Source: Mycoplana dimorpha (GTDB lineage Bacteria > Pseudomonadota > Alphaproteobacteria > Rhizobiales > Rhizobiaceae). From it: a stretch of 64,000 nucleotides of DNA. The notes beneath the pieces were generated by a model. The model did not search any database, was not told where the DNA came from, and saw nothing but the letters and a program-made list of their open reading frames with translations. Location: the NCBI RefSeq assembly GCF_003046475.1, contig NZ_PZZZ01000002.1, positions 434,001-498,000 of the forward strand, read 5' to 3'. Made by a program: the position numbers and the translations under genes. The number at the start of each line of letters is the position of its first letter. Positions within the stretch are counted from its first letter, which is position 1. Shown here piece after piece: positions 1-64,000 of this stretch.

Positions 1-126
1 GCCTTTGCAATGACGGTCTACTTCGGGATTGCCTTCCTTATCGGCGGGGCCGATCTCGGCATGATCCGCCGCAACATCAGGCGCACCCCCGCCACGAGGA
101 CGGACGTGCCGGAGGGCGGCGAGTAG
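1..126 (+). CDS. murJ: MurJ lipid II flippase, C-terminal end (partial)
   Basis: Only the last 41 codons and the stop are in the window; the gene enters from the left edge. The tail has one hydrophobic stretch (AFAMTVYFGIAFLIGG), then the basic cytoplasmic end DLGMIRRNIRR, which resembles the C-terminal ends of rhizobial MurJ/MviN, the multi-membrane-span flippase that moves lipid II across the inner membrane for peptidoglycan synthesis. The call rests on this short tail and on murJ commonly lying just upstream of trpS in Rhizobiaceae, as here. The missing N-terminal part would settle it. Confidence 0.65.
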   Translation, partial: AFAMTVYFGIAFLIGGADLGMIRRNIRRTPATRTDVPEGGE

Positions 127-162
127 GGGCCTGATCGCCTTCGCCCTGCGTACACGGCTGCC

Positions 163-654
163 TCAGCGCATGGCTACAACGGTGGTCGGCTTCGGCTTCT
201 TCAGGCGCGCCAGGCCGCGATTGCAGTAATTCCAGCGTCGGCTCGGTCCGACATCGACATGAACGATGCCGTTGCAATAGGTGCCGATGCCGCCGATGCC
301 CGGCGCCGTCCTGGCCGCGGCCACGATGCGACTGACGGCAACGCCCGGCACGCGGATGTCGGCCGCCATGCACTTGCGGTGATACGAGCCCCGCCGCCCG
401 TTCGAGCGGTGGCCGGAGGTCACGAGCGGTCGCCGTCCCGTCTGCGCAGCGATGTGGGCGAGAACGACGTGCAGCGCCCCGGGAAAGCAGCTGTGCCGCA
501 CGCGCGGCGTCTGGGTGGCATAGGCCAGCGTAACCCGCGCTTTCTCCTTCTTGAGAATGATTTTCTGGACTTCGCCGTCAGCCTCCGCATCGAAGGCAAA
601 CAATGACGAAAGCGCGAACAGGCTGGCGAGTGCGATGGAACAGGCATTTCCCAT
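163..654 (-). CDS. Secreted M15-family (YcbK/DUF882-like) peptidase
   Basis: A 163-residue exported protein. It starts with a signal peptide (about residues 1-25, MGNACSIALASLFALSSLFA) and then has the zinc-peptidase layout of the small M15 family: SGHRSNGRRGSYHRKCMAAD near the middle, with His and Asp as likely metal ligands, and GIGTYCNGIVHVDVG near the end, with the catalytic-type HVDVG. Family members cut D-amino-acid peptide bonds in peptidoglycan in the periplasm. The start has a strong GGGAGGGG ribosome site about 6 bases upstream. It faces the murJ/trpS genes on the opposite strand and has no operon partner here. The fold is well supported; the precise substrate is not known. Confidence 0.75.
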   Translation of the reverse strand: MGNACSIALASLFALSSLFAFDAEADGEVQKIILKKEKARVTLAYATQTPRVRHSCFPGALHVVLAHIAAQTGRRPLVTSGHRSNGRRGSYHRKCMAADIRVPGVAVSRIVAAARTAPGIGGIGTYCNGIVHVDVGPSRRWNYCNRGLARLKKPKPTTVVAMR

Positions 655-960
655 GATACCCCTCCCTTTTTTCCCGTCTTGCGTGTTGGCATGGGTCTCC
701 TGCTGTTCTTGCGGGAACTAAAATCCGAAAAAAGGCTTTTGTGGGGATAAAAATGCTAACAGTAGCTAGTACTTATGGAGGATTGCGGTGGCCCCGGTGA
801 TCCCGGCTGCGCGCGCGGGAACCATATCCGGCCGCGGCCGGACGGGGCAGCGCGGTTGCCTGGCGGTATTGATTGTGGCCCGGGCGGCGTGCATAAGCAC
901 GAGCGTGAACCAGTTGCAGCAGCCGCTGCTTGGGCCCTCCACCAGCCTCACGAGGACAAC
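655..960. other. Divergent intergenic region between M15 peptidase and trpS
   Basis: Holds the 5' regions of the minus-strand peptidase and the plus-strand trpS. An AT-richer stretch lies around 715-775 and could carry promoters, but no -35/-10 pair is clear enough to call. The trpS frame stays open back to 775, but that stretch lacks family-like sequence and a ribosome site, so it is treated as non-coding. Confidence 0.5.
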
Positions 961-2025
961 ATGACCGCATTCAAGCCGCTCGTCTTTTCCGGCGTCCAGC
1001 CGACGGGCAATCTGCATCTCGGCAACTATCTTGGCGCGATCCGCAAGTTCGTCGCCCTGCAGGAGAACAACGACTGCATCTACTGCGTCGTCGACCTGCA
1101 TTCGATCACCGCGCAGCTCGTTCACGAGGATCTGCCCGGCCAGATCCGCTCGATTGCCGCCGCCTTCATCGCCTCCGGCATCGACCCGGAAAAGCACATT
1201 GTTTTCAATCAGTCGGCGGTGCCGCAGCATGCAGAGCTCGCCTGGATCTTCAACTGCGTCGCGCGCATCGGCTGGATGAACCGCATGACCCAGTTCAAGG
1301 ACAAGGCCGGCAAGGACCGCGAGAATGCCTCGCTGGGTCTGCTGGCCTATCCGAGCCTGATGGCGGCCGACATCCTCGTCTATCGCGCCACCCACGTGCC
1401 GGTCGGCGACGACCAGAAGCAGCACCTGGAACTAGCGCGCGACATCGCCATGAAGTTCAACCTCGACTTCCAGACGAAGATCCGCAGCGCCGGCACCGGC
1501 GTCGATATCGTCGTCGGCGAGGAGCCGGTGCACGCCTATTTTCCGATGGTCGAGCCGCTGATCGAGGGCCCGGCGCCGCGCGTCATGTCCTTGCGCGACG
1601 GCACCAAGAAGATGTCGAAGTCCGACCCGTCCGACCTGTCGCGCATCAACCTAATGGATGATGCGGACACGATCTCGAAAAAGATACGCAAGGCCAAGAC
1701 CGACCCGGATGCGCTGCCGGGCGAGGTCGAAGGGCTGCAGGGCCGGCCCGAGGCGGAAAACCTCGTCGGCATCTATGCCGCGCTTGCCGATACGTCGAAG
1801 GCGAAGGTGCTGTCCGAATTCGGCGGCCAGCAGTTTTCCACCTTCAAGCCGGCGCTGGTCGATCTCGCCGTCAGCGTGCTCTCGCCGATCACCGGGGAGA
1901 TGCGCCGGCTGATGGAGGACACGAGCCACATCGACGCGATCCTGCGCAGGGGCGGCGAGCGGGCGCGGGAGCGGGCCGAGAAGACCATGGCCGAGGTGGC
2001 CGACATCATCGGCTTCCTGCGGTAA
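961..2025 (+). CDS. trpS: Tryptophanyl-tRNA synthetase
   Basis: Cytoplasmic class I aminoacyl-tRNA synthetase that joins tryptophan to tRNA-Trp using ATP; 354 residues, the usual length. The HIGH-type signature is at residues 14-22 (PTGNLHLGN) and the second ATP-loop signature KKMSKSD near residue 217. [11 protein letters not shown] and [13 protein letters not shown] are also typical of bacterial TrpS. The start at 961 was chosen because GAGGA lies 7 bases upstream and the protein then begins directly with the family N-terminus ([16 protein letters not shown]). It sits downstream of murJ, as in many rhizobia. Confidence 0.97.
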
Positions 2026-2222
2026 GACGCCGGGCCCGTCGGTATGCGGCTCCTCGGGGCGCTGGGGAAGAGTCGTATGCCGCCCGGCGATCAGGTGGAA
2101 CGTCTGCGAGCAGTGCGTACCACCTGCCGCCGATGCAGAGGGCGAAGCGGACCAGGAATGCCAATTCCCATCGTTCGGATTTGGTATAAGCTGAAGCAGA
2201 ATCGACCGAAAGCGAACGTATC

Positions 2223-2714
2223 ATGCTGTCTCGACGACTTTCACGCCTGGAAGGCCATCGCCGGAAGTTCCTGGCGATCGTCGACGATACGCCGGAGTGC
2301 CAGCGCGCCATGAATTATGCCGCGGCGCGCGCGAAGAACTCGGGCGGAGCCGTAGTGCTGCTCTATGTGATCCCGACCGGCGATTTTCGCGAGTGGCTGG
2401 GCGTCGAGGAGATCATGCGGGCGGAGGCGCGCGAGGAGGCCGAGTCCATTCTCGCCAAAGCGGCGCAGACGCTGCGCGAGTCGCTCGGCATCGAACCGGA
2501 GACGGTGATTCGCGAGGGAAATGTAAGCGAGGAGATCAATGCGCAGATCGAGGAGGACCAGGATGTGGCCATCCTCGTTCTGGCGGCAGGTTCGGCAAAG
2601 GAGGGACCGGGTCCGCTCGTCTCCTCGCTGGCCGGCCGCAGCGCTGCATTTCCGATCCCGGTGACGGTCATTCCGCAGAACCTGACCGATGAGGAGATCG
2701 CTGCGCTGAGTTGA
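2223..2714 (+). CDS. Universal stress protein (UspA family)
   Basis: A single-domain Usp protein of 163 residues. After a basic N-terminal extension of about 14 residues the domain begins FLAIVDDTPECQRAMNYAA, followed by the VLLYVIP strand. Near the C-terminus AILVLAAGSAKEGPGPLVSS occupies the position of the Usp nucleotide-loop (G-x2-G-x9-GS) and PIPVTVIP is the closing strand. Family members help cells survive starvation and stress and often bind ATP; the exact role here cannot be read from sequence. A plausible -10 (TATAAG, about 2184-2189) lies upstream. It stands between trpS and nfu, an arrangement common in rhizobia. Confidence 0.88.
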   Translation: MLSRRLSRLEGHRRKFLAIVDDTPECQRAMNYAAARAKNSGGAVVLLYVIPTGDFREWLGVEEIMRAEAREEAESILAKAAQTLRESLGIEPETVIREGNVSEEINAQIEEDQDVAILVLAAGSAKEGPGPLVSSLAGRSAAFPIPVTVIPQNLTDEEIAALS

Positions 2715-2786
2715 TCTGCCGGGGGCTTTGGCGATCGGCAAATCCGTCGCGATGCCTTGATGCGGCGGTCGTAAAGGCCTATGTTC

Positions 2787-2803
2787 CTTGGAACGGTTCT
2801 AAA
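2787..2803 (+). promoter_or_regulatory. Possible Irr (ICE-like) operator before nfu
   Basis: The sequence CTTGGAACGGTTCTAAA carries the palindromic core GAACGGTTC (GAA-N3-TTC) followed by TAAA. By eye it matches 13 of 17 positions of the ICE motif TTTAGAATNATTCTAAA bound by the haem-dependent iron regulator Irr in rhizobia. It lies 44 bases before the ATG of the Fe-S carrier gene nfu, where iron control would make sense. The left arm is imperfect, so this is a proposal. Confidence 0.35.
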
Positions 2804-2846
2804 CAATTCCGCCGTGGCGCGCGCCCCGGCCGCAGGAGACGAGACG

Positions 2847-3416
2847 ATGTTCATCCAGACGGAAACCACGCCGAATCCGGCAACGCTGAAGTTCCTGCCC
2901 GGCAAGGTCGTGCTGGAGGACGGCACCGCCGAGTTCCGCGACGCGACCGAGGCGGCCGCCGGCTCGCCGCTCGCTGCGCGCCTGTTCGCCGTGCCCGGCG
3001 TCACGGGCGTGTTCTTCGGCTACGATTTCATCACCGTGACCAAGGACAACGCCGACTGGCAGCACCTGAAGCCGGCGATCCTCGGTTCTATCATGGAGCA
3101 CTTCATGTCCGGGCAGCCGATCCTTGCCGGCGGCTCCCAGGGCAGCGACGAAGCCGACGAGGGCGAGTTCTATGACGAGGGCGATGAGGCGATCGTCGCA
3201 ACGATCAAGGAGCTGCTCGCCACCCGCGTCCGTCCGGCGGTTGCCCAGGACGGCGGCGATATCACCTTCAAGGGGTACCGCGACGGCCGCGTCTATCTCA
3301 ACATGAAGGGCGCCTGCTCCGGCTGCCCGTCCTCCACCGCCACGCTGAAGCACGGCGTGCAGAACCTGTTGCGCCATTTCGTACCGGAAGTGCAGGAAGT
3401 TGAAGCGGTCATGTAA
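2847..3416 (+). CDS. NFU-type Fe-S cluster scaffold/carrier protein
   Basis: A 189-residue protein with two domains: the N-terminal Nfu domain (MFIQTETTPNPATLKFLPG, residues 1-88) and the C-terminal NifU-like domain with GGDITFKGYRDGRVYLNMKG followed by the cluster-binding CSGC (CxxC). The family carries [4Fe-4S] clusters to target enzymes in the cytoplasm. It may serve MiaB and other cluster enzymes, MiaB being encoded about 3 kb downstream, but that link is inference. The start at 2847 is preceded by AGGAGACGAGACG and gives the family N-terminus; the frame is open further upstream but without family sequence. Confidence 0.93.
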   Translation: MFIQTETTPNPATLKFLPGKVVLEDGTAEFRDATEAAAGSPLAARLFAVPGVTGVFFGYDFITVTKDNADWQHLKPAILGSIMEHFMSGQPILAGGSQGSDEADEGEFYDEGDEAIVATIKELLATRVRPAVAQDGGDITFKGYRDGRVYLNMKGACSGCPSSTATLKHGVQNLLRHFVPEVQEVEAVM

Positions 3417-3446
3417 TTTCCGGCACCCGCAGCCCGGGTGCCGCCG

Positions 3447-4106
3447 ATGATCCTGCTGGCAATCGATACCTCCGGCAGCGGCTGCTACGCGGCCATCCAC
3501 GACAGCGACACGGACCGGCCCCTGGGCACGGCCGGCGAAGTGATCGGCCGCGGCCACGCCGAGCGGCTGATGGATTTCATTGACCAGGCGCTGGATAATG
3601 CCGGCATGGAAATGACGGCGATCGACCGGATCGCCGTCACGGTCGGCCCCGGATCCTTCACCGGCATTCGCGTCGGTGTCGCGGCCGCCCGGGGGCTGTC
3701 GCTGGCACTCTGCGTTCCCGCCGTCGGCGTCAGCACGCTCGCGGCGCTTGCTGCCGCCCACCTGCGCGAACATCCCGGCGCACCGGTGTTCGTCGCCATG
3801 GATGCCAAGCGCGGCGAGGCCTATTGCCAGGCCTTCTCGGTCAACGGCGAGCCAGCAGGCGAGGCGACAGTCCTCTCCATAGACGATGCAAGGACGAGGG
3901 CCGCTCGTGTCGGCGGCACGGTGATCGGCTCGGCCGCGCCGCTTCTGTCCGGCGCCGAGGCGGCCGGTCCGCCCGACGCGGTGTCCATCGATATCGTCGC
4001 GCGCCTCGGTGCAATCGCCGACCCGCAGACCGCGCGACCGAAGCCCTTTTACCTTCGCGGCCCGGACGCCAAGCCCCAGGCCGGGTTCGCCATCGCGAGG
4101 GCCTGA
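3447..4106 (+). CDS. tsaB: tRNA threonylcarbamoyladenosine biosynthesis protein TsaB
   Basis: TsaB is the TsaD-binding partner in formation of t6A37 on ANN-decoding tRNAs. The 219-residue protein shows the ASKHA fold signature MILLAIDTSGSGCYAAI at the N-terminus, GHAERLMDFIDQAL, and the conserved VTVGPGSFTGIRVGVAAARG. The start at ATG 3447 fits the family N-terminus; an in-frame GTG at 3438 would add three residues. It is followed after 5 bases by rimI, the usual tsaB-rimI pair, so the two are probably co-transcribed. Confidence 0.94.
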   Translation: MILLAIDTSGSGCYAAIHDSDTDRPLGTAGEVIGRGHAERLMDFIDQALDNAGMEMTAIDRIAVTVGPGSFTGIRVGVAAARGLSLALCVPAVGVSTLAALAAAHLREHPGAPVFVAMDAKRGEAYCQAFSVNGEPAGEATVLSIDDARTRAARVGGTVIGSAAPLLSGAEAAGPPDAVSIDIVARLGAIADPQTARPKPFYLRGPDAKPQAGFAIARA

Positions 4107-4111
4107 TTGCC

Positions 4112-4603
4112 GTGTCGCTGACCGATTTCATTCGCAAGCCGGTGTTCGAAATCTTTCCGCTCGAGGCGGGCGACCGCATGGTGGCCGCCGCCCTGCACAA
4201 GGCGCGTTTCACCCGACCCTGGAGCGACGGCGAGTTGCACGCGCTGTTGGCGCAGGACACCGTGTTCGGTTTCGTGGCCTGGCAGGTGAATGCCCTGGCC
4301 GGCCGCCCGGCCGGCGGCTTCGTGCTGGCGCGTGCGGCGGCGGGCGAGGCGGAAATCCTGACGATCAGCGTCGATGCACGCTTCGAGCGGAGCGGCCTCG
4401 GCTGGCGGTTGATGCAGGCGGCGCTGCGGGAGGCGCGCATGCGCGGCGCCGAGGAGATGTTCCTCGAGGTCGACGAGGGCAACATAGCAGCGCTGCGGCT
4501 CTACGACAGGCTCGGCTTTGCCAAGGTCGGCGAGCGCAAGGCCTACTATGAGAGCGCCGGCGGGCGGTCCACGGCGCTTGTCATGAGGCGCGATCTTCGC
4601 TAG
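4112..4603 (+). CDS. rimI: RimI-type ribosomal-protein alanine N-acetyltransferase (GNAT)
   Basis: A 163-residue GNAT acetyltransferase expected to acetylate the N-terminal alanine of ribosomal protein S18 from acetyl-CoA. Motif A is EILTISVDARFERSGLGWRL, the acetyl-CoA loop R-x-x-G-x-G in a slightly altered form. EMFLEVDEGNIAALRLYDRL is the RimI hallmark, followed by GFAKVGERKAYY. The start is a GTG at 4112, only 5 bases after tsaB stops, which suggests translational coupling. The specific substrate is inferred from synteny. Confidence 0.88.
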   Translation: MSLTDFIRKPVFEIFPLEAGDRMVAAALHKARFTRPWSDGELHALLAQDTVFGFVAWQVNALAGRPAGGFVLARAAAGEAEILTISVDARFERSGLGWRLMQAALREARMRGAEEMFLEVDEGNIAALRLYDRLGFAKVGERKAYYESAGGRSTALVMRRDLR

Positions 4604-4658
4604 TCCCGTTGTCACATGTCAGGGCATTCACATATGCCCGGCCGGACTGCGACGGGAA

Positions 4659-5096
4659 ATGGGGCGAATGACAGAACTGGAAAAAACGCTGGAAGAGCTT
4701 TGCGTCGAGCGCGGCATGCGCATGACCGAGCAGCGCCGCGTGATCGCCCGGGTGCTGGAGAGCTCCGCCGACCATCCGGACGTGGAGGAACTCTATCGCC
4801 GCTCGGCCGAGGTTGATCCGCGCATCTCCATCTCCACCGTCTACCGCACGGTCAAGCTGTTCGAGGACGCCGGGATCATCGAGCGCCACGACTTCCGCGA
4901 CGGCCGCTCGCGCTACGAGACGGTGCCCGAGGAGCACCACGACCACCTGATCGATCTGAAGAGCGGCCAGGTGATCGAGTTCCACTCGCCGGAAATCGAG
5001 GCGCTGCAGGAAAAGATCGCGCGCGAGCATGGCTTCAAGCTCGTCGACCACCGGCTGGAACTCTATGGCGTTCCGCTGAAGAAGGAGGGCGAGTAG
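4659..5096 (+). CDS. mur: Fur-family metal-responsive repressor (Mur/Fur type)
   Basis: A 145-residue Fur-family protein: an N-terminal winged helix (RGMRMTEQRRVIARVLESS, then ISISTVYRTVKLFEDAGII) and a C-terminal dimer/metal domain with EEHHDHLIDLKSGQVIEF. It lacks the CxxC zinc site found in E. coli Fur. In rhizobia the copy between rimI and plsC/miaB is the true Fur orthologue, which acts mainly as the manganese-uptake regulator Mur; the gene symbol follows that knowledge. A second possible start is ATG 4668 (MTELEKTLEELC). No Mur box was found inside the window near this gene. Confidence 0.85.
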   Translation: MGRMTELEKTLEELCVERGMRMTEQRRVIARVLESSADHPDVEELYRRSAEVDPRISISTVYRTVKLFEDAGIIERHDFRDGRSRYETVPEEHHDHLIDLKSGQVIEFHSPEIEALQEKIAREHGFKLVDHRLELYGVPLKKEGE

Positions 5097-5134
5097 GGCG
5101 GTCTGCTGATACGCCGCCTGCTCGCGAGACCCGC

Positions 5135-5923
5135 TTGATCGCCTGGCTCCGCATCGCCCTTGCCCTTTTGTGCCTGACGATCGTGACGCTGGCCTTGCTG
5201 CCGGTTCAACTCGTCGCATTGCGCTTCGACCTGAAACTCCGGCGGCGCGTCCCGCGCCTCTGGCATCGCGCCGCCTGCCGGCTGATCGGCCTGAAGGTGC
5301 GGGTGCACGGCACGCTGGAGAGGCGCCGGCCGCTGATGCTTGCAGCAAACCACGCCTCCTGGAAGGACATCCTCGTCCTCGGCTCGATCGCCGATGTCGT
5401 CTATATCGCCAAGTCCGAGGTTCGCGAGTGGCCGGTGTTCGGTGTCCTTGCCCGCCTGCAGGCGTCGATCTTCGTCGTCCGCGAGGAAAAGCGAAAGACC
5501 GGCGAGCAGGTGAACGAGATCGGCAGCCGGCTCGCCGATGGCGAGATCGTCGTGCTGTTCCCGGAGGGGACGACCTCGGACGGCAACCGGCTCCTGCAGA
5601 TCAAGACCTCGCTGTTCGGCGCCGCGGCGAGCGCGGCCGCCGGAGCGCCCGGCGGCACGGTCTACATCCAGCCCGTATCGATCGCCTATACCGGCATCCA
5701 TGGCATGGCGATGGGGCGCTTCCACCGGCCGATCGCCGCCTGGCCCGGCGACATCGCGATGGCGCCGCACCTGCTCGGCATCCTGAAGGAGGGGGCGCTC
5801 GACGTCGACGTCGATTTCGGCGAGATGATCGCCTACGGGCCCGGCAGCAACCGCAAGGTCGTCAGCCGCGAGGTTGAGGCACGGATTCGCGGCATGCTCG
5901 GCGATCGGCTGCGGGGCCGCTGA
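5135..5923 (+). CDS. 1-acyl-glycerol-3-phosphate-type acyltransferase (PlsC family)
   Basis: Inner-membrane acyltransferase of 262 residues. One N-terminal membrane segment (about residues 6-27) precedes the acyltransferase domain with block I NHASWKD (the H-x4-D catalytic pair) and block III FPEGTTSDGNRL. It transfers an acyl group onto a lysophospholipid or lyso-ornithine lipid; rhizobia have several paralogues (PlsC, OlsA) and the acceptor cannot be fixed from sequence. The start is a TTG at 5135, which puts the membrane segment at the N-terminus; no better ATG lies upstream before the fur stop. Confidence 0.85.
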   Translation: MIAWLRIALALLCLTIVTLALLPVQLVALRFDLKLRRRVPRLWHRAACRLIGLKVRVHGTLERRRPLMLAANHASWKDILVLGSIADVVYIAKSEVREWPVFGVLARLQASIFVVREEKRKTGEQVNEIGSRLADGEIVVLFPEGTTSDGNRLLQIKTSLFGAAASAAAGAPGGTVYIQPVSIAYTGIHGMAMGRFHRPIAAWPGDIAMAPHLLGILKEGALDVDVDFGEMIAYGPGSNRKVVSREVEARIRGMLGDRLRGR

Positions 5924-5965
5924 CGGGGCTTCATTTGTCGGGCTTTTTCCACTAAAGAACCCGCC

Positions 5966-7366
<1,401 letters not shown>

Positions 7367-7395
7367 CGGGGCGGCCGACAAGGGAGCCTTGCCGC

Positions 7396-8451
<1,056 letters not shown>

Positions 8452-8467
8452 GGCGGTCCTGATCTCC

Positions 8468-8971
8468 ATGAGTGAAATCGATATCCAAATCAGCGTCGAG
8501 GAAGGCGCTTGGCCCGACGAGGCGACGCTCCGATCGCTGAGCGAGCGCGTCATCGGGGCCGCGGCGCGCCACCTTGGGAAGGAGGAGGGGCAGCCCTTTC
8601 CGAGCGAGCCGCCGGAACTGTCGCTGCTGTTCACCGACGACCCGTCGATCCGCACGATCAATGCCGAGTGGCGTGGCCAGGACAAGCCGACGAATGTGCT
8701 GTCGTTCCCCGGATCGCCGCTCCAGCCGGGCGGCATGCCGGGGCCGATGCTTGGCGACATCATCCTCGCTTACGAGACCCTGCAGCGTGAGGCGGGCGAG
8801 TTGGGCAAGCCCTTCGACGATCACCTGACGCATCTTCTGGTGCATGGATTTCTCCATCTCTTCGGTTATGATCATATGGAAACCGACGAGGCCGAAGAAA
8901 TGGAGGGGCTCGAGACTCGCATTTTGGGTGAGCTTGGCCTATCTGACCCCTACGGGCACGACCCGGTTTGA
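8468..8971 (+). CDS. ybeY: Endoribonuclease YbeY
   Basis: Zinc-dependent single-strand endoribonuclease of 167 residues, acting in 16S rRNA 3'-end maturation and 70S ribosome quality control. The zinc-binding H-x3-H-x5-H motif is seen in HLLVHGFLHLFGYDH, and PTNVLSFPGSP and LGDIILAYE are family blocks. It starts 16 bases after phoH stops and ends 12 bases before the corC-like gene, consistent with one operon. The start ATG 8468 gives the family N-terminus; the frame is open upstream but overlaps phoH. Confidence 0.96.
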   Translation: MSEIDIQISVEEGAWPDEATLRSLSERVIGAAARHLGKEEGQPFPSEPPELSLLFTDDPSIRTINAEWRGQDKPTNVLSFPGSPLQPGGMPGPMLGDIILAYETLQREAGELGKPFDDHLTHLLVHGFLHLFGYDHMETDEAEEMEGLETRILGELGLSDPYGHDPV

Positions 8972-8983
8972 CAGTCTGGAACC

Positions 8984-10156
8984 ATGAGCGATTTGAGAAC
9001 ACAGCCGCTTTCGGCTGAAACGAGCGAGGCCGGCGCCTCAGATCAGGACGACGGGGGCAGTACGCCCAGGCCGGAACCTCAGTCGAGGCCGGCCCCATCC
9101 TTCTGGGCGCGGGCGACGCGCTTCTTCCGCAACAGCGATGCCTCGACGCTGCGGCACGACCTTGCCGAGGCCCTCAAGACTTCCGACCCGGAAGGCGATG
9201 CGGCCTTCTCGCCCGAAGAGCGGGCGATGCTGCACAACATCCTGCGCTTCCGCGAGGTCAGGGTTGAGGACGTGATGGTGCCGCGCGCCGACATCGAGGC
9301 GGTCGAGCAGGACATCACCATCGGCGAACTGATGGTGATCTTCGAGGAATCCGGCCATTCCCGCATGCCGGTCTATTGCGACAGCCTGGACGATCCGCGC
9401 GGCATGGTCCACATCCGCGACCTGCTCGCCTATGTGACCCGGCAGGCGCGCAACAAGCGGCGCACCGGCGCAAAGAACGGCGCCGCCGCCAAAAACGGCG
9501 CCACACCGGCCCCGGCCGCGAGCGACAAGACCGTGAAGGCGCCTAGGGCCCAGTTCGATCTTGCCCGCGTCGATCTCGGCAAGACTGTGCTGGAAGCCGG
9601 AATCATCCGCCCGGTGCTGTTCGTGCCGCCGTCGATGCTCGCCTCCGACCTGATGGGGCGCATGCAGGCCGGTCGCATCCAGATGGCGCTTGTCATCGAC
9701 GAATACGGCGGAACGGATGGGCTCGCCTCGCTGGAGGACATCGTCGAGATGGTCGTCGGCAACATCGAGGACGAGCATGACGACGACGAGGCGATGATCA
9801 CTCGCGTCTCCGACGACGTGTTCATGGTGGATGCCCGCGCCGAACTCGAGGAACTGGCAGAGACGATCGGCAGGGATTTCGACATTCGCGAGCAGCTCGA
9901 GGACGCCGACACGCTCGGCGGCCTGATCTTCGGGTCACTCGGCCGCATCCCGGTTCGCGGCGAGGTCGTGCAGGCGATACCGGGCTTCGAATTCCACGTG
10001 CTCGATGCCGATCCGCGCCGGGTCAAGCGGGTGCGGATCACCCGCAAGCGGCCGCCCGCCCAGCGTCGCCGGCAACCGAGGCCGGAAGGAGAGATTGTCC
10101 CGGCCGTGCCGGAGCACGTGCTCACCGAAAGCGGCAAGACCGAGGGGAATGCCTGA
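8984..10156 (+). CDS. CBS-domain CorC/HlyC family protein
   Basis: A 390-residue cytoplasmic protein of the CorC (TlyC/HlyC) type. After a Pro-rich N-terminus come two CBS domains (EVRVEDVMVPRADIEAVEQD, then RPVLFVPPSMLASDLM through DEYGGTDGLASLEDIVEMVVG) and the C-terminal transporter-associated CorC_HlyC domain. It has no membrane segments. Homologues are linked to Mg/Co efflux or metal tolerance. The linker between the CBS repeats carries a low-complexity stretch rich in K, N, G and A (about residues 149-182) that is longer than usual. It is the fourth member of miaB-phoH-ybeY-corC and is followed by lnt after 174 bases. Confidence 0.9.
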   Translation: MSDLRTQPLSAETSEAGASDQDDGGSTPRPEPQSRPAPSFWARATRFFRNSDASTLRHDLAEALKTSDPEGDAAFSPEERAMLHNILRFREVRVEDVMVPRADIEAVEQDITIGELMVIFEESGHSRMPVYCDSLDDPRGMVHIRDLLAYVTRQARNKRRTGAKNGAAAKNGATPAPAASDKTVKAPRAQFDLARVDLGKTVLEAGIIRPVLFVPPSMLASDLMGRMQAGRIQMALVIDEYGGTDGLASLEDIVEMVVGNIEDEHDDDEAMITRVSDDVFMVDARAELEELAETIGRDFDIREQLEDADTLGGLIFGSLGRIPVRGEVVQAIPGFEFHVLDADPRRVKRVRITRKRPPAQRRRQPRPEGEIVPAVPEHVLTESGKTEGNA

Positions 10157-10330
10157 CGCGGCAACGGAGGCTCCGCCGTTTGCCCGCCCGGGTGCACAAG
10201 CGGGCTCGCCGACACTGCCGTCCCGCCTCCCGCTGGCGGCGGGCCGCCGGCGGGCCTGCTGTGGGCGACAAGCGTCCCTTTTTTTGAAAGACTTGCCGCG
10301 CTGATTCGCGAAAGAGCGAGAGGGGACGGA

Positions 10331-11914
10331 ATGAAGCGTCTGTCAGGCAGGGTCATGCTGCTGTCCGGGTGGACGCGGGCGCTGGTCGCATTCCTTGCCG
10401 GCCTGTTCGGGGTGCTGGCACTGCCGCCGTTCGGCTTCTTCGCCGCCCTGTTCGTCTCCTTCACGGTACTGGTGTGGCTAATCGATGGGGCGAGCGGCGA
10501 TCCGGACGCCGGCGTGCTGCGCCGGCAGGCGCCGGCTTTCCGCGTCGGCTGGTGCTTCGGCTTCGGTTACTTCCTCGGCGGATTGTGGTGGCTCGGCAAC
10601 GCACTGCTGGTGGAGGCGGACGAATACGCCTGGGCGCTGCCGCTGGCCATCCTCGGACTGCCCGCATTCCTGGCGCTTTTCTACGGTCTGGCGACGGCGC
10701 TTGCCCGTCTGTTCTGGTCTGACGGAGTGGGGCGCATTCTCGCATTGGCAGCCGCGTTCGGACTGGTCGAGTGGCTGCGCTCCTGGCTGTTCACCGGCTT
10801 TCCGTGGAACGCGGTGGGCTATGGCGCCATGCCGGTGCCGTTGATGATGCAGCCGGCTCGCTTTCTCGGCATCGCTGGAATGAACGTGCTCGCTGTTTTC
10901 GTCTTTGCGGCTCCCGCGTTGGTGTGGACCGGTCGCGGCAAGCGCCTCGGCCTGTCGCTCGCCGGTCTGCTGCTCGCGCTGCAGGCGGGCTACGGCTTGT
11001 ATGTGCTCCACGTCCTGCCGGATCCGGCCGACAGCGGCGTGACCGTCCGCCTCGTGCAGCCGGTGATCGATCAGTCGGCAAAGCTCGACGACGCGCAACG
11101 CGCCGCGGTCTTCGAGAAGCATCTGGCGCTGACGAGCGCCGCCGCTAGCGGCAAGCGCCCCGACATCGTGGTGTGGCCGGAGACCTCGATTCCCTTCATC
11201 CTCACCGACAATCCGGATGCGCTCGCCCGCATCGCCGAGGTGCTGGAGGACGATCAGGTGCTGCTGGCCGGTGCGGTTCGGGTTGAGGAAGCGGGCGCTG
11301 GCAAGCCGCCGCGCTACTACAATTCAATCTATGCGATCGACGGCCGGGGACAGATCCTCGGCGCCGCGGACAAGGTCCATCTCGTTCCGTTCGGCGAATA
11401 CATGCCGTTCGAGGGCCTTTTCATGTCCTGGGGGGTCGATGCGGTTGCCGCCATGCCGGGCGGCTTTTCCGGTGCGCGGCTCCATCAGGTGCTGACGCTT
11501 CCCTCGCAACGTTCCTTCTATCCGCTGATTTGCTACGAGGCGATCTTTCCGGGCGAGATCGACGCCGCCGCCTTCGGCACGGATGCGCTCCTGAACATCA
11601 CCAACGATGCCTGGTTCGGCAACACGCCCGGCCCCTACCAGCATTTCCACCAGGCTCAGTTGCGTGCCGTCGAGACCGGCCTGCCGCTCGTGCGCGCTGC
11701 CAATAGTGGCATCTCCGCGGTTGTAGATTCGAAAGGCCGCACTATATTAGGACTTGCTTATGACAAGGATGGTTTCATCGACGCAGCCTTACCGGGAACA
11801 AGCCCGGCGTTTCCTGATAAACTATCACAAAACCTCTGGTTTTGGGGTCTAGTTGCAATCTTTTTCACAGGGGCGGCGATTTCTCGCATTGGTTTTATCC
11901 GGTGGGCGAATTGA
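10331..11914 (+). CDS. lnt: Apolipoprotein N-acyltransferase
   Basis: Integral inner-membrane enzyme that adds the third acyl chain to the N-terminal Cys of lipoproteins; 527 residues. About six N-terminal membrane segments are followed by a nitrilase-type domain with the catalytic triad: Glu in VVWPETSIPF, Lys in DKVHLVPFGEYMPF and Cys in YPLICYEAIFPGE. LLNITNDAWFGNTPGPYQH is a hallmark, and one C-terminal membrane segment closes the protein. The ribosome site GAGAGGGGACGG lies just before the ATG. Order corC-lnt-regulator-metK is conserved in rhizobia. Confidence 0.97.
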   Translation: MKRLSGRVMLLSGWTRALVAFLAGLFGVLALPPFGFFAALFVSFTVLVWLIDGASGDPDAGVLRRQAPAFRVGWCFGFGYFLGGLWWLGNALLVEADEYAWALPLAILGLPAFLALFYGLATALARLFWSDGVGRILALAAAFGLVEWLRSWLFTGFPWNAVGYGAMPVPLMMQPARFLGIAGMNVLAVFVFAAPALVWTGRGKRLGLSLAGLLLALQAGYGLYVLHVLPDPADSGVTVRLVQPVIDQSAKLDDAQRAAVFEKHLALTSAAASGKRPDIVVWPETSIPFILTDNPDALARIAEVLEDDQVLLAGAVRVEEAGAGKPPRYYNSIYAIDGRGQILGAADKVHLVPFGEYMPFEGLFMSWGVDAVAAMPGGFSGARLHQVLTLPSQRSFYPLICYEAIFPGEIDAAAFGTDALLNITNDAWFGNTPGPYQHFHQAQLRAVETGLPLVRAANSGISAVVDSKGRTILGLAYDKDGFIDAALPGTSPAFPDKLSQNLWFWGLVAIFFTGAAISRIGFIRWAN

Positions 11915-11992
11915 CCGAAAACCCCTAAAATTGCATAGTGGCGGTCGCCGGTGTCTTTTTCGTATTATCAGTTCCGAGGCTATCTTCGGGTA

Positions 11993-12005
11993 CAACGTGA
12001 CGTTA
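11993..12005. promoter_or_regulatory. Possible PraR self-control site
   Basis: CAAC-GTGAC-GTTA lies 57 bases before the praR-like start codon. It matches 7 of 8 fixed positions of CAAC-N5-GTTG, the pattern that I recall being described for PraR in Rhizobium leguminosarum. Self-repression would fit the family, but one near-match in a short region is weak evidence. Confidence 0.28.
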
Positions 12006-12061
12006 GGTCTTATGATCGATGCCGGGCAATACGGGGCCATTTCGCACGTTAGGACACAGCA

Positions 12062-12481
12062 ATGATTGAGAACAAGAAGAAGCCGAACCCGATCGACATT
12101 CACGTCGGTAGCCGGATCCGCCTTCGCCGCACCATGCTCGGCATGAGCCAGGAAAAACTGGGCGAAAATCTGGGAATCACCTTCCAGCAGATCCAGAAGT
12201 ACGAGAAGGGCACGAACCGCGTCGGCGCCAGCCGCCTGCAGAACATTTCCAGCATTCTCAACGTGCCGGTTTCCTTCTTCTTCGAGGATGCGCCGGGCGA
12301 TAGCTCGGGCAGCCAGCCCGGCATGGCCGAGGCCGCCAGCTCGAACTATGTCGTCGATTTCCTGTCGTCTTCGGAAGGCCTGCAGCTGAACCGGGCTTTT
12401 GTGAAGATCGCCGACCCCAAGGTGCGCCGCAAGATCGTCGACCTGGTCAAGGCGCTCGCCGCCGAGGCCGAAGTCGAATAG
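12062..12481 (+). CDS. praR: XRE-family regulator, PraR-like
   Basis: A 139-residue helix-turn-helix protein. HVGSRIRLRRTMLGMSQEKL, then GENLGITFQQIQKYEKGTNR, form the Cro/CI-type DNA-binding domain, and NVPVSFFFEDAPG and YVVDFLSSSEGLQLNRAF follow in the C-terminal half. This pattern and the location directly before metK match PraR of Rhizobium and Azorhizobium, a repressor of attachment/biofilm and symbiosis-linked genes. The function is transferred from those relatives. A strong terminator follows, separating it from metK. Confidence 0.82.
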   Translation: MIENKKKPNPIDIHVGSRIRLRRTMLGMSQEKLGENLGITFQQIQKYEKGTNRVGASRLQNISSILNVPVSFFFEDAPGDSSGSQPGMAEAASSNYVVDFLSSSEGLQLNRAFVKIADPKVRRKIVDLVKALAAEAEVE

Positions 12482-12514
12482 CGGCTCGCCGCCTGACAAC
12501 CTGCGACTTTCAAG

Positions 12515-12539
12515 AAAACGGCTCTTCGGAGCCGTTTTT
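12515..12539 (+). terminator. Rho-independent terminator after praR
   Basis: Perfect 10-bp stem AAAACGGCTC / GAGCCGTTTT with a TTCG tetraloop and a run of five T. It lies 34 bases after the praR stop. Confidence 0.9.
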
Positions 12540-12567
12540 CTTTGCCTGCACGACTAAAAGATAATCG

Positions 12568-12589
12568 GACATAAACATATGTTTATGTC
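12568..12589. promoter_or_regulatory. Perfect 22-bp palindrome before metK, SahR-like operator
   Basis: Each half-site is GACATAAACAT and its exact reverse complement, with no spacer. It lies 67 bases before metK and after the praR terminator, so it can act only on the metK promoter region. The shape (ATAAA-N-AT-AT-N-TTTAT) resembles sites reported for SahR, the ArsR-family SAH-responsive regulator of methionine-cycle genes in Proteobacteria, differing at the symmetrical position next to the centre. The regulator itself is not in the window. Confidence 0.55.
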
Positions 12590-12656
12590 GTTCTGCGCTT
12601 GTTTTTGGGGCTTGAAATGACTAAGACGGGACATCTTCATTGAGGGGAATTCCCGT

Positions 12657-13916
12657 ATGCGCAGCAACTACCTCTTCACCAGCGAGTCCGTGGCCGAGGG
12701 ACATCCCGACAAGGTCTGCGATCGAATTTCCGACGAGATCGTCGACCTGGTCTATCGTGAGGCGAACAAGACGAAGTTCGATCCCTGGTCCGTCCGCATC
12801 GCCTGTGAGACGCTCGCGACCACGAACCGCGTGGTCATTGCCGGCGAAGTGCGGCTGCCGCCGAGCCTCCTGAAGAAGGACAAGGACGGCCGCGACGTCA
12901 TCAATCCGGCCAAGTTCAGGGCCGTCGCGCGCAAGGCGATCCGGGATATCGGCTACGAGCAGAGCGGCTTCCACTGGAAGACCGTCAGGATCGACGTGCT
13001 GTTGCACGCCCAGTCCGATGATATTGCCCAGGGCGTCGACAACGCTGCCGACCACCAGGGCAACGAGGGTGCCGGTGACCAGGGCATCATGTTCGGCTAT
13101 GCCTGCCGCGAGACGGCGGAGCTCATGCCGGCCCCAATTTACTATTCCCACCGCATCCTTCAGCTGCTCGCCGACGCCCGCAAGAAGGGCGACGGCGACG
13201 TCGCCAGGCTCGGCCCCGATGCCAAGAGCCAGGTGACGGTGAAGTATGTCGACGGCAAGCCCGACGAGGTCAGTTCGATCGTTCTGTCGACCCAGCACCT
13301 CGATGACAGCTGGGACTCGACCAAGGTCCGCAAGGTGGTCGAACCCTATATCCGCGAGGCGCTTTCCGACATCCGCATCGCCGACGATTGCAGATGGTAC
13401 ATCAATCCCACCGGCAAATTCGTGATCGGCGGCCCGGACGGTGACGCGGGACTGACCGGCCGCAAGATCATCGTCGACACCTATGGCGGCGCCGCCCCGC
13501 ATGGCGGCGGTGCATTCTCCGGCAAGGACACGACCAAGGTGGACCGCTCGGCGGCTTACGCGGCACGCTATCTCGCGAAAAACGTTGTCGCCGCGGCCTT
13601 GGCCGAGCGCTGCACCATCCAGCTTTCCTATGCGATCGGCGTGGCCCAGCCGCTGTCGATCTATGTCGACCTGCACGGTACCGGCAAGGTGACCGAGGAT
13701 CAGGTCGAAGCGGCGATCCGCAAGGTGATGGACCTTTCGCCGTCCGGCATCCGCCGCCATCTCGACCTCAACAGGCCGATCTATGCCAAGACCTCGGCTT
13801 ACGGCCATTTCGGCCGCAAGGCCGGCCGCGACGGTTCGTTCTCCTGGGAGAAGCTGGACCTGGTGAAGCCGTTGAAGGATGCGCTGAAGGCCGAGACGCT
13901 GAAGGCCGCCGCCTGA
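12657..13916 (+). CDS. metK: S-adenosylmethionine synthetase
   Basis: Makes S-adenosylmethionine from methionine and ATP; cytoplasmic, 419 residues, the longer alphaproteobacterial form. Signatures: [20 protein letters not shown] at the N-terminus, [14 protein letters not shown], and the phosphate loop [19 protein letters not shown]. The ribosome site GAGGGGAA lies 7 bases before the ATG. It has its own promoter region with the palindrome at 12568-12589 and ends at a strong terminator. It is followed by trmB, whose product uses SAM. Confidence 0.98.
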
Positions 13917-13948
13917 TCGCCCTTTACGGGTCGCCCGGGAAGACTGTA

Positions 13949-13983
13949 AAGCGGGTGCCTCCTTCAAGGAGACGCCCGCTTTT
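13949..13983 (+). terminator. Terminator between metK and trmB
   Basis: Stem of about 14 bp (AAGCGGGTGCCTCC with GGAGACGCCCGCTT, one G-T pair and one mismatch), 5-base loop, then TTTT. trmB begins only 19 bases further on, so trmB may depend on read-through or a promoter in this gap. Confidence 0.8.
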
Positions 13984-14001
13984 ATCGTGAGAGACACAGC
14001 C

Positions 14002-14703
14002 ATGACAGATCAGCAGCACCCGGTTCGCGCCACCGAAGCCTTCTTCGGGCGACGCAAGGGCAAGCCGCTGCGCGAGCGGCAGGCGCAAGGCATGGCTGCG
14101 CTGCTGCCGGCCCTGAAGCTCGATCTTGGGACGCCAGCGCCGTCCAGTCTTTCTGCACTGTTTCCTGTTCCGGTGGACGAGGTGCGTCTGGAGATCGGCT
14201 TCGGCGGCGGAGAACATCTCGTCCACCGAGCGCAGGAAAGGGCGAATACCGGGTTCATCGGCGTCGAGCCCTTCGTCAATTCAATGGCGAAGTTTCTGTC
14301 CCGCGTCGACGATCTGGGGCTGAAGAATGTCCGCGTCTATGATGACGACGCGACCGAGGTTCTGGACTGGCTGCCGGCGGCGTCGATCGACCAGATCGAC
14401 CTGCTCTATCCCGATCCCTGGCCGAAGCGGAAGCACTGGAAGCGCCGCTTCGTCTCGGCGGTCAATCTGGACCGGTTCGCCCGGGTGCTGAAACCCGGAG
14501 GGCGGTTCTGCTTTGCGTCCGACATCGACACCTACGTCAACTGGACGCTGTTGCATTGCGGGCGACACCCGGCCTTCGAATGGATGGCGGAAAACGCCAG
14601 CGACTGGCTGACGCCCTTTGTCGGCTGGCCCGGCACCCGTTACGAGGCAAAGGCCCGGCGCGAGGGCCGGAGCTCGGCCTATCTCACCTTCAGGCGGGGG
14701 TGA
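14002..14703 (+). CDS. trmB: tRNA (guanine-N7)-methyltransferase TrmB
   Basis: SAM-dependent enzyme methylating G46 of tRNA; 233 residues. The SAM-binding glycine loop is in [18 protein letters not shown], and the family hallmark is [20 protein letters not shown] (PDPWPK-x-RH-x-KRR). The ATG at 14002 is preferred; a GTG at 13987 overlaps the upstream terminator region and would add five residues. Confidence 0.96.
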
Positions 14704-14718
14704 CCCGACCGTTCGATT

Positions 14719-14976
14719 TCAATGCAGGCTGACCGTGCGCAGTTCGTCTTCCGCTGCCTTGTAGAAGGTGCTGGAACGGTTGTCGGTCAGAAGGATGGGC
14801 GTGCCGTCGGCGCCGAACAGCGCCCAGAGGTCGAGGTTCGGATCGATGTCCGGTGCTTCCGGGAAGCAGCGCGACACCTCGTCGGCGCGCATCTTGCGGA
14901 TATAGCCGAGTTCGCCGGCGCCCAGATGCGCAAGATCGGCCTTGCTGACTTTGGGGGTGATGGTTTTCAGTGCCAT
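14719..14976 (-). CDS. DUF1150 family protein
   Basis: An 85-residue cytoplasmic protein of unknown role matching the DUF1150 type: ELGYIRKMRADEVSRCFP, LWALFGADGTPILLTDNR, and a helical end with YKAAEDEL. The ribosome site CAGGAGG precedes the start. It lies 142 bases downstream of a small heat-shock gene on the same strand; this hsp20-DUF1150 pairing recurs in rhizobia and suggests a heat-stress link, but no activity is known. Confidence 0.85.
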   Translation of the reverse strand: MALKTITPKVSKADLAHLGAGELGYIRKMRADEVSRCFPEAPDIDPNLDLWALFGADGTPILLTDNRSSTFYKAAEDELRTVSLH

Positions 14977-15118
14977 GTTCGCCTCCTGGGCAAATCGCCG
15001 GATTGGCTACCGGCCTGATCCGGATGCCCGCTGTCGTCATGACCCGTCGGTGCGTCCGGTTAAGATCAGACTATCCTTAACGCCGTCCGGCGGCTGTGCC
15101 CGCAGGAACGCACTTGGC

Positions 15119-15550
15119 CTAGTCTGGTACGGAAATGTTAATTTTTCTTACCATGCGCTCCGGCTCGGGACGCACGAGGTCGATCGAGAGAAGGCCGTTG
15201 CGCAACTCGGCACCCAGTACCCGCATGCCATCGGCAAGGACGAACATGCGCTGGAACTGCCGGGCGGCAATGCCGCGGTAGAGATACTCGCGCTCGCTCG
15301 CGTCGGTCTGGCGGCCGCGGACGATCAGCTGGTTCTCCTCCGTCGTCACCTCCAGTTCGTCCTCGGAAAACCCGGCGACGGCGAGTACAATGCGCAGCCG
15401 TTCCGGAGAGCCCTCCGCGCTGTCGGCGCGGATACGTTCTATGTTGTACGGCGGGTAGCCATCATTGCCCTTGGCAATCCGCTCGAGCGATTTCTCCATG
15501 GCATCAAAGCCGAGCAGCAAAGGGCTGGCGAAGGGCGTCATGCGGCTCAT
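15119..15550 (-). CDS. Small heat-shock protein, Hsp20/alpha-crystallin family (IbpA-like)
   Basis: A 143-residue ATP-independent holdase that binds unfolding proteins in the cytoplasm. N-terminal MSRMTPFASPLLLGFDAMEK and PPYNIERI are typical of rhizobial class-A Hsp20. The alpha-crystallin domain runs through LRIVLAVAGFSEDELEV, YLYRGIAARQFQRMFVLADG and AELRNGLLSIDLVRPEPE. The start at 15550 follows AAGGA; the frame is open much further upstream but runs antisense to the nucleoside hydrolase and is not coding. A heat-shock-type promoter lies upstream. Confidence 0.95.
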   Translation of the reverse strand: MSRMTPFASPLLLGFDAMEKSLERIAKGNDGYPPYNIERIRADSAEGSPERLRIVLAVAGFSEDELEVTTEENQLIVRGRQTDASEREYLYRGIAARQFQRMFVLADGMRVLGAELRNGLLSIDLVRPEPERMVRKINISVPD

Positions 15551-15612
15551 TTCATTAGTCCTTGCGTTCAAGCGACCGGTGGGGGACCCGAATTCGGCAT
15601 CCCGACACGCGC

Positions 15613-15642
15613 AATATGGGTATTGCCAGTCGGGCGTGCAAG
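15613..15642 (-). promoter_or_regulatory. Sigma-32 (RpoH)-type promoter of hsp20
   Basis: Read on the minus strand: CTTGCAC, 15 bases, CCCATATT. This is close to the heat-shock consensus CTTGAAA-N11-16-CCCATNT, with the -10 fully matching. The expected 5' leader is about 55 nt. The leader was inspected for a ROSE-type RNA thermometer; only a short CTTG/CAAG pairing near the ribosome site was seen. Confidence 0.6.
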
Positions 15643-15733
15643 ACGCTTGCGAAGCGGCGCCCGGCCAATATAGTCCCGCTTCGCCGGAGGGACGGCGCGC
15701 CGCCAAAATATTGATTCGCAACAGTGAGGCCCG

Positions 15734-16678
15734 ATGTCGCAGCCAAGAAAGATAATCATAGACACCGACCCGGGGCAGGATGACGCGGCGGCGATCATGC
15801 TGGCGTTCGGCAGTCCGGAGGCGATCGATGTTCTTGGCGTCACCACGGTTGCCGGCAACGTGCCGCTGCCGCTGACCGCCCGCAATGCACGCATCGTCTG
15901 CGAGCTGTGCGGGCGTCCCGACGTCAAGGTTTTCGCCGGCGCCGACGCGCCGCTGAAGCGCCCGCTGGTGACCGCCGAGCATGTGCATGGCAGGACCGGC
16001 CTGGACGGACCCGATTTCGACGAGCCGACGATGCCGCTGCAGGAGAAGCACGCGGTCGACTTCATCGTCGACACGCTCCGCAGCGAGCCGGCCGGGACCG
16101 TGACCCTGTGCACGCTGGGGCCGCTGACCAACGTTGCGCTGGCGCTCCAGCAGGCGCCGGACATCGCCGGACGTGTGGCCGAGCTCGTCATGATGGGTGG
16201 CGGCTTCTTCGAGGGCGGCAACATCACGCCGGCGGCGGAGTTCAACATCTATGTCGATCCGGAGGCGGCCGAGGTCGTGTTCAGGTCGGGCATTCCGATC
16301 GTGATGATGCCGCTCGACGTGACGCATAAGGTGATGACGCTGAAGAGCCGGGTCGCGAAGATCCGTGCCATCGGCACGGCGCCGGCGATCGCTCTGGTGG
16401 AGATGCTGGAGTTCTTCGAACGCTTCGACGTCGAGAAGTACGGCTCCGACGGCGGGCCGCTGCATGATCCGACCGTGATCGCCTATCTGCTACGACCCGA
16501 GCTGTTCGGCGGTCGGGACTGCAACGTCATGATCGAGACAAGCTCGCCGCTGACCGCCGGCATGACGGTTGTGGACTGGTGGCAGGTTACCGGGCGCGCG
16601 CACAATGCGCGGGTGATGCGCGAGGTGGATGCGGACGGCTTCTTCGAGCTTCTGACCGAGCGCGTGGCGCGGCTGTAA
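15734..16678 (+). CDS. Inosine-uridine-type nucleoside hydrolase
   Basis: A 314-residue ribonucleoside hydrolase (IunH/RihA family) releasing base and ribose in nucleoside salvage. The calcium/ribose-binding N-terminus is IIIDTDPGQDDAAAIMLAF. GPLTNVALALQQAP, PAAEFNIYVDPEAAEVV, the LDVTHKV strand and the late HDPTV complete the active site. It is cytoplasmic with no signal peptide. It is convergent with the chemoreceptor gene and ends in a shared terminator. Base preference cannot be read from sequence. Confidence 0.93.
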   Translation: MSQPRKIIIDTDPGQDDAAAIMLAFGSPEAIDVLGVTTVAGNVPLPLTARNARIVCELCGRPDVKVFAGADAPLKRPLVTAEHVHGRTGLDGPDFDEPTMPLQEKHAVDFIVDTLRSEPAGTVTLCTLGPLTNVALALQQAPDIAGRVAELVMMGGGFFEGGNITPAAEFNIYVDPEAAEVVFRSGIPIVMMPLDVTHKVMTLKSRVAKIRAIGTAPAIALVEMLEFFERFDVEKYGSDGGPLHDPTVIAYLLRPELFGGRDCNVMIETSSPLTAGMTVVDWWQVTGRAHNARVMREVDADGFFELLTERVARL

Positions 16679-16743
16679 GGCGGTGCGCTATCGGTAACCC
16701 TTACGCCCGCAAGACGGAGCGGCACAGGGTGCTCCCTGTAAAC

Positions 16744-16770
16744 AAAAACGGCGCCGCATGGGCGCCGTTT
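16744..16770. terminator. Bidirectional terminator between nucleoside hydrolase and chemoreceptor genes
   Basis: Perfect 10-bp stem AAACGGCGCC / GGCGCCGTTT with loop GCATG. TTT follows on the plus strand and TTTTTGTTT on the minus strand, so it can end both converging transcripts. Confidence 0.85.
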
Positions 16771-16795
16771 GCATGTTTACGGGTTGCGACCTGGC

Positions 16796-19123
16796 TCAGA
16801 ACTCTTCCCAGTCGTCAAGGGCGAGCGCGGTGTTGCCGGCGACCTGTGGGATCGCCCGGGTCGGGGCAGGGCGTCGGACCGCCGCGGTAGGTTGCGCCTG
16901 GGCCTGGACCGCTCGCTGCGGCTGACGGGCCGCAGCCTGCTGGGCCTGCGCGGTGCGGAAGCGGGCGACGAGCGACTGCAGCGTCTTGGCTTCTTCGTTG
17001 AGCGAAACGCTGGCCGCGGTCGCTTCCTCGACCATCGCCGCGTTCTGCTGGGTCACCTGGTCCATCTGGTTGACGGCCGAGTTGATCTCCTTCAGCCCGA
17101 CGGCCTGTTCGGATGCCGAGGAGGAGATCTGGCTGATCAGGCTGTTAATCTGCATGACCTGCTCGGCGATCTTCTCCAGCGCGCTGCCGGTCTTGCCGAC
17201 CAGGTCGACGCCCTCGCGCACCTGCGCCTCCGAGGCGTTGATGAGATTCTTGATCTCCTTGGCGGCATTGGCGGAACGCTGCGCAAGCTCGCGCACCTCC
17301 TGGGCGACGACGGCGAAGCCCTTGCCGGCTTCGCCGGCGCGGGCGGCTTCGACGCCGGCGTTGAGCGCCAGAAGGTTGGTCTGGAAGGCGATCTCGTCGA
17401 TGACGCCGATGATATTCGAGATTTCGCTCGACGACTTCTCGATGCCCTTCATGGCGGCGATCGCCTTCTGCACCACCTCGCCAGACTTGACGGCATCGTC
17501 GCTGGCGGTGCCAACGGACTGTGCGGCGATGCGGGCGTTGTCCGCGCTCGAGTTGACCTGGGAGGTCAGCTGATCGAGCGCCGCCGCCGTCTCCTCGAGG
17601 CTTGCAGCCTGCTTTTCGGTGCGCTGCGACAGGTCGGTGGCCCCGGAGGATATCTCGTTCGTGCCGTTGCCGATGTTGGCGACCGACGCGTTGACGGTCT
17701 GGATCGTCTCCTCGAGGCTTGCCATGGCGGAGTTGAAGTCGGTCTTGATCTTGGCGTACTCGCCGGGGAACTCGCCGGACAGCCGGTAGGAAAGCTCGCC
17801 GGACGACAACCGGGCAAGCCCCTCGGCCAGCCGTGCGACGATGTCGCGCTGCAGCGCACCCGAGGCCTGGCGCTCGGCCTCGGAGCGGGTGCGCTCCGTC
17901 TCCGTCATCTGGCGCTGGCTTTCAGCCTCGGCTTCCAGGCGCTTGGTATCGGCGAGCTGGTGGCGGAAGCCCTCCAGCGCCTTGGCGACGGCGCCCGTCT
18001 CGTCGGTGCGCTCCTGTCCGGAGACCGGATCGGCATAGTCGCCGGCGCTCAGTCTCTCCACATCGCCGACGAGGCCCGAGAGCGGCTTCTGCACGAAGCG
18101 GCGGACGGCGAGCCAAAGGCCGGTGAGCACGGCAGCAAGCACGATCAGCCCGCCGACCACCATCATGAAGGTCTGCTCCTTGATCGGTGCGTTGATGACG
18201 CTGTGCGGGATATCCACCAGCACCACCCATGTCGTGTTCACGTCGGGGAGCGCGACCGGATAGACGACGCGGTCGAACGACTCGCCGTCAGCCATCGTGA
18301 GATCCGGGATGATGCCGGCCGTCTGCGAAGACAGTGCGGCTTCGATGACCTCGGCGCCGGTTCCGTCGTAAGCCTTCATCGCCAGGTCAGGACGCGGCGC
18401 AACCAGCCATTTTCCGGACTGCGTCAGGATCAGGACGCGGCCCGAACCGAAGGGCTTGAGCTGGGAGACGCGTTCGGCGAGCGTGGTCAGCCTGACGTCG
18501 ACGCCCCCGACGCCGATCAACTTGCCGTTCGACATGACGGGATAGGCGATCGACGCGATGGAAATGGCCTTCCCGGTTCCCGTTTCCAGGTACGGTGCGG
18601 TCATCGCGCCTTTGCCGCTCTTTGATGCGAGCGTGTAGAACTCGGCATCGTATTCGGACTCGAATGTCGAAAACGAGATGCCGTCCGCGCCCTTGGTCCA
18701 GTAGGGATTGAAGGTGCCATCCTTGGCGCCGCCGAATTCGGTGTTCGCGACGTAGTCTGCCGCCTTGCCGTCGTAGGTGTCCTTCTCGGCGGCAAACCAG
18801 CTGCCGAAGGCGAAGTCGTTCTTCTCGACGTTCACCTTCAGGAGATCGATGACGCTCTTGCGCTCGGCGAACCCGCCCTCGTGAGCCTTGCCGATGATGC
18901 CGGCGGTGGAGCGCGCAGCGCTCGCCAACTCGCCGACGGCGCCGGCGACCTCGTTGGCAATCGCCCGCGCTTCGCTGTTTGCTTCGTTGCGAATCAGCGA
19001 TTGGACGCGATCTTCAGACTGCGAGATCAGGACGAAATTCGACGCCAGCAGAACGAGGGCGATGGTGCCGCCCGTCACTGCGATCAGCTTCGTCGCGAGC
19101 GACTTTGGCTGGATGTTGAACAT
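16796..19123 (-). CDS. Methyl-accepting chemotaxis protein with Cache-type sensor
   Basis: A 775-residue chemoreceptor. Membrane segment 1 is at about residues 7-32, then a large periplasmic Cache-type sensor (about 33-310, with WFAAEKDTYDG and DVRLTTLAERVSQL), membrane segment 2 (about 315-340), HAMP regions, and the methyl-accepting signalling domain with the conserved hairpin EIAFQTNLLALNAGVEAARA. It ends in DDWEEF, an NWETF-type pentapeptide tether for CheR/CheB, marking it as a high-abundance class receptor. No che genes are adjacent, so it should feed the main chemotaxis cluster elsewhere. The ligand is unknown. Confidence 0.95.
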   Translation of the reverse strand: MFNIQPKSLATKLIAVTGGTIALVLLASNFVLISQSEDRVQSLIRNEANSEARAIANEVAGAVGELASAARSTAGIIGKAHEGGFAERKSVIDLLKVNVEKNDFAFGSWFAAEKDTYDGKAADYVANTEFGGAKDGTFNPYWTKGADGISFSTFESEYDAEFYTLASKSGKGAMTAPYLETGTGKAISIASIAYPVMSNGKLIGVGGVDVRLTTLAERVSQLKPFGSGRVLILTQSGKWLVAPRPDLAMKAYDGTGAEVIEAALSSQTAGIIPDLTMADGESFDRVVYPVALPDVNTTWVVLVDIPHSVINAPIKEQTFMMVVGGLIVLAAVLTGLWLAVRRFVQKPLSGLVGDVERLSAGDYADPVSGQERTDETGAVAKALEGFRHQLADTKRLEAEAESQRQMTETERTRSEAERQASGALQRDIVARLAEGLARLSSGELSYRLSGEFPGEYAKIKTDFNSAMASLEETIQTVNASVANIGNGTNEISSGATDLSQRTEKQAASLEETAAALDQLTSQVNSSADNARIAAQSVGTASDDAVKSGEVVQKAIAAMKGIEKSSSEISNIIGVIDEIAFQTNLLALNAGVEAARAGEAGKGFAVVAQEVRELAQRSANAAKEIKNLINASEAQVREGVDLVGKTGSALEKIAEQVMQINSLISQISSSASEQAVGLKEINSAVNQMDQVTQQNAAMVEEATAASVSLNEEAKTLQSLVARFRTAQAQQAAARQPQRAVQAQAQPTAAVRRPAPTRAIPQVAGNTALALDDWEEF

Positions 19124-19437
19124 GGAATCCTCATGGGTTGTGCCACGCGCCGGAGACCGGCTGCGACATACGCTATCGAGACTGATGGATGGACTCCGTC
19201 ATGGAGATGTCGAATGCCGGACCAGCATCCGGGGCTGGCCCCTGGCCCTGCGGGGTCGCCGTCTGATACAACCGGATATCGGCAAGACATTAAAAAAATC
19301 GCTATTAAGCAGCGATTCTCGGCCCCCGAGAGATGCGGGGCACCGGCGGCTATGCACTCAGGAAGGCGATGGTCCCCTAACGGGCGCAAAAAAACGGCCC
19401 GCAGAGCGGGCCGTCGCTGTTCTGTGGCAAGGCGGGC
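19124..19437. other. Gap between chemoreceptor and DUF1236 genes
   Basis: The left part (19124-19300) is the 5' region of the chemoreceptor gene; no clear sigma-54 or sigma-70 promoter was picked out. The right part holds the DUF1236 terminator at 19388-19414. No protein or RNA gene is visible. Confidence 0.5.
19388..19414 (-). terminator. Terminator of the DUF1236 gene
   Basis: On the minus strand: ACGGCCCGC, a TCT loop, GCGGGCCGT, then a run of seven T counting the end of the stem. It begins 23 bases after the DUF1236 stop codon. Confidence 0.9.
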
Positions 19438-20076
19438 TTAGCGCACCCAGACCACCTTGCGGCTGCTGCGCTCGACCAGGATCGGCCGCTCGTCAACGTA
19501 GATGTAGCCGTAGTTCGGGCTGTCCGGGACGGCGACGAGATCGACGCTGTCGGGAATGACCGCACCCGTCTCGACCGGCCCTTCGAGCACGACCGGACCG
19601 ACCGGGTGACGCTCGATATAGGTGATCGCCGTGTCTGGAACCGTCGCGGTAACGCTGCCGGTCGTCTCGACGTCGCCCTCGACATAGAGGACCTGACGGT
19701 CACTGGCGCGCACGATCACCGGCCGGTTCTCGACATAGACGTAGGCGAGGTCGGGATGGTTGGGGATCGCCGTCAGCGGAACGCTTTCAGCGATGCGGTG
19801 CTTCGGGGTGACCGGACCTTCCAGCACGACCGGCTCGACCGGGTTTGCCACGACATAGGTGCGGGCGTCCTGCGGTACCGACGCCGCGGCGCCAAGCGTT
19901 GCTCCTGCGACACCGCCGATGGCGGCACCGATCGGACCGCCGATCAGGCCGCCGGTGATGGCACCGGTGGCACCACCCGTTGCTGCGCCAAGGGCAGGGT
20001 TGGGCTTTTTCTCCTCCGCATGGACGGCGGTGGCTGCGATTGCGATTGCGGCGCCCGCCATGAGAATCCTCAACAT
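19438..20076 (-). CDS. DUF1236 exported protein with internal duplication
   Basis: A 212-residue envelope protein. The signal peptide (about residues 1-20, ending VHAEE) is followed by a glycine/alanine-rich segment of alternating G and A (about 28-65) that may insert in or lie on a membrane. Two DUF1236-type repeats of about 55-60 residues follow: one from YVVANPVEPVVLEGPV to RQVLYVEG, the second from YIERHPVGPVVLEGPV to RKVVWVR. Molecular function is unknown. An EcfG-type promoter upstream suggests control by the general stress response. The start is preceded by AAGGAGAGAAC. Confidence 0.85.
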   Translation of the reverse strand: MLRILMAGAAIAIAATAVHAEEKKPNPALGAATGGATGAITGGLIGGPIGAAIGGVAGATLGAAASVPQDARTYVVANPVEPVVLEGPVTPKHRIAESVPLTAIPNHPDLAYVYVENRPVIVRASDRQVLYVEGDVETTGSVTATVPDTAITYIERHPVGPVVLEGPVETGAVIPDSVDLVAVPDSPNYGYIYVDERPILVERSSRKVVWVR

Positions 20077-20121
20077 CGTTCTCTCCTTCGAAAGTGTTTA
20101 TCGAACCCCTTCCCGATGGCA

Positions 20122-20147
20122 AACGTGCGTTTTGCCGGAACGGTTCC
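20122..20147 (-). promoter_or_regulatory. EcfG/RpoE2 (general stress) promoter of the DUF1236 gene
   Basis: On the minus strand: GGAAC, 17 bases, CGTT, matching the alphaproteobacterial sigma-EcfG pattern GGAAC-N16/17-CGTT exactly. The -10 lies about 45 bases before the ATG, leaving a leader of about 37 nt with a good ribosome site. The GGAAC is half of an 11-bp palindrome GGAACCGTTCC. Confidence 0.65.
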
Positions 20148-20178
20148 GACGTTTGAAGAAGCGTACGGTAACGAACTG

Positions 20179-20982
20179 TTACGCGATCACGCAGTCGCGC
20201 CGGGCGATTTCGTAGTCTTCGGTATGCACCTGCAGACCCTCCGGCGTCAGAACGACGATGCCGTAGGCGCCTGGTTCGTCGACGGATAGTGACGGGTTCG
20301 GCGTGTCGAACGGCATCGGCTGCTGATGGACCGGGCTCTTGAAAATCGAGAACGGGATACCCCGATGTGATCCGCCAATCGTCCGGTGGACATGGCCGGC
20401 GAAGATGTGGCGAACGTTGCCGTGGCGCAGCACCGTTTCGTAGAAGGCGGCCTCGTTGACGAGCCGGATCGAGTCCATGCCTGTGAAGCCGGTCGGGTGC
20501 GGCGGATGATGCATGAACAGCAGCACCGGCCGCTCTGCCTCGGCAAGCCTGCGGTCTAGCCAGGTCAGCCGCCGTTCGCAGAGCAGCCCGGCATGGCTTG
20601 CCGGATAGTCGTAGGGCGGGGCGAAGAGCGTGTCGAGGAGGAGCACCCGGCAGTCGGGAAAGTCGATCGCCTGCTGCACGAAACCGTGCTCGTCGGGCGC
20701 GACAGCGTCGAACACTTCGAGGAAGCGTCCGCGGTTGTCGTGGTTGCCGATGGTGATCGCGGCGGGTGGCAGCAGCGTCGAGAGAAGGCGCTTGAGGCGC
20801 AGGTAGGAGGCGTGGTCGGCCCGATGCGTGAGGTCGCCGGTGATGATCACCCGGTCGGCATCGGCATGATGGAGATTGACGTGCTCGATGCCCTTGCGCA
20901 GCCGCTCGAACGGATCCAGACCGATAATGGTGGTGCCCTCGGCGGTCATGTGCAGGTCGGTGAAGACGATCAGCTTGGTCAT
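20179..20982 (-). CDS. Metallophosphoesterase of the cyclic-nucleotide/glycerophosphodiester type
   Basis: A 267-residue class III (Icc/CpdA/GpdQ-like) calcineurin-fold phosphodiesterase. All metal-binding blocks are present in order: FTDLHM, IITGDLTHRADH, ITIGNHDNRGR, LFMHHPPHPTG and HIFAGHVHRTIGG. It is cytoplasmic with no signal peptide. Close relatives hydrolyse 3',5'- or 2',3'-cyclic AMP or glycerophosphodiesters (for example SpdA in Sinorhizobium meliloti); the substrate here is not determined. It stands alone between the DUF1236 gene and the pxp cluster. Confidence 0.88.
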   Translation of the reverse strand: MTKLIVFTDLHMTAEGTTIIGLDPFERLRKGIEHVNLHHADADRVIITGDLTHRADHASYLRLKRLLSTLLPPAAITIGNHDNRGRFLEVFDAVAPDEHGFVQQAIDFPDCRVLLLDTLFAPPYDYPASHAGLLCERRLTWLDRRLAEAERPVLLFMHHPPHPTGFTGMDSIRLVNEAAFYETVLRHGNVRHIFAGHVHRTIGGSHRGIPFSIFKSPVHQQPMPFDTPNPSLSVDEPGAYGIVVLTPEGLQVHTEDYEIARRDCVIA

Positions 20983-21092
20983 GGTGCAATCCGGAAACGA
21001 GTCAGTGGCGTCGGAGAATTCCGCGCTTGCGCGCCATCGGTCAAGCGCCGTTGCCAGCGGGCATCGCCGGGCAATTGCCCAACCAGGCGCGC

Positions 21093-21485
21093 CTAGCTCC
21101 AACGCACCTCGAACAGTTGGTCGCCGTAGCCGATCTCCGCACCGTCCGCATGAAGGAGCCGGACCAGGGTCGCGTCGCGTTCGGCAACGATCGGCCGCAG
21201 CAGCGGACCGATCGCGGCGTAAGCGACGATCTCGCCCTGCCGAACCTTGCGGGGCAGGGACGGCGCGGGGGCGGCGCCTGCCGGGTGCGAAAGACGGAGG
21301 GTGCCGAAGGCGGTGGCGCGCAGGACGGCGGCCGCTGCGGCGGGGACGGGGTCGGCTGGCGGCCCCTCGGCGGGCGGCGCGCGGTGGCGCAGGTGCAGCC
21401 GGAAATCGCCTTCCTCGAGGTCGAGTTCGCCGATGCCGTAGCACACCATCAGCATCTCCAGTCGAGCGGCGATGTCATCCGTCAT
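21093..21485 (-). CDS. Biotin-carrier-like protein without the biotin lysine
   Basis: A 130-residue protein aligning end to end with the carrier protein encoded at 22905-23390. The N-terminal helical region ([20 protein letters not shown]) matches its ELEVTEGN region, and the C-terminal barrel runs [18 protein letters not shown] to [11 protein letters not shown]. Where the partner has EAMKMMNP, this protein has AAIGPLLRP, so the biotin-accepting lysine is gone. It overlaps the biotin carboxylase gene by 4 bases (ATGA), implying coupled translation. It is probably a structural or regulatory subunit of the complex made from this operon; no activity is claimed. Confidence 0.7.
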
Positions 21486-22855
21486 CGCTGCTCTCCATGC
21501 GACCGGCGCTCGCCCAGCAGCCGCTCCAGATGGTGGATGTCGAAGTCGCCACTCCCGAAGCCCGGCTCGTCTAGAAGCTCGCGGTGCAGGGGCAGGTTGG
21601 TGCGAATGCCGTCGATCGTCGTCTCGTCGAGCGCCCGCCGCATCCGGGCCATCGCCTCCTGGCGCGTGGCGCCGTGGGCGATCAGCTTGGCGACGAGCGA
21701 ATCGTAGTGGGGTGGCACCTCGTAGCCGCAATAGAGATGGCTGTCGACGCGGATGCCGAAGCCCCCCGGGGCGACGAACCGCTCGACGCGGCCCGGCGAT
21801 GGCGTGAAGCGGAACGGGTCCTCCGCGTTGATGCGGCACTCGATCGCGTGCCCGGAAAGGCGGATGTCTTCCTGGGCGAAGCCGAGCGGCTCGCCTTGGG
21901 CGATGCGCAACTGTTCCCGTACGATGTCGATGCCGGTCACCATCTCGGTGACCGGATGCTCCACCTGCACGCGGGTATTCATCTCGATGAAGAAGAATTC
22001 GCCATCCTGGTAGAGGAACTCGAAGGTGCCGGCGCCGCGGTAGCCGATCGCCCGGCAGGCGTCCGCGCAGCGCCGCCCGATCGCATCGATCAGCGCGCGA
22101 TCGATGCCCGGGGCGGGGGCCTCCTCGATCACCTTCTGGTGCCTGCGCTGGCTCGAGCAGTCGCGCTCGCCGAGGTAGACGGCGTTGCCGTGCGCATCGG
22201 CAAGCACCTGGATCTCGACGTGGCGCGGGCGTTCCAGGAAGCGTTCGACATAGATGGCCGGATTGCCGAAGGCCCGGCCAGCCTCCTCGCGGGTGACGGC
22301 GACGGCGTTCAGGAGGTCCTCCGGCCGGCGCACGACGCGCATGCCGCGCCCGCCGCCGCCGCCCGCGGCCTTGACGATGAGCGGATAGCCGGTCGCGCCG
22401 GCGATCGCCACAATCTCGGCCGGGTCGTCGGGCAGGGCACCCTCGGACCCCGGCACGCAAGGCACGCCCGCCGCGCGCATTGCCGCCTTGGCCGAAACCT
22501 TGTCGCCCATCAGCGCGATCGCCTGCGCCGGCGGGCCGATGAAGACAAGGCCGGCCTCCTCGACCATACCCGCAAAGGCAGCGTTTTCGGACAGGAAGCC
22601 GTAGCCGGGATGGATCGCGTCGGCGCCGGTGTGCCGCGCCGCCAGCAGCAGCGCCTGCGCATCGAGATAGCTCGCCGTCGACGGGGCTGGGCCGATGCAG
22701 ATCGCCCGGTCCGCGAGCCCGACATGGCGGAGCGTCCGGTCGGCCTCGGAGTGAACGGCGACGGTCTTCAGGCCCAGTTCGCGGCACGCCCGGAGGATCC
22801 TAAGCGCAATCTCGCCGCGGTTGGCGATCAGCACGGTGCCGAACGGACGGGTCAT
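21482..22855 (-). CDS. Biotin carboxylase (AccC-type) of the pxp-linked operon
   Basis: A 457-residue ATP-grasp biotin carboxylase. The N-terminal domain begins [20 protein letters not shown]. The ATP-binding glycine loop is [15 protein letters not shown], and the catalytic region includes [20 protein letters not shown] (ExN metal site and [10 protein letters not shown]). The start at 22855 follows GGGAGCC. It sits in one minus-strand operon pxpA-carrier-this gene-degenerate carrier. Its location argues for a role with PxpABC or a dedicated carboxylase rather than fatty-acid acetyl-CoA carboxylase, whose accB-accC pair is normally elsewhere; that is inference. Confidence 0.9.
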
Positions 22856-22904
22856 CGGCGGCTCCCGCCTCGTCCGGATCGGCCAGCGGTGCGCCACCCC
22901 CACC

Positions 22905-23390
22905 TCATGCGCTCGTCTTTCGCACGCGGAAGAGCGGGGTGCCGGCCTGTACCGGTGCTGCGTCGCCGACCAGCACTTCGAGAACGGTGCCGTCGCAGTC
23001 CGCCTCGACCGGGTTCATCATCTTCATCGCCTCTACGATGGCGAGCTGCTGGCCGTCCCGGACGGCCGCGCCCTCGCTGACGAACGGCTCGGCGCCGGGC
23101 GCCGGCGCGCGGAAGAAGGTGCCCGGCAGGCCGGAGACGATGATGTGCAGATCGCTGTTGGCGGCAGGGCCCGGCTCGGGTTCATCATCGCCTCGCGGCA
23201 GCCGTAACGAGTTCGCATCGTTGGCGGCCGCGGTGCCGGCGGCCACTTGGGCTCCGGCAACCTTGCTCCGGACCGCGGCTCCCTTGGCAAGCCGGATGCG
23301 CAGGTTGCCCTCGGTCACCTCCAACTCCTCGACCTCCGACTCCGCCAGCATCCGCATCAGCCGCTCGATCACGTCGAGATCCATCGTCAT
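22905..23390 (-). CDS. Biotin carboxyl carrier protein (AccB-type) of the pxp-linked operon
   Basis: A 161-residue biotin carrier. An N-terminal helical region ([20 protein letters not shown]), an Ala-rich linker and a C-terminal biotinyl barrel with the modification site [11 protein letters not shown] (Lys of MKM) are seen. It ends 49 bases before the biotin carboxylase start and begins 4 bases after pxpA stops (stop near 23395), so the genes are co-transcribed. It would carry CO2-biotin made by the neighbouring carboxylase. Confidence 0.9.
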
Positions 23391-23394
23391 CCCC

Positions 23395-24168
23395 TCACTT
23401 CAGGAAATTCCGCACCGCGATGCCGTCGGCCTCGAGCGCGTCGCGGACGGTGCGGGCGATCGTGACGGCGGCGGGCGTGTCGCTGTGCACGCAGATCGAA
23501 TCGATCGGCGTCTCGATCGCTTTTCCGGTGACGGTTTCGATCGCGCCGGCCCGCACCATGCGCACCACCCGCGCCGCCGCCTCGCCGGCATCGTGGATGA
23601 CCGCGCCCGGCTGGCTGCGGTGCACGAGATGGCCCTCATCCGTATAGGCGCGGTCGGCGAAGATCTCCGAGGCCGTGGTCAGCCCCATCTCGGCTGCCTG
23701 GCGCTGCTGATGGCCGAGCGCGATGACGAGGCAGACAAGGCTCGGATCGACGGCCTTGATGGCGCGGTTGACGGCCATGGCGACCTCGGCGTTCTGCTGG
23801 GTGAGATTGCCGAGCGCCCCATGCGCCTTCACATGGGTGATCGGATGGCCGGCATAGGCGGAGAGCGCCTGGGCGGCGCCGATCTGGTAGGCGACCAGCC
23901 GTTCGATCTCGCCGGCCGAGAAGGGGATGTTGCGGCGGCCGAAGCCCCAGAGGTCGGGAAAGCCGGGATGCGCGCCGACCGCAACGCCGCGCTCGCGGGC
24001 CAGCGCGAAGGTCGATGCCATGATTTCCGGGTCGCCCCCATGGAATCCGCAGGCGATGTTGGCGGAGGTGACAATGCGCAGGATCGCCTCGTCGTCGCCC
24101 ATGCGATAGGCGCCGAAGCCTTCCGCCATGTCCGAATTGAGGTCGACGCTCAGGGTGCTGTCGCTCAT
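23395..24168 (-). CDS. pxpA: 5-oxoprolinase subunit PxpA (LamB/YcsF family)
   Basis: A 257-residue LamB/YcsF protein. Landmarks: VDLNSDMAEGFGAYRMGDDE, SANIACGFHGGDPEIM, VGAHPGFPDLWGFGRR, VKAHGALGN and EIFADRAYTDEGHLV. With PxpB and PxpC it forms the ATP-dependent bacterial 5-oxoprolinase that opens 5-oxoproline to glutamate. It is divergent from pxpBC with 164 bases between start codons. GGAGGAGA precedes the start. In many bacteria the three genes are adjacent; here they are split by strand and pxpA is combined with biotin-enzyme genes. Confidence 0.93.
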   Translation of the reverse strand: MSDSTLSVDLNSDMAEGFGAYRMGDDEAILRIVTSANIACGFHGGDPEIMASTFALARERGVAVGAHPGFPDLWGFGRRNIPFSAGEIERLVAYQIGAAQALSAYAGHPITHVKAHGALGNLTQQNAEVAMAVNRAIKAVDPSLVCLVIALGHQQRQAAEMGLTTASEIFADRAYTDEGHLVHRSQPGAVIHDAGEAAARVVRMVRAGAIETVTGKAIETPIDSICVHSDTPAAVTIARTVRDALEADGIAVRNFLK

Positions 24169-24332
24169 GTTCTCCTCCACAATGCCTCGTCACCGTTCTA
24201 GGGCTATTTGCGCTCGGTGTCTCCTGCCCACAACCGACCACGCAGTGTAACACGTTGAAAGCCGGTGGATTGCCGGCATGCCTGATGCTATCCATCGTCG
24301 ATCCCGTCAGGCAACTCAGGATTGGACTACGC

Positions 24333-25001
24333 GTGGCGCCCAGAAGCGAATATCCGGTGATCAGCATGGAGGGCGCCGGCGCCGTGCTGCTCGATGCGGC
24401 GGACGCGGTGTTTTCGCCGCAGACGCAGGAGCGGGTCTGGGCGGTGGCAAAGGCCCTGCGCCAGGTGCCGGGCGTCATGGAAACGGTGCCGGGAATGAAC
24501 AACCTGATGATCGTCTTCGATCCCGTCGCGATCGCGCCGGAGAAGCTGGAGCGCAAGCTCGACGCTGCCTGGCACAACATCGTACCGGACGCGGTGGCCG
24601 GGCGCGAAGTCGAGGTGCCGGTCCGCTATGGCGGGGCCGAAGGCGAAGATCTCGCCGCGCTTGCCGAGCATTTCGGCATGGCGCCGGAAGAGGTCGTGCG
24701 GCGCCATTCGGAGGCCCACTACTCGGTGGCGGCGGTCGGCGCCATGCCGGGCTTCGTCTACCTGTCGGGGCTCGATCCCAGCCTTGCCGTGCCACGCCGG
24801 GCGGTGCCCCGGATGAAGGTGGAAGTCGGCTCTGTCATCATCGGCGGCTCCCAGGCCGGGATCATGCCGGTGACCGCACCTTCCGGCTGGCACATCATCG
24901 GCCGCACCGACATTACGCTGTTCGATGCCTCGCGCGAGCCGCCCGCTGCCTTCCTGCCGGGCGACCGGATCCGCTTCCGTGTCGAAAGGATCCTGCCGTG
25001 A
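24333..25001 (+). CDS. pxpB: 5-oxoprolinase subunit PxpB (KipI family)
   Basis: About 222 residues if started at GTG 24333, close to the usual 218-240. The sequence shows VMETVPGMNNLMIVFDP, DLAALAEHFGMAPEEVVRRH and the strongly conserved VGAMPGFVYLSGLDP, followed by PRMKVEVGSVIIGGSQAGIM. The GTG was preferred because AGGA lies 11 bases upstream and the product then lines up with the family N-terminus. TTG 24255 or ATG 24285 are possible but lack a ribosome site. The stop overlaps the pxpC start (GTGA). Confidence 0.9.
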   Translation: MAPRSEYPVISMEGAGAVLLDAADAVFSPQTQERVWAVAKALRQVPGVMETVPGMNNLMIVFDPVAIAPEKLERKLDAAWHNIVPDAVAGREVEVPVRYGGAEGEDLAALAEHFGMAPEEVVRRHSEAHYSVAAVGAMPGFVYLSGLDPSLAVPRRAVPRMKVEVGSVIIGGSQAGIMPVTAPSGWHIIGRTDITLFDASREPPAAFLPGDRIRFRVERILP

Positions 25002-26038
25002 TCGAGATTCTTTCGACCGGCGCGGTGAACAGCGTTCAGGACCTCGGTCGTCCCGGCTACCTCGACGTCGGCGTGGGCTGGTCGGGCGCCATGGATGCGC
25101 CGGCCCTGTCGGCGGCAAACCTGATGATCGGCAACGCGCCCGGCGCGGCCGGCATCGAGGTGTCGCTGTTTCCTTTCCGCGTGCGGTTCCTGCGCGATGC
25201 GCCCTTTGCCGTCGCCTGCGCCGATTGCCCGGTGACGCTCGGCGAGCGGTCGCTGCCCTCCTGGTGGGCGGAGACCGCGCGCGCGGGCGAAACGCTGACG
25301 CTCGGCCTGCCGCGCAGAGGCGCACGCGCCTATCTGGCGCTGGCGGGTGGTGTTGACGTGCCGCCGGTGCTCGGCTCGCGGGCGACCGACCTGAAGAGCG
25401 GGTTCGGTGGACTGGAGGGGCGGGGGCTCAACCGGGGAGATCGCATCGCGTTCGCCGAGGGTGGATCGAAGCTTCCGGCCGGTGGCATCGGGGTCGATCC
25501 GGCGGCACTGCGCGACGGTGCCGCAGCCGGAGAGAGCCCGATCATATTGCGTGTCCTGCCTTCGGCTGAGCACGCAGCCTTCACCGAAGCGGCGCTGGAA
25601 ACCTTCTACGCTACCGCGTGGACCGTCGGCAACGAGGCCAATCGCATGGGCTATCGGCTGAACGGGCCGGAGCTTGCGCTGTCGCAGAGGCTCGAACTCT
25701 TTTCCCATGGCATCATGCCCGGCACCGTGCAGGTGCCGCCGTCGGGCCAGCCGATCATTCAGCTTGCCGAGGCAAACACCTGCGGCGGCTACCCGAAGAT
25801 CGCCAATGTGATCGAGGCCGATCTCTGGCGGCTGGCGCAGGCGCCGGTCGGGGCGCGCCTGACGTTTGCTCGGGTCGACCGCCATGAGGCCGTCGCGGCG
25901 ATCGTTCGCCAGCGCAAGGCGCTCGCCGACATCGCAGCGCTGACCGCGTTGGCGCGCAAGGACGGAGTTGCTCCGAGCGTCGCAGCCAGTCCGTCGAAGG
26001 CACAGGAACCGGCCCACGTCGGCGCTGAGCAAGAGTGA
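24998..26038 (+). CDS. pxpC: 5-oxoprolinase subunit PxpC (KipA, biotin-dependent carboxyltransferase family)
   Basis: A 346-residue protein beginning with a GTG inside the pxpB stop. Family blocks: GAVNSVQDLGRPGYLDVGVG, SGAMDAPALSAANLMIGN, ARAYLALAGGVDVPPVLGSR, ANRMGYRLNGP and TVQVPPSGQPIIQLAEANT followed by GGYPKIANVI. The family shares its fold with allophanate hydrolase and urea amidolyase domains, some of which work with biotin enzymes; the carboxylase genes across the divergent promoter make that relationship interesting here. The C-terminal 40 residues are a variable Ala-rich tail. Confidence 0.93.
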   Translation: MIEILSTGAVNSVQDLGRPGYLDVGVGWSGAMDAPALSAANLMIGNAPGAAGIEVSLFPFRVRFLRDAPFAVACADCPVTLGERSLPSWWAETARAGETLTLGLPRRGARAYLALAGGVDVPPVLGSRATDLKSGFGGLEGRGLNRGDRIAFAEGGSKLPAGGIGVDPAALRDGAAAGESPIILRVLPSAEHAAFTEAALETFYATAWTVGNEANRMGYRLNGPELALSQRLELFSHGIMPGTVQVPPSGQPIIQLAEANTCGGYPKIANVIEADLWRLAQAPVGARLTFARVDRHEAVAAIVRQRKALADIAALTALARKDGVAPSVAASPSKAQEPAHVGAEQE

Positions 26039-26210
26039 GATCGAAAGCCGGTCGGACGGCTGTCCCCGCGGCTTGCGGTCGAGGATCGCCCTCGCCGTAG
26101 ATCAAGCCGGATCGCGCAGCGATCGTTCCTTGCGCGGCGGGGTGGCGGCGAAATCTTGGTGCGGCCGGACGCGCCGCGGGGACAGGGACTTCGTTTCAAG
26201 GTGCCCTATT

Positions 26211-26227
26211 GTTCATTTATGTTGAAC
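26211..26227. promoter_or_regulatory. Inverted repeat in the doxX promoter region
   Basis: GTTCA and TGAAC separated by 7 bases, in an AT-richer stretch about 90 bases before the DoxX start. A second looser inverted pair (GTCCATA and TATGTGGAC) follows at about 26233-26259. It could be an operator for a repressor, but no regulator gene is adjacent. Confidence 0.3.
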
Positions 26228-26316
26228 GAATTGTCCATATTTTGCGGGCTTATGTGGACGATGCGTTCTGGTACAGTCGCCTCGATCAAATCCGCTCAAC
26301 CGCCAGGAGCCCAGTC

Positions 26317-26757
26317 ATGTCACAGAACGTCGTAGTACTCGTCGGACGCATCCTGCTTTCCGCCATGTTCATCCTCGCCGGCTATCCGAAGCTGCTCGAT
26401 CCGTCCAGCACCGCCGGCATGATCACCGGCGCCGGCCTGCCGGCAGCCACCGCGCTCGCCTATCTCGCCGGTGTGTTCGAACTGGTCGCCGGCCTCTTCA
26501 TCCTGGTCGGTTTCCAGACCCGGATTGCCGCTTATCTTCTCGCCGCCTTCAGCGTATTCACCGCGCTGGTCTTCCATGGCAGCCCGATCAACATTCCGGA
26601 CTTCCCGGAAGGCGCCAACACGATGCTCAGCGTGTTCAACGGCCTGATGATGATGAAGAACCTGACGATCGCCGGCGGCTTCCTCGTGCTGGCAGCCTTC
26701 GGGCCGGGCGCCCTCTCCATCGACGCCCGCCGTGGTGCCGTCCCGGCCGCCGCGTAA
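26317..26757 (+). CDS. DoxX family membrane protein
   Basis: A 146-residue inner-membrane protein with four hydrophobic segments: [59 protein letters not shown] and [15 protein letters not shown]. The [17 protein letters not shown] start is the DoxX signature. Relatives take part in redox balance or oxidative-stress resistance; the substrate is unknown. The start at 26317 follows CCAGGAG. A strong terminator follows, so it is a single-gene unit. Confidence 0.9.
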
Positions 26758-26787
26758 GCAACGCGCGTCCATCCGGTTTGCGATACG

Positions 26788-26820
26788 CCTCCCCGGTTCG
26801 CCGGGGAGGTTTTTTGTTTT
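26788..26820 (+). terminator. Terminator after doxX
   Basis: Stem CCTCCCCGG / CCGGGGAGG with a TTCG loop, followed by TTTTTTGTTTT. Confidence 0.93.
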
Positions 26821-26903
26821 CAGGCCCGCTGCAATCGCCGGATCGTCTGGCAAATGCTACGTCTTGCTGGTATGCGCTCGCAAACACCAGCAGGAGAGTT
26901 GCC

Positions 26904-27602
26904 ATGTTTTCCAATTCGTTTCCGGATCGCGACACGATGGCGGAACTGCTCGCCCGCATGCTGTGGGAGATCAAGGCGGTGCACTTCCGTCCGGAGGAGC
27001 CCTACAAGCTGGCCTCCGGCATGGCGAGCCCGGTCTATATCGACTGCCGCAAGCTGATCTCCTATCCGCGCATCCGCTCGGCCGTCATGGATTTCGCCGC
27101 AGCAACCGTCCTGCGCGGCGCCGGATTCGAGCAGTTCGACGTGGTCGCCGGCGGCGAGACCGCCGGCATACCCTTCGCCGCCCTCCTTGCCGACCGCCTC
27201 GGCCTGCCGATGATCTACGTGCGCAAGAAGCCGAAGGGCCATGGCCGCAATGCCCAGATCGAGGGCAACATGCCCGAGGGTGCGCGCGTGCTGGTGATCG
27301 AGGACCTGACGACGGCCGGCGGCTCGATGTTCACCTTCATCGACGCGATCCGCGCCGCCGGCGGCGTCGTCGATCACGGCATGGCGCTGTTCTACTACGG
27401 CATATTCCCGGAGGCCGAGGCGCGCTTCGCCAATGGCGGGGTTCGGCTGCATCACATCGCCACCTGGCGCCACGTACTGGCCGTGGCTCGCTCCGAGCGG
27501 CTCTTTGACGAGGCCACGCTTGCCTCCGTTGAAGCCTTTCTGAACGCGCCGCTGCTGTGGTCGGCGGATCATGGCGGCGTCAACGCGCTGCCGACCGGCT
27601 GA
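26904..27602 (+). CDS. pyrE: Orotate phosphoribosyltransferase
   Basis: Makes orotidine 5'-phosphate from orotate and PRPP in pyrimidine synthesis; 232 residues. Seen: [56 protein letters not shown] and the PRPP loop [17 protein letters not shown]. The start at 26904 follows CAGGAGAG; the frame upstream overlaps the doxX terminator and is not coding. Downstream, 68 bases on, is fructokinase. Confidence 0.96.
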
Positions 27603-27670
27603 GCGATACGGTCTGGCGTTTTTCGCGGCGGTCGATTAAATCGATTGAAGGAACCTGGAGGAGAGTGCCG

Positions 27671-28597
27671 ATGATCCTGTGCTGCGGCGAGGCGCTGATC
27701 GACATGCTGCCGCGCAAGTCGACGCTGGGCGAGGATGCCTATGCGCCCTATGCGGGCGGGGCGATCTTCAACACGGCGATCGCGCTTGGCCGCCTCGGAG
27801 TGCCGACCGCCTTCTTCACGGGGCTCTCCGACGACATGCTGGGCGACGTGCTGCGCCAGACGCTTTCGGCCAGCCACGTCGACTACAGCCCCTGCGCGAC
27901 CCTATCCCGGCCGACGACCGTCGCCTTCGTCAGGCTCGTCGACGGCCAGGCGACCTATGCCTTCTACGACGAGAACACCGCCGGCCGCATGATCACGACC
28001 GAGAACCTGCCGGTGCTCGGCGACGACTGCGAGGCGCTGCATTTCGGCGCGATCAGCCTGATCCCCGAACCGTGCGGATCCACCTACGAGGCGCTGCTGG
28101 CGCGTGAGCACCAGAGGCGCGTGATCTCGCTCGACCCGAACATCCGGCCCGGGTTCATCCGCGACAGGCAGGCCCACCGGGCGCGGATCGAGCGCATGGC
28201 CTCGCAGTCCGACATCATCAAGTTCTCCGACGAGGACCTCGACTGGTTCGGCATGCACGGCAGCCATGACGAGCTTGCGGCGGAATGGCTGAAGCGTGGG
28301 CCGAAAGTCGTGGTCATCACCAAGGGTGCCGATGGAGCCGACGGCTACACCAAGGACCACAAGGTCTCGGTCCCGGGCGAGAAGGTCGCGGTCGTCGACA
28401 CCATCGGCGCCGGCGACACCTTCGACGCCGGCATCCTGGCCTCCTTGAAGCGTGGCGACCTGCTGACGAAGGCGAAGGTGGCATCGCTCAGCGAGTCGGC
28501 GCTGCGCGACGCGCTCTCGCTGGCTGCAAGGGCGGCGGCGATCACGGTGTCGCGCGCCGGCGCCAATCCGCCGTGGGCGCACGAGATCGGCCTGTAA
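27671..28597 (+). CDS. frk: Fructokinase (PfkB/ribokinase family)
   Basis: A 308-residue PfkB-type sugar kinase. The N-terminus MILCCGEALIDMLPRKSTLG and YAGGAIFNTAIALGRLG match fructokinases, and the C-terminal ATP/anion-hole signature is VVDTIGAGDTFDAGILA. Together with pgi, convergent 230 bases downstream, it links fructose to fructose-6-phosphate and glucose-6-phosphate; frk-pgi neighbours are typical of rhizobia. The ribosome site GGAGGAGAG precedes the start. Fructose as substrate is inferred from context. Confidence 0.9.
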   Translation: MILCCGEALIDMLPRKSTLGEDAYAPYAGGAIFNTAIALGRLGVPTAFFTGLSDDMLGDVLRQTLSASHVDYSPCATLSRPTTVAFVRLVDGQATYAFYDENTAGRMITTENLPVLGDDCEALHFGAISLIPEPCGSTYEALLAREHQRRVISLDPNIRPGFIRDRQAHRARIERMASQSDIIKFSDEDLDWFGMHGSHDELAAEWLKRGPKVVVITKGADGADGYTKDHKVSVPGEKVAVVDTIGAGDTFDAGILASLKRGDLLTKAKVASLSESALRDALSLAARAAAITVSRAGANPPWAHEIGL

Positions 28598-28637
28598 TTC
28601 GCCTTTCTGTGCGGTCAAGCGCGCAAGCGAGCCGCTA

Positions 28638-28774
28638 CCTCCTCTTCTCCCCGTGGGGGAGAAGGTGGCGCGTAGCGCCGGATGAGGGGAGCCGCAAACT
28701 CGGCATTCGCGGCGATGCTCCTCATCGCCTCACTGCGCCCGGCACTTCTCCCCCGAAAGGAGAAGAGGGAGATC
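28638..28774. repeat. Rhizobiaceae-type palindromic intergenic repeat (RIME-like)
   Basis: Between the converging frk and pgi genes lies a mosaic of palindromes: CTTCTCCCCG then GGGGGAGAAG, then GGTGGCGCGTAGCGCCGGAT followed by GAGGGG, a middle segment with CTCCTCATCGCC, and CTTCTCCCCCGAAAGGAGAAG. The outer ends CCTCTTCTCC and GGAGAAGAGG are inverted repeats of each other. Blocks of this kind (CTTCTCCCC...GGGGAGAAGGTGGC...GGATGAGGG) are scattered through Rhizobiaceae genomes between genes. It has no coding content and may form strong RNA hairpins at the 3' ends of both transcripts. Confidence 0.75.
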
Positions 28775-28828
28775 GGCACCGCCTTCCACAGTTCCGCAGG
28801 CAGCACCCTCCAGTTGGCAGATGCGCGC

Positions 28829-30454
28829 CTACCGCGCCGCTTTCAGCAGCGCCGCCACCAGTCCGGCCGTGGACGAATCGTGCCCCGCTGCACTCTCCTT
28901 GCCCTCGATCACCGGTAGCAGGCCGGTGGCCAGTTCCTTGCCGAGCTCCACGCCCCACTGGTCGAACGAGTTGATGTCGAAGAGAACGCCCTCGACGAAG
29001 ACGCGGTGTTCGTAGAGCGCGATCAGGCGGCCGAGCGCGAACGGGGTCAGTTCGTCATAGACCATGGTGATCGACGGGCGGTTGCCGGCGAAGACCCGGT
29101 GCGGGGCGATCCGGTCGGCCTTCGCGGCGTCCATTCCCTTGGCCGTCAGCTGCGCCCTGGCCTCCTCGAGCGTGCGGCCCTTCATCAGCGCCTCCGACTG
29201 CGCCAAGCAGTTCGCCATCAGCAACTGGTGCTGGTGGCGCAGGTCCTTCTCGTGACCGTTCGCGGCGATCATGAACTCGGCCGGGATAATGTCGGTGCCC
29301 TGATGGATCAGCTGGTAGAAGGCGTGCTGGCCGTTGGTACCGGGCTCGCCCCAGACGACCGGCCCGGTCTTGCCTTCGACCGGCTTGCCTTCCAGCGTCA
29401 CGGACTTGCCGTTCGATTCCATGTCAAGCTGCTGCAGGTAGGCGGGAAAGCGCGACAGCCGCTGGTCGTAGGGCAGGATCGCGCGGGACGGATAGCCGAG
29501 CACGTTGCGGTGGTAGAAGCCGATGAGTCCAAGCAGCATCGGGATGTTCTGCCGGATCGGAGCGGTGCGGAAATGCGTGTCGATCGCGTAGCCGCCGGCG
29601 AGGAAATCGGCAAAGTCCTCCTTGCCGATCGCGATCATCAGCGGCAGGCCGATCGCCGACCAGATCGAGTAGCGGCCGCCGACCCAGTCCCAGAAGCCGA
29701 ACACCCGTTCCGCCGCGATGCCGAAGGCGGCAACCTTGTCGAGCGCCGTCGAGACCGCGCAGAAATGATGACCGACCGCTGCCTCGCCGAGCTTCTCGAC
29801 AACGAACCGCCGCGCGGTTTCGGCGTTGGTCATCGTCTCGATCGTCGTGAAGGTCTTCGAAGCGATGATGAACAGCGTCGTCTCGGCGTTAAGGTCCTTC
29901 AGCGTGTCGGCGATATGGGCGCCGTCGATGTTCGAGACGAAATGCAGCCGCGGGCCGTCATTGTAGGGCGCCAGCGCCAGCGTCGTCATGGCCGGGCCGA
30001 GATCCGACCCGCCAATGCCGATGTTGACGACATCGGTTATCTTCCGGCCGGTTGCGCCGGTGAGTGCGCCGGAGCGCACGCCATCGGAGAAGGCACCCAT
30101 GGCGTCGAGGACGGCGTTGATCTCCGGCATCACGTCCTTGCCGTCGACCAGCACCGGCGTGTTGGCGCGGTTGCGAAGCGCGGTGTGCAGCACCGCGCGA
30201 TCCTCGGTGATGTTGATGATCTCGCCCGAAAACATCGCATCGCGCTTCTTCTCGACGCCAGCCTGTTTCGCCAGCGCCTCAAGGCCGACGAGCACGCGAT
30301 CGTTCACGGCGCACTTGGAATAGTCGAACAGGAGGTCGTCGAGCGTTGCGCTGAAGCGGGAAAAGCGGTGCGGATCGGCGGCGAAGGCGGCGCGGATATC
30401 GGTGGCGGCGGTGTCCTTCACGGTGGATTTCAGCGTTTCGACAAGCGCGTTCAT
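28829..30454 (-). CDS. pgi: Glucose-6-phosphate isomerase
   Basis: Interconverts glucose-6-phosphate and fructose-6-phosphate; 541 residues, normal for Pgi. Signatures: [79 protein letters not shown] and the late [13 protein letters not shown]. The start at 30454 follows AAGGAG; the upstream frame adds seven residues without family sequence. It is convergent with fructokinase. Confidence 0.98.
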
Positions 30455-30595
30455 GGCGGGCTCCTTGCATCGCAATAGGGCTGGTGGGCGCTAGCTAGGC
30501 GCTTTGTCCGCCGTAGATCAAGGGCGGTCGGCGGGCCTTCGCCTGAAGCCGGACGATTTCTCCGAGCTTTCAAATCGACCGGTATGTTCGGGGCA

Positions 30596-32293
30596 TCAGC
30601 TTCGCAACTCCTTGCGCAGGATCTTGCCGACGTTCGATTTGGGCAATTCGTCGCGGAACTCGACATGGCGGGGGCGCTTGTAGTTCGTCAGGTTGGCCCT
30701 GCAATGCGCCCTGACGTCCGCTTCCGTCAGGTTAGGGTCATTCCTGACCACGAACAGCTTGACCGCCTCGCCGGAATGCTCGTCCGGCACGCCGACCGCG
30801 GCGCATTCGCGAACGCCCGGCATGGTCATTGCCACTTCTTCAATCTCGTTCGGAAAGACGTTGAAGCCGGAGACGAGGATCATGTCCTTCTTGCGGTCCA
30901 CGATCTTGATCAGCCCTTCCTCGTTCATGAAGCCGATATCGCCGGTGCGGAAGTAGCCGTCCGCCGTCATCACCTTCGTGGTTTCGTCTGGCCGCTGCCA
31001 GTAGCCGGCCATCACCTGCGGGCCGCGGATGCAGATCTCGCCGACCTCGCCTAGCGGCAGGGAGTTGCCGATATCGTCGCGGATATCGACGTCGGTCGAG
31101 GGGAGCGGCATGCCGATGGTGCCGGTGAATTGGGTGCTGTCCAGGCGATTGGCCGTGGCCACCGGCGAGGTCTCGGAGAGGCCGTAGCCTTCGGCGATCA
31201 GGCAGCCGGTCATCTTCCGCCAGCGCTCGGCAACCGGCCGCTGCACGGCCATGCCGCCGCCGAAGGTGAGCGCCAGCGCAGAAAAATCCAGCTTCTGGAA
31301 GTCATGATTGTTCATCAGCGCGTTGAACAACGTGTTCAGACCCGGGAAGACGTTGATCTTGTAGGTGGCCATCTCCTTGACCAGGGCGGGAATGTCGCGC
31401 GGATTGACGATAAGGATGTTGTGGGCGCCGACCAGCAGCCCGGCCAGTGAATTTACCGTCAGCGCGAAGATGTGATAGAGCGGCAGCGCACAAAGGAACA
31501 CCAGCCGCTCCGGGCGCGGCCGGCCGAGGAATGCGGTCTCCAGCCACATCACCATCTGCTCCATGTTCGACAGGAGGTTGGTGTGGGTGAGCATCGCGCC
31601 CTTGGCAGTCCCCGTCGTACCACCGGTATATTGCAGGAAGGCGATATCGCTTCCCTTGACGTTGGGGTCCGTCAGCCTCCCCGCACCCGCCGCCAGCACC
31701 GCTTTGAAGGCGTGATGGCCGGGCAGCGACCAGGCCGGCACCAGCTTCTTCACCTTGCGGACGACGAGATTGACGAGGACGCCCTTCGCGCCCAGCATGT
31801 CGCCCAGCCGGCAGACCACGATCTCCTTGACCGATGTCCGAGCGACGACCTGCTGCACCACATGGGCGAAGTTTTCGAGCACGAACAGCATCCTGGCGCC
31901 GGAATCGTTCAACTGATACTCGAGCTCGCGCGGTGTGTAGAGCGGATTGATGTTCACCACCGTGAAGCCGGCGCGCAGGATGCCGTGGACGACGACGGGG
32001 TTCTGCAGGATGTTCGGCAGCATCACCGCGACGCGATCGCCCTTCTCCAAGCCGCGCGATTGCAGCCAGGCCCCGATCTTCGCCGATTGGATCTCCAGTT
32101 CCCGGAAGGTCAGCGCCCGGCCCATGCTGGTGAAGGCGGGCCGGTCGGCGTATTTCGCGCAATGATGCACGAGTGCCGCGCCGATCGATTCATGCGCCAG
32201 CGGCGGAATCTCAGCCGGCATGCCGGGCGGGTAGGAGGCGAGCCACACCCGATCCGGGACTGTGGCGGGCTGGTCCTTGTTGGTTGCCGACAT
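30596..32293 (-). CDS. fadD: Long-chain fatty-acid--CoA ligase
   Basis: AMP-forming acyl-CoA synthetase of 565 residues, close to E. coli FadD (561). Core motifs: the ATP loop YTGGTTGTAKGAMLTH, AEGYGLSETSP, the hinge region YFRTGDIGFMNEEGLIKIVD with RKKDMILVSGFNV, and the C-terminal catalytic-lysine segment LPKSNVGKILRKEL. It activates long-chain fatty acids for beta-oxidation at the inner membrane. The start at 32293 follows a strong AGGAGGACC site; a frame upstream to 32395 is open but not family-like. No other fad gene is adjacent. Confidence 0.94.
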   Translation of the reverse strand: MSATNKDQPATVPDRVWLASYPPGMPAEIPPLAHESIGAALVHHCAKYADRPAFTSMGRALTFRELEIQSAKIGAWLQSRGLEKGDRVAVMLPNILQNPVVVHGILRAGFTVVNINPLYTPRELEYQLNDSGARMLFVLENFAHVVQQVVARTSVKEIVVCRLGDMLGAKGVLVNLVVRKVKKLVPAWSLPGHHAFKAVLAAGAGRLTDPNVKGSDIAFLQYTGGTTGTAKGAMLTHTNLLSNMEQMVMWLETAFLGRPRPERLVFLCALPLYHIFALTVNSLAGLLVGAHNILIVNPRDIPALVKEMATYKINVFPGLNTLFNALMNNHDFQKLDFSALALTFGGGMAVQRPVAERWRKMTGCLIAEGYGLSETSPVATANRLDSTQFTGTIGMPLPSTDVDIRDDIGNSLPLGEVGEICIRGPQVMAGYWQRPDETTKVMTADGYFRTGDIGFMNEEGLIKIVDRKKDMILVSGFNVFPNEIEEVAMTMPGVRECAAVGVPDEHSGEAVKLFVVRNDPNLTEADVRAHCRANLTNYKRPRHVEFRDELPKSNVGKILRKELRS

Positions 32294-32525
32294 GAACGCA
32301 GGTCCTCCTCGGCCCGGCGTCTGCTCGTCCGGGCTACAGCGGCCGCCGCTGCTGCAGCAGCCAGCATGATGGCTTTGATCCACGGCTTCAAGCACAATCG
32401 CTATTGTTCATGGATGCCGTGACGAGCTTCCGCGCTCGAACGGCCGGACCGCCGGTGCGCCGGCAGCGGGCTGGAAATGGCTCGTCAGTCGTGAAAGAAT
32501 GCAAGGCTGGGGCAGAGGAACAGAG

Positions 32526-32951
32526 ATGAGAAAACCGACCGCCCTGCTTGTTGGAGCCGTATTCGCCGCGATCCTTGCCGCACCGGCGCCGGCGGCCGCC
32601 ATCGACGGCTTGCGCCCGCGCAACGGACCGGTCGCGGTCGGCGACCCTCCGCCCGATGTGCTGACCGGCCAGGATCCGGTGGACGCGCTGCGCGGGCCGC
32701 CTGTTTATCGCGGCCAGCGCGGCTACCGCAATTATCGGGAAGGTTATTACCAGTACAAGGGCTACTGGTATCCGCGCTGGATCTTCGGGAACGGCGAGAT
32801 GCTCGGCGATACCACGGTCGGGCCCTATGCCCCCGTCTACGGCATGACACGGGAAAACTGGTGCGCCACCCGCTATCGATCCTACCGCCTTTCCGACAAC
32901 ACCTACCTCCCGCGGACCGGCGGGCCGCGCATCCAATGCGTGCCGCAATAG
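32526..32951 (+). CDS. BA14K-like exported protein
   Basis: A 141-residue secreted protein. The signal peptide (residues 1-24, ending APAAA) is followed by a Gly/Tyr/Arg-rich middle (YRNYREGYYQYKGYWYPRW) and the C-terminal BA14K-type motif ENWCATRYRSYRLSDNTYLP, ending with GGPRIQC. The paired cysteines probably form a disulphide. BA14K proteins were described in Brucella as immunoreactive, lectin-like surface proteins; the biochemical role is unclear. The start follows GCAGAGGAACAGAG. Confidence 0.82.
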   Translation: MRKPTALLVGAVFAAILAAPAPAAAIDGLRPRNGPVAVGDPPPDVLTGQDPVDALRGPPVYRGQRGYRNYREGYYQYKGYWYPRWIFGNGEMLGDTTVGPYAPVYGMTRENWCATRYRSYRLSDNTYLPRTGGPRIQCVPQ

Positions 32952-32982
32952 CGCTCGGCGTCGGCCGACCGCCGATGGTGGA

Positions 32983-33588
32983 TCAGGAAATGTCCGCGGT
33001 GATGATCCGGTCCATCGGGATGTCGTGCGGCTGCGGATGGATCGTCTCGATTGCCTGCGAGCCATAGCCGACGCCGATTACCAGCGGCTTGTCCTGTAGG
33101 GCAGCGAGCGTGCGATCGAAGAAGCCGCCGCCGTAGCCGAGCCGGTATTGCTCCGGGTCGAATCCGACGAGCGGCGCGATAACGACGTCAGGGTCGGCGG
33201 CCGTCCCGTCCGCCGGGATCGGAATGTTCCAGATGCCGCGGTCGAGGCGCTCACCATGGCGCCAACTGCGGAAGACCAGCGGCTGGCCCTTCTGGACGAC
33301 AATCGGCAGCAGCGCCATGCCGCCGCCCAGCCAGATTTCCTCCATCCATGGGCGCAGGTCGGGCTCGCCGCGGAACGGCCAGTAGAGACTGATGCGCTTG
33401 CCGTGAACGTCGCCCACTGCCGCCCGCAGGCGCTCGGTGATCAAGCGCCCCGCTTGCGCCCGCGCGTCTGCCGGCTGCTGCAGCCGCGCCGCGATCAGCC
33501 GCTCCCGTTCACGCTTGCGCCAGCCATAGACGTTGTCCGGCACTTCCGGCCTTGGGATTTCGCCGCCGCTACCTTCCCCGTCCTGCAT
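32983..33588 (-). CDS. 5-formyltetrahydrofolate cyclo-ligase
   Basis: A 201-residue MTHFS-family enzyme converting 5-formyl-THF to 5,10-methenyl-THF with ATP. Family blocks: RKRERERLIAARLQQP, ISLYWPFRGEPDLRPWM, and the active-site region FDPEQYRLGYGGGFFDRTLA followed by VIGVGYGSQAIETI. It stands alone between the BA14K gene and the permease gene. It has an extended N-terminus of about 20 residues (EGSGGEIPRPEVPDN), so a later start is possible but no good alternative was seen. Confidence 0.93.
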   Translation of the reverse strand: MQDGEGSGGEIPRPEVPDNVYGWRKRERERLIAARLQQPADARAQAGRLITERLRAAVGDVHGKRISLYWPFRGEPDLRPWMEEIWLGGGMALLPIVVQKGQPLVFRSWRHGERLDRGIWNIPIPADGTAADPDVVIAPLVGFDPEQYRLGYGGGFFDRTLAALQDKPLVIGVGYGSQAIETIHPQPHDIPMDRIITADIS

Positions 33589-33810
33589 TAATCCCTCCCG
33601 GTCGCCGAGGTGACAATGTGCCCGTGTCTGCGCTTCCTGTCCTGCCGAATTGAGCCGAGGTTCCGGCGAAATTCCCTTATCTCATGCAAAGCACAAAAAA
33701 ATCGTCACATACGCAAGGTTTTCTTTGCCGGGCCATGCGACACTGTTATCACGGTATCGAGGCGACGGAGCCTGAACGGTCAGGGCGCGGCGTCGACAGG
33801 GAGAATTGCG

Positions 33811-34971
33811 GTGCACGAGCCCCAATTTAGCAAAATACGGTCGGAACCCCGGCTCCTCGGAGCCGCGCGGCCGTCAGGGGTGGCGCTGATCTCCTCGATC
33901 TCGGCCGCCCGCTGGCTTCTCCTTCTCGTCATCGTGGCCGGTATCTACTTCTTCTACGGCTTCGTCGTGCCGGTGCTGGCGGCGCTGGTGATCGCCTCGG
34001 CGAGCTGGCCGCTGTTCTGCCGGCTGCGGCAGGCGATCGGCGGCAACCGCACACTGGCCGCGTCGATCGCGATCCTTTTCATCCTCGGCTTCATCGTCGT
34101 TCCGCTGATGTTCGCCATCACCTACGCCTTCCAGGAAGTGCGCGACTGGATCGGCTGGGCGGTGCAGACCAACAAGACCGGCGCTCCGGTGCCGGAGTGG
34201 ATCCGTGCCCTTCCCGTCATCGGCGAGTGGACGGCAAAGCAATGGACGGACCTGCTGTCGCATCCCGGCGCCATCGGCGAAGTGACCCAAATCGTAAGCG
34301 GCGCGAACATCGCCAACATCTATCGGGTGGCGCTGGCAGCAGGCGGCGCAGCCTTTCACTTGCTGCTGACCATGCTGTTCATGCTGATCGCGCTGTTTTT
34401 CCTCTATCGTGACGGCGAGCCGTTCATGGCGCAGGTCGACAGCATCGGCGAGCGAATCCTGCCGATGCGCTGGGGCCGCATCTCGCGTATCGTCCCGGCG
34501 ACGATCAGTTCCACCGTCACCGGCATGACGCTGATCGCCATCGGCGAGGGCATCGTGCTCGGCATCGCCTACTGGATCGCCGGGGTCCCCTCCGCCGTCA
34601 CCCTCGGCGTGCTGACCGGCCTGATGGCGCTCTTTCCCGGCGGAGCGCCCCTGTCGTTCACGCTGGTGTCGATCTATCTCGTCTCCAGCGGATCGCCGTT
34701 TGCCGGCCTCGCCCTGTTCATCTGGGGATCCGTCGAGCTGTTCATCGTCGACAAGACGCTGCGTCCGCGGCTGGTGGGCGGTCCGATCAAGCTTCCCTTC
34801 CTGCCGACCTTCTTCGGCCTGATCGGGGGCGTGAAGACGATGGGCTTCCTCGGGCTGTTCATCGGCCCGGTTCTGATGGCGCTTCTGGTCGCCATCTGGC
34901 GCGAATGGGTGCGCGAGGTGGAACTGACCGAGGAGACCAGTGTCATCGTCGACAAGCGGGCGGCCGAGTAG
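33811..34971 (+). CDS. AI-2E family (PerM/UPF0118) transporter
   Basis: A 386-residue inner-membrane protein with about eight hydrophobic segments: WLLLLVIVAGIYFFYGFVV, VLAALVIASASWPLF and TLAASIAILFILGFIVVPLM at the N-terminus; FHLLLTMLFMLIALFFLYRD, GMTLIAIGEGIVLGIAYWIA and FFGLIGGVKTMGFLGLFIGP further on. PxxVGGPIKLPFLPTFFGLIGG is the family hallmark. Members export diverse small molecules or act in Na+/H+ exchange; the substrate is unknown. The start is a GTG at 33811 after AGGGAGA; the frame is open upstream to 33610 without hydrophobic or family sequence. Confidence 0.88.
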   Translation: MHEPQFSKIRSEPRLLGAARPSGVALISSISAARWLLLLVIVAGIYFFYGFVVPVLAALVIASASWPLFCRLRQAIGGNRTLAASIAILFILGFIVVPLMFAITYAFQEVRDWIGWAVQTNKTGAPVPEWIRALPVIGEWTAKQWTDLLSHPGAIGEVTQIVSGANIANIYRVALAAGGAAFHLLLTMLFMLIALFFLYRDGEPFMAQVDSIGERILPMRWGRISRIVPATISSTVTGMTLIAIGEGIVLGIAYWIAGVPSAVTLGVLTGLMALFPGGAPLSFTLVSIYLVSSGSPFAGLALFIWGSVELFIVDKTLRPRLVGGPIKLPFLPTFFGLIGGVKTMGFLGLFIGPVLMALLVAIWREWVREVELTEETSVIVDKRAAE

Positions 34972-34990
34972 CGGGCAATGCCTTTGCCTG

Positions 34991-35860
34991 TCAGCGAAGC
35001 GTGACCCGCCGCTCGAGCCCGATCGCCTCGTAGGGGAAGGCCTCTAGCAGTGCGTGGCGGTCGAACACCGGCCGCGGCAGATCCGCAGCGCGCAGCGCAT
35101 CGTCGATCGACAGATGGAAGGCATAGTTAAACCTGCCGACGCCCTGAAAATAATCCAGGTATTTGAAGATCGGCTCGAAGGCGCTCAGATGCGCCCGGCA
35201 CGGAATGCCGTAGGCGTCGGCCAGCACCATGCCGTGCAGCGAACTTGAAATCACCAGGCTCGACTGCGCGATGATCGCCGCCATCTCCACCGGGCTGATG
35301 CGCGGGGATAGCACCGTGACGTGGCGGGACGGCGAGCCCAGCCGCTCCGGCAGAAAGCGTTCGTCGTTCAGGTTGGGAATATAGACGATGTCAGGGACGC
35401 CATATCGTTGCCGCACGGCGGGCATTGCCTGCGCGATTTCGAGATGGAAGAGGCCCGGAAAGAGCAGGCCCGGATCGCCGAAGACGTCGGGCGCCTCGAG
35501 CCCGAAGCGGCGCAGCACGCCGCGGGTCAGCGGCCCGCGCACGGCGGCGACCCGAAGGCTGCGCACCTTGGCAAGCCGCTTCGGCCAGGACTTGCCGTTT
35601 ACGCCCGCACCCCAGACCACGTCGCCATCCCGCGCCTGCTGCAGGATCGAGCCGACCGCGAGCAGGCGCGGGCGGTCGGGCGCCGCAGGTTCGACCGCAA
35701 CCGATCCGAAGCCGGAATTGTCCAGGATGCGCCGCACGAGCATCGGCGACAGCTCGTCTCCGAAATTGCCGCAGCCGTCGCCCTCCGGCGGCGTCCAGTG
35801 GTAGAGGTTTACGGTTTTTCCGTCGAACCGCGCCTGCTCGGCTTCGGATGGGTTCGCCAC
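34991..35860 (-). CDS. Polysaccharide pyruvyl transferase family protein (ExoV-like)
   Basis: A 289-residue enzyme. VNLYHWTPPEGDGCGNFGDE is the GNFGDxL signature of polysaccharide pyruvyl transferases. WGAGVNGKSWP, AVRGPLTRGVLRRFGLEAPD, FGDPGLLFP and VISSSLHGMVLADAYGIPC are shared with ExoV, which adds ketal pyruvate to the terminal sugar of exopolysaccharide subunits. It is the last gene of a three-gene minus-strand cluster and its start overlaps the glycosyltransferase gene by 52 bases. The sugar target is unknown. Confidence 0.88.
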   Translation of the reverse strand: MANPSEAEQARFDGKTVNLYHWTPPEGDGCGNFGDELSPMLVRRILDNSGFGSVAVEPAAPDRPRLLAVGSILQQARDGDVVWGAGVNGKSWPKRLAKVRSLRVAAVRGPLTRGVLRRFGLEAPDVFGDPGLLFPGLFHLEIAQAMPAVRQRYGVPDIVYIPNLNDERFLPERLGSPSRHVTVLSPRISPVEMAAIIAQSSLVISSSLHGMVLADAYGIPCRAHLSAFEPIFKYLDYFQGVGRFNYAFHLSIDDALRAADLPRPVFDRHALLEAFPYEAIGLERRVTLR

Positions 35861-37008
35861 TTGTGCGGTTTCTCCTCTTTTTGCCGTCGCTCACCCGTGC
35901 GCCAGCTGAGCAGCCATGCCGTCAGGCGCTTGAGCAGCGGAAGTCTGCGCGTGCTGCGGATGTTCTTCAGGTATAATTTGCGGTGCTGCGCGGCGATGCG
36001 CGGCCAAGCCAGCACCCGCGCGCTGTAGTCGAGAATGCGTCTGCGCAACCGCGCGCGCCGTTGCGGCGAGATCGACAGCGCCTTGCGGATCGCAGCAGCC
36101 GCACTCACGCGGTCGCCTGGCGTGTAGACCATTCCGCCGAACCTCCCGCTCATTTCGCCGATCACGCCCTCGTCCGGTGCGACGACGGGCAGCCCGAAGG
36201 TGAAGGCCAGCGGCACCACACCCGAGTTCAACCGGCCGGCTCGCGGGATGAAGACGGCCCGGCAGCTCTCGAACAGCGGAGCCACGGACCGGTCCTGTAT
36301 CCGCTTGTGCAGCCGTACGACGGTGTCGGCCTTCTCCAGGCCTGCGCGGACCGAGGCCGGAAAGCCGCTGCGCGACAGCGGCCCGGCAAATACGAGTTGT
36401 GACCGCGGAACGTCGGCAAGGACGAACGCTTCCCGGGCGAGCGCCTCCTCCTCCACGGTGCGAAGCTCGCCGAAGACGAGCAGCCGCTTTCGCTTCGAAG
36501 AGACAGGGATGCCTTTTTCCGGCTCCTTGAAGTCCTTGTAAAAGTCGTAGTTGCCATGCGGTATGACGACGTGCCGTGCGCGCGTGGCCCAGGGAGCCTT
36601 CGCATGCTCGCGGCAGAACCATTCCCGCGACCGCTTGCCAAGGTGAAGGAAGACGTCGGTGTGGCGGAAGACCGACGCAAACAGCCGGATTCCGACTTCC
36701 CCCAGATCTTGCTTGGCGTCGTTGTTGTGGACGGTATGGACAATCAGGGCACGGCGGGCAAGCCGGTCGAGGGCGGCATCGATCTCTTCGACGCCCACCC
36801 GTCGCTCGTCCTTCCATCCGAGCAGGGCTTCCGGCCACTGGATGTGGACGACGTCCCAGTCGCAGGTTCCATGCAGGAGGTGGATCGGGCCATGGGCGAC
36901 CAGTCCCACCCCGGGATCATCGAGAAGCGCCTGCATGAGCTGGCTGAGATAGGGATTGCGGGGATAGGTCGTCGACATGTCCACGGGGAACAGGATTCTG
37001 AGCTTCAC
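35809..37008 (-). CDS. Glycosyltransferase, GT-B type
   Basis: A 399-residue protein read as a GT-B glycosyltransferase. The N-terminal half has WDVVHIQWPEALLGWKDERR and ALIVHTVHNNDAKQDLGEVG; the C-terminal half has KRKRLLVFGELRTVEEEALA, LFESCRAVFIPRAGRLNSGV and the donor-site-like VPLAFTFGLPVVAPDEGVIG. The fold call comes from this N/C domain layout, and family and linkage are not certain. The start is a GTG at 37008 after the very strong GGAGGAGAAAGG. The flanking pyruvyl transferase genes place it in synthesis of a surface or capsular polysaccharide. Confidence 0.8.
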   Translation of the reverse strand: MKLRILFPVDMSTTYPRNPYLSQLMQALLDDPGVGLVAHGPIHLLHGTCDWDVVHIQWPEALLGWKDERRVGVEEIDAALDRLARRALIVHTVHNNDAKQDLGEVGIRLFASVFRHTDVFLHLGKRSREWFCREHAKAPWATRARHVVIPHGNYDFYKDFKEPEKGIPVSSKRKRLLVFGELRTVEEEALAREAFVLADVPRSQLVFAGPLSRSGFPASVRAGLEKADTVVRLHKRIQDRSVAPLFESCRAVFIPRAGRLNSGVVPLAFTFGLPVVAPDEGVIGEMSGRFGGMVYTPGDRVSAAAAIRKALSISPQRRARLRRRILDYSARVLAWPRIAAQHRKLYLKNIRSTRRLPLLKRLTAWLLSWRTGERRQKEEKPHKWRTHPKPSRRGSTEKP

Positions 37009-37113
37009 CCTTTCTCCTCCCCGGTCACCGCGGACCTTCCGCACGGCTGCCGGAACTGTACCACAGGCGCATCTGCGGGAAAGCTCACCGAAAGGCGATG
37101 GGCCGCTCGCATA

Positions 37114-37139
37114 AGCGCGCCCGGCCTGACGGGCGCGCT
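37114..37139 (-). terminator. Strong hairpin over the stop codon of the fusion gene
   Basis: A 10-bp perfect stem AGCGCGCCCG / CGGGCGCGCT with a 6-base loop. It begins within the TAG stop of the gene to the right and lies 106 bases before the next gene's start. There is no T-run, so it may slow or partly stop transcription, or protect the mRNA end, rather than act as a full terminator. Confidence 0.5.
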
Positions 37140-38961
37140 AGCGATGCGGGTTGGGGAAGGCCTCCCGCAATGCCTTGGCATCGAAGCGCATGCTCAGTTC
37201 GGGAACCTCGTCGCGCATCGAGGCCGCGATGGTTCCGTAGGGCGACAGGTCGAGGGCGTGCTGCTTCTGCATGTCGACGGACAGGAAATAATCGTGGAAC
37301 TTCGTTCCGTCGCCGGCGATGGCCGCTCCATCGCTATAGGTACACCAGCGCGCCGGGATGCCGTAGGCGTGCGAAACGATCAGCCCGTGCAACGATGTCG
37401 ACAGGATCGCTTCGCATTCGTGCAATTCGTCGATGAAGTGCTCGATCTCCTTGTAGCCGCAACGCAGGATCGAGATCTCCTTGACGTCTGGTCCGAAGTC
37501 CTGCGCGCGGCGGTGGACGACGTGCCTGATGATCCCGAGGCGATACTTCTTTTCGTGTCTGCGCGGTGTGTAGAGCTGCGGCAGCAGCAGGGCAGGGTCG
37601 CCGAAGATTTCCGGACACTCGCCGCCTGATTTCCGCACGAGTTCCCAGGTCAGCGGCCCCCGTACCGCAAGGTAACGGGCATCGGGGGCGAGGGTGTCGG
37701 ACATGCGCGGGGTGCCGCTGCCCCAGACGGGGGTATCTCGCCTGGCGAACTTGACGACGCTGCCGATGCACAACATGCCCTTGCCATGCGGTGCGTAGCG
37801 GGGTGGCACGCCGGTCAGGCGTTCGACCACATAAGGATTGAGGACGTCGCCGAAATTGCCCGGGTAGGGGGTTTTCATCCACCAGAGCTGCATGCGCCGC
37901 GACCGCCGGACGTGCCGTTCGCGGGCCCGCCGCTCGAGATCGAAATCGAATTGCAGCGATCTGCCATGATCGCGCCATGCCTCGTCAGTGGAGCCCACCA
38001 GTTCATCGATCGCCGCCTCGGCGCGGGTGTACCGACGCGCCTTGATGGCAATGTTGATGTACATCCGCCGCACGTCGATCGAGTCCGGGTTCTGTTCGAC
38101 GGCACGGTCGAGAAGGTCCAGCGCCTCGTCGGTTCGGCCCAATGATCGCAATGTTCTTGCACAGTTCGCGACGATGCGCTCGTTGGCAGGGTCCAGCGCG
38201 TGGGCTTCCTTGTAGAGCCACAGGGCGCGCTCCTGATCGCCGCTCTTGCGGATGCCGCTCGCGACCTCGCTCAGCACGATCGCCTGATGACCGGGTCGCC
38301 GGCGCTTCGGGTCGTGCTGCACGACCTGGTCGCGCCATTCCGCGACGTTGCCGCTCGACCCGATCAGGATCGAGGCCCCGGCTGTCGCTTCGTCCGGGCC
38401 CCGCGCCACGGTTTGCGGGCGCAGGATGCCGATGCTCAACTGCTCCTCGAACCGCAGCCACGCCTCGTGCAGCACGTAGTCGTCGGTGACGTTCCCGGGC
38501 CCTTCCGCCTCGATGCTGCGCATCAGATCGACAAAGCGGAGTACCCGGTCGTTGTAGTTGAGGTACAGGATGCACGGCGTCCAGAAGCGCGAATTCGCCA
38601 GCGGATCGAAATCGCGAATATAACGGAAGGAACGGACATAGCCGGCGACGTCGAAAGCGCAGAATTTTAGTTCGTCCGGCAAACCATTGACGCGGGAGTC
38701 GACGTCGACCCAGAGGATCGGGCGCTGGTGCTTGCGCAGCATCTCCTCGAAGAACGCTATCTTGCGTTTGCAGATCTGGGCCCAGTTGAAGTCCGGCGGC
38801 AACTCCAACTCGGTAATGTCGTGCTCGATGCCCGCGCTCGCGCAGTCGGCCCGCAGCCGTGCTGCGGCCTCGTGATAATAGTTGTCCCCGCAATAGAAGC
38901 TGACAAGCATCGGTGCACCGGACCGATGCCCTGCCACGCCCGGTCCGGCGCGATCCAACAT
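37138..38961 (-). CDS. Glycosyltransferase-TPR-polysaccharide pyruvyl transferase fusion
   Basis: A 607-residue protein with three parts. Residues about 18-215 look like a nucleotide-sugar glycosyltransferase: MLVSFYCGDNYYHEAAARLR and ILWVDVDSRVNGLP with the DxD motif at 86-88. Residues about 233-325 are TPR-type repeats (SGDQERALWLYKEAHALDPA, then TDEALDLLDRAVEQNPDSID). Residues 358-607 are a pyruvyl transferase: MKTPYPGNFGDVLNPYVVER, AVRGPLTWELVRKSGGECPE, FGDPALLLP and ILSTSLHGLIVSHAYGIPAR. The start at 38961 follows GGAGAGGGAGGG. The fusion suggests sugar addition and pyruvylation of one glycan. Domain calls are firm for the last part and moderate for the first. Confidence 0.8.
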   Translation of the reverse strand: MLDRAGPGVAGHRSGAPMLVSFYCGDNYYHEAAARLRADCASAGIEHDITELELPPDFNWAQICKRKIAFFEEMLRKHQRPILWVDVDSRVNGLPDELKFCAFDVAGYVRSFRYIRDFDPLANSRFWTPCILYLNYNDRVLRFVDLMRSIEAEGPGNVTDDYVLHEAWLRFEEQLSIGILRPQTVARGPDEATAGASILIGSSGNVAEWRDQVVQHDPKRRRPGHQAIVLSEVASGIRKSGDQERALWLYKEAHALDPANERIVANCARTLRSLGRTDEALDLLDRAVEQNPDSIDVRRMYINIAIKARRYTRAEAAIDELVGSTDEAWRDHGRSLQFDFDLERRARERHVRRSRRMQLWWMKTPYPGNFGDVLNPYVVERLTGVPPRYAPHGKGMLCIGSVVKFARRDTPVWGSGTPRMSDTLAPDARYLAVRGPLTWELVRKSGGECPEIFGDPALLLPQLYTPRRHEKKYRLGIIRHVVHRRAQDFGPDVKEISILRCGYKEIEHFIDELHECEAILSTSLHGLIVSHAYGIPARWCTYSDGAAIAGDGTKFHDYFLSVDMQKQHALDLSPYGTIAASMRDEVPELSMRFDAKALREAFPNPHR

Positions 38962-39296
38962 CTGGCTGCCCTCCCTCTCCGGCGGGGCGATCAGGCCCCG
39001 GTCGGTGGAGGCGCATCGTATTCCGCCAAACCCGTCCGGTCGAGAAAGCCTTTCGAGGTGGGCTTGGTGTCGACCATTCGACTGGCATGACCGCCCTGGA
39101 GGTAACGGCCCGCCGCCTGATCGCCGCGGGACCAATATCGTGGAGATCCGGTGACGGTGGTAGGCGGCAGAAGGGTAGTACGATGCCATTGCTCGCAATG
39201 ACGCCTGCCTCCACGACAATGAAACCGTAGAAAATCCGCCGGAACTTTCCAGGCGCGATCGTGTTTTGCAGGTTTCCAGGACGTAAGCCGAGCCAG
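38962..39296. other. Divergent gap before the polysaccharide cluster and the DUF6894 gene
   Basis: The minus-strand frame of the fusion gene stays open to 39219 but loses family-like sequence, so it is treated as non-coding. The right end contains the EcfG-like promoter at 39241-39267. No other gene is visible. Confidence 0.45.
39241..39267 (+). promoter_or_regulatory. EcfG/RpoE2-like promoter before the DUF6894 gene
   Basis: GGAAC, 16 bases, TGTT (one mismatch from the GGAAC-N16/17-CGTT pattern). It lies about 30 bases before the start codon at 39297, a plausible distance. Confidence 0.45.
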
Positions 39297-39581
39297 ATGC
39301 CCCAATATTATTTCGCCATCACCGATAATGAGGGATCGCAGTCGCCGGACGATGCTTTCGATCTCTCGGATGATAACGCCGCCATTCAGCAGGCGCGCAA
39401 GACCCTGGCGGAAATGGCCGTGGATGGTTTGCCCAAAGATGCTGCCCATCCGCTCGCTGTGCGGGTGTATGGCCCCGATCGTGACCTGATCGCCGAGCTG
39501 CGCCTCGATTACAGTTCTGAAATCTACTGGTCCCGTTGCAAGAACCCACCGCGAAATCCGACGCCCGGGCGTTCGCGATAA
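39297..39581 (+). CDS. Small DUF6894-type protein
   Basis: A 94-residue protein beginning MPQYYFAITDNEGSQSPDDA, with FDLSDDNAAIQQARKTLAEM and LAVRVYGPDRDLIAELRLD. This PxYYF...D-x-EG...A-x-xxA-xxxL layout matches the small DUF6894 proteins that are abundant in Hyphomicrobiales and have no known function. The C-terminal 15 residues are irregular. An EcfG-like promoter upstream suggests stress control. Confidence 0.75.
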   Translation: MPQYYFAITDNEGSQSPDDAFDLSDDNAAIQQARKTLAEMAVDGLPKDAAHPLAVRVYGPDRDLIAELRLDYSSEIYWSRCKNPPRNPTPGRSR

Positions 39582-39742
39582 AGCGAGCGAGCTATAAGGT
39601 GCGACCTTCTCCTGCGGTCGTCTTGGGATCACGGCTAAGAAGCGGTCATCGCACGCCCGGACCCGCACACGGCCGTTGTCATAAATGGTAATTGACTCGC
39701 CGAACTGGCCCCCGCAAAGATATCCTGTCACACGGAGGGCCC

Positions 39743-41200
39743 ATGCTCGATTACGCTGCTGCTGCGCCTGTTAGATCAGGAGAAATGGCCGCGTTAATCC
39801 GCGGTTATGACTGGGCTGGCACCAGTCTCGGACCGATGTCGGCTTGGCCTGTCCATTTGCGGTGCGCCGTTGACATTATCCTTCCCGCGCGCGCTCAGAT
39901 CGTCATGTTCTGTGGGCCCGAATTCGTCGCGGTTTACAACGATGCCTACGTGCCGACCATCGGTACCAAGCACCCGGCCGCGCTTGGCAGGCCGGCGCGA
40001 GAGAATTGGGGCGAACTCTGGGACGACCTGGAGCCTCTGCTCAGGCGAGTGTTGGAGACCGGTGAAACGATCGTCGCCAAGAACCGGCCGTTCTATATCG
40101 AAAGGGGCCGGGGGCCGGAGACGGTTTACTTCGATATCTCGTACTCCCCCGTTCCCGACGAGGCCGGACATGTCATCGCCGTGCTTTGCGTGGTCGACGA
40201 AACGACCGACCGGGTCGGATACGAAGCTGATCTTCAACGCCTGGCGTCGATCATCTCCTCGTCGGAAGATGCAATCCTCGGTATCGACCTCGACATGGTT
40301 GTCACCGACTGGAACGACGGTGCCGAGCACCTCTATGGATATGCCGCCGAAGAGATCATGGGTAAGTCGGTGACGGTTCTCATTCCAGGCGACCGCCTCG
40401 ATGAAGAGAAGTGCATCATCGACCGCATCAAGGCCGGCCATCGGGTGGAACCACATGAGACCGTCCGGCGGCACAAGAGCGGACGCCTCGTCGAGGTGTC
40501 GCTGTCGGTATCTCCCATCGTCGCGCCCGATGGCCGCATCGTCGGCGCATCGAAGATCGCCCGCGATATAACGGCGCGCAAGGACGCCGAGCGGGTTCAG
40601 GGGGTCCTTGTCGCCGAATTGAACCACCGGGTAAAAAACGTGCTGGCAACCGTTCTGGCGATCGCACGCCAGACGTTTGGCTCCGCGACGGACATCGAAC
40701 CGGCAAAGGCAACCTTCGATGCGCGGCTGCAGAATTTCGCCAAGGCCCATGACCTTCTCACCCATGGCAACTGGGAGAGCGCCAGCCTGGCCAAGGTTGT
40801 CGAAGAGGCCCTGTCTCCGTATTCGGGCAGTCATTTCGACATCGATGGCCCCGATCTGAACTTGCCCCCGAAGGGGGTCGTGGCGATCGCGCTCATTCTG
40901 CATGAGCTTGCGACCAATGCGGCAAAGTATGGCGCCCTGTCCGTCCAATCCGGGCGCGTAAGCCTCAACTGGATGACCGATCCCACTGACAGCACGCGGT
41001 TCCGCCTCTGCTGGAGAGAATCGGGAGGCCCGGAAGTCGCTTCTCCGCTTCGAAGGGGCTTCGGATCGCGCCTGATCGAGGGCCTTGCATCCGGCCAACT
41101 CCAGGGAAGCGTCGAGATTCGATACGACCCCGCCGGAGTTCGCTGCGACATCCATGCGCCGTTGGCATCGAATTGGCTGGACGATGATCATCACCTCTAG
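39743..41200 (+). CDS. HWE-family sensor histidine kinase with PAS domains
   Basis: A 485-residue soluble kinase with no membrane segment. An N-terminal PAS-like region (about 20-165, IVMFCGPEFVAVYNDAYVPT) and a second PAS/PAC (about 168-290, DLDMVVTDWNDGAEHLYGYA, ending KIARDITARKDAE) precede the kinase core. The H-box is AELNHRVKNVLATVLAIARQ, the N-box LILHELATNAAKYGALS, and the WxE motif CWRESGG, with no F-box: the HWE hallmarks. No response regulator is adjacent. HWE kinases often feed the PhyR general stress pathway or act as light sensors; a LOV cysteine motif was not seen. CGGAGGG precedes the start. Confidence 0.92.
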   Translation: MLDYAAAAPVRSGEMAALIRGYDWAGTSLGPMSAWPVHLRCAVDIILPARAQIVMFCGPEFVAVYNDAYVPTIGTKHPAALGRPARENWGELWDDLEPLLRRVLETGETIVAKNRPFYIERGRGPETVYFDISYSPVPDEAGHVIAVLCVVDETTDRVGYEADLQRLASIISSSEDAILGIDLDMVVTDWNDGAEHLYGYAAEEIMGKSVTVLIPGDRLDEEKCIIDRIKAGHRVEPHETVRRHKSGRLVEVSLSVSPIVAPDGRIVGASKIARDITARKDAERVQGVLVAELNHRVKNVLATVLAIARQTFGSATDIEPAKATFDARLQNFAKAHDLLTHGNWESASLAKVVEEALSPYSGSHFDIDGPDLNLPPKGVVAIALILHELATNAAKYGALSVQSGRVSLNWMTDPTDSTRFRLCWRESGGPEVASPLRRGFGSRLIEGLASGQLQGSVEIRYDPAGVRCDIHAPLASNWLDDDHHL

Positions 41201-41321
41201 CGGCGGCTCATCACCCTGACACCGCAGCACGTGTCGGCGGTACTTTGGAACGCCTTGAAATGGCGCTCGGCTTCGCGACGGGATCACCGAGTCTGCAGGA
41301 TGCGGAATTTGTCGGCGCGCC

Positions 41322-41864
41322 ATGGATGAACACTTCTTCGAACGCGATTCGGTGATCGTGGCTGTTGAACTCCTCGGAGCCCGCCTTCTGGTCGCAGGTG
41401 TTGGCGGGTTCATCGTGGAAACCGAAGCCTATCGGCAGGACGACGAAGCATCTCATAGCTATCGCGGAAAAACGCTTGCGAATGCGGCCATGTTTGGCGC
41501 GCCGGCGGGGATTTACGTATATCGGATCTATGGTCTGCATTGGTGTCTGAATGTCGTCTGCGAGACGGGCAGTGCGGTGTTGATCCGTGGGCTGGAACCG
41601 ACGTGCGGCATCGAGACGATGGTGGAGCGGCGCAGAACAATGGAGCGCCAAAGGCTGTGTGCTGGCCCGGGAAATGTATGCCAGGCACTCGCAGTCGACG
41701 GACGCATGAACGGCCTTTCAATCCTGATGCCGCCGTTCTCCGTGGAACTGCCAGCCGAACCTCCCCCGGTGGCGAAGAGCACGCGGGTCGGAATCAGCAA
41801 GGCCACCGAGCGCCTTTGGCGCTTCTCCGTGCAGGGCTCGAGCTATTTGAGCAAGAAGCGCTGA
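41322..41864 (+). CDS. DNA-3-methyladenine glycosylase (AAG/MPG family)
   Basis: A 180-residue base-excision enzyme removing alkylated or deaminated purines. The catalytic Glu is in GGFIVETEAYRQDDEASHSY. FGAPAGIYVYRIYGLHWCLN, VLIRGLEPTCGIETM and LCAGPGNVCQALAV are the family blocks, all in order and of normal spacing. It is slightly shorter than human AAG and typical for bacteria. It is an independent gene between the HWE kinase and the tRNA. Confidence 0.94.
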   Translation: MDEHFFERDSVIVAVELLGARLLVAGVGGFIVETEAYRQDDEASHSYRGKTLANAAMFGAPAGIYVYRIYGLHWCLNVVCETGSAVLIRGLEPTCGIETMVERRRTMERQRLCAGPGNVCQALAVDGRMNGLSILMPPFSVELPAEPPPVAKSTRVGISKATERLWRFSVQGSSYLSKKR

Positions 41865-41915
41865 AAAGGCCTCGGGGAGGTCGGGCTTTTCCAGACGAAA
41901 TTAACGAGAGAAAAA

Positions 41916-41991
41916 TGGTGCCGCTTACGTGACTCGAACACGTGACCCCATCATTACGAATGATGTGCTCTACCGACTGAGCTAAAGCGGC
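41916..41991 (-). tRNA. tRNA-Thr (anticodon CGT)
   Basis: Minus-strand 76-nt tRNA including an encoded CCA. The acceptor stem GCCGCTT pairs with AAGCGGC, the D-arm is GCTC...GAGC, and the anticodon arm is CATCA-TTCGTAA-TGATG with anticodon CGT, reading ACG. The T-arm is ACGTG-TTCGAGT-CACGT, followed by discriminator A and CCA. All stems pair fully. Confidence 0.97.
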
Positions 41992-42120
41992 CCGCTTCGG
42001 CCCTGCGAAAGGATCGCCGGGCGGAATGTGTGGGGCTGATAGCCGCATTGAGCGGAGATTTCAAGTCGTCAGTGCGACCTTTGTCGTTTTTCCGGGCGGC
42101 TTTCGAAATGGCGCCCGCCT

Positions 42121-43083
42121 TCAAGGGGCGGCGATGCGGGCGCGGGCCGCCCGGTACTCCTCCGCCAGGCGATCGACGAGCGTCTCTGTGGCCGTGATCT
42201 CGCGGATGGCGCCGATGCCCTGGCCCGCCCCCCAGATGTCGCGCCAGGCGCGGGCGCCGGTTGCGGTGCTCTCGAAATCCATCTTGGTCGGTTCCGCCGG
42301 CGGGAGATTGTCGGGGTCCAGCCCGGCGGCGCGGATCGACGATCTCAGGTAATTGCCGTGGATGCCGGTGAAATAGCTCGAATAGATGATGTCCGAGGCG
42401 CTGCCGTCGACAAGGGCCTGCTTGTAGGCATCGCCGGCGCGGGCTTCGACCGTGGCGATGAAGGGCGAGCCGATATAGGCCATGTCGGCGCCCATCGCCT
42501 GCGCTGCCAGAATCGCTCCCCCGGTCGCGATCGCTCCCGACAGCAGCAGCGGACCGTCGAACCATTGCCGGATCTCCTGCACGAGCGCAAAGGGCGAGAG
42601 CGTACCGGCATGTCCGCCGGCGCCGGCGGCAACCGCGATCAGCCCGTCCGCCCCCTTGCGGATCGCCGAGCTGGCATGGCGGTTGTTGATGACATCATGC
42701 AGCACGATGCCGCCATAGGAGTGGATCGCCTCGTTTACCTCGGGTACCGCGCCCAGCGATGAAATCACGATCGGCACCCTGTATTTGACGCACAGCGCCA
42801 GGTCGTGCTCGAGCCGCCGGTTTGACTTGTGAACGATCTGGTTGACGGCAAACGGGGCGGCCGGGCGGTCCGGATGCTTGCGGTCGTGGGCTTGAAGGGC
42901 CTCGGTGATCTCCGCCAGCCATTCGTCGAGCTGCGACTCCGGCCGCGCATTGAGCGCCGGGAAGGAGCCGATCACACCCGCCTTGCATTGCGCCAGCGTC
43001 AGGGCCGGATGCGAGATGATGAAAAGCGGCGCGGCGACGACCGGGAGCCGCAGGTTGTCGCGCAGGATGGCGGGCAGGGGCAT
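42121..43083 (-). CDS. Nitronate monooxygenase / NPD-family flavoprotein
   Basis: A 320-residue FMN-dependent TIM-barrel enzyme of the 2-nitropropane dioxygenase family. Motifs: LPVVAAPLFIISHPALTLAQ, AGVIGSFPALNARPE, AVNQIVHKSNRRLEHDL, the FMN-phosphate loop VAAGAGGHAGT, and LLSGAIATGGAILAAQAMGA followed by DMAYIGSPF. The family oxidises nitronates to carbonyls, or acts as NADH:quinone reductase in some clades; this subclass is not resolved. The start at 43083 begins the family N-terminus MPLPAILRDNLRLP. Confidence 0.9.
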   Translation of the reverse strand: MPLPAILRDNLRLPVVAAPLFIISHPALTLAQCKAGVIGSFPALNARPESQLDEWLAEITEALQAHDRKHPDRPAAPFAVNQIVHKSNRRLEHDLALCVKYRVPIVISSLGAVPEVNEAIHSYGGIVLHDVINNRHASSAIRKGADGLIAVAAGAGGHAGTLSPFALVQEIRQWFDGPLLLSGAIATGGAILAAQAMGADMAYIGSPFIATVEARAGDAYKQALVDGSASDIIYSSYFTGIHGNYLRSSIRAAGLDPDNLPPAEPTKMDFESTATGARAWRDIWGAGQGIGAIREITATETLVDRLAEEYRAARARIAAP

Positions 43084-43465
43084 GGTTCGATCCGATTTGC
43101 TTTGACGCTTACGCAAACATCAAAGCCGCTAGCAACATTGCACCGTCCTGGAAAGAGGGGCGGCCGGGCGCAATACTGTCATGCCGGTCGGACTGCCCGC
43201 AAGGTCGCCTGCACCGAAGGCCGGGCAACCGGCGTACCCGGCCGGCAGACTATCTGGCCCCTGCACCGGGCCGAGCCGCCGAAAGACCATGCGGCAACCG
43301 CAAAGGCCGCGGATCGCCTCCGAAAAGGCGAGCGCTGCTGCATGGCCGAGACTTGCAGAACGCGACGCCAACGTTTACCGAATTCTTAACGAATGACAAC
43401 TGGACGCCCTGTGCGCGTCCGGGGCTGCGCGGTGCGATCTGCGCGATGCCGCCCGAGGAGGCAAT
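43084..43465. other. Gap between NMO-like and membrane-protein genes
   Basis: A GC-rich stretch with several small inverted repeats and an AT-richer patch around 43370-43400 (ACCGAATTCTTAACGAATGAC) that may be part of a promoter. No gene or RNA was recognised. Confidence 0.4.
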
Positions 43466-44602
43466 GTGAGCGGACTGGAACAGGCTATCAGGAACGCTTT
43501 GGCGCGTGCCGAAAGCGACAACCCGGAGACGCGCGCGCGGATCTACCAATCGGCGCGCAACGCGCTCGAGGCGGGGCTGCGCAAGCAGGAGGTCAACGAT
43601 CCCGAGGCGATCGCCGCCCAGCGCCACCGCCTGGAGATGCTGATCCGCCGCATCGAGGGTGAACAGCGAACCGCCCTGCAAGCATCAACGGCGCCGGCCG
43701 GGCAGGGCGACGAGCTGCCACAGGTATCGCCGGACGCGCAGGCTCGGCAGGTGCGTGGCGAACAGAGAACCGGGCAGGAGCCAGCGAACGGGGTCGAGGC
43801 CGGGTCGCTGCTGGGCGAAATCCGCCCCGAGCGCGCCGATGGGTTCGTAGCAAACGGAAAGGCATCCAACAACGAGGCCCGGCCACGCCGCGGCGAGAAC
43901 GACGCGACCGTGGAGGCATCGCCGCGCATCGCCAAGCCGCCGCGGCGGCGCGGCCGGCTGTTTTCCTTCCTGCTCGTCGTTGCGACGCTTGTGGCAGCGA
44001 TTGGCACGATCGGCTGGTGGGTGCAGAGCAGCGGCCTGCTGCTGCCGCCGGCCGCACGCGACGGCAGCGTCGCCAACCCGCCGGCCAAGGTGAATGCCGA
44101 GGATTTCTCCGGAACCGACCCGGTCAAGGAAGCGCTGGATACGCAGAACAGCTTTTCGGCAGAATGGCATGAGGTTTTCAGGCCGGACAGGACCGACGCG
44201 CTGACGGCTGGGGCAAATGGCCGATTTGAGACCGTCAGCACGGACGAGGGGCCGGCTGTGCGCCTGGTCTCGCAAGGCACCGGCCGTGACGGCGCGATTG
44301 CCGTAGCAGTCGAGCCGGAGGTGCTTCGGGCCATGGCGGGCAAGACGTCGATGATCGCCATCACCGTCGAGCCGGACGATGGAAAGCCGGTACAGGTGGC
44401 GGTCGAATGCGACTTCGCCGCACTCGGCAACTGCGATCGCCACCGCTTCGCGGTCTCCCATCGCACCGACCTGTTGTTCCATCTGACGTTCGACCGCACC
44501 CTGGCGCCCAACGAGACGGGGCGGCTGTTCATTACCAGCGATGTCTCCGGCGGTGGGGCAGGGGTCAACCTGTTCGCGGTCCGTGTCCTGCCCGGCGAGT
44601 GA
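43466..44602 (+). CDS. Unknown single-span membrane protein
   Basis: A 378-residue protein not recognised by function. The N-terminal 70 residues are helical and charged (LEQAIRNALARAESDNPETR, then ARNALEAGLRKQEV and LEMLIRRIEGEQR), then a low-complexity linker (about 70-160). One membrane span follows at about 167-190 (LFSFLLVVATLVAAIGTIGW), then a C-terminal domain outside the membrane containing PVQVAVECDFAALGNCDRHR and a beta-rich end. The layout gives a cytoplasmic N-terminus and periplasmic C-terminus. The start is GTG 43466 after GAGGAGG; the ATG 2 bases earlier meets a stop at once. Confidence 0.8.
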   Translation: MSGLEQAIRNALARAESDNPETRARIYQSARNALEAGLRKQEVNDPEAIAAQRHRLEMLIRRIEGEQRTALQASTAPAGQGDELPQVSPDAQARQVRGEQRTGQEPANGVEAGSLLGEIRPERADGFVANGKASNNEARPRRGENDATVEASPRIAKPPRRRGRLFSFLLVVATLVAAIGTIGWWVQSSGLLLPPAARDGSVANPPAKVNAEDFSGTDPVKEALDTQNSFSAEWHEVFRPDRTDALTAGANGRFETVSTDEGPAVRLVSQGTGRDGAIAVAVEPEVLRAMAGKTSMIAITVEPDDGKPVQVAVECDFAALGNCDRHRFAVSHRTDLLFHLTFDRTLAPNETGRLFITSDVSGGGAGVNLFAVRVLPGE

Positions 44603-44637
44603 GATCGCGGCCGCGTCGCAATCCGGCCGTTTCGGGG

Positions 44638-45516
44638 TTACAGGAATTTCGGCCCGGAGCCGATGATCTTTCCGTCGATCTCCCCGATGGCCTTCTTGGC
44701 CTTGCCGTCATAGTCGAGCCGATCGAGGATGTGGCGGATCGCATTCAGCCGCGCCCGGCGCTTGTCGTTGGCGCGCACCACCGTCCACGGCGCCCATGCC
44801 CTGTGCGTCTCTTCCAGCATGCGGTCGCGCTTTTCGGTGTAGTCGTCCCATTTGCTGAGGGCGGCGATGTCCATGGGGGAGAGTTTCCATGTCTTCAGCG
44901 GATCGTGGCGACGGTCGTGAAAGCGCTTGATCTGCATTTCGCGCCCGATGTCGAGCCAGAACTTGAAGAAGATGATGCGGTCCGAGATGACCATCTTCTC
45001 GAAGCTCGGCGTCTCCTCCAGAAACTTTTCGTACTGCTCCGGCGTGCAAAATCCCATCACCGGTTCGACACAGGCGCGATTGTACCAGGACCGATCGAAG
45101 AGCACGAATTCGCCGGCCGTCGGAAACTGCGCGACATATCGCTGGTAATACCACTGCCCCTGCTCGGTCTCCGAGGGCTTTGCCAGCGCCACGACGCGGG
45201 CAGAACGCGGATTGAGATAGGCGCGGGTGACGAAGATCGTGCCCCCCTTGCCCGCCGCATCGCGCCCCTCATAGAGCGCGATCACGCGTTTTCCGGTCGC
45301 CTGCAGCCAATACTGCACCTTGACGAGTTCGATCTGCAGCGCCTTCAGCGCGTCCTCGTACTCGTCCTTGTCGAGCTTGTCGTCGTAGGGATACCCGCCC
45401 GAGGACAGCGCCGCGTCGCTGATCCACGCCGGCAGCGTCTTGTCGTCGATGTCGACGTGGCGCGTCTTGCCGCCGACCTCGATTTCGACGGGCTTAATGT
45501 CGGGAAAGATCGCCAT
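44638..45516 (-). CDS. ppk2: Polyphosphate kinase 2
   Basis: A 292-residue PPK2 that transfers phosphate between polyphosphate and nucleotides. Walker A is [17 protein letters not shown], the lid/Walker B region is [20 protein letters not shown], and [40 protein letters not shown] and the lysine-rich end complete the single-domain form. It is divergent from phoR with 114 bases between starts, tying polyphosphate turnover to the phosphate operon. The start at 45516 begins the family N-terminus [14 protein letters not shown]. Confidence 0.94.
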
Positions 45517-45630
45517 GCCGGGGGCCCTCCGCTCGCGCTCCTCCGAGCAGGACATATCCGGATTGCGAATTCAAGCGCGGCGTGAAAAACATGTCATGGA
45601 ATCGCGCTATCACTGCCTGTTGCAGCAGCA

Positions 45631-46926
45631 ATGGCAGGGGCGATGAAGATGAGGAAGGGGACGTTCGTGGAGGAGCGCGGGTCGGTTTTGCGGTGGCTCT
45701 TGGCGCAACTGTGGGACGACCGCGTGTTGCTGGCCGCGGTCACCTTCACCGCCTTCCTGATGTGGCTCGGGGGGCTTCCGGCCGGCTGGGTCGCCTTCGC
45801 GGCGGCGCTGCTGGTTCTTGCCGGCTTTGCCCGCGCCGAGCGGCTGGAAGGTCGGCCGTCGGCCTTGCCGGCTGCGACGCAGCGCGCCGATACCGAGCCG
45901 TCCGTCGCGCTGGCATCGATCGCGGCGCTGATCGATGCGCTCGACATGCCGGTCCTGATCGTCACCTCCGACGAAACCGTGAGGCTGCAAAATCGCGCTG
46001 CTGCCGATCTGTTCGGGCCGATCCCGCGCAACGCCGATCTTTCCGCCAGGATCCGTGCGCCGGGTATCCTCGACATGGCGCGCGAGGTGATTGCCACGGG
46101 CAGGCCGAAGGAAATCGAGCATTTCGGGCCGATGCCATCGGAAACCGTCTATATCGTGCGAGCGGCGCCCATGCCGGCGCTCGGCCAGCGCCTCGGCGGA
46201 CGAGCCTTCCTGATTTCGTTCCGCGATGTGTCGCAGGCCCACAAGATCGAGCAGATCCGCTCCGACTTCGTCGCCAATGCCAGCCACGAATTGCGAACGC
46301 CGCTGGCCTCCCTGCGCGGCTTCATCGAGACCCTCCAGGGGCCGGCCAGGCAAGATCCGGACGCGCAGGAACGCTTTCTCGGCATCATGCATGAACAGGC
46401 CACGCGGATGAGCCGGCTCGTCGATGATCTGCTTTCCCTGTCGAGGCTGGAGTTGAAGTCGCACGTGCCTCCCGAACAGAGGCTGGAACTCGGGCCGCTG
46501 ATCGGCCATGTGCGCGATAGTCTGCAGCCGTTTGCAAGCGAACTCGGTGTAGAGATCGTCCTTGATATCCCCACGCAGCCGATCGAAGTCGCCGGCGAAC
46601 GCGACGAGTTGGTCGAAGTCTTCGAAAACCTGGTCGAGAACGCCTGCAAATATGGTCAGGAAGGCGGGCGCGTCGACGTGCGGTTGACGGCTGGTGACGA
46701 CGGGCATGCCGAAGTCTCCGTGACCGATTACGGCCCGGGCATACCGCCCGAGCATGTTCCACGCCTGACCGAGCGCTTCTATCGGGTCAACGTGGAGGCG
46801 AGCCGCTCCAAGAAGGGCACCGGGCTCGGGCTCGCCATCGTTAAGCACATTCTCACCCGCCACCGCGCCCGCCTCGTCATCAAGTCCGAATTGGGCAAGG
46901 GCACGGTGTTCACCGTCAAATTCTGA
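45631..46926 (+). CDS. phoR: Phosphate-regulon sensor histidine kinase PhoR
   Basis: A 431-residue inner-membrane kinase. N-terminal hydrophobic segments (VLLAAVTFTAFLMWLGG and WVAFAAALLVLAGFA, about 30-70) precede a PAS domain (about 90-200). The kinase core has the H-box NASHELRTPLASLRGFIETL, N-box ENLVENACKYGQ, G1 VTDYGPGIPPEH and G2 KGTGLGLAIVKHI. It responds to the PstSCAB-PhoU signal and phosphorylates PhoB. Starts at ATG 45631, 45643 or 45649 are all possible; the first is used. It begins the phoR-pstSCAB-phoU-phoB series. Confidence 0.95.
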   Translation: MAGAMKMRKGTFVEERGSVLRWLLAQLWDDRVLLAAVTFTAFLMWLGGLPAGWVAFAAALLVLAGFARAERLEGRPSALPAATQRADTEPSVALASIAALIDALDMPVLIVTSDETVRLQNRAAADLFGPIPRNADLSARIRAPGILDMAREVIATGRPKEIEHFGPMPSETVYIVRAAPMPALGQRLGGRAFLISFRDVSQAHKIEQIRSDFVANASHELRTPLASLRGFIETLQGPARQDPDAQERFLGIMHEQATRMSRLVDDLLSLSRLELKSHVPPEQRLELGPLIGHVRDSLQPFASELGVEIVLDIPTQPIEVAGERDELVEVFENLVENACKYGQEGGRVDVRLTAGDDGHAEVSVTDYGPGIPPEHVPRLTERFYRVNVEASRSKKGTGLGLAIVKHILTRHRARLVIKSELGKGTVFTVKF

Positions 46927-46987
46927 CACAAATCAGCGGGAAGTAGCGCTTTCACTTGAGAATAGCTTTCAGAATCAACCTCTTGGG

Positions 46988-47020
46988 CTGTCATAAATGT
47001 TTCGTGAAAGTGACATAAAA
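46988..47020 (+). promoter_or_regulatory. Pho-box array upstream of pstS
   Basis: Three 11-base units in tandem: CTGTCATAAAT, GTTTCGTGAAA, GTGACATAAAA. The first matches the rhizobial Pho-box half CTGTCAT followed by AAAT; the others keep the T/C-rich then A-rich rhythm but are degenerate. Two further TTTCA elements lie at about 46949-46972. It stands about 100 bases before pstS, so PhoB would raise pst expression in low phosphate. Confidence 0.65.
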
Positions 47021-47118
47021 GCGATTGCGACGGGGCGCTAGATAGGGCCGCTGATCGGCGGCAGGCGAAGGCCGAGCGCCGGCATACCCACACAAGCCCT
47101 ATCATGGGAGACAAGCAG

Positions 47119-48153
47119 ATGAATTCTCTTAAGCTTACCGTAGCCGCTTTGGCCGCTTCGGTCGTATTTGCCGGCGCCGCCGTCGCTCGCGACCAGATCC
47201 AGGTCGCTGGCTCCTCGACCGTCCTGCCCTACGCCAAGATCGTCGCCGAGACCTTCGGCGAGACCTTCAGCAACTTCAAGACGCCGGTCGTCGAATCCGG
47301 CGGCAGCGGCGCCGGCCTGAAGGAATTCTGCAAGGGCGTTGGCGAGGCCACGATCGACATCGCCAATTCCTCGCGCAAGATCAAGGATTCGGAGCTGGAC
47401 GCCTGCAAGGCGGCCGGCGTCACCGACGTCCAGGAAGTCAAGATCGGCTATGACGGCATCGTCTTTGCCACCGACGCCAGCAATCCGGACATCGCCTTCG
47501 CGCCGGTCGACCTCTACAAGGCGCTCGCCGCCGAAGTTGTTGTCGATGGCAAGCTCGTCGCCAACCCCTACAAGAAGTGGTCGGAAGTGAACCCGGCTCT
47601 GCCGGACGCCGAGATCGCCGCCTACATCCCGGGCGAAAAGCACGGCACGCGTGAAGTCTTCGAAGAGAAGGTTCTCGCCGTCGGTTGCAAGGACGCCGGT
47701 GCTGTCGACGTCATCAAGGCTGCGGTCGCCGATGAGAAGGAAGCCGCCAAGAAGTGCATCGCCGTCCGCAAGGATGGTCTTGCAGTCGACATCGACGGCG
47801 ACTACTCCGAAACGCTCGCCCGCATCGCTGCCAACAAGACCGGCGTCGGCGTCTTCGGCCTGTCCTTCTACGAGAACAACGCCGACAAGCTGAAGGTCGC
47901 TACGGTCAGCGGCGTGAAGCCGTCGGTCGAGACGATCGCCTCGGGCGAATATCCGGTCTCCCGTCCGCTGTTCTTCTACGTCAAGAAGGCCCATGTCGGC
48001 GTCGTCCCGGGCCTGAAGGAATATGTCGAGTTCTTCGTATCCGACCAGATGATCGGCCCCGATGGCCCGCTGGCCGAGTATGGCCTGGTGGCCGCACCGG
48101 ACGCCGAGCGCGAGGAAATCCGCACCGCCGTCGAAGCCGGCAAGACCATGTAA
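47119..48153 (+). CDS. pstS: Periplasmic phosphate-binding protein PstS
   Basis: A 344-residue binding protein with a signal peptide (residues 1-24, MNSLKLTVAALAASVVFAGA). The phosphate-site loops IQVAGSSTVLPYAKIVAETF, VVESGGSGAGLKEFCKGVGE and TIDIANSSRKIKDSELDAC are clear, as is IPGEKHGTREVFEEKVL. It delivers phosphate to PstCA. The start at 47119 begins the signal peptide. The codon choice is more uniform than in neighbouring genes, which fits high expression. An 11-bp hairpin follows, probably raising pstS output relative to pstC. Confidence 0.97.
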   Translation: MNSLKLTVAALAASVVFAGAAVARDQIQVAGSSTVLPYAKIVAETFGETFSNFKTPVVESGGSGAGLKEFCKGVGEATIDIANSSRKIKDSELDACKAAGVTDVQEVKIGYDGIVFATDASNPDIAFAPVDLYKALAAEVVVDGKLVANPYKKWSEVNPALPDAEIAAYIPGEKHGTREVFEEKVLAVGCKDAGAVDVIKAAVADEKEAAKKCIAVRKDGLAVDIDGDYSETLARIAANKTGVGVFGLSFYENNADKLKVATVSGVKPSVETIASGEYPVSRPLFFYVKKAHVGVVPGLKEYVEFFVSDQMIGPDGPLAEYGLVAAPDAEREEIRTAVEAGKTM

Positions 48154-48160
48154 TACGACG

Positions 48161-48188
48161 GGAACCGGCGCTATTCTGCGCCGGTTCC
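48161..48188 (+). terminator. Hairpin between pstS and pstC
   Basis: Perfect 11-bp stem GGAACCGGCGC / GCGCCGGTTCC, 6-base loop, then TTCCCTTTC. There is no run of T, so it is likely a partial terminator or mRNA-stabilising element that lets pstS be made in excess over pstCAB. Confidence 0.65.
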
Positions 48189-48231
48189 TTCCCTTTCTGA
48201 AACGCCCGCATGAGGCGGCTGGACAATCCGC

Positions 48232-49713
48232 ATGAGCACGAAGCTACTACTTGCCATCCTTTTGGCCATCACAGCAGTCGCCTTCGCTCTCGGCCGCATG
48301 CGGGCGCTCTCGCTGTCGGGCGGAAAGCTCTCCACGCTCCATTCCCGGCCGAACTACTATGGCGCCTACGTGGCGCTTGTAAGCTTTCTGCCGCCATTGC
48401 TGCTGGTTGCCGTGTGGCTAACGGTGAGCCCGTTCAACGTCAATTCCGCCGTTCGCGATTCCTTCCCCGATAGCGTAAAGGCCCAGTCGTCGGCACAGCA
48501 GAGCCTCGCCTTCGGCATGGTGTCGACCCTCGCCCAGGGACTTCCGATGCTGTCCGAGGACGAGCTTGCTTCGATCAAGCAGGATCCCGCCAGGCTGCAG
48601 CCGGTCTTCGCCGGCAAGGGGTTGGCGATCGCCGCGGAGGCGCAGCCCTACATGCTTGATTCGGCTGCGACGCTCAACGCGATGCGGCAGCGGAGCCAAC
48701 TGGCGCTTGTCACGGTCGCAATCGCGCTTGCAATCGCCGGCGCCTTCGTCGGGCTTCGGACCGTTGCTCCCCAGTTGCGTGCCCGCAACAAGGTCGAGCG
48801 CGTCATCCTCGGTTCCCTGGTCGTCGCCTCGTCGATCGCCATCCTGACGACGGTCGGCATCGTCGCCTCTATGCTCAGCGAGTCGCTTCGCTTCTTCAGC
48901 GTGGTGCCGGCCTCCGAGTTTTTCTTCGGCACGGTCTGGGATCCGCGCTTTGCCGGCGCCGGCGCCAGCTCCGCCGGCCAGTTCGGCCTGATCCCGCTTC
49001 TTGCCGGCACGCTGTATATCGGCCTGGTCGCCATGCTAGTGGCGGTGCCTGTCGGCCTGTTCGCCGCGATCCACATGGCCGAGTATGCTACGCCGCGCAT
49101 GCGCGCCATCGCCAAGCCGCTGCTTGAAGTGCTGGCAGGCATTCCGACCATCGTCTACGGCTTCTTCGCGCTTGTCACCGTCGGACCGTTCCTGCGCGAC
49201 ATATCGGCGAGCCTCAACGGACTTGCGACCGGCAACTATACGAGCTTCATCCAGGCGCAGAGCGTGCTGACCGCCGGCATCGTCATGGGCATCATGCTGA
49301 TCCCCTACGTGTCCTCGCTGTCCGACGACATCATCACGGCGGTCCCCCGTGCGCTGCGCGACGGCTCGCTCGGCCTCGGCGCCACCCGGTCCGAGACGAT
49401 CAAGCGGGTGATCCTGCCGGCCGCGCTGCCCGGCATTGTCGGCGCGCTTCTCATGACCGCCTCGCGCGCCATCGGCGAAACGATGATCGTTGTGCTGGCG
49501 GCAGGCGTCGCCGCCCGCATGCAGCTCAACCCCTTCGAGCCGATGACAACGGTGACCGTCAAGATCGTCAACCAGCTGACCGGCGACCTGGAGTTCACCT
49601 CGCCGCAGACGCTGGTCGCCTTCGCGCTTGGCATCACGCTCTTCTGCATTACGCTGGCACTGAACATCTACGCGCTCTACATCGTGCGCAAATATCGGGA
49701 GCAGTACGAATGA
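48232..49713 (+). CDS. pstC: Phosphate ABC transporter permease PstC
   Basis: A 493-residue inner-membrane permease, the long rhizobial form. An N-terminal extension with its own membrane segments (LLLAILLAITAVAFALGRMR, NYYGAYVALVSFLPPLLLVA) and a periplasmic loop precede the MetI-like permease core, with LAGTLYIGLVAMLVAVPVGL, VLAGIPTIVYGFFALVTVGP and the coupling loop SLGLGATRSETIKRVILPAA. It pairs with PstA and overlaps its gene by 4 bases (ATGA). Confidence 0.96.
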   Translation: MSTKLLLAILLAITAVAFALGRMRALSLSGGKLSTLHSRPNYYGAYVALVSFLPPLLLVAVWLTVSPFNVNSAVRDSFPDSVKAQSSAQQSLAFGMVSTLAQGLPMLSEDELASIKQDPARLQPVFAGKGLAIAAEAQPYMLDSAATLNAMRQRSQLALVTVAIALAIAGAFVGLRTVAPQLRARNKVERVILGSLVVASSIAILTTVGIVASMLSESLRFFSVVPASEFFFGTVWDPRFAGAGASSAGQFGLIPLLAGTLYIGLVAMLVAVPVGLFAAIHMAEYATPRMRAIAKPLLEVLAGIPTIVYGFFALVTVGPFLRDISASLNGLATGNYTSFIQAQSVLTAGIVMGIMLIPYVSSLSDDIITAVPRALRDGSLGLGATRSETIKRVILPAALPGIVGALLMTASRAIGETMIVVLAAGVAARMQLNPFEPMTTVTVKIVNQLTGDLEFTSPQTLVAFALGITLFCITLALNIYALYIVRKYREQYE

Positions 49714-51032
49714 ACGAGATGATCAAACCGGCTTCCGGCGGTCTCGTTCCGACCGCCCCGACACGCCGCGACATCGGTATTCGGCGCCGTTACGCCGCCG
49801 AGCGACGCTTCCGCTTCTATGGGCTTGCAGCAATCGCCTTCGGCCTGGCGTTCCTGTTCATCCTGCTCTGGTCGGTCGTCAGCAAGGGCTACACCGCCTT
49901 CCAGCAGACCGAGATCACGCTGCCGATCGAGTTCTCCGAGAAGGTGATCGATCCCGGCAACAAGCGGGCGACCGATCCGAACGTGCTGGTCACCGCGAAC
50001 TATCCGCTGCTCATGCGCAATGCGCTTGCCGAGAAGCTCGGCGTGTCTGCAACGGACCGTCCGGCCCTGAAGCAGATCTCCGCAATGGTCTCGGACAGCG
50101 CACGCGTGACGTTGCGCGACATGGTCGCGGCCGACCCTTCGATCATCGGCAAGACCGTTCCGGTGACGGTGCTCGCCAGCGCCAACGTCGACTCCGCCTT
50201 CAAGGGGCAGATCGACCTTTCCGTCGCCGAAACCAACCGCAAGGTCTCCGATCAACAGATCGGCTGGATGAACCAGCTCGCCGAACAGGGCGTGCTCGCC
50301 AAGGGCTTCAACACCGGACTGTTCGTCAATGGCAATTCCAGCCGCCCGGAGGCCGCCGGCCTCGGCGTCGCGCTGGTCGGTTCGCTCTACCTGATGGGGA
50401 TCGTGCTGGTGCTGTCGCTGCCGATCGGCGTGGCGGCCTCGATCTACCTTGAGGAGTTCGCGCCGAAGAACCGGCTGACCGACCTGATCGAGGTGAACAT
50501 CAACAATCTCGCCGCAGTGCCGTCGATCGTCTACGGATTGCTGGGACTTGCGGTCTTCATCAACTTCGCCGCGCTGCCGCGCTCCGCGCCGCTGGTCGGC
50601 GGTCTGGTGCTGACGCTGATGACGCTGCCGACCATCATCATTGCGACGCGCGCCGCCCTTCGCGCCGTGCCGCCGTCGATCCGCGCCGCCGCACTGGGCC
50701 TCGGCGCCTCGCAGATGCAGACGATCTTCCATCACGTGCTGCCGCTCGCCATGCCCGGCATCCTGACCGGCACCATCATCGGGCTTGCCCACGCGCTCGG
50801 CGAGACGGCACCACTGCTGCTCATCGGCATGGTGGCCTTCGTCGCCAACGTTCCGGCCACCCCGCTCGAACCGTCGACGGCGCTGCCGGTGCAGATCTAC
50901 ATGTGGGCGAACGAGGCCGAGCGCGCGTTCTCCGAGCGGACCTCGGGCGCGATCATGGTGCTGCTCGCGTTCCTGATCATCATGAACCTCGGCGCCATCA
51001 TGCTGCGGCGCCGTTTCGAACGCCGCTGGTAG
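49710..51032 (+). CDS. pstA: Phosphate ABC transporter permease PstA
   Basis: A 440-residue permease. One N-terminal span ([20 protein letters not shown], about 38-58) and a large periplasmic insert (about 60-220) precede the core: [40 protein letters not shown] and the EAA-type loop [20 protein letters not shown]. The large insert is usual in the rhizobial form. Its start lies inside the pstC stop, and pstB follows after 14 bases. Confidence 0.96.
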
Positions 51033-51046
51033 TGGACACAAGAGAG

Positions 51047-51862
51047 ATGAACATCATGACCGAAGCCGCGGCTGAAGCAGCGCTGGAAAAGAAGATGAAC
51101 ACCGTACCCCTGAAAATGGTCGGCAAGGACGTGTCCGTCTATTACGGCGAGAAGCGCGCCCTGTTCGACGTCAACCTCGACGTACGCGAGAACACCGTCA
51201 CGGCGCTGATCGGCCCGTCCGGCTGCGGCAAGTCGACATTCCTGCGCACGCTCAACCGCATGAACGACACGATCGGCGGCTGCCGCATCACCGGCACCAT
51301 CACGCTGGACGGCGAAGACATCTACGATCCCTCGATCGACGTGGTGGAGCTTCGCGCCCGGGTCGGCATGGTGTTCCAGAAGCCGAACCCGTTTCCGAAG
51401 TCGATCTATGAGAACGTCGCCTATGGGCCGCGCATCCACGGCCTGGCCAGGAACAAGGCGGATCTCGACGTGCTCGTCGAGCAGAGCCTGCAGAGGGCCG
51501 GGCTCTGGAACGAAGTGAAGGACCGCCTGCATGAATCGGGCACGGGCCTTTCCGGCGGCCAGCAGCAGCGCCTCTGCATCGCCCGCGCCGTGGCGGTCAG
51601 CCCCGAAGTGATCCTGATGGACGAGCCCTGCTCGGCGCTCGACCCGATCGCCACGGCCAAGGTCGAGGAGCTGATCTACGAGCTGCGGTCGAACTTCACG
51701 ATCGTCATCGTCACCCACTCGATGCAGCAGGCCGCCCGCGTTTCGCAGCGCACCGCCATGTTCCACCTCGGCAATCTCGTCGAGGAGAACGATACGGACA
51801 AGATGTTCACCAATCCGGACGACCAGCGCACCCAGGACTACATCATGGGGCGCTTCGGCTGA
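51047..51862 (+). CDS. pstB: Phosphate ABC transporter ATPase PstB
   Basis: A 271-residue ABC ATPase. Walker A is [20 protein letters not shown], the Q-loop region [20 protein letters not shown] (typical PstB), the signature [16 protein letters not shown], Walker [19 protein letters not shown], and the switch His is in [12 protein letters not shown]. Start ATG 51047 ([10 protein letters not shown]) follows AAGAGAG; ATG 51056 is an alternative. It powers phosphate uptake through PstCA. Confidence 0.97.
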
Positions 51863-51921
51863 GGCGCCTGCGCTTCTGCGACTGCCCCCCCGGCGCCAGC
51901 GGCGCCATGTGAGGAAAGAAC

Positions 51922-52629
51922 ATGACACCGACCCATATCGTTTCGATCTACGACGAAGAGCTGAAGTATCTCACCCGCCGCATTTCCGAAATGGGCGGCA
52001 CCGCCGAGCAGATGGTGGGCGACAGCGTGCGTGCGCTGGTCAATACCGACACCGCCCTTGCCCAGAAGGTGATCTCCGAGGACGTCATCCTCGACAACGC
52101 CGAGCGGCAGATCAACGAGAAGGCGATCATCACCATCGCCAAGCGTCAGCCGATGGCAGCCGACCTGCGCGAGATCATGGGTGCGATCCGCATCGCGGCC
52201 GAACTGGAGCGGGTGGGCGACCTCGGCAAGAACAATGCCAAGCGCGTCATCGCCATCCAGAGCCTGGGCATGCCGCGCGCCCTGGCGCGCGGCCTGGAGC
52301 ATCTCGCCGAACTGGCGCTGACGCAGCTTAAGGAAGTGCTCGACGTCTACGCGACGCGCGACACCGACAAGGCCAAGGAAATCCGCGAGCGCGACGACGA
52401 GATCGACGCGATCTTTACGTCGCTGTTCCGTGAACTGCTCACCTACATGATGGAAGATCCGCGCAACATCACGCCCTGCACGCACCTTCTGTTCTGCGCC
52501 AAGAACATCGAACGCATCGGCGACCACGCTACGAACATCGCCGAGACGATCTACTACATGGCGACCGGTACGCCGCCCGAAGGCGAGCGCCCCAAGGACG
52601 ATCACACCACCTCGGTCGGTGCGGAATGA
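51922..52629 (+). CDS. phoU: Phosphate signalling protein PhoU
   Basis: A 235-residue all-helical protein with two PhoU repeats. The first includes ISEMGGTAEQMVGDSVRALV and ELERVGDLGKNNAKRVIAI; the second has FRELLTYMMEDPRNITPCTH and AKNIERIGDHATNIAETIYY, with the conserved E-R-x-GD-x-x-x-NxAE metal motifs. It links PstSCAB activity to PhoR and holds PhoB off in high phosphate. It lies between pstB and phoB as in other rhizobia. Confidence 0.96.
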   Translation: MTPTHIVSIYDEELKYLTRRISEMGGTAEQMVGDSVRALVNTDTALAQKVISEDVILDNAERQINEKAIITIAKRQPMAADLREIMGAIRIAAELERVGDLGKNNAKRVIAIQSLGMPRALARGLEHLAELALTQLKEVLDVYATRDTDKAKEIRERDDEIDAIFTSLFRELLTYMMEDPRNITPCTHLLFCAKNIERIGDHATNIAETIYYMATGTPPEGERPKDDHTTSVGAE

Positions 52630-52677
52630 TCCGCCGAAAGGTGCATGGATCGTAAGACGCCAGGAGTTCGAAAAAGC

Positions 52678-53361
52678 ATGGTTCCCAAGATTACCGTGGT
52701 CGAAGACGAGGAGGCGCTCAGCGTTCTCCTTCGCTACAACCTCGAGGCGGAAGGCTACGAGGTCGATACCATCCTGCGCGGCGACGAGGCGGAGATCCGC
52801 CTGCAGGAGCGCCAGCCCGACCTTCTCATCCTCGACTGGATGCTTCCCGGCGTGTCCGGCATCGAGCTTTGCCGCCGCCTGCGCCAGCGCTCCGAAACGG
52901 AGCGCCTGCCGATCATCATGCTGACGGCGCGCGGCGAGGAGAGCGAAAGGGTTCGCGGGCTCGCCACAGGCGCCGATGATTACGTCGTTAAGCCGTTCTC
53001 CACGCCGGAGCTGATGGCGCGGGTCAAGGCGATGTTGCGCCGGGCCCGGCCCGAGGTGGTCTCGACGCTGCTGAAATGCGGCGATATCGAACTCGACCGC
53101 GAGACCCACCGCGTCCATCGCCGGGCCCGCGAGGTTCGTCTCGGTCCCACCGAGTTCCGGCTGCTGGAGTTTCTGATGACCTCGCCGGGGCGCGTCTTCT
53201 CGCGCTCGCAACTGCTCGACGGGGTTTGGGGACACGACATTTACGTCGATGAGCGGACCGTCGACGTCCATGTCGGCCGCCTGCGCAAGGCTTTGAACTT
53301 TTCCAACATGCACGACGTTATCCGTACCGTGCGCGGCGCGGGCTATTCCCTCGAAGCCTGA
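52678..53361 (+). CDS. phoB: Phosphate-regulon response regulator PhoB
   Basis: A 227-residue OmpR-family regulator. The receiver domain has the acidic pocket in VVEDEEALSVLL, phospho-acceptor Asp in LILDWMLPGVSG, Thr in IIMLTARGEE and Lys in DDYVVKPFSTPEL. The winged-helix domain includes VRLGPTEFRLLEFLMTSPGR and RTVDVHVGRLRKAL. The start at 52678 (MVPKITVVEDEE) follows AGGAG; the open frame upstream adds 11 unrelated residues. It is the last gene of the operon, closed by a terminator. Confidence 0.97.
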   Translation: MVPKITVVEDEEALSVLLRYNLEAEGYEVDTILRGDEAEIRLQERQPDLLILDWMLPGVSGIELCRRLRQRSETERLPIIMLTARGEESERVRGLATGADDYVVKPFSTPELMARVKAMLRRARPEVVSTLLKCGDIELDRETHRVHRRAREVRLGPTEFRLLEFLMTSPGRVFSRSQLLDGVWGHDIYVDERTVDVHVGRLRKALNFSNMHDVIRTVRGAGYSLEA

Positions 53362-53392
53362 TCGCCGTCAGAACCGCATGCCACAGAAACGA

Positions 53393-53418
53393 AAAACGGG
53401 CCTGAAAGGGCCCGTTTT
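53393..53418. terminator. Bidirectional terminator between phoB and gcrA
   Basis: Stem AAAACGGGCC / GGCCCGTTTT with loop TGAAAG. T runs appear at the 3' side on both strands, so it can end the converging phoB and gcrA transcripts. Confidence 0.85.
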
Positions 53419-53442
53419 CATGTGTATCCGGCAGGTCGCCGA

Positions 53443-53961
53443 TCACCGCATCCGGCGGCGCTCGGCCGACGGCTGGTAGGCCAGCCGCTGATGGTAGGTG
53501 CAGTAGGGCGAGTTGTCCGGCGACTCGTTGCCGCAGAAGTGGAAGTCGTCCGTCAGCGGGTCGCCATTCGGCCACTTGCAGGTGCGTTCGGTGAGTTCCG
53601 TCAGCTCCAGTCGGCGCGACATTGGCAGCACGACATTGGTGGCGATCAGGGAGACCGGCTCGTCATCATACTCGAAGGCGGTCTCTTCCTTGATGGCCGT
53701 TGCACCGGCGGGCCGGGCGATCGTGCGGGTGGCAACCCGAGGCGCGAAGTTTGCCGGGCGGGCGGGCGCTGCCGGCCGTTTCGGGCGGCTCGCCGCCGGC
53801 GTGCCGCCGGCTTTCGCGCGGCCGGGGAGGGCGAGACGGTGAACCTTGCCGATAACCGCGTTGCGGCTGACGCCGCCAAGCTGTGCTGCGATCTGGCTGG
53901 CGCTCAGTCCCTCGGCCCAAAGCTTCTTGAGCTTCTCGACCCTCTCGTCCGTCCAGTTCAT
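53443..53961 (-). CDS. gcrA: Cell-cycle regulator GcrA
   Basis: A 172-residue GcrA. The N-terminal DNA-binding region is WTDERVEKLKKLWAEGLSAS followed by QIAAQLGGVSRNAVIGKVHR. A variable Ala/Pro/Arg-rich linker follows (about 45-105). The C-terminal RNA-polymerase-binding part has LTERTCKWPNGDPLTDDFHF, then CGNESPDNSPYCTYHQRLAY, with paired cysteines. In Caulobacter GcrA binds sigma-70 holoenzyme and activates promoters carrying methylated GANTC. The start at 53961 gives the family N-terminus MNWTDERVEKL. Confidence 0.95.
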   Translation of the reverse strand: MNWTDERVEKLKKLWAEGLSASQIAAQLGGVSRNAVIGKVHRLALPGRAKAGGTPAASRPKRPAAPARPANFAPRVATRTIARPAGATAIKEETAFEYDDEPVSLIATNVVLPMSRRLELTELTERTCKWPNGDPLTDDFHFCGNESPDNSPYCTYHQRLAYQPSAERRRMR

Positions 53962-53992
53962 CTCATCGCCTCCGTTCCGGCGTTCCTGGCGA

Positions 53993-54215
53993 GAATCCGT
54001 CGCCAATGCCCCGGATGGCTCCGGAGCGCGGAATGCCTTGATACTGTTGGTGACTAGTTCCGCCGCATGCAGTCTAGTAATTGGCCCTCAACCTACTGAC
54101 AGGGGGACTCAGTGACAAGAGTCGCGGGAATCCGGCCGAATCGATTTCTCAGTTTTCCCCAACTTGATCGTAGCGTGTGACTCGGCTGCGACACTTCCAG
54201 TGAGTGTAATGAATC
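53993..54215. promoter_or_regulatory. Cluster of GANTC (CcrM methylation) sites upstream of gcrA
   Basis: GANTC occurs at 53993-53997, 54106-54110, 54119-54123, 54128-54132, 54138-54142, 54179-54183 and 54211-54215. Six of the seven fall in 110 bp, where well under one is expected by chance (one per 256 bp on equal base use). GANTC is the target of the cell-cycle DNA methyltransferase CcrM, and GcrA acts at promoters holding methylated GANTC. Confidence 0.7.
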
Positions 54216-54261
54216 CTCACGTAGCGGTCGTTCAAGCCAATTTGACGCGGGCCCGGTTTTA

Positions 54262-54290
54262 TTGACATCGGCCAGTGAAATGCTGATAGT
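54262..54290 (+). promoter_or_regulatory. Sigma-70 promoter candidate for argD
   Basis: TTGACA, 17 bases, GATAGT. The -35 is perfect and spacing ideal; the -10 is weak. It lies about 98 bases before the argD start. Confidence 0.55.
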
Positions 54291-54387
54291 GCCGGCGCCG
54301 CCGCCAGGCGGCATTTCATTTTTCCGCGACCGGAAAAGTCAAGGATGGCCCCGGGCTTCCGAATACGCTGTGAAGGAGATACGCGCC

Positions 54388-55581
54388 ATGGCTGATGCCA
54401 CGCCGCTCTACGAGACCTATCTGCGTGCGCCGCTGCGCTTCGAGCGCGGCGAGGGCGTATGGCTGATCGCAGAGGACGGGTCGCGCTATCTCGATTTCGC
54501 GGCCGGCGTCGCCGTCAATTCGCTTGGCCACGCCCACCCGCATCTGGTCGAGAGCCTGAAGGCCCAGGCCGACCGGGTCTGGCACCTGTCGAACCTGTAC
54601 GAGGTTCCCGGCCAGGAAGCGCTTGGCAGGCGGCTGACCGAAGCGACCTTCGCCGACAAGGTGTTCTTCACCAACTCCGGCGCCGAGGCGCTGGAATGCG
54701 CGATCAAGACCGCGCGCCGCTACCATTTCGCCAAGGGTCATCCCGGCAAGTTCCATGTCATCACCTTCGAAGGCGCCTTCCACGGCCGCACGCTGGCGAC
54801 GATCGCCGCCGGCGGCCAGGAGAAATACCTGGAAGGCTTCGGGCCGAAGGCCCCGGGCTTTTATCAGGTTCCCTTCGGCGACATCGCCGCTGTAAGGAAC
54901 GCGATCACCGAGGAAACGGCAGCGATCCTGATCGAGCCGGTTCAGGGCGAGGGCGGCATCCGGGTAGTGTCGAACGAATTCCTGCGGGAACTGCGCGCGC
55001 TCTGCGACGAGTACGGGCTTCTGCTGATCCTCGACGAGGTCCAGAGCGGCGTTGGCCGCACCGGCAAGCTCTTCGCCCATGAATGGGCCGGGATCACGCC
55101 TGACATCATGGCGGTCGCCAAGGGCATTGGCGGCGGTTTCCCGCTCGGCGCCTGCCTGGCGACGGCCGACGCCGCCTCGGGCATGGTTGCGGGCACGCAC
55201 GGCTCCACATACGGCGGCAATCCGCTCGCGATGGCCGTCGGCAATGCGGTGCTGGACGTCGTGCTGCAAGAGGGCTTCCTCGAGCACGTTCGCGACGTGG
55301 CGCTCGTGCTGCGCCAGGGGCTGGCCTCGTTGAAGGACCGCTTCCCCGAGATCATCGAGGAAATCCGCGGCGAGGGCCTCATGCTCGGCATCAAGGCGAA
55401 GGTGCCGTCGGTCGACCTGCTGAAGGCGGTCCGCGCCGAGCACCTGCTGCTCGTGCCGGCCGGCGAGAACGTGCTGCGGCTGCTGCCGCCGCTGATCACC
55501 ACGGCCGAGGAGGCGCGCGAGGGCCTGGCACGGATCGAGCGTGCCGCCGAAAAGCTGCGTGCCGAAAAGAAGCAGGACTAA
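54388..55581 (+). CDS. argD: Acetylornithine aminotransferase
   Basis: A PLP-dependent class III aminotransferase of 397 residues, converting N-acetylglutamate semialdehyde to N-acetylornithine in arginine synthesis. Seen: [80 protein letters not shown] and the PLP-lysine region [20 protein letters not shown]. The start at 54388 follows GAAGGAG; the open frame further up is not family-like. argF follows 115 bases downstream, forming an argD-argF unit. Confidence 0.96.
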
Positions 55582-55696
55582 GGCATTTCACCGGGGGCCG
55601 GGAACGGCTTCGGGACCAGGACAGGTTAAAACAAAGCCCCTTCAGGCGCGAAAGCTATTTAGGCAAGAGCCCAGGCGAAACAGCAGGACTGAAAGC

Positions 55697-56614
55697 ATGG
55701 CCGATACGAGACACTTCCTCGATCTTTCCGCGATGACGGCCGAGGACCTTCGCACGATCATTGACGATGCGAAGGTGCGGAAGGTAGCGACCAAGGCAGG
55801 TACGGCCGAGAAGCCGCTTTCCGGCAAGATGCTGGCGATGATCTTCGAGAAGCCGTCGACCCGCACGCGCGTCTCCTTCGACGTCGGCATGCGCCAGCTC
55901 GGCGGCGAGACGCTGTTTTTGTCCGGCACCGAGATGCAGCTCGGCCGCGCTGAGACGATCGGCGATACGGCAAAGGTGCTGTCGCGTTATGTCGACGCGA
56001 TCATGATCCGCACCACCGATCATTCCCGCCTGATGGAGATGGCCGAGCACGCCACAGTGCCGGTGATCAACGCCCTGACGGACCTGACGCATCCCTGCCA
56101 GATCATGGCCGACATCATGACCTACGAGGAGCACCGTGGCCCCATCAAGGGCCGGACGATCGCCTGGACGGGCGACGGCAACAACGTGCTGCATTCGTTC
56201 GTAGAGGGTGCGGCCCGTTTCGGCTACCGCATGAACATGGCTGTGCCGCTCGGCTCCGAGCCCGAGGACAAGATCCTCAACTGGGCGCGCAACAACGGCG
56301 GCGACATCATGCTCTGCCATGACGCCGACCGGGCGGTCGCCGGCGCCGATGCGGTCGTGACCGATTGTTGGGTGTCGATGAACCAGGAGCACCGCGCCCG
56401 CGGCCACAATATCTTCCAGCCCTTCCAGGTGAACGGCGCACTGATGAAGCAGGCCGACAAGGATGCGCTGTTCATGCACTGCCTGCCCGCCCATCGCGGC
56501 GAGGAAGTGACGGACGAGGTCATCGACGGTCCGCAGTCCGTCGTCTTCGACGAGGCCGAGAACCGCCTGCATGCGCAGAAGTCGATCATCGCCTGGTGCA
56601 TGGGCCTGATCTGA
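55697..56614 (+). CDS. argF: Ornithine carbamoyltransferase (anabolic)
   Basis: A 305-residue OTCase making citrulline from ornithine and carbamoyl phosphate. Motifs: the carbamoyl-phosphate loop [70 protein letters not shown] and the ornithine-side [15 protein letters not shown]. The start at 55697 ([13 protein letters not shown]) fits the family; the frame is open further upstream to 55541, overlapping argD, without matching sequence. Confidence 0.97.
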
Positions 56615-56630
56615 GGCAAGCCGGCGACTA

Positions 56631-56658
56631 TTGAAAACGGGCGTTCGTGCCACGATCT
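56631..56658 (+). promoter_or_regulatory. Possible sigma-32-type promoter before hslO
   Basis: TTGAAA, 13 bases, CCACGATCT, resembling the heat-shock pattern CTTGAAA-N11-16-CCCATNT but with a poor -10. It lies about 150 bases before hslO, a heat-shock chaperone gene. A GC hairpin (CGGCGCC/GGCGCCG, 56682-56702) lies between. Confidence 0.3.
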
Positions 56659-56809
56659 AAGGCGGAACCGTAGCGTCGCCGCGGCGCCTTTTTGGGGCGC
56701 CGACCCGTCTGGAGCATCCGGGCGCGACGGCTCAGAATCACGAAAAAGCCGTTGTCGCGGGCCGATGGACCAGCAATCTGCCCGATGGTGCATGGCGTTG
56801 AAGGAGTGA

Positions 56810-57802
56810 ATGATGGCCCAGCCAGCCCCGAAACTCGGCCAACTCGATTTTGCCGGCGATGATCATGTCGTGCCGTTCCATGTGGAAGGTCTCGACGTGC
56901 GCGGCCGTGCCGTGCAGCTCGGGCCGATGCTGGACGCGATCCTCGAACGGCACGATTACCCGCAACCGGTGGCGCGCCTGCTGGCCGAGGCGATCGTTCT
57001 GACGGTCCTGCTCGGCACGTCGCTGAAGTTCGAGGGCAAGCTGATCCTGCAGACCAAGAGCGACGGCCCCGTCGATCTGCTCGTTGCCGACTTTTCCACC
57101 CCTGAGAACGTGCGCGCCTATGCCCGCTTCGATGCCGAAGCGCTGGAGGCCGCGGTCGAGGCAGGCAAGGCAGCTCCGCATGAGTTGCTCGGCAAGGGCG
57201 TCCTGGCGTTCACCATCGACCAGGGTGTTCATATGCAACGCTATCAGGGTATCGTTGCGCTCGACGGCCACACGCTCGAGGAGATCGCCGGCGTCTATTT
57301 CCGGCAGTCCGAGCAGATCCCGACCAAGGTGCGCCTGGGCGCTGCCGAACTTTACGACCGGGACGAGGCCGGCAAGCCTCGTCACCGGTGGCGTGCCGGC
57401 GGCGTGGTCGCGCAGTTCCTGCCCGAGGCGCCCGAGCGGATGCGCCAGCCGGACCTGCCGGGCGGCGACGGCGAGCAGATCGGCCACAGCCTCGAGGAGG
57501 ACGACAAGTGGGCCGAGGCCCGCAGCCTCGTCGAGACGATCGACGCCGACGAACTGACGGATCCGAACGTCGGTACCGAACGTCTGCTCTTCCGGCTCTT
57601 CCATGAGCGCGGCGTTCGGGTCTACCCGCCGCAGCAGGTGGCGGACCGCTGCTCCTGCTCGCGGACCAAGCTGAAGGCCGTGCTCTCCGGTCTGTCGGCG
57701 GAGGAGATCGAGCACGCAGCCACCGACGGCCACATCGTCACGACGTGCGAGTTCTGCTCGACGACATACCGTTTCGAGGTTGGTGAAGTCGCCGCCGCCT
57801 GA
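56810..57802 (+). CDS. hslO: Redox-regulated chaperone Hsp33
   Basis: A 330-residue Hsp33, a cytoplasmic holdase switched on by oxidation. The N-terminal domain contains VRGRAVQLGPMLDAILERHD, LKFEGKLILQTKSDGPVDLL and VAFTIDQG-type sequence. The C-terminal zinc redox switch is CSCS (residues about 282-285) with CEFC (about 314-317), that is CxC...CxxC. The start follows AAGGAGTG. It lies downstream of argF as in other Rhizobiaceae. Confidence 0.96.
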   Translation: MMAQPAPKLGQLDFAGDDHVVPFHVEGLDVRGRAVQLGPMLDAILERHDYPQPVARLLAEAIVLTVLLGTSLKFEGKLILQTKSDGPVDLLVADFSTPENVRAYARFDAEALEAAVEAGKAAPHELLGKGVLAFTIDQGVHMQRYQGIVALDGHTLEEIAGVYFRQSEQIPTKVRLGAAELYDRDEAGKPRHRWRAGGVVAQFLPEAPERMRQPDLPGGDGEQIGHSLEEDDKWAEARSLVETIDADELTDPNVGTERLLFRLFHERGVRVYPPQQVADRCSCSRTKLKAVLSGLSAEEIEHAATDGHIVTTCEFCSTTYRFEVGEVAAA

Positions 57803-57825
57803 ACGCACTCAGCCCGAATTTTCGG

Positions 57826-57857
57826 AAAACGGACGCCGGCCCCCGGCGTCCGTTTTT
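57826..57857 (+). terminator. Terminator after hslO
   Basis: Stem of 14 bp, AAAACGGACGCCGG / CCGGCGTCCGTTTT, with a 3-base loop and a T run. Confidence 0.93.
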
Positions 57858-57935
57858 GTGTTAGAGTTGCGCCTGCTGGACAGTGCAATCGCGGTGGTTC
57901 TTGCGGCCGCTGCGCTCGTCGAGGAGGAGGTGGCC

Positions 57936-58397
57936 ATGATGCACGCTTTTGCCTTTCTCGTGCCGCTGACAATTGGCGTCGTGATGGCGGCGGATATGCC
58001 GGTCGCGAATTCGGATGATGGCAAGCAGCAGATCATGAACAATGACGAGGCCTGGTTGAACGCCGTGGCGGCGAACGATCCGAAGGCGATCGCCGCCTTC
58101 TATGCCGAAGACGGGGCGATCCTTGCGCCTGGCATGCCGATCGCCAAGGGGCGAGACGCCGTCGAGGCGGCCTGGAAGGGCTTCGTCGGGATGAAGGATT
58201 TCTCACTCACCTTCTCCCCCTCGCTCGTCGACGTCGCCCAGTCGGGCGATCTCGCCTATGAGATCGGAACCTACGAGCTGGGATATTCGACCGACAAGCC
58301 CGTTCACGACAGAGGCAAATACGTCGTCGTCTGGAAGAAGAGCGACGAGGACTGGAAGGTGATGGCTGACATATTCAACAGTGATGGCGCGATGTAG
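57936..58397 (+). CDS. Exported SnoaL-like/DUF4440 (SgcJ/EcaC-type) protein
   Basis: A 153-residue protein. The signal peptide (about residues 1-19, MMHAFAFLVPLTIGVVMAAD) is followed by a SnoaL/NTF2-like fold: DEAWLNAVAANDPKAIAAFY, DGAILAPGMPIAKGRDAVEA, and DLAYEIGTYELGYS, ending GKYVVVWKKSDEDWKVMADI followed by FNSD. This cone-shaped fold is used for many small-molecule enzymes and no catalytic residues can be assigned. The start at 57936 follows the strong GAGGAGGAGG. Confidence 0.85.
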   Translation: MMHAFAFLVPLTIGVVMAADMPVANSDDGKQQIMNNDEAWLNAVAANDPKAIAAFYAEDGAILAPGMPIAKGRDAVEAAWKGFVGMKDFSLTFSPSLVDVAQSGDLAYEIGTYELGYSTDKPVHDRGKYVVVWKKSDEDWKVMADIFNSDGAM

Positions 58398-58410
58398 GCG
58401 CCGCCGCCTT

Positions 58411-58803
58411 TCAGTTCAGAGTGCGGCTCTGGCCCGGTGCATCGAGCGAGAAGGCGGGAATGATCACGTTGAACTGGTCGCCCGCCATCGTCTGCATCTG
58501 GTAATGGCCGAACATCACGCCCGAGGGCGTATCGAGTGGGCAGCCCGATGAATATTCATAGGTGTCCCCCGGGTTGAGCACTGGTTGCTCGCCGACCACG
58601 CCCGGGCCGCTGACCTCGTCCACCAAGCCGTTCTGGTCGGTGATGTGCCAGTACCGCGCCATCAGCTTAACGGTCATATCCGAACGGTTGGCGATGACGA
58701 TGCGGTATCCCCACACATAGCGGCTGTCGTCCGGATCGGATTGCTCCTCCAGAAAATATGGCTCGACGGTCACTTCGATGTCGCGGGTCAGCGCTCTGTA
58801 CAT
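58411..58803 (-). CDS. apaG: ApaG protein
   Basis: A 130-residue ApaG (DUF525) protein with an immunoglobulin-like fold. Typical blocks: [60 protein letters not shown] and [20 protein letters not shown]. It is linked to Co/Mg resistance in enterobacteria, with unclear biochemistry. It follows metZ on the same strand after 157 bases. Confidence 0.95.
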
Positions 58804-58960
58804 TCTCGGTCTTGGCTCGCTTCAGCATCACGGTCGTTGTCTGCGGCCGTTCGGCTCGCGCAGACGCGCGAAGGCCGCGCCGGCTCGAAGCAATGCGCGG
58901 CCTTCCGCTTTTCGTCAAGCTCATAGCGGCCGCGCCGATCAAGGCAGTCGCAGCCCGATG

Positions 58961-60145
58961 TCAGGCCTGAACTTTCTCGAGCGCCCGAACGAAGTCGTCG
59001 ACGAGGTCCTGGCCGTCCTCGATGCCGGCAGAGAAGCGCACGGTGCCTGGCGAAATGCCGAGCTCGGCGCGCGCCTCGTCGGTCAGGTTCTTGTGGGTCG
59101 TCGTGCCGGGATGGGTGATCAGGCTCTTGGCGTCGCCGAGATTGTTGGAGATCTCGACGACCTCCAGCGCGTTCTGCAGGGCAAAGGCGGCGTCCTTGCC
59201 GCCCTTCATCTCGATGCAAACGAGGGTCGAACCACCTGTCATCTGTTTGGAGATGATGTCCGCCTGCGGGTGGTCCTTGCGTCCGGGATAGATGACGCGC
59301 GCGACCTTCGGATGGTCGGCGAGGAGATCGGCGATGCGCGCGGCGTTCTCCGTCTGCTGCTTGACGCGCAGCGGCAACGTCTCGATGCCCTTCAGCAGTG
59401 TCCAGGCGTTGAATGGCGACATGGCCGGGCCGGTGTGGCGGAAATAGTCCTGCAGGCTCTCTTCGATCCACTGTTTGTCGGACAGCACGATGCCGCCGAG
59501 GCAGCGGCCCTGGCCGTCGATATGCTTGGTCGCCGAGTAGACGACCACATGGGCACCGAGCTCGAGCGGCTTCTGGAACAGCGGCGTGGCAAACACGTTG
59601 TCGACCACGACCTTGGCGCCGATCTGGTTTGCGAGCTTCGCCACGCCGGCGATGTCGACCACTTCGAGCGTCGGGTTCGTCGGGCTTTCGAGGAAAAAGA
59701 CCTTGGTGTTCTTCCGGACCGCCTTTTCCCAGTTGGCAAGATCCCGTCCGTCCACGAGCGTGCATTCGATGCCGTAGCGCGGCGCGAGCGTCTCGACCAC
59801 CCAGCGGCAGGAGCCGAACAGCGCGCGGGCGGCGACGATGTGGTCGCCGGCCCGGACCTGGCAGAGAATGGCAGCCGCCACGGCCGCCATGCCGGATGCC
59901 ATCGCGCGTCCCTCTTCGGCGCCTTCGAGCAGGCACATGCGCCGCTCGAACATGTCGTTCGTCGGGCTGCCGTAACGGGCGTAGATGAAGCCCTCCGTCT
60001 CGCCCTTGAAGCGGGCCTCGGCGGCTTCCGCCGTGTCATAGACGAAGCCCTGCGTCAGAAAGATTGCTTCGGAGGTTTCGGCGTGCTGCGAACGGCTGGT
60101 GCCGCCGTGTACGAGTTGGGTTGCCGGGCGCCAGGACTTGCTCAT
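58961..60145 (-). CDS. metZ: O-succinylhomoserine sulfhydrylase
   Basis: A PLP-dependent Cys/Met-metabolism enzyme of 394 residues that makes homocysteine from O-succinylhomoserine and sulfide. Seen: SWRPATQLVHGGTSRSQHAE, FIYARYGSPTNDMFERRMCL, ASGMAAVAAAILCQVRAGDH, the PLP-lysine VVYSATKHIDGQGRCLGG and LITHPGTTTHKNLTDEARAE. O-succinyl rather than O-acetyl ester use is inferred from relatives at this locus. A SAM-II riboswitch and an intrinsic terminator lie in its leader, so expression should fall when SAM is abundant. Confidence 0.93.
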   Translation of the reverse strand: MSKSWRPATQLVHGGTSRSQHAETSEAIFLTQGFVYDTAEAAEARFKGETEGFIYARYGSPTNDMFERRMCLLEGAEEGRAMASGMAAVAAAILCQVRAGDHIVAARALFGSCRWVVETLAPRYGIECTLVDGRDLANWEKAVRKNTKVFFLESPTNPTLEVVDIAGVAKLANQIGAKVVVDNVFATPLFQKPLELGAHVVVYSATKHIDGQGRCLGGIVLSDKQWIEESLQDYFRHTGPAMSPFNAWTLLKGIETLPLRVKQQTENAARIADLLADHPKVARVIYPGRKDHPQADIISKQMTGGSTLVCIEMKGGKDAAFALQNALEVVEISNNLGDAKSLITHPGTTTHKNLTDEARAELGISPGTVRFSAGIEDGQDLVDDFVRALEKVQA

Positions 60146-60165
60146 TGCTCATCGCCTTCCAGAAC

Positions 60166-60195
60166 AAAAAAACCGGCCGCAAATGCAGGCCGGTT
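60166..60195 (-). terminator. Leader terminator of metZ
   Basis: On the minus strand: AACCGGCC, a 9-base loop, GGCCGGTT followed by a T run. It lies just downstream of the SAM-II aptamer and 21 bases before the metZ start, the position of a riboswitch expression platform. Confidence 0.85.
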
Positions 60196-60202
60196 CGACA
60201 CC

Positions 60203-60262
60203 CGGCCTTTTTAGCTACTTGTTTAACGTGGCTGCAAGCCGACCGGCCAAATCACCACGGGA
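60203..60262 (-). promoter_or_regulatory. SAM-II riboswitch controlling metZ
   Basis: The minus strand shows the SAM-II aptamer in order: P1 5' arm CGTGG (60255-60259), the conserved TGATTTGGCCG, GGCTTGCAG, P1 3' arm CCACG (60227-60231), then TTAAACAAG and GCTAAAAAGG, which forms the pseudoknot. The conserved blocks and their spacing match the alphaproteobacterial metA-type motif. The aptamer's 3' end (AAAAGGCCGG) can compete with the adjacent GGCC-rich terminator arm, suggesting transcription attenuation by SAM. Confidence 0.93.
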
Positions 60263-60340
60263 TAGGCGGTCCATACTGCCTGCCGGCGCTTGCGTCAACC
60301 GGCCGTATTTGGTTTTGTCGGCCAGCTTCGAGGATGGATC

Positions 60341-61438
60341 ATGGTACGAAAAACGGGAATTCTGGCCGATCGCGCTATTCGCGCGCTGTTCGATGCCGGC
60401 GGGCTGGCGAGCGAGGCTCCGCTGGATCCAGACCAGGTCCAGCCGGCGAGCCTGGACCTGCGGCTCGGCGCCAAGGCTTTCCGCGTCCGCGCGAGCTTTC
60501 TTCCCGGCCCTTCGCACCTGGTCTTCGACAAGCTCGACCGGCTAAAGCTGCACGAGATCGACCTCTCGGAAGGTGCTGTGCTCGAGACCGGCTGCGTCTA
60601 TATCGTGCCGCTGATGGAACGGCTCGACCTGCCGGTGGATCTCGCTGCCTCCACCAATCCGAAGAGCTCCACCGGTCGCCTCGACATCTTCACCCGCGTC
60701 ATCACCGACCGCGCCCAGGAGTTCGACAAGATTCCGGCCGGCTACACCGGGCCGCTCTACCTGGAAATCTCGCCGCGCACCTTTCCGATCGTCGTGCGCC
60801 GCGGCTCGCGCCTGTCGCAGATCCGCTTCCGAAACGGCAACGCCATCCTTTCTGATGCCGAACTGCTGGCGTTGCACGCCTCCGACACGCTGGTGGCGAG
60901 CGACACGCCGAACGTCTCCGGCGGCGGCATCGCGCTGTCCATCGATCTGAAGGGCACCGGCCCCGACGGGCTGATCGGTTATCGCGGCAAGCGCCACACG
61001 GCCGTCGTCGATGTGGACAAGAAGAACCAGCACGACGTCTTCGATTTCTGGGAGCCGCTGTTCAGCCGCGGCCGCAACGAGCTCATCCTCGATCCGGACG
61101 AGTTCTACATCCTCGTCTCCCGCGAGGCGGTGCACGTTCCGCCGCGCTACGCCGCCGAGATGACGCCCTTCGATCCGCTCGTCGGCGAGTTCCGCGTCCA
61201 TTACGCCGGCTTCTTCGATCCGGGCTTCGGCCATGCCGCCGCCGGCGGCTCCGGCAGCCGCGCCGTGCTCGAGGTCCGCAGCCACGAGGTGCCGTTCATC
61301 CTCGAGCATGGCCAGATCGTCGGCCGCCTCGTCTACGAGCACATGCTGGAGCTGCCTCAAGGCCTGTACGGCGCGGGGCTCGGATCGAACTACCAGGCCC
61401 AGGGGCTGAAGCTGTCCAAGCATTTCCGGTCAGGCTGA
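60341..61438 (+). CDS. dcd: 2'-deoxycytidine 5'-triphosphate deaminase (double-length form)
   Basis: A 365-residue enzyme about twice the length of E. coli Dcd, the form found in rhizobia and other alphaproteobacteria with two Dcd/dUTPase-like folds. The N-terminal half shows PASLDLRLGAKAFRVRASFL, STNPKSSTGRLDIFTRVITD and GYTGPLYLEISPRTFPI; the second half has LILDPDEFYILVSREAVHVP and AVLEVRSHEVPFILEHGQIV, ending GSNYQAQGLKLSKHFRSG. It deaminates dCTP to dUTP. The start at 60341 follows GAGGATGGATC. A diverged copy of its last 28 codons occurs at the right end of the window. Confidence 0.93.
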   Translation: MVRKTGILADRAIRALFDAGGLASEAPLDPDQVQPASLDLRLGAKAFRVRASFLPGPSHLVFDKLDRLKLHEIDLSEGAVLETGCVYIVPLMERLDLPVDLAASTNPKSSTGRLDIFTRVITDRAQEFDKIPAGYTGPLYLEISPRTFPIVVRRGSRLSQIRFRNGNAILSDAELLALHASDTLVASDTPNVSGGGIALSIDLKGTGPDGLIGYRGKRHTAVVDVDKKNQHDVFDFWEPLFSRGRNELILDPDEFYILVSREAVHVPPRYAAEMTPFDPLVGEFRVHYAGFFDPGFGHAAAGGSGSRAVLEVRSHEVPFILEHGQIVGRLVYEHMLELPQGLYGAGLGSNYQAQGLKLSKHFRSG

Positions 61439-61462
61439 CGGCGCTTGACGCTCGGCCGCCGT
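61339..61462 (+). repeat. Direct repeat copy A: 3' end of dcd and following bases
   Basis: The last third of a 100-residue C-terminal segment of dcd plus 24 bases after its stop. It is repeated imperfectly at 63884-64000. Within the copy the 72 bases from TACGGCGCG to the stop differ at about 14 positions (about 80% identity by hand alignment), with a 9-base in-frame deletion just before them. Confidence 0.85.
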
Positions 61463-61830
61463 CCGCCCGAGCGTCCAATGAACTTCAACATCGATGAAGC
61501 TTTGCCACCCAGCATGGCCACAAAGCCGCTGGCACGCTGCGACCGAGTTGCGGCACTTGGGTCTTGCCAACGCGTCTATCGGATTGTGCCTGCATGCATC
61601 GCTGCCTGCGCGGCGAGAGGCGGGTCGGTCTTTACCCTTTTGTATCGATTGTCGATTAACAGACCAGCATTCGAGCGATGCGGCGGTCGGCGTCTTGACG
61701 GGCTTCGCTGGATGGCCTGATGGATTCTCATCCCACCAGCTACGAACTCCATTGTGCCTTGGTTTGAAGTCCAGTTTCAGGCGGCCGCCCAGCCGATACC
61801 AGGCAGGACGGTTTAGAGCAAAGGCCATCC
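61463..61830. other. Gap between dcd and the GGDEF-EAL gene
   Basis: Bases 61447-61475 form a 9-bp stem (GACGCTCGG / CCGAGCGTC) that could be a weak dcd terminator. The rest has no recognised gene; an open frame from 61478 (about 80 codons) shows no family-like sequence and irregular composition. The stretch is more AT-rich than the surroundings around 61655-61675, where a promoter for the cassette may lie. Confidence 0.45.
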
Positions 61831-63453
61831 ATGAGCAAAGCAGCTGCCGCAGCCCGCGATGCGGAACGATTTTTCGATTGCAATCGCCTTGGCCTCCCGG
61901 TCGTCGCTTTTCGCCATGACGGGGGCGTCCAATATGCCAACGAACCGGCAATGCAGCTGGCAGGAGCCGATCCGGCCGCGCAACGGTTGTTCTTCGACCG
62001 GCTCTATCGTGCACGACGGCTTCCAGAGGAGGCATCGGGCATACGACGCACAGGCACCATCGAGTTGGGCGATGGAAGCACCCAGGCAATATGGGAAACA
62101 CCTGGCGACGAGCATGTCGTTGTAACCCTGACCCCATGGGACGAGCCGGGTCCGGAGCAGGGTTTGTTCCCCGTGGACGAACTCACGGGGCTGTGTGGTC
62201 GCTCCGAACTTTTGTTCACGCTCGAGGGCGCGGCAGCGGAGCAACGCGACGACATTGCCGTGTATGCCCTGGATCTCGACCGCTTCAAGTTTGTCAACGA
62301 CACGCTGGGGCATCCCATCGGCGATGCCCTTCTCAAGGCCGTTGCCAAGCGCTTGCGCGGCGCTTGCCGGCAGGACGACCTCATTGCGCGGGTGGGCGGC
62401 GATGAATTCATCATCGTCCAGACGAATGTCAGCGACGTTAACGAAGCGATCAGACTAGCCGAAAGGCTGGTCGATCTTATCGGTCGCACGTATTTGCTCA
62501 GCGGTCATTCGGTGAATGTCGGCGTGAGCGTCGGCATCGCCTTTTCGGGAAACGACGCGCGAGATCCCGAGAGGCTGCTTCAGAACGCGGACCTCGCGCT
62601 TTATCGTGCAAAGAACGACGGGCGCGGCCGTTACGCCTTGTTCGACCCGGAACTGCACGAGAAGATGCAGCGGCGGCGGGCTCTGGAAATTGATCTGCGC
62701 AGGGCGCTTGCCTTCAGGCAGTTCGTGCTTGTTTATCAGCCTCAGGTCGATCTCGTCAGGAACCGTGTAACCGGATTTGAGGCGCTCATCCGGTGGCACC
62801 ATCCCGAGCGGGGCGTGGTGTCGCCGTTGGAATTCATTCCGCTGGCCGAAGAGATCGGGTTGATCACGCAGATCGGCGAATGGGTTCTGCGAACCGCATG
62901 TAAGGACGCGGCCGGATGGCCGGACGACCTGTCGGTCTCGGTGAATGTGTCCCCTGTGCAATTCAGAGGCGGCAACCTGGGCGACATCGTCGTGTCCGCC
63001 TTGGGAGGTGCTGGCTTGCCGGCGCATCGTCTTGAGCTGGAAATCACCGAAAGCGCACTTCTGAATTACACCGACGAAGTTCTTGCCACCCTGAAGTCCG
63101 TCAAGGCGCTCGGGGTCCAGGTGTCTATGGATGACTTCGGGACCGGCTATTCCTCGCTCAGCTACCTGCAGAAATTTCCCTTCGACAAGATCAAGATCGA
63201 CCAGTCGTTTATTCGCGGCGCGGACAGCCGGCTGGAATGTCAGGCTGTACTCCGAGCCGTTGCCGGTCTCGGCATGAGCCTCGGCATGAAGACGATCGCC
63301 GAGGGCGTGGAGACAGAAGAACAGTTGGAACGGGTGCGAGCCGAAGGATGCACTTCCGTGCAGGGCTATTTTACCGGCAGGCCCATCGCCGAGATCGACA
63401 TCGACGCATTCTTGAGCTCGTGGAACCGCCAAAAGGAGGCTGGCAATGAGTAG
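61831..63453 (+). CDS. GGDEF-EAL cyclic-di-GMP enzyme
   Basis: A 540-residue cytoplasmic protein. Residues 1-125 form a PAS-like sensor (GLPVVAFRHDGGVQYANEPA). The GGDEF domain (about 128-290) has ARVGGDEFIIV with an RxxD inhibitory site (RQDD) five residues before it. The EAL domain (about 300-535) keeps GFEALIRW, LELEITES, VSMDDFGTGYSSLSYLQKFP, KIKIDQSFI and AEGVET. Both active sites look intact, so it could make or break c-di-GMP. It overlaps the BLUF gene by 8 bases, implying coupled translation and joint light control. Confidence 0.95.
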   Translation: MSKAAAAARDAERFFDCNRLGLPVVAFRHDGGVQYANEPAMQLAGADPAAQRLFFDRLYRARRLPEEASGIRRTGTIELGDGSTQAIWETPGDEHVVVTLTPWDEPGPEQGLFPVDELTGLCGRSELLFTLEGAAAEQRDDIAVYALDLDRFKFVNDTLGHPIGDALLKAVAKRLRGACRQDDLIARVGGDEFIIVQTNVSDVNEAIRLAERLVDLIGRTYLLSGHSVNVGVSVGIAFSGNDARDPERLLQNADLALYRAKNDGRGRYALFDPELHEKMQRRRALEIDLRRALAFRQFVLVYQPQVDLVRNRVTGFEALIRWHHPERGVVSPLEFIPLAEEIGLITQIGEWVLRTACKDAAGWPDDLSVSVNVSPVQFRGGNLGDIVVSALGGAGLPAHRLELEITESALLNYTDEVLATLKSVKALGVQVSMDDFGTGYSSLSYLQKFPFDKIKIDQSFIRGADSRLECQAVLRAVAGLGMSLGMKTIAEGVETEEQLERVRAEGCTSVQGYFTGRPIAEIDIDAFLSSWNRQKEAGNE

Positions 63454-63892
63454 GCAACTCTATCGGCTCGTCTATTACAGCCGAAACCGGATTTCCAAGG
63501 ATGGCGACGATTTCAGGCAGGCGATCGAGGAGATCCTCGCGACCAGTCGCGACAACAATTCACGCTGCGATGTGACCGGTGCATTGATCTTCAATGCGGG
63601 TTGTTTCGGCCAGGTGCTCGAAGGGCATATTGAGGACGTCGAAGCAACCTTTGAACGGATCCAGCAGGACGAGCGTCACGGCGACGTGTCGCTTCTGGCC
63701 ATCGAGCCGATCGAGCACCGCCATTTTGCCCAATGGTCGATGGCATTGGTTACCGCTCTCCCCAGCTTTGACAGCGTCTTGACCTCGATAGGACTGCAAA
63801 GCGGGTTCGACCCCAGCAAGCTGAACGGTGACGAACTCCATTCCGTATTGCACCGGCTGCTCTTGGAAGAGGAAGCCTTCCTGGCACAATAG
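63446..63892 (+). CDS. Short BLUF blue-light sensor protein (PixD-like)
   Basis: A 148-residue BLUF protein that binds FAD. The light-switch residues are visible: Tyr10 in YRLVYYS, Asn38 in NNSRCDVTGAL, Gln56 in CFGQVLEG, and Trp97/Met99 in FAQWSMAL. RIQQDERHGDV and the length resemble cyanobacterial PixD. It has no output domain of its own, only a short helical C-terminus, so it probably acts on the GGDEF-EAL partner encoded just upstream, with which it overlaps by 8 bases. AAAGGAGG precedes the start. Confidence 0.94.
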   Translation: MSRQLYRLVYYSRNRISKDGDDFRQAIEEILATSRDNNSRCDVTGALIFNAGCFGQVLEGHIEDVEATFERIQQDERHGDVSLLAIEPIEHRHFAQWSMALVTALPSFDSVLTSIGLQSGFDPSKLNGDELHSVLHRLLLEEEAFLAQ

Positions 63893-64000
63893 CTGGAGTT
63901 GTCGTACGGCGCGCGGTTGGGATCGAACTGCCCGGCCCAGGAGCTGAAGCTGTCCCAGCATATTCGCCCCGCGTGATGGCGCGTTGCCCTCGGCCGCTGT
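63884..64000 (+). pseudogene. Diverged remnant of the dcd 3' end (direct repeat copy B)
   Basis: Begins at the BLUF stop codon. From 63893 the frame reads LELSYGARLGSNCPAQELKL followed by SQHIRPA and a stop at 63974-63976. It aligns codon for codon with the last 28 residues of dcd, less PQGL replaced by S. Similarity continues past the stop into non-coding sequence (TCGGCCGCTGT against TCGGCCGCCGT) up to the window edge. There is no start codon or upstream dcd sequence, so it is not an expressed gene. The next part lies outside the window. Confidence 0.85.

Follow-up and report, generated by a model that had tools for sequence, protein, structure and literature searches.

The dCTP deaminase gene dcd of Mycoplana dimorpha is followed by a two-gene operon encoding GGDEF, EAL and BLUF domains, and directly behind this operon lies what appears to be a second dcd 3' end. 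The question that this locus raises is where the second end came from and how the operon came to lie between the two. We addressed it in a stretch of 64,000 nucleotides (the window) of assembly GCF_003046475.1, contig NZ_PZZZ01000002.1, positions 434,001-498,000 of the forward strand. Positions beyond 64000 are window-equivalent and were read by following the contig past the window end. As the window is internal to a 703-kb contig, an assembly edge is excluded as the cause of the repeat.

Organisation of the locus

The intact dcd gene occupies 60341..61438 on the plus strand (Pfam DCD_N and DCD_C; the start codon is our choice) and shares 90-92% identity with dcd in all six genus genomes. Overlapping its end is repeat copy A (61346..61556, plus strand), which takes in the last approximately 30 dcd codons and approximately 118 bp of spacer containing a 9-bp stem. 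The operon, also on the plus strand, consists of a GGDEF-EAL protein of 540 aa (61831..63453; Pfam GGDEF 4.2e-38, EAL 2.5e-73) and a stand-alone BLUF protein of 148 aa (63446..63892; Pfam BLUF 1.4e-28), whose frame overlaps the GGDEF-EAL stop. The GGDEF-EAL protein displays by eye what we take to be the GGDEF, RxxD and EAL motifs. Repeat copy B (63892..64000, on to window-equivalent ~64096, plus strand) comprises a decayed dcd 3' end and spacer, and approximately 77 bp beyond its end lies tRNA-Gly(CCC) at window-equivalent 64173-64246, the sole Rfam match at the gathering threshold. The gap from dcd to this tRNA gene is thus approximately 2.7 kb. The gene identities given in the preliminary description of this DNA (dcd, GGDEF-EAL and BLUF) are borne out by these Pfam matches, as is its remark that no integrase is visible in the cassette, the two long coding frames being those of GGDEF-EAL and BLUF.

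A second dcd 3' end behind the BLUF gene

Both repeat copies rest on alignment and shuffling, and the second, diverged dcd 3' end that had been noticed behind BLUF proved real in full alignment. Copy A at 61366-61462 and copy B at 63904-64000 are 79% identical over 97 bp without gaps, and the gapped alignment extended beyond the window matches at 148 of 194 positions (76%). The dcd-end piece and the spacer piece, which overlap, each outscored 1000 of 1000 dinucleotide shuffles. Three tests of a further extension to the left or right were not above chance, with 327, 752 and 937 of 1000 shuffles equally good. An extension reaching the tRNA promoter was suggestive by eye and was rejected, because shuffles score as well. 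The identity of about 80% over 72 bases reported earlier understates the extent, since homology runs approximately 96 bp beyond the window end and approximately 118 bp past the stop. Likewise, the in-frame copy itself stands but not its count of 28 codons, as copy B holds 27 codons and a stop against 30 codons in copy A. With the left edge of the repeat set by eye at 61346/63892, across a 9-bp gap, copy B begins at the BLUF stop codon, as described before. The operon had also been placed exactly between the two dcd ends, which is correct on the right, where it abuts copy B, but not on the left, where approximately 270 bp of non-repeated sequence (61557..61830, no strand assigned) precede it.

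The two copies have diverged by 0.22 per site (JC), with differences at 14 of 73 positions in the tail and 22 of 114 in the spacer. The fold z of the stem stretch is -1.43 in copy A versus 0.59 in the equivalent stretch of copy B, neither of which is strong.

Decay and lineage of copy B

Residues were compared in a 60-bp core of the conserved dcd end, which omits five probably misaligned positions beside the 9-bp gap, with 29 orthologues fetched from 57 matching genomes other than that of M. dimorpha. Copies A and B differ at 9 bases in this core, and 6 of 20 residues are changed in copy B (G to R, Y to C, Q to P, G to E, K to Q and F to I). Four of the changed base positions are invariant in 29/29 relatives and two in 28/29, and the relatives themselves carry at most 4 residue changes relative to copy A (0 or 1 in the six genus members). 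Seven of the nine base changes fall in the six residue-changing codons, compared with 109 of 339 such bases in the pooled orthologues; one leucine codon in copy B carries two base changes that leave the residue unchanged. These residue changes at conserved positions disfavour copy B as a working gene end, and it looks like a dead, non-coding relic that has lost constraint. Given this loss, most of the A/B difference seems to have accumulated after coding ceased and to reflect time in place rather than donor distance, small as the numbers are.

Silent positions point to the lineage from which the relic was made. At 4 third positions, copies A and B share a state that departs from the genus majority, and copy B sides with the majority against copy A at 0; at one third position for which three genus members stand against three, copy B differs from A. 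The spacer is common to both copies. The 395 bp after the dcd stop are matched in 9 of 393 other family genomes, in pieces of 25-47 bp only, and 61565-61611 matches a stretch in the dcd-tRNA-Gly interval of the genus genome G002 (83% over 47 bp). The own-lineage silent states and the common spacer make copy B likelier a duplicate from its own lineage than the tail of another strain, and by these sequence comparisons it was most likely made from the M. dimorpha lineage's own dcd end. At four-fold sites of dcd, divergence between M. dimorpha and the six genus genomes is 0.46-0.65, against 0.22 between copies A and B, which suggests that the event postdates the genus split, although this comparison is rough because the site classes differ and counts are small.

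These observations bear on the donor from another strain that had been put forward as one origin of the cassette, according to which the segment brought its donor's dcd tail and the 20% difference measures donor distance. None of the other sampled genus members has the BLUF gene and the gene pair stands alone on a long branch, as this origin would have it, but copy B is free of constraint and shares silent states and spacer with its own genome, and at four-fold sites the genus already differs at least twice as much as the two copies differ from each other. We therefore consider such a donor very improbable. The other origin suggested at the time, an old duplication, holds. As far as sequence comparison can tell, the original observation is confirmed and extended, with acquisition and an old duplication supported and a foreign tail donor not.

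A variable site between dcd and tRNA-Gly(CCC)

We compared the dcd-downstream loci of 76 other family genomes, hand-picked from the upper part of match lists rather than at random and including three with only 0.35 kb (L085), 3.7 kb (L072) and 5.2 kb (L199) of downstream DNA. In 40 of them, tRNA-Gly(CCC) starts 37-125 bp past the dcd stop; in 18 it is separated from dcd by 492-12,949 bp, and in the other 18 it was not found on the dcd strand within the fetched stretch. As dcd and the tRNA gene are tightly spaced in 40/76 genomes and split in 18/76, the operon occupies a variable insertion site. Within the genus, the gap is 10.8 kb in G001 and 8.3 kb in G002, and the tRNA gene was not found in the fetched stretch of the other four genomes. 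Pfam domains in these intervals include an AMP-binding enzyme in G001 and a chemotaxis receptor in G002, and a glycosyltransferase lies downstream of dcd in G005. A relic search with the G002 frame returned weak matches only.

No second dcd tail was detected downstream of dcd in the fetched stretches of the 76 loci (E up to 1e-4), a search that recovered copy B in its own genome at 7e-16 as a positive control. The acquired segment proposed in the preliminary description is supported by this result and the tight sites, together with the lack of BLUF in all six genus genomes. A family-wide search with the dcd tail matched 381 of 394 genomes, with two tails in one of them (G132) among the matches listed; this search is blind to tails as decayed as copy B, and the M. 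dimorpha genome scores one. In the open-access literature, no title naming the dcd/tRNA-Gly site was found with the wording searched. The interval offers a compact and easily scored insertion site in Rhizobiaceae.

The GGDEF-EAL/BLUF operon

With a threshold of E up to 1e-3, the BLUF gene was absent from the six genus genomes and present in 18 of 61 genomes; with E up to 1e-25 it is present in 23 of 394 family genomes, M. dimorpha included in both cases. A same-strand GGDEF-EAL match accompanies it in 50 of 53 fetched BLUF loci, and in 48 of these 50 the aligned ends of the two are no more than 110 bp apart. As a common module, the pair is widespread in Alphaproteobacteria. The M. dimorpha operon has the same gene pairing as these relatives but differs in its dcd/tRNA setting and its long branch. 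Its BLUF protein is at most 61% identical to the homologues found (best segment), and the tree leaves the pair alone on an end branch of 0.79 with weakly supported placement (85/75), so that the donor of the operon is not named. Neither dcd nor a tRNA gene lies beside the BLUF pair in the 23 family loci, in up to 1.5 kb of flank. Measured in 300-bp windows, the G+C content of the operon (0.57-0.65) is close to that of the rest of a 6-kb region (0.59-0.70), and composition thus gives no clear sign of foreign origin. Truncation of BLUF at the repeat joint was ruled out by its normal length, which from the FxQxLEG motif to the end is 95 aa versus 91-101 aa in the 48 of 53 homologue loci with the motif found.

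Both operon genes are free of internal stops. A random 19% change over the length of the operon would be expected to place approximately 10-11 stops in frame, and under each of two mutation schemes 0 of 2000 runs remained stop-free. These open frames probably indicate selection on both genes, if they arrived with the duplication. The decayed dcd tail may then serve as a built-in clock for the operon: in the event of a joint arrival, equally old DNA next to the light/c-di-GMP genes would have changed at about one position in five while the genes themselves remained intact, which points to selection for them. For an operon that arrived after the duplication, the intact frames give an upper age only. 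Neither the clock nor the insertion site alters the general picture of bacterial gene gain.

Origin of the arrangement

Most likely, the arrangement is a scar left by gene acquisition, unusual yet of an ordinary sort. The operon may have been carried, together with approximately 205 bp of own-lineage dcd tail and spacer, on a probably circular DNA molecule that recombined with the chromosomal dcd tail in a single Campbell-type insertion. The product would read dcd with a complete tail, operon, second tail with spacer and tRNA, which is the observed order; afterwards, copy A would have been kept as the functional dcd end and copy B, non-coding, would have decayed. We give an about even chance to this account, in which the locus is an old duplicative-insertion scar at a variable site between dcd and tRNA-Gly(CCC) and the operon came on a circle with an own-lineage tail. 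The dcd-tRNA interval showed neither a circle nor an integrase or any other recombination gene, and the same scar occurs at none of the 76 sampled loci.

The same layout would result from a small tandem duplication of dcd tail and spacer into whose joint, or near it, the operon was inserted later. Such a course of events makes a circle unnecessary and agrees with copies that cover the same span and diverge alike in tail and spacer, but it demands a second event that hit the start of copy B, exactly at the BLUF stop. We regard it as possible, if on the whole doubtful.

Other genomes provide traces of mobile dcd tails. The order in Shinella sp. PSBB067 (NZ_CP069303.1) is dcd, spacer, a broken tRNA-Gly, an insert of approximately 1.8 kb (an IS4/5-type transposase and a frame without Pfam match), approximately 290 bp of dcd 3' end, spacer and an intact tRNA-Gly. 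As in M. dimorpha, a second partial dcd 3' end lies on the far side of an insert at the same site; unlike there, the event is recent (the repeat copies are 98.6% identical over 278 bp), the repeat includes the tRNA and the cargo is a transposase. For circle insertion, this parallel is a single case. Among seven viral contigs with a dcd tail, tRNA-Gly(CCC) lies directly behind the tail in five, with related integrase genes next in L137, L138 and L140 (PF00589 was checked in L137 only). Scanning the viral sequences again, now with a profile of the tail, gave these seven contigs once more; L140 and L142 appear to be one and the same sequence. The dcd tail peptide had no match in 50,697 phage records. 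In addition, another contig of G132 holds a 183-bp dcd tail copy at approximately 1.2 kb from a Phage_integrase fragment, and a phage contig has its own dcd and a stray dcd tail 2.4 kb off. Together, these cases support the movement of DNA carrying dcd tails. It would go further, and is in our view unlikely, that tail-carrying elements of Rhizobiaceae repeatedly target the dcd 3' end, insert there by means of the tail and leave fragments, with M. dimorpha, Shinella sp. PSBB067, G132 and the phage as four traces.

The same cases raise the prospect of an element that bore an integrase, attached at the nearby tRNA-Gly or at the dcd 3' end, replaced the dcd tail with one of its own and later lost the integrase. 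Copy A would then have come with the element, and copy B would be the original tail, displaced by it. In the viral contigs, the tRNA-Gly(CCC) next to dcd serves as a provirus site, the integrase family of L137, L138 and L140 recurs in 3 of the 76 genomes at 0.1-2.1 kb behind the tRNA, and the G132 copy near an integrase fragment and the phage with a stray tail also fit. However, no integrase was seen at the M. dimorpha locus, and the three provirus integrases had no match in its stretch; the insert is 5' of the tRNA here and 3' of it in those proviruses; no second tRNA piece over 11 bp was present in 18 kb; the repeat extends past the dcd stop by the whole spacer; and L136, one of 5 viral contigs, is without an integrase in the single frame scanned. 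Such an element is thus an improbable source.

Comparison with known systems

Elements that integrate in the 3' end of a protein gene have by definition a short identical core and an integrase. The second gene end at the far junction, copy B, is what such elements leave, but the repeat here is approximately 205 bp long, diverged and runs past the stop, and an integrase was not found. Integrative elements of tRNA genes are matched by the variable insertions in relatives (18/76, 0.49-12.9 kb), but not by an integrase or by a tRNA 3' end repeat at the far junction, and on the side of copy A a search likewise gave no tRNA remnant over 11 bp. The rhizobial provirus sites in those parts of PMC12429752 available to us, which name tRNA genes other than tRNA-Gly, resemble this locus in that a tRNA gene marks a repeated insertion site, and differ from it in that the M. 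dimorpha insert is upstream of the tRNA and without integrase or tRNA-end repeat.

For the operon itself, the closest parallel is PapB-PapA of Rhodopseudomonas palustris, a blue-light c-di-GMP system of a short stand-alone BLUF protein and a separate EAL-domain protein, PapA, which the review PMC8846402 calls a solo EAL protein. The M. dimorpha pair likewise joins a stand-alone BLUF gene to an EAL-domain gene with overlapping frames, and differs in that its partner has GGDEF as well as EAL rather than the solo EAL described there. By analogy, it probably works like PapB/PapA rather than being PapB/PapA: blue light would alter BLUF, which would act on its GGDEF-EAL partner and thereby change c-di-GMP turnover.

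Stray dcd tails in other genomes

A second copy of a dcd tail is also found in the Rhizobiaceae genome G132, where it lies on contig C6 (locus L226, 9187-9369), is identical to that genome's own dcd at 151 of 183 bp and ends 3 bases past the stop codon, with a Phage_integrase fragment approximately 1.2 kb away. Likewise, a viral contig of 62 kb (L141) carries a full dcd (4200-5174) as well as a separate dcd tail fragment (1753-1829) located 2.4 kb upstream of it, and the two match at 63 of 77 bp. By eye, a recombinase-like frame was seen between this fragment and the full gene.

Surroundings of the dcd-tRNA-Gly interval

Upstream of the GGDEF-EAL/BLUF operon, a 47-bp stretch (61565-61611) shares 83% identity with part of the dcd-tRNA-Gly interval of G002, a genome of the same genus, and may be a relic of older cargo at the same site, with weak support at the protein level. 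To the right of tRNA-Gly lies a second gene module (L009 4557-13548, equivalent to 64556-73547 when counted on past the window end), which encodes an SDR, a cyclopropane fatty acid synthase, DUF1365, an FAD amine oxidase, an ECF sigma factor, a ChrR-like cupin, DUF2177, TspO, an MFS protein and DUF3833, and which is possibly a second light-related module. According to PMC11832516, rpoE-chrR pairs respond to singlet oxygen. The FAD oxidase of this module is present in three of the six genus genomes, always on a different contig from dcd.

In four genomes of another genus, g15 (L077, L184, L187 and L222), a GGDEF-like match likewise lies downstream of dcd, between it and tRNA-Gly; these matches show 30-32% identity and are on the opposite strand.
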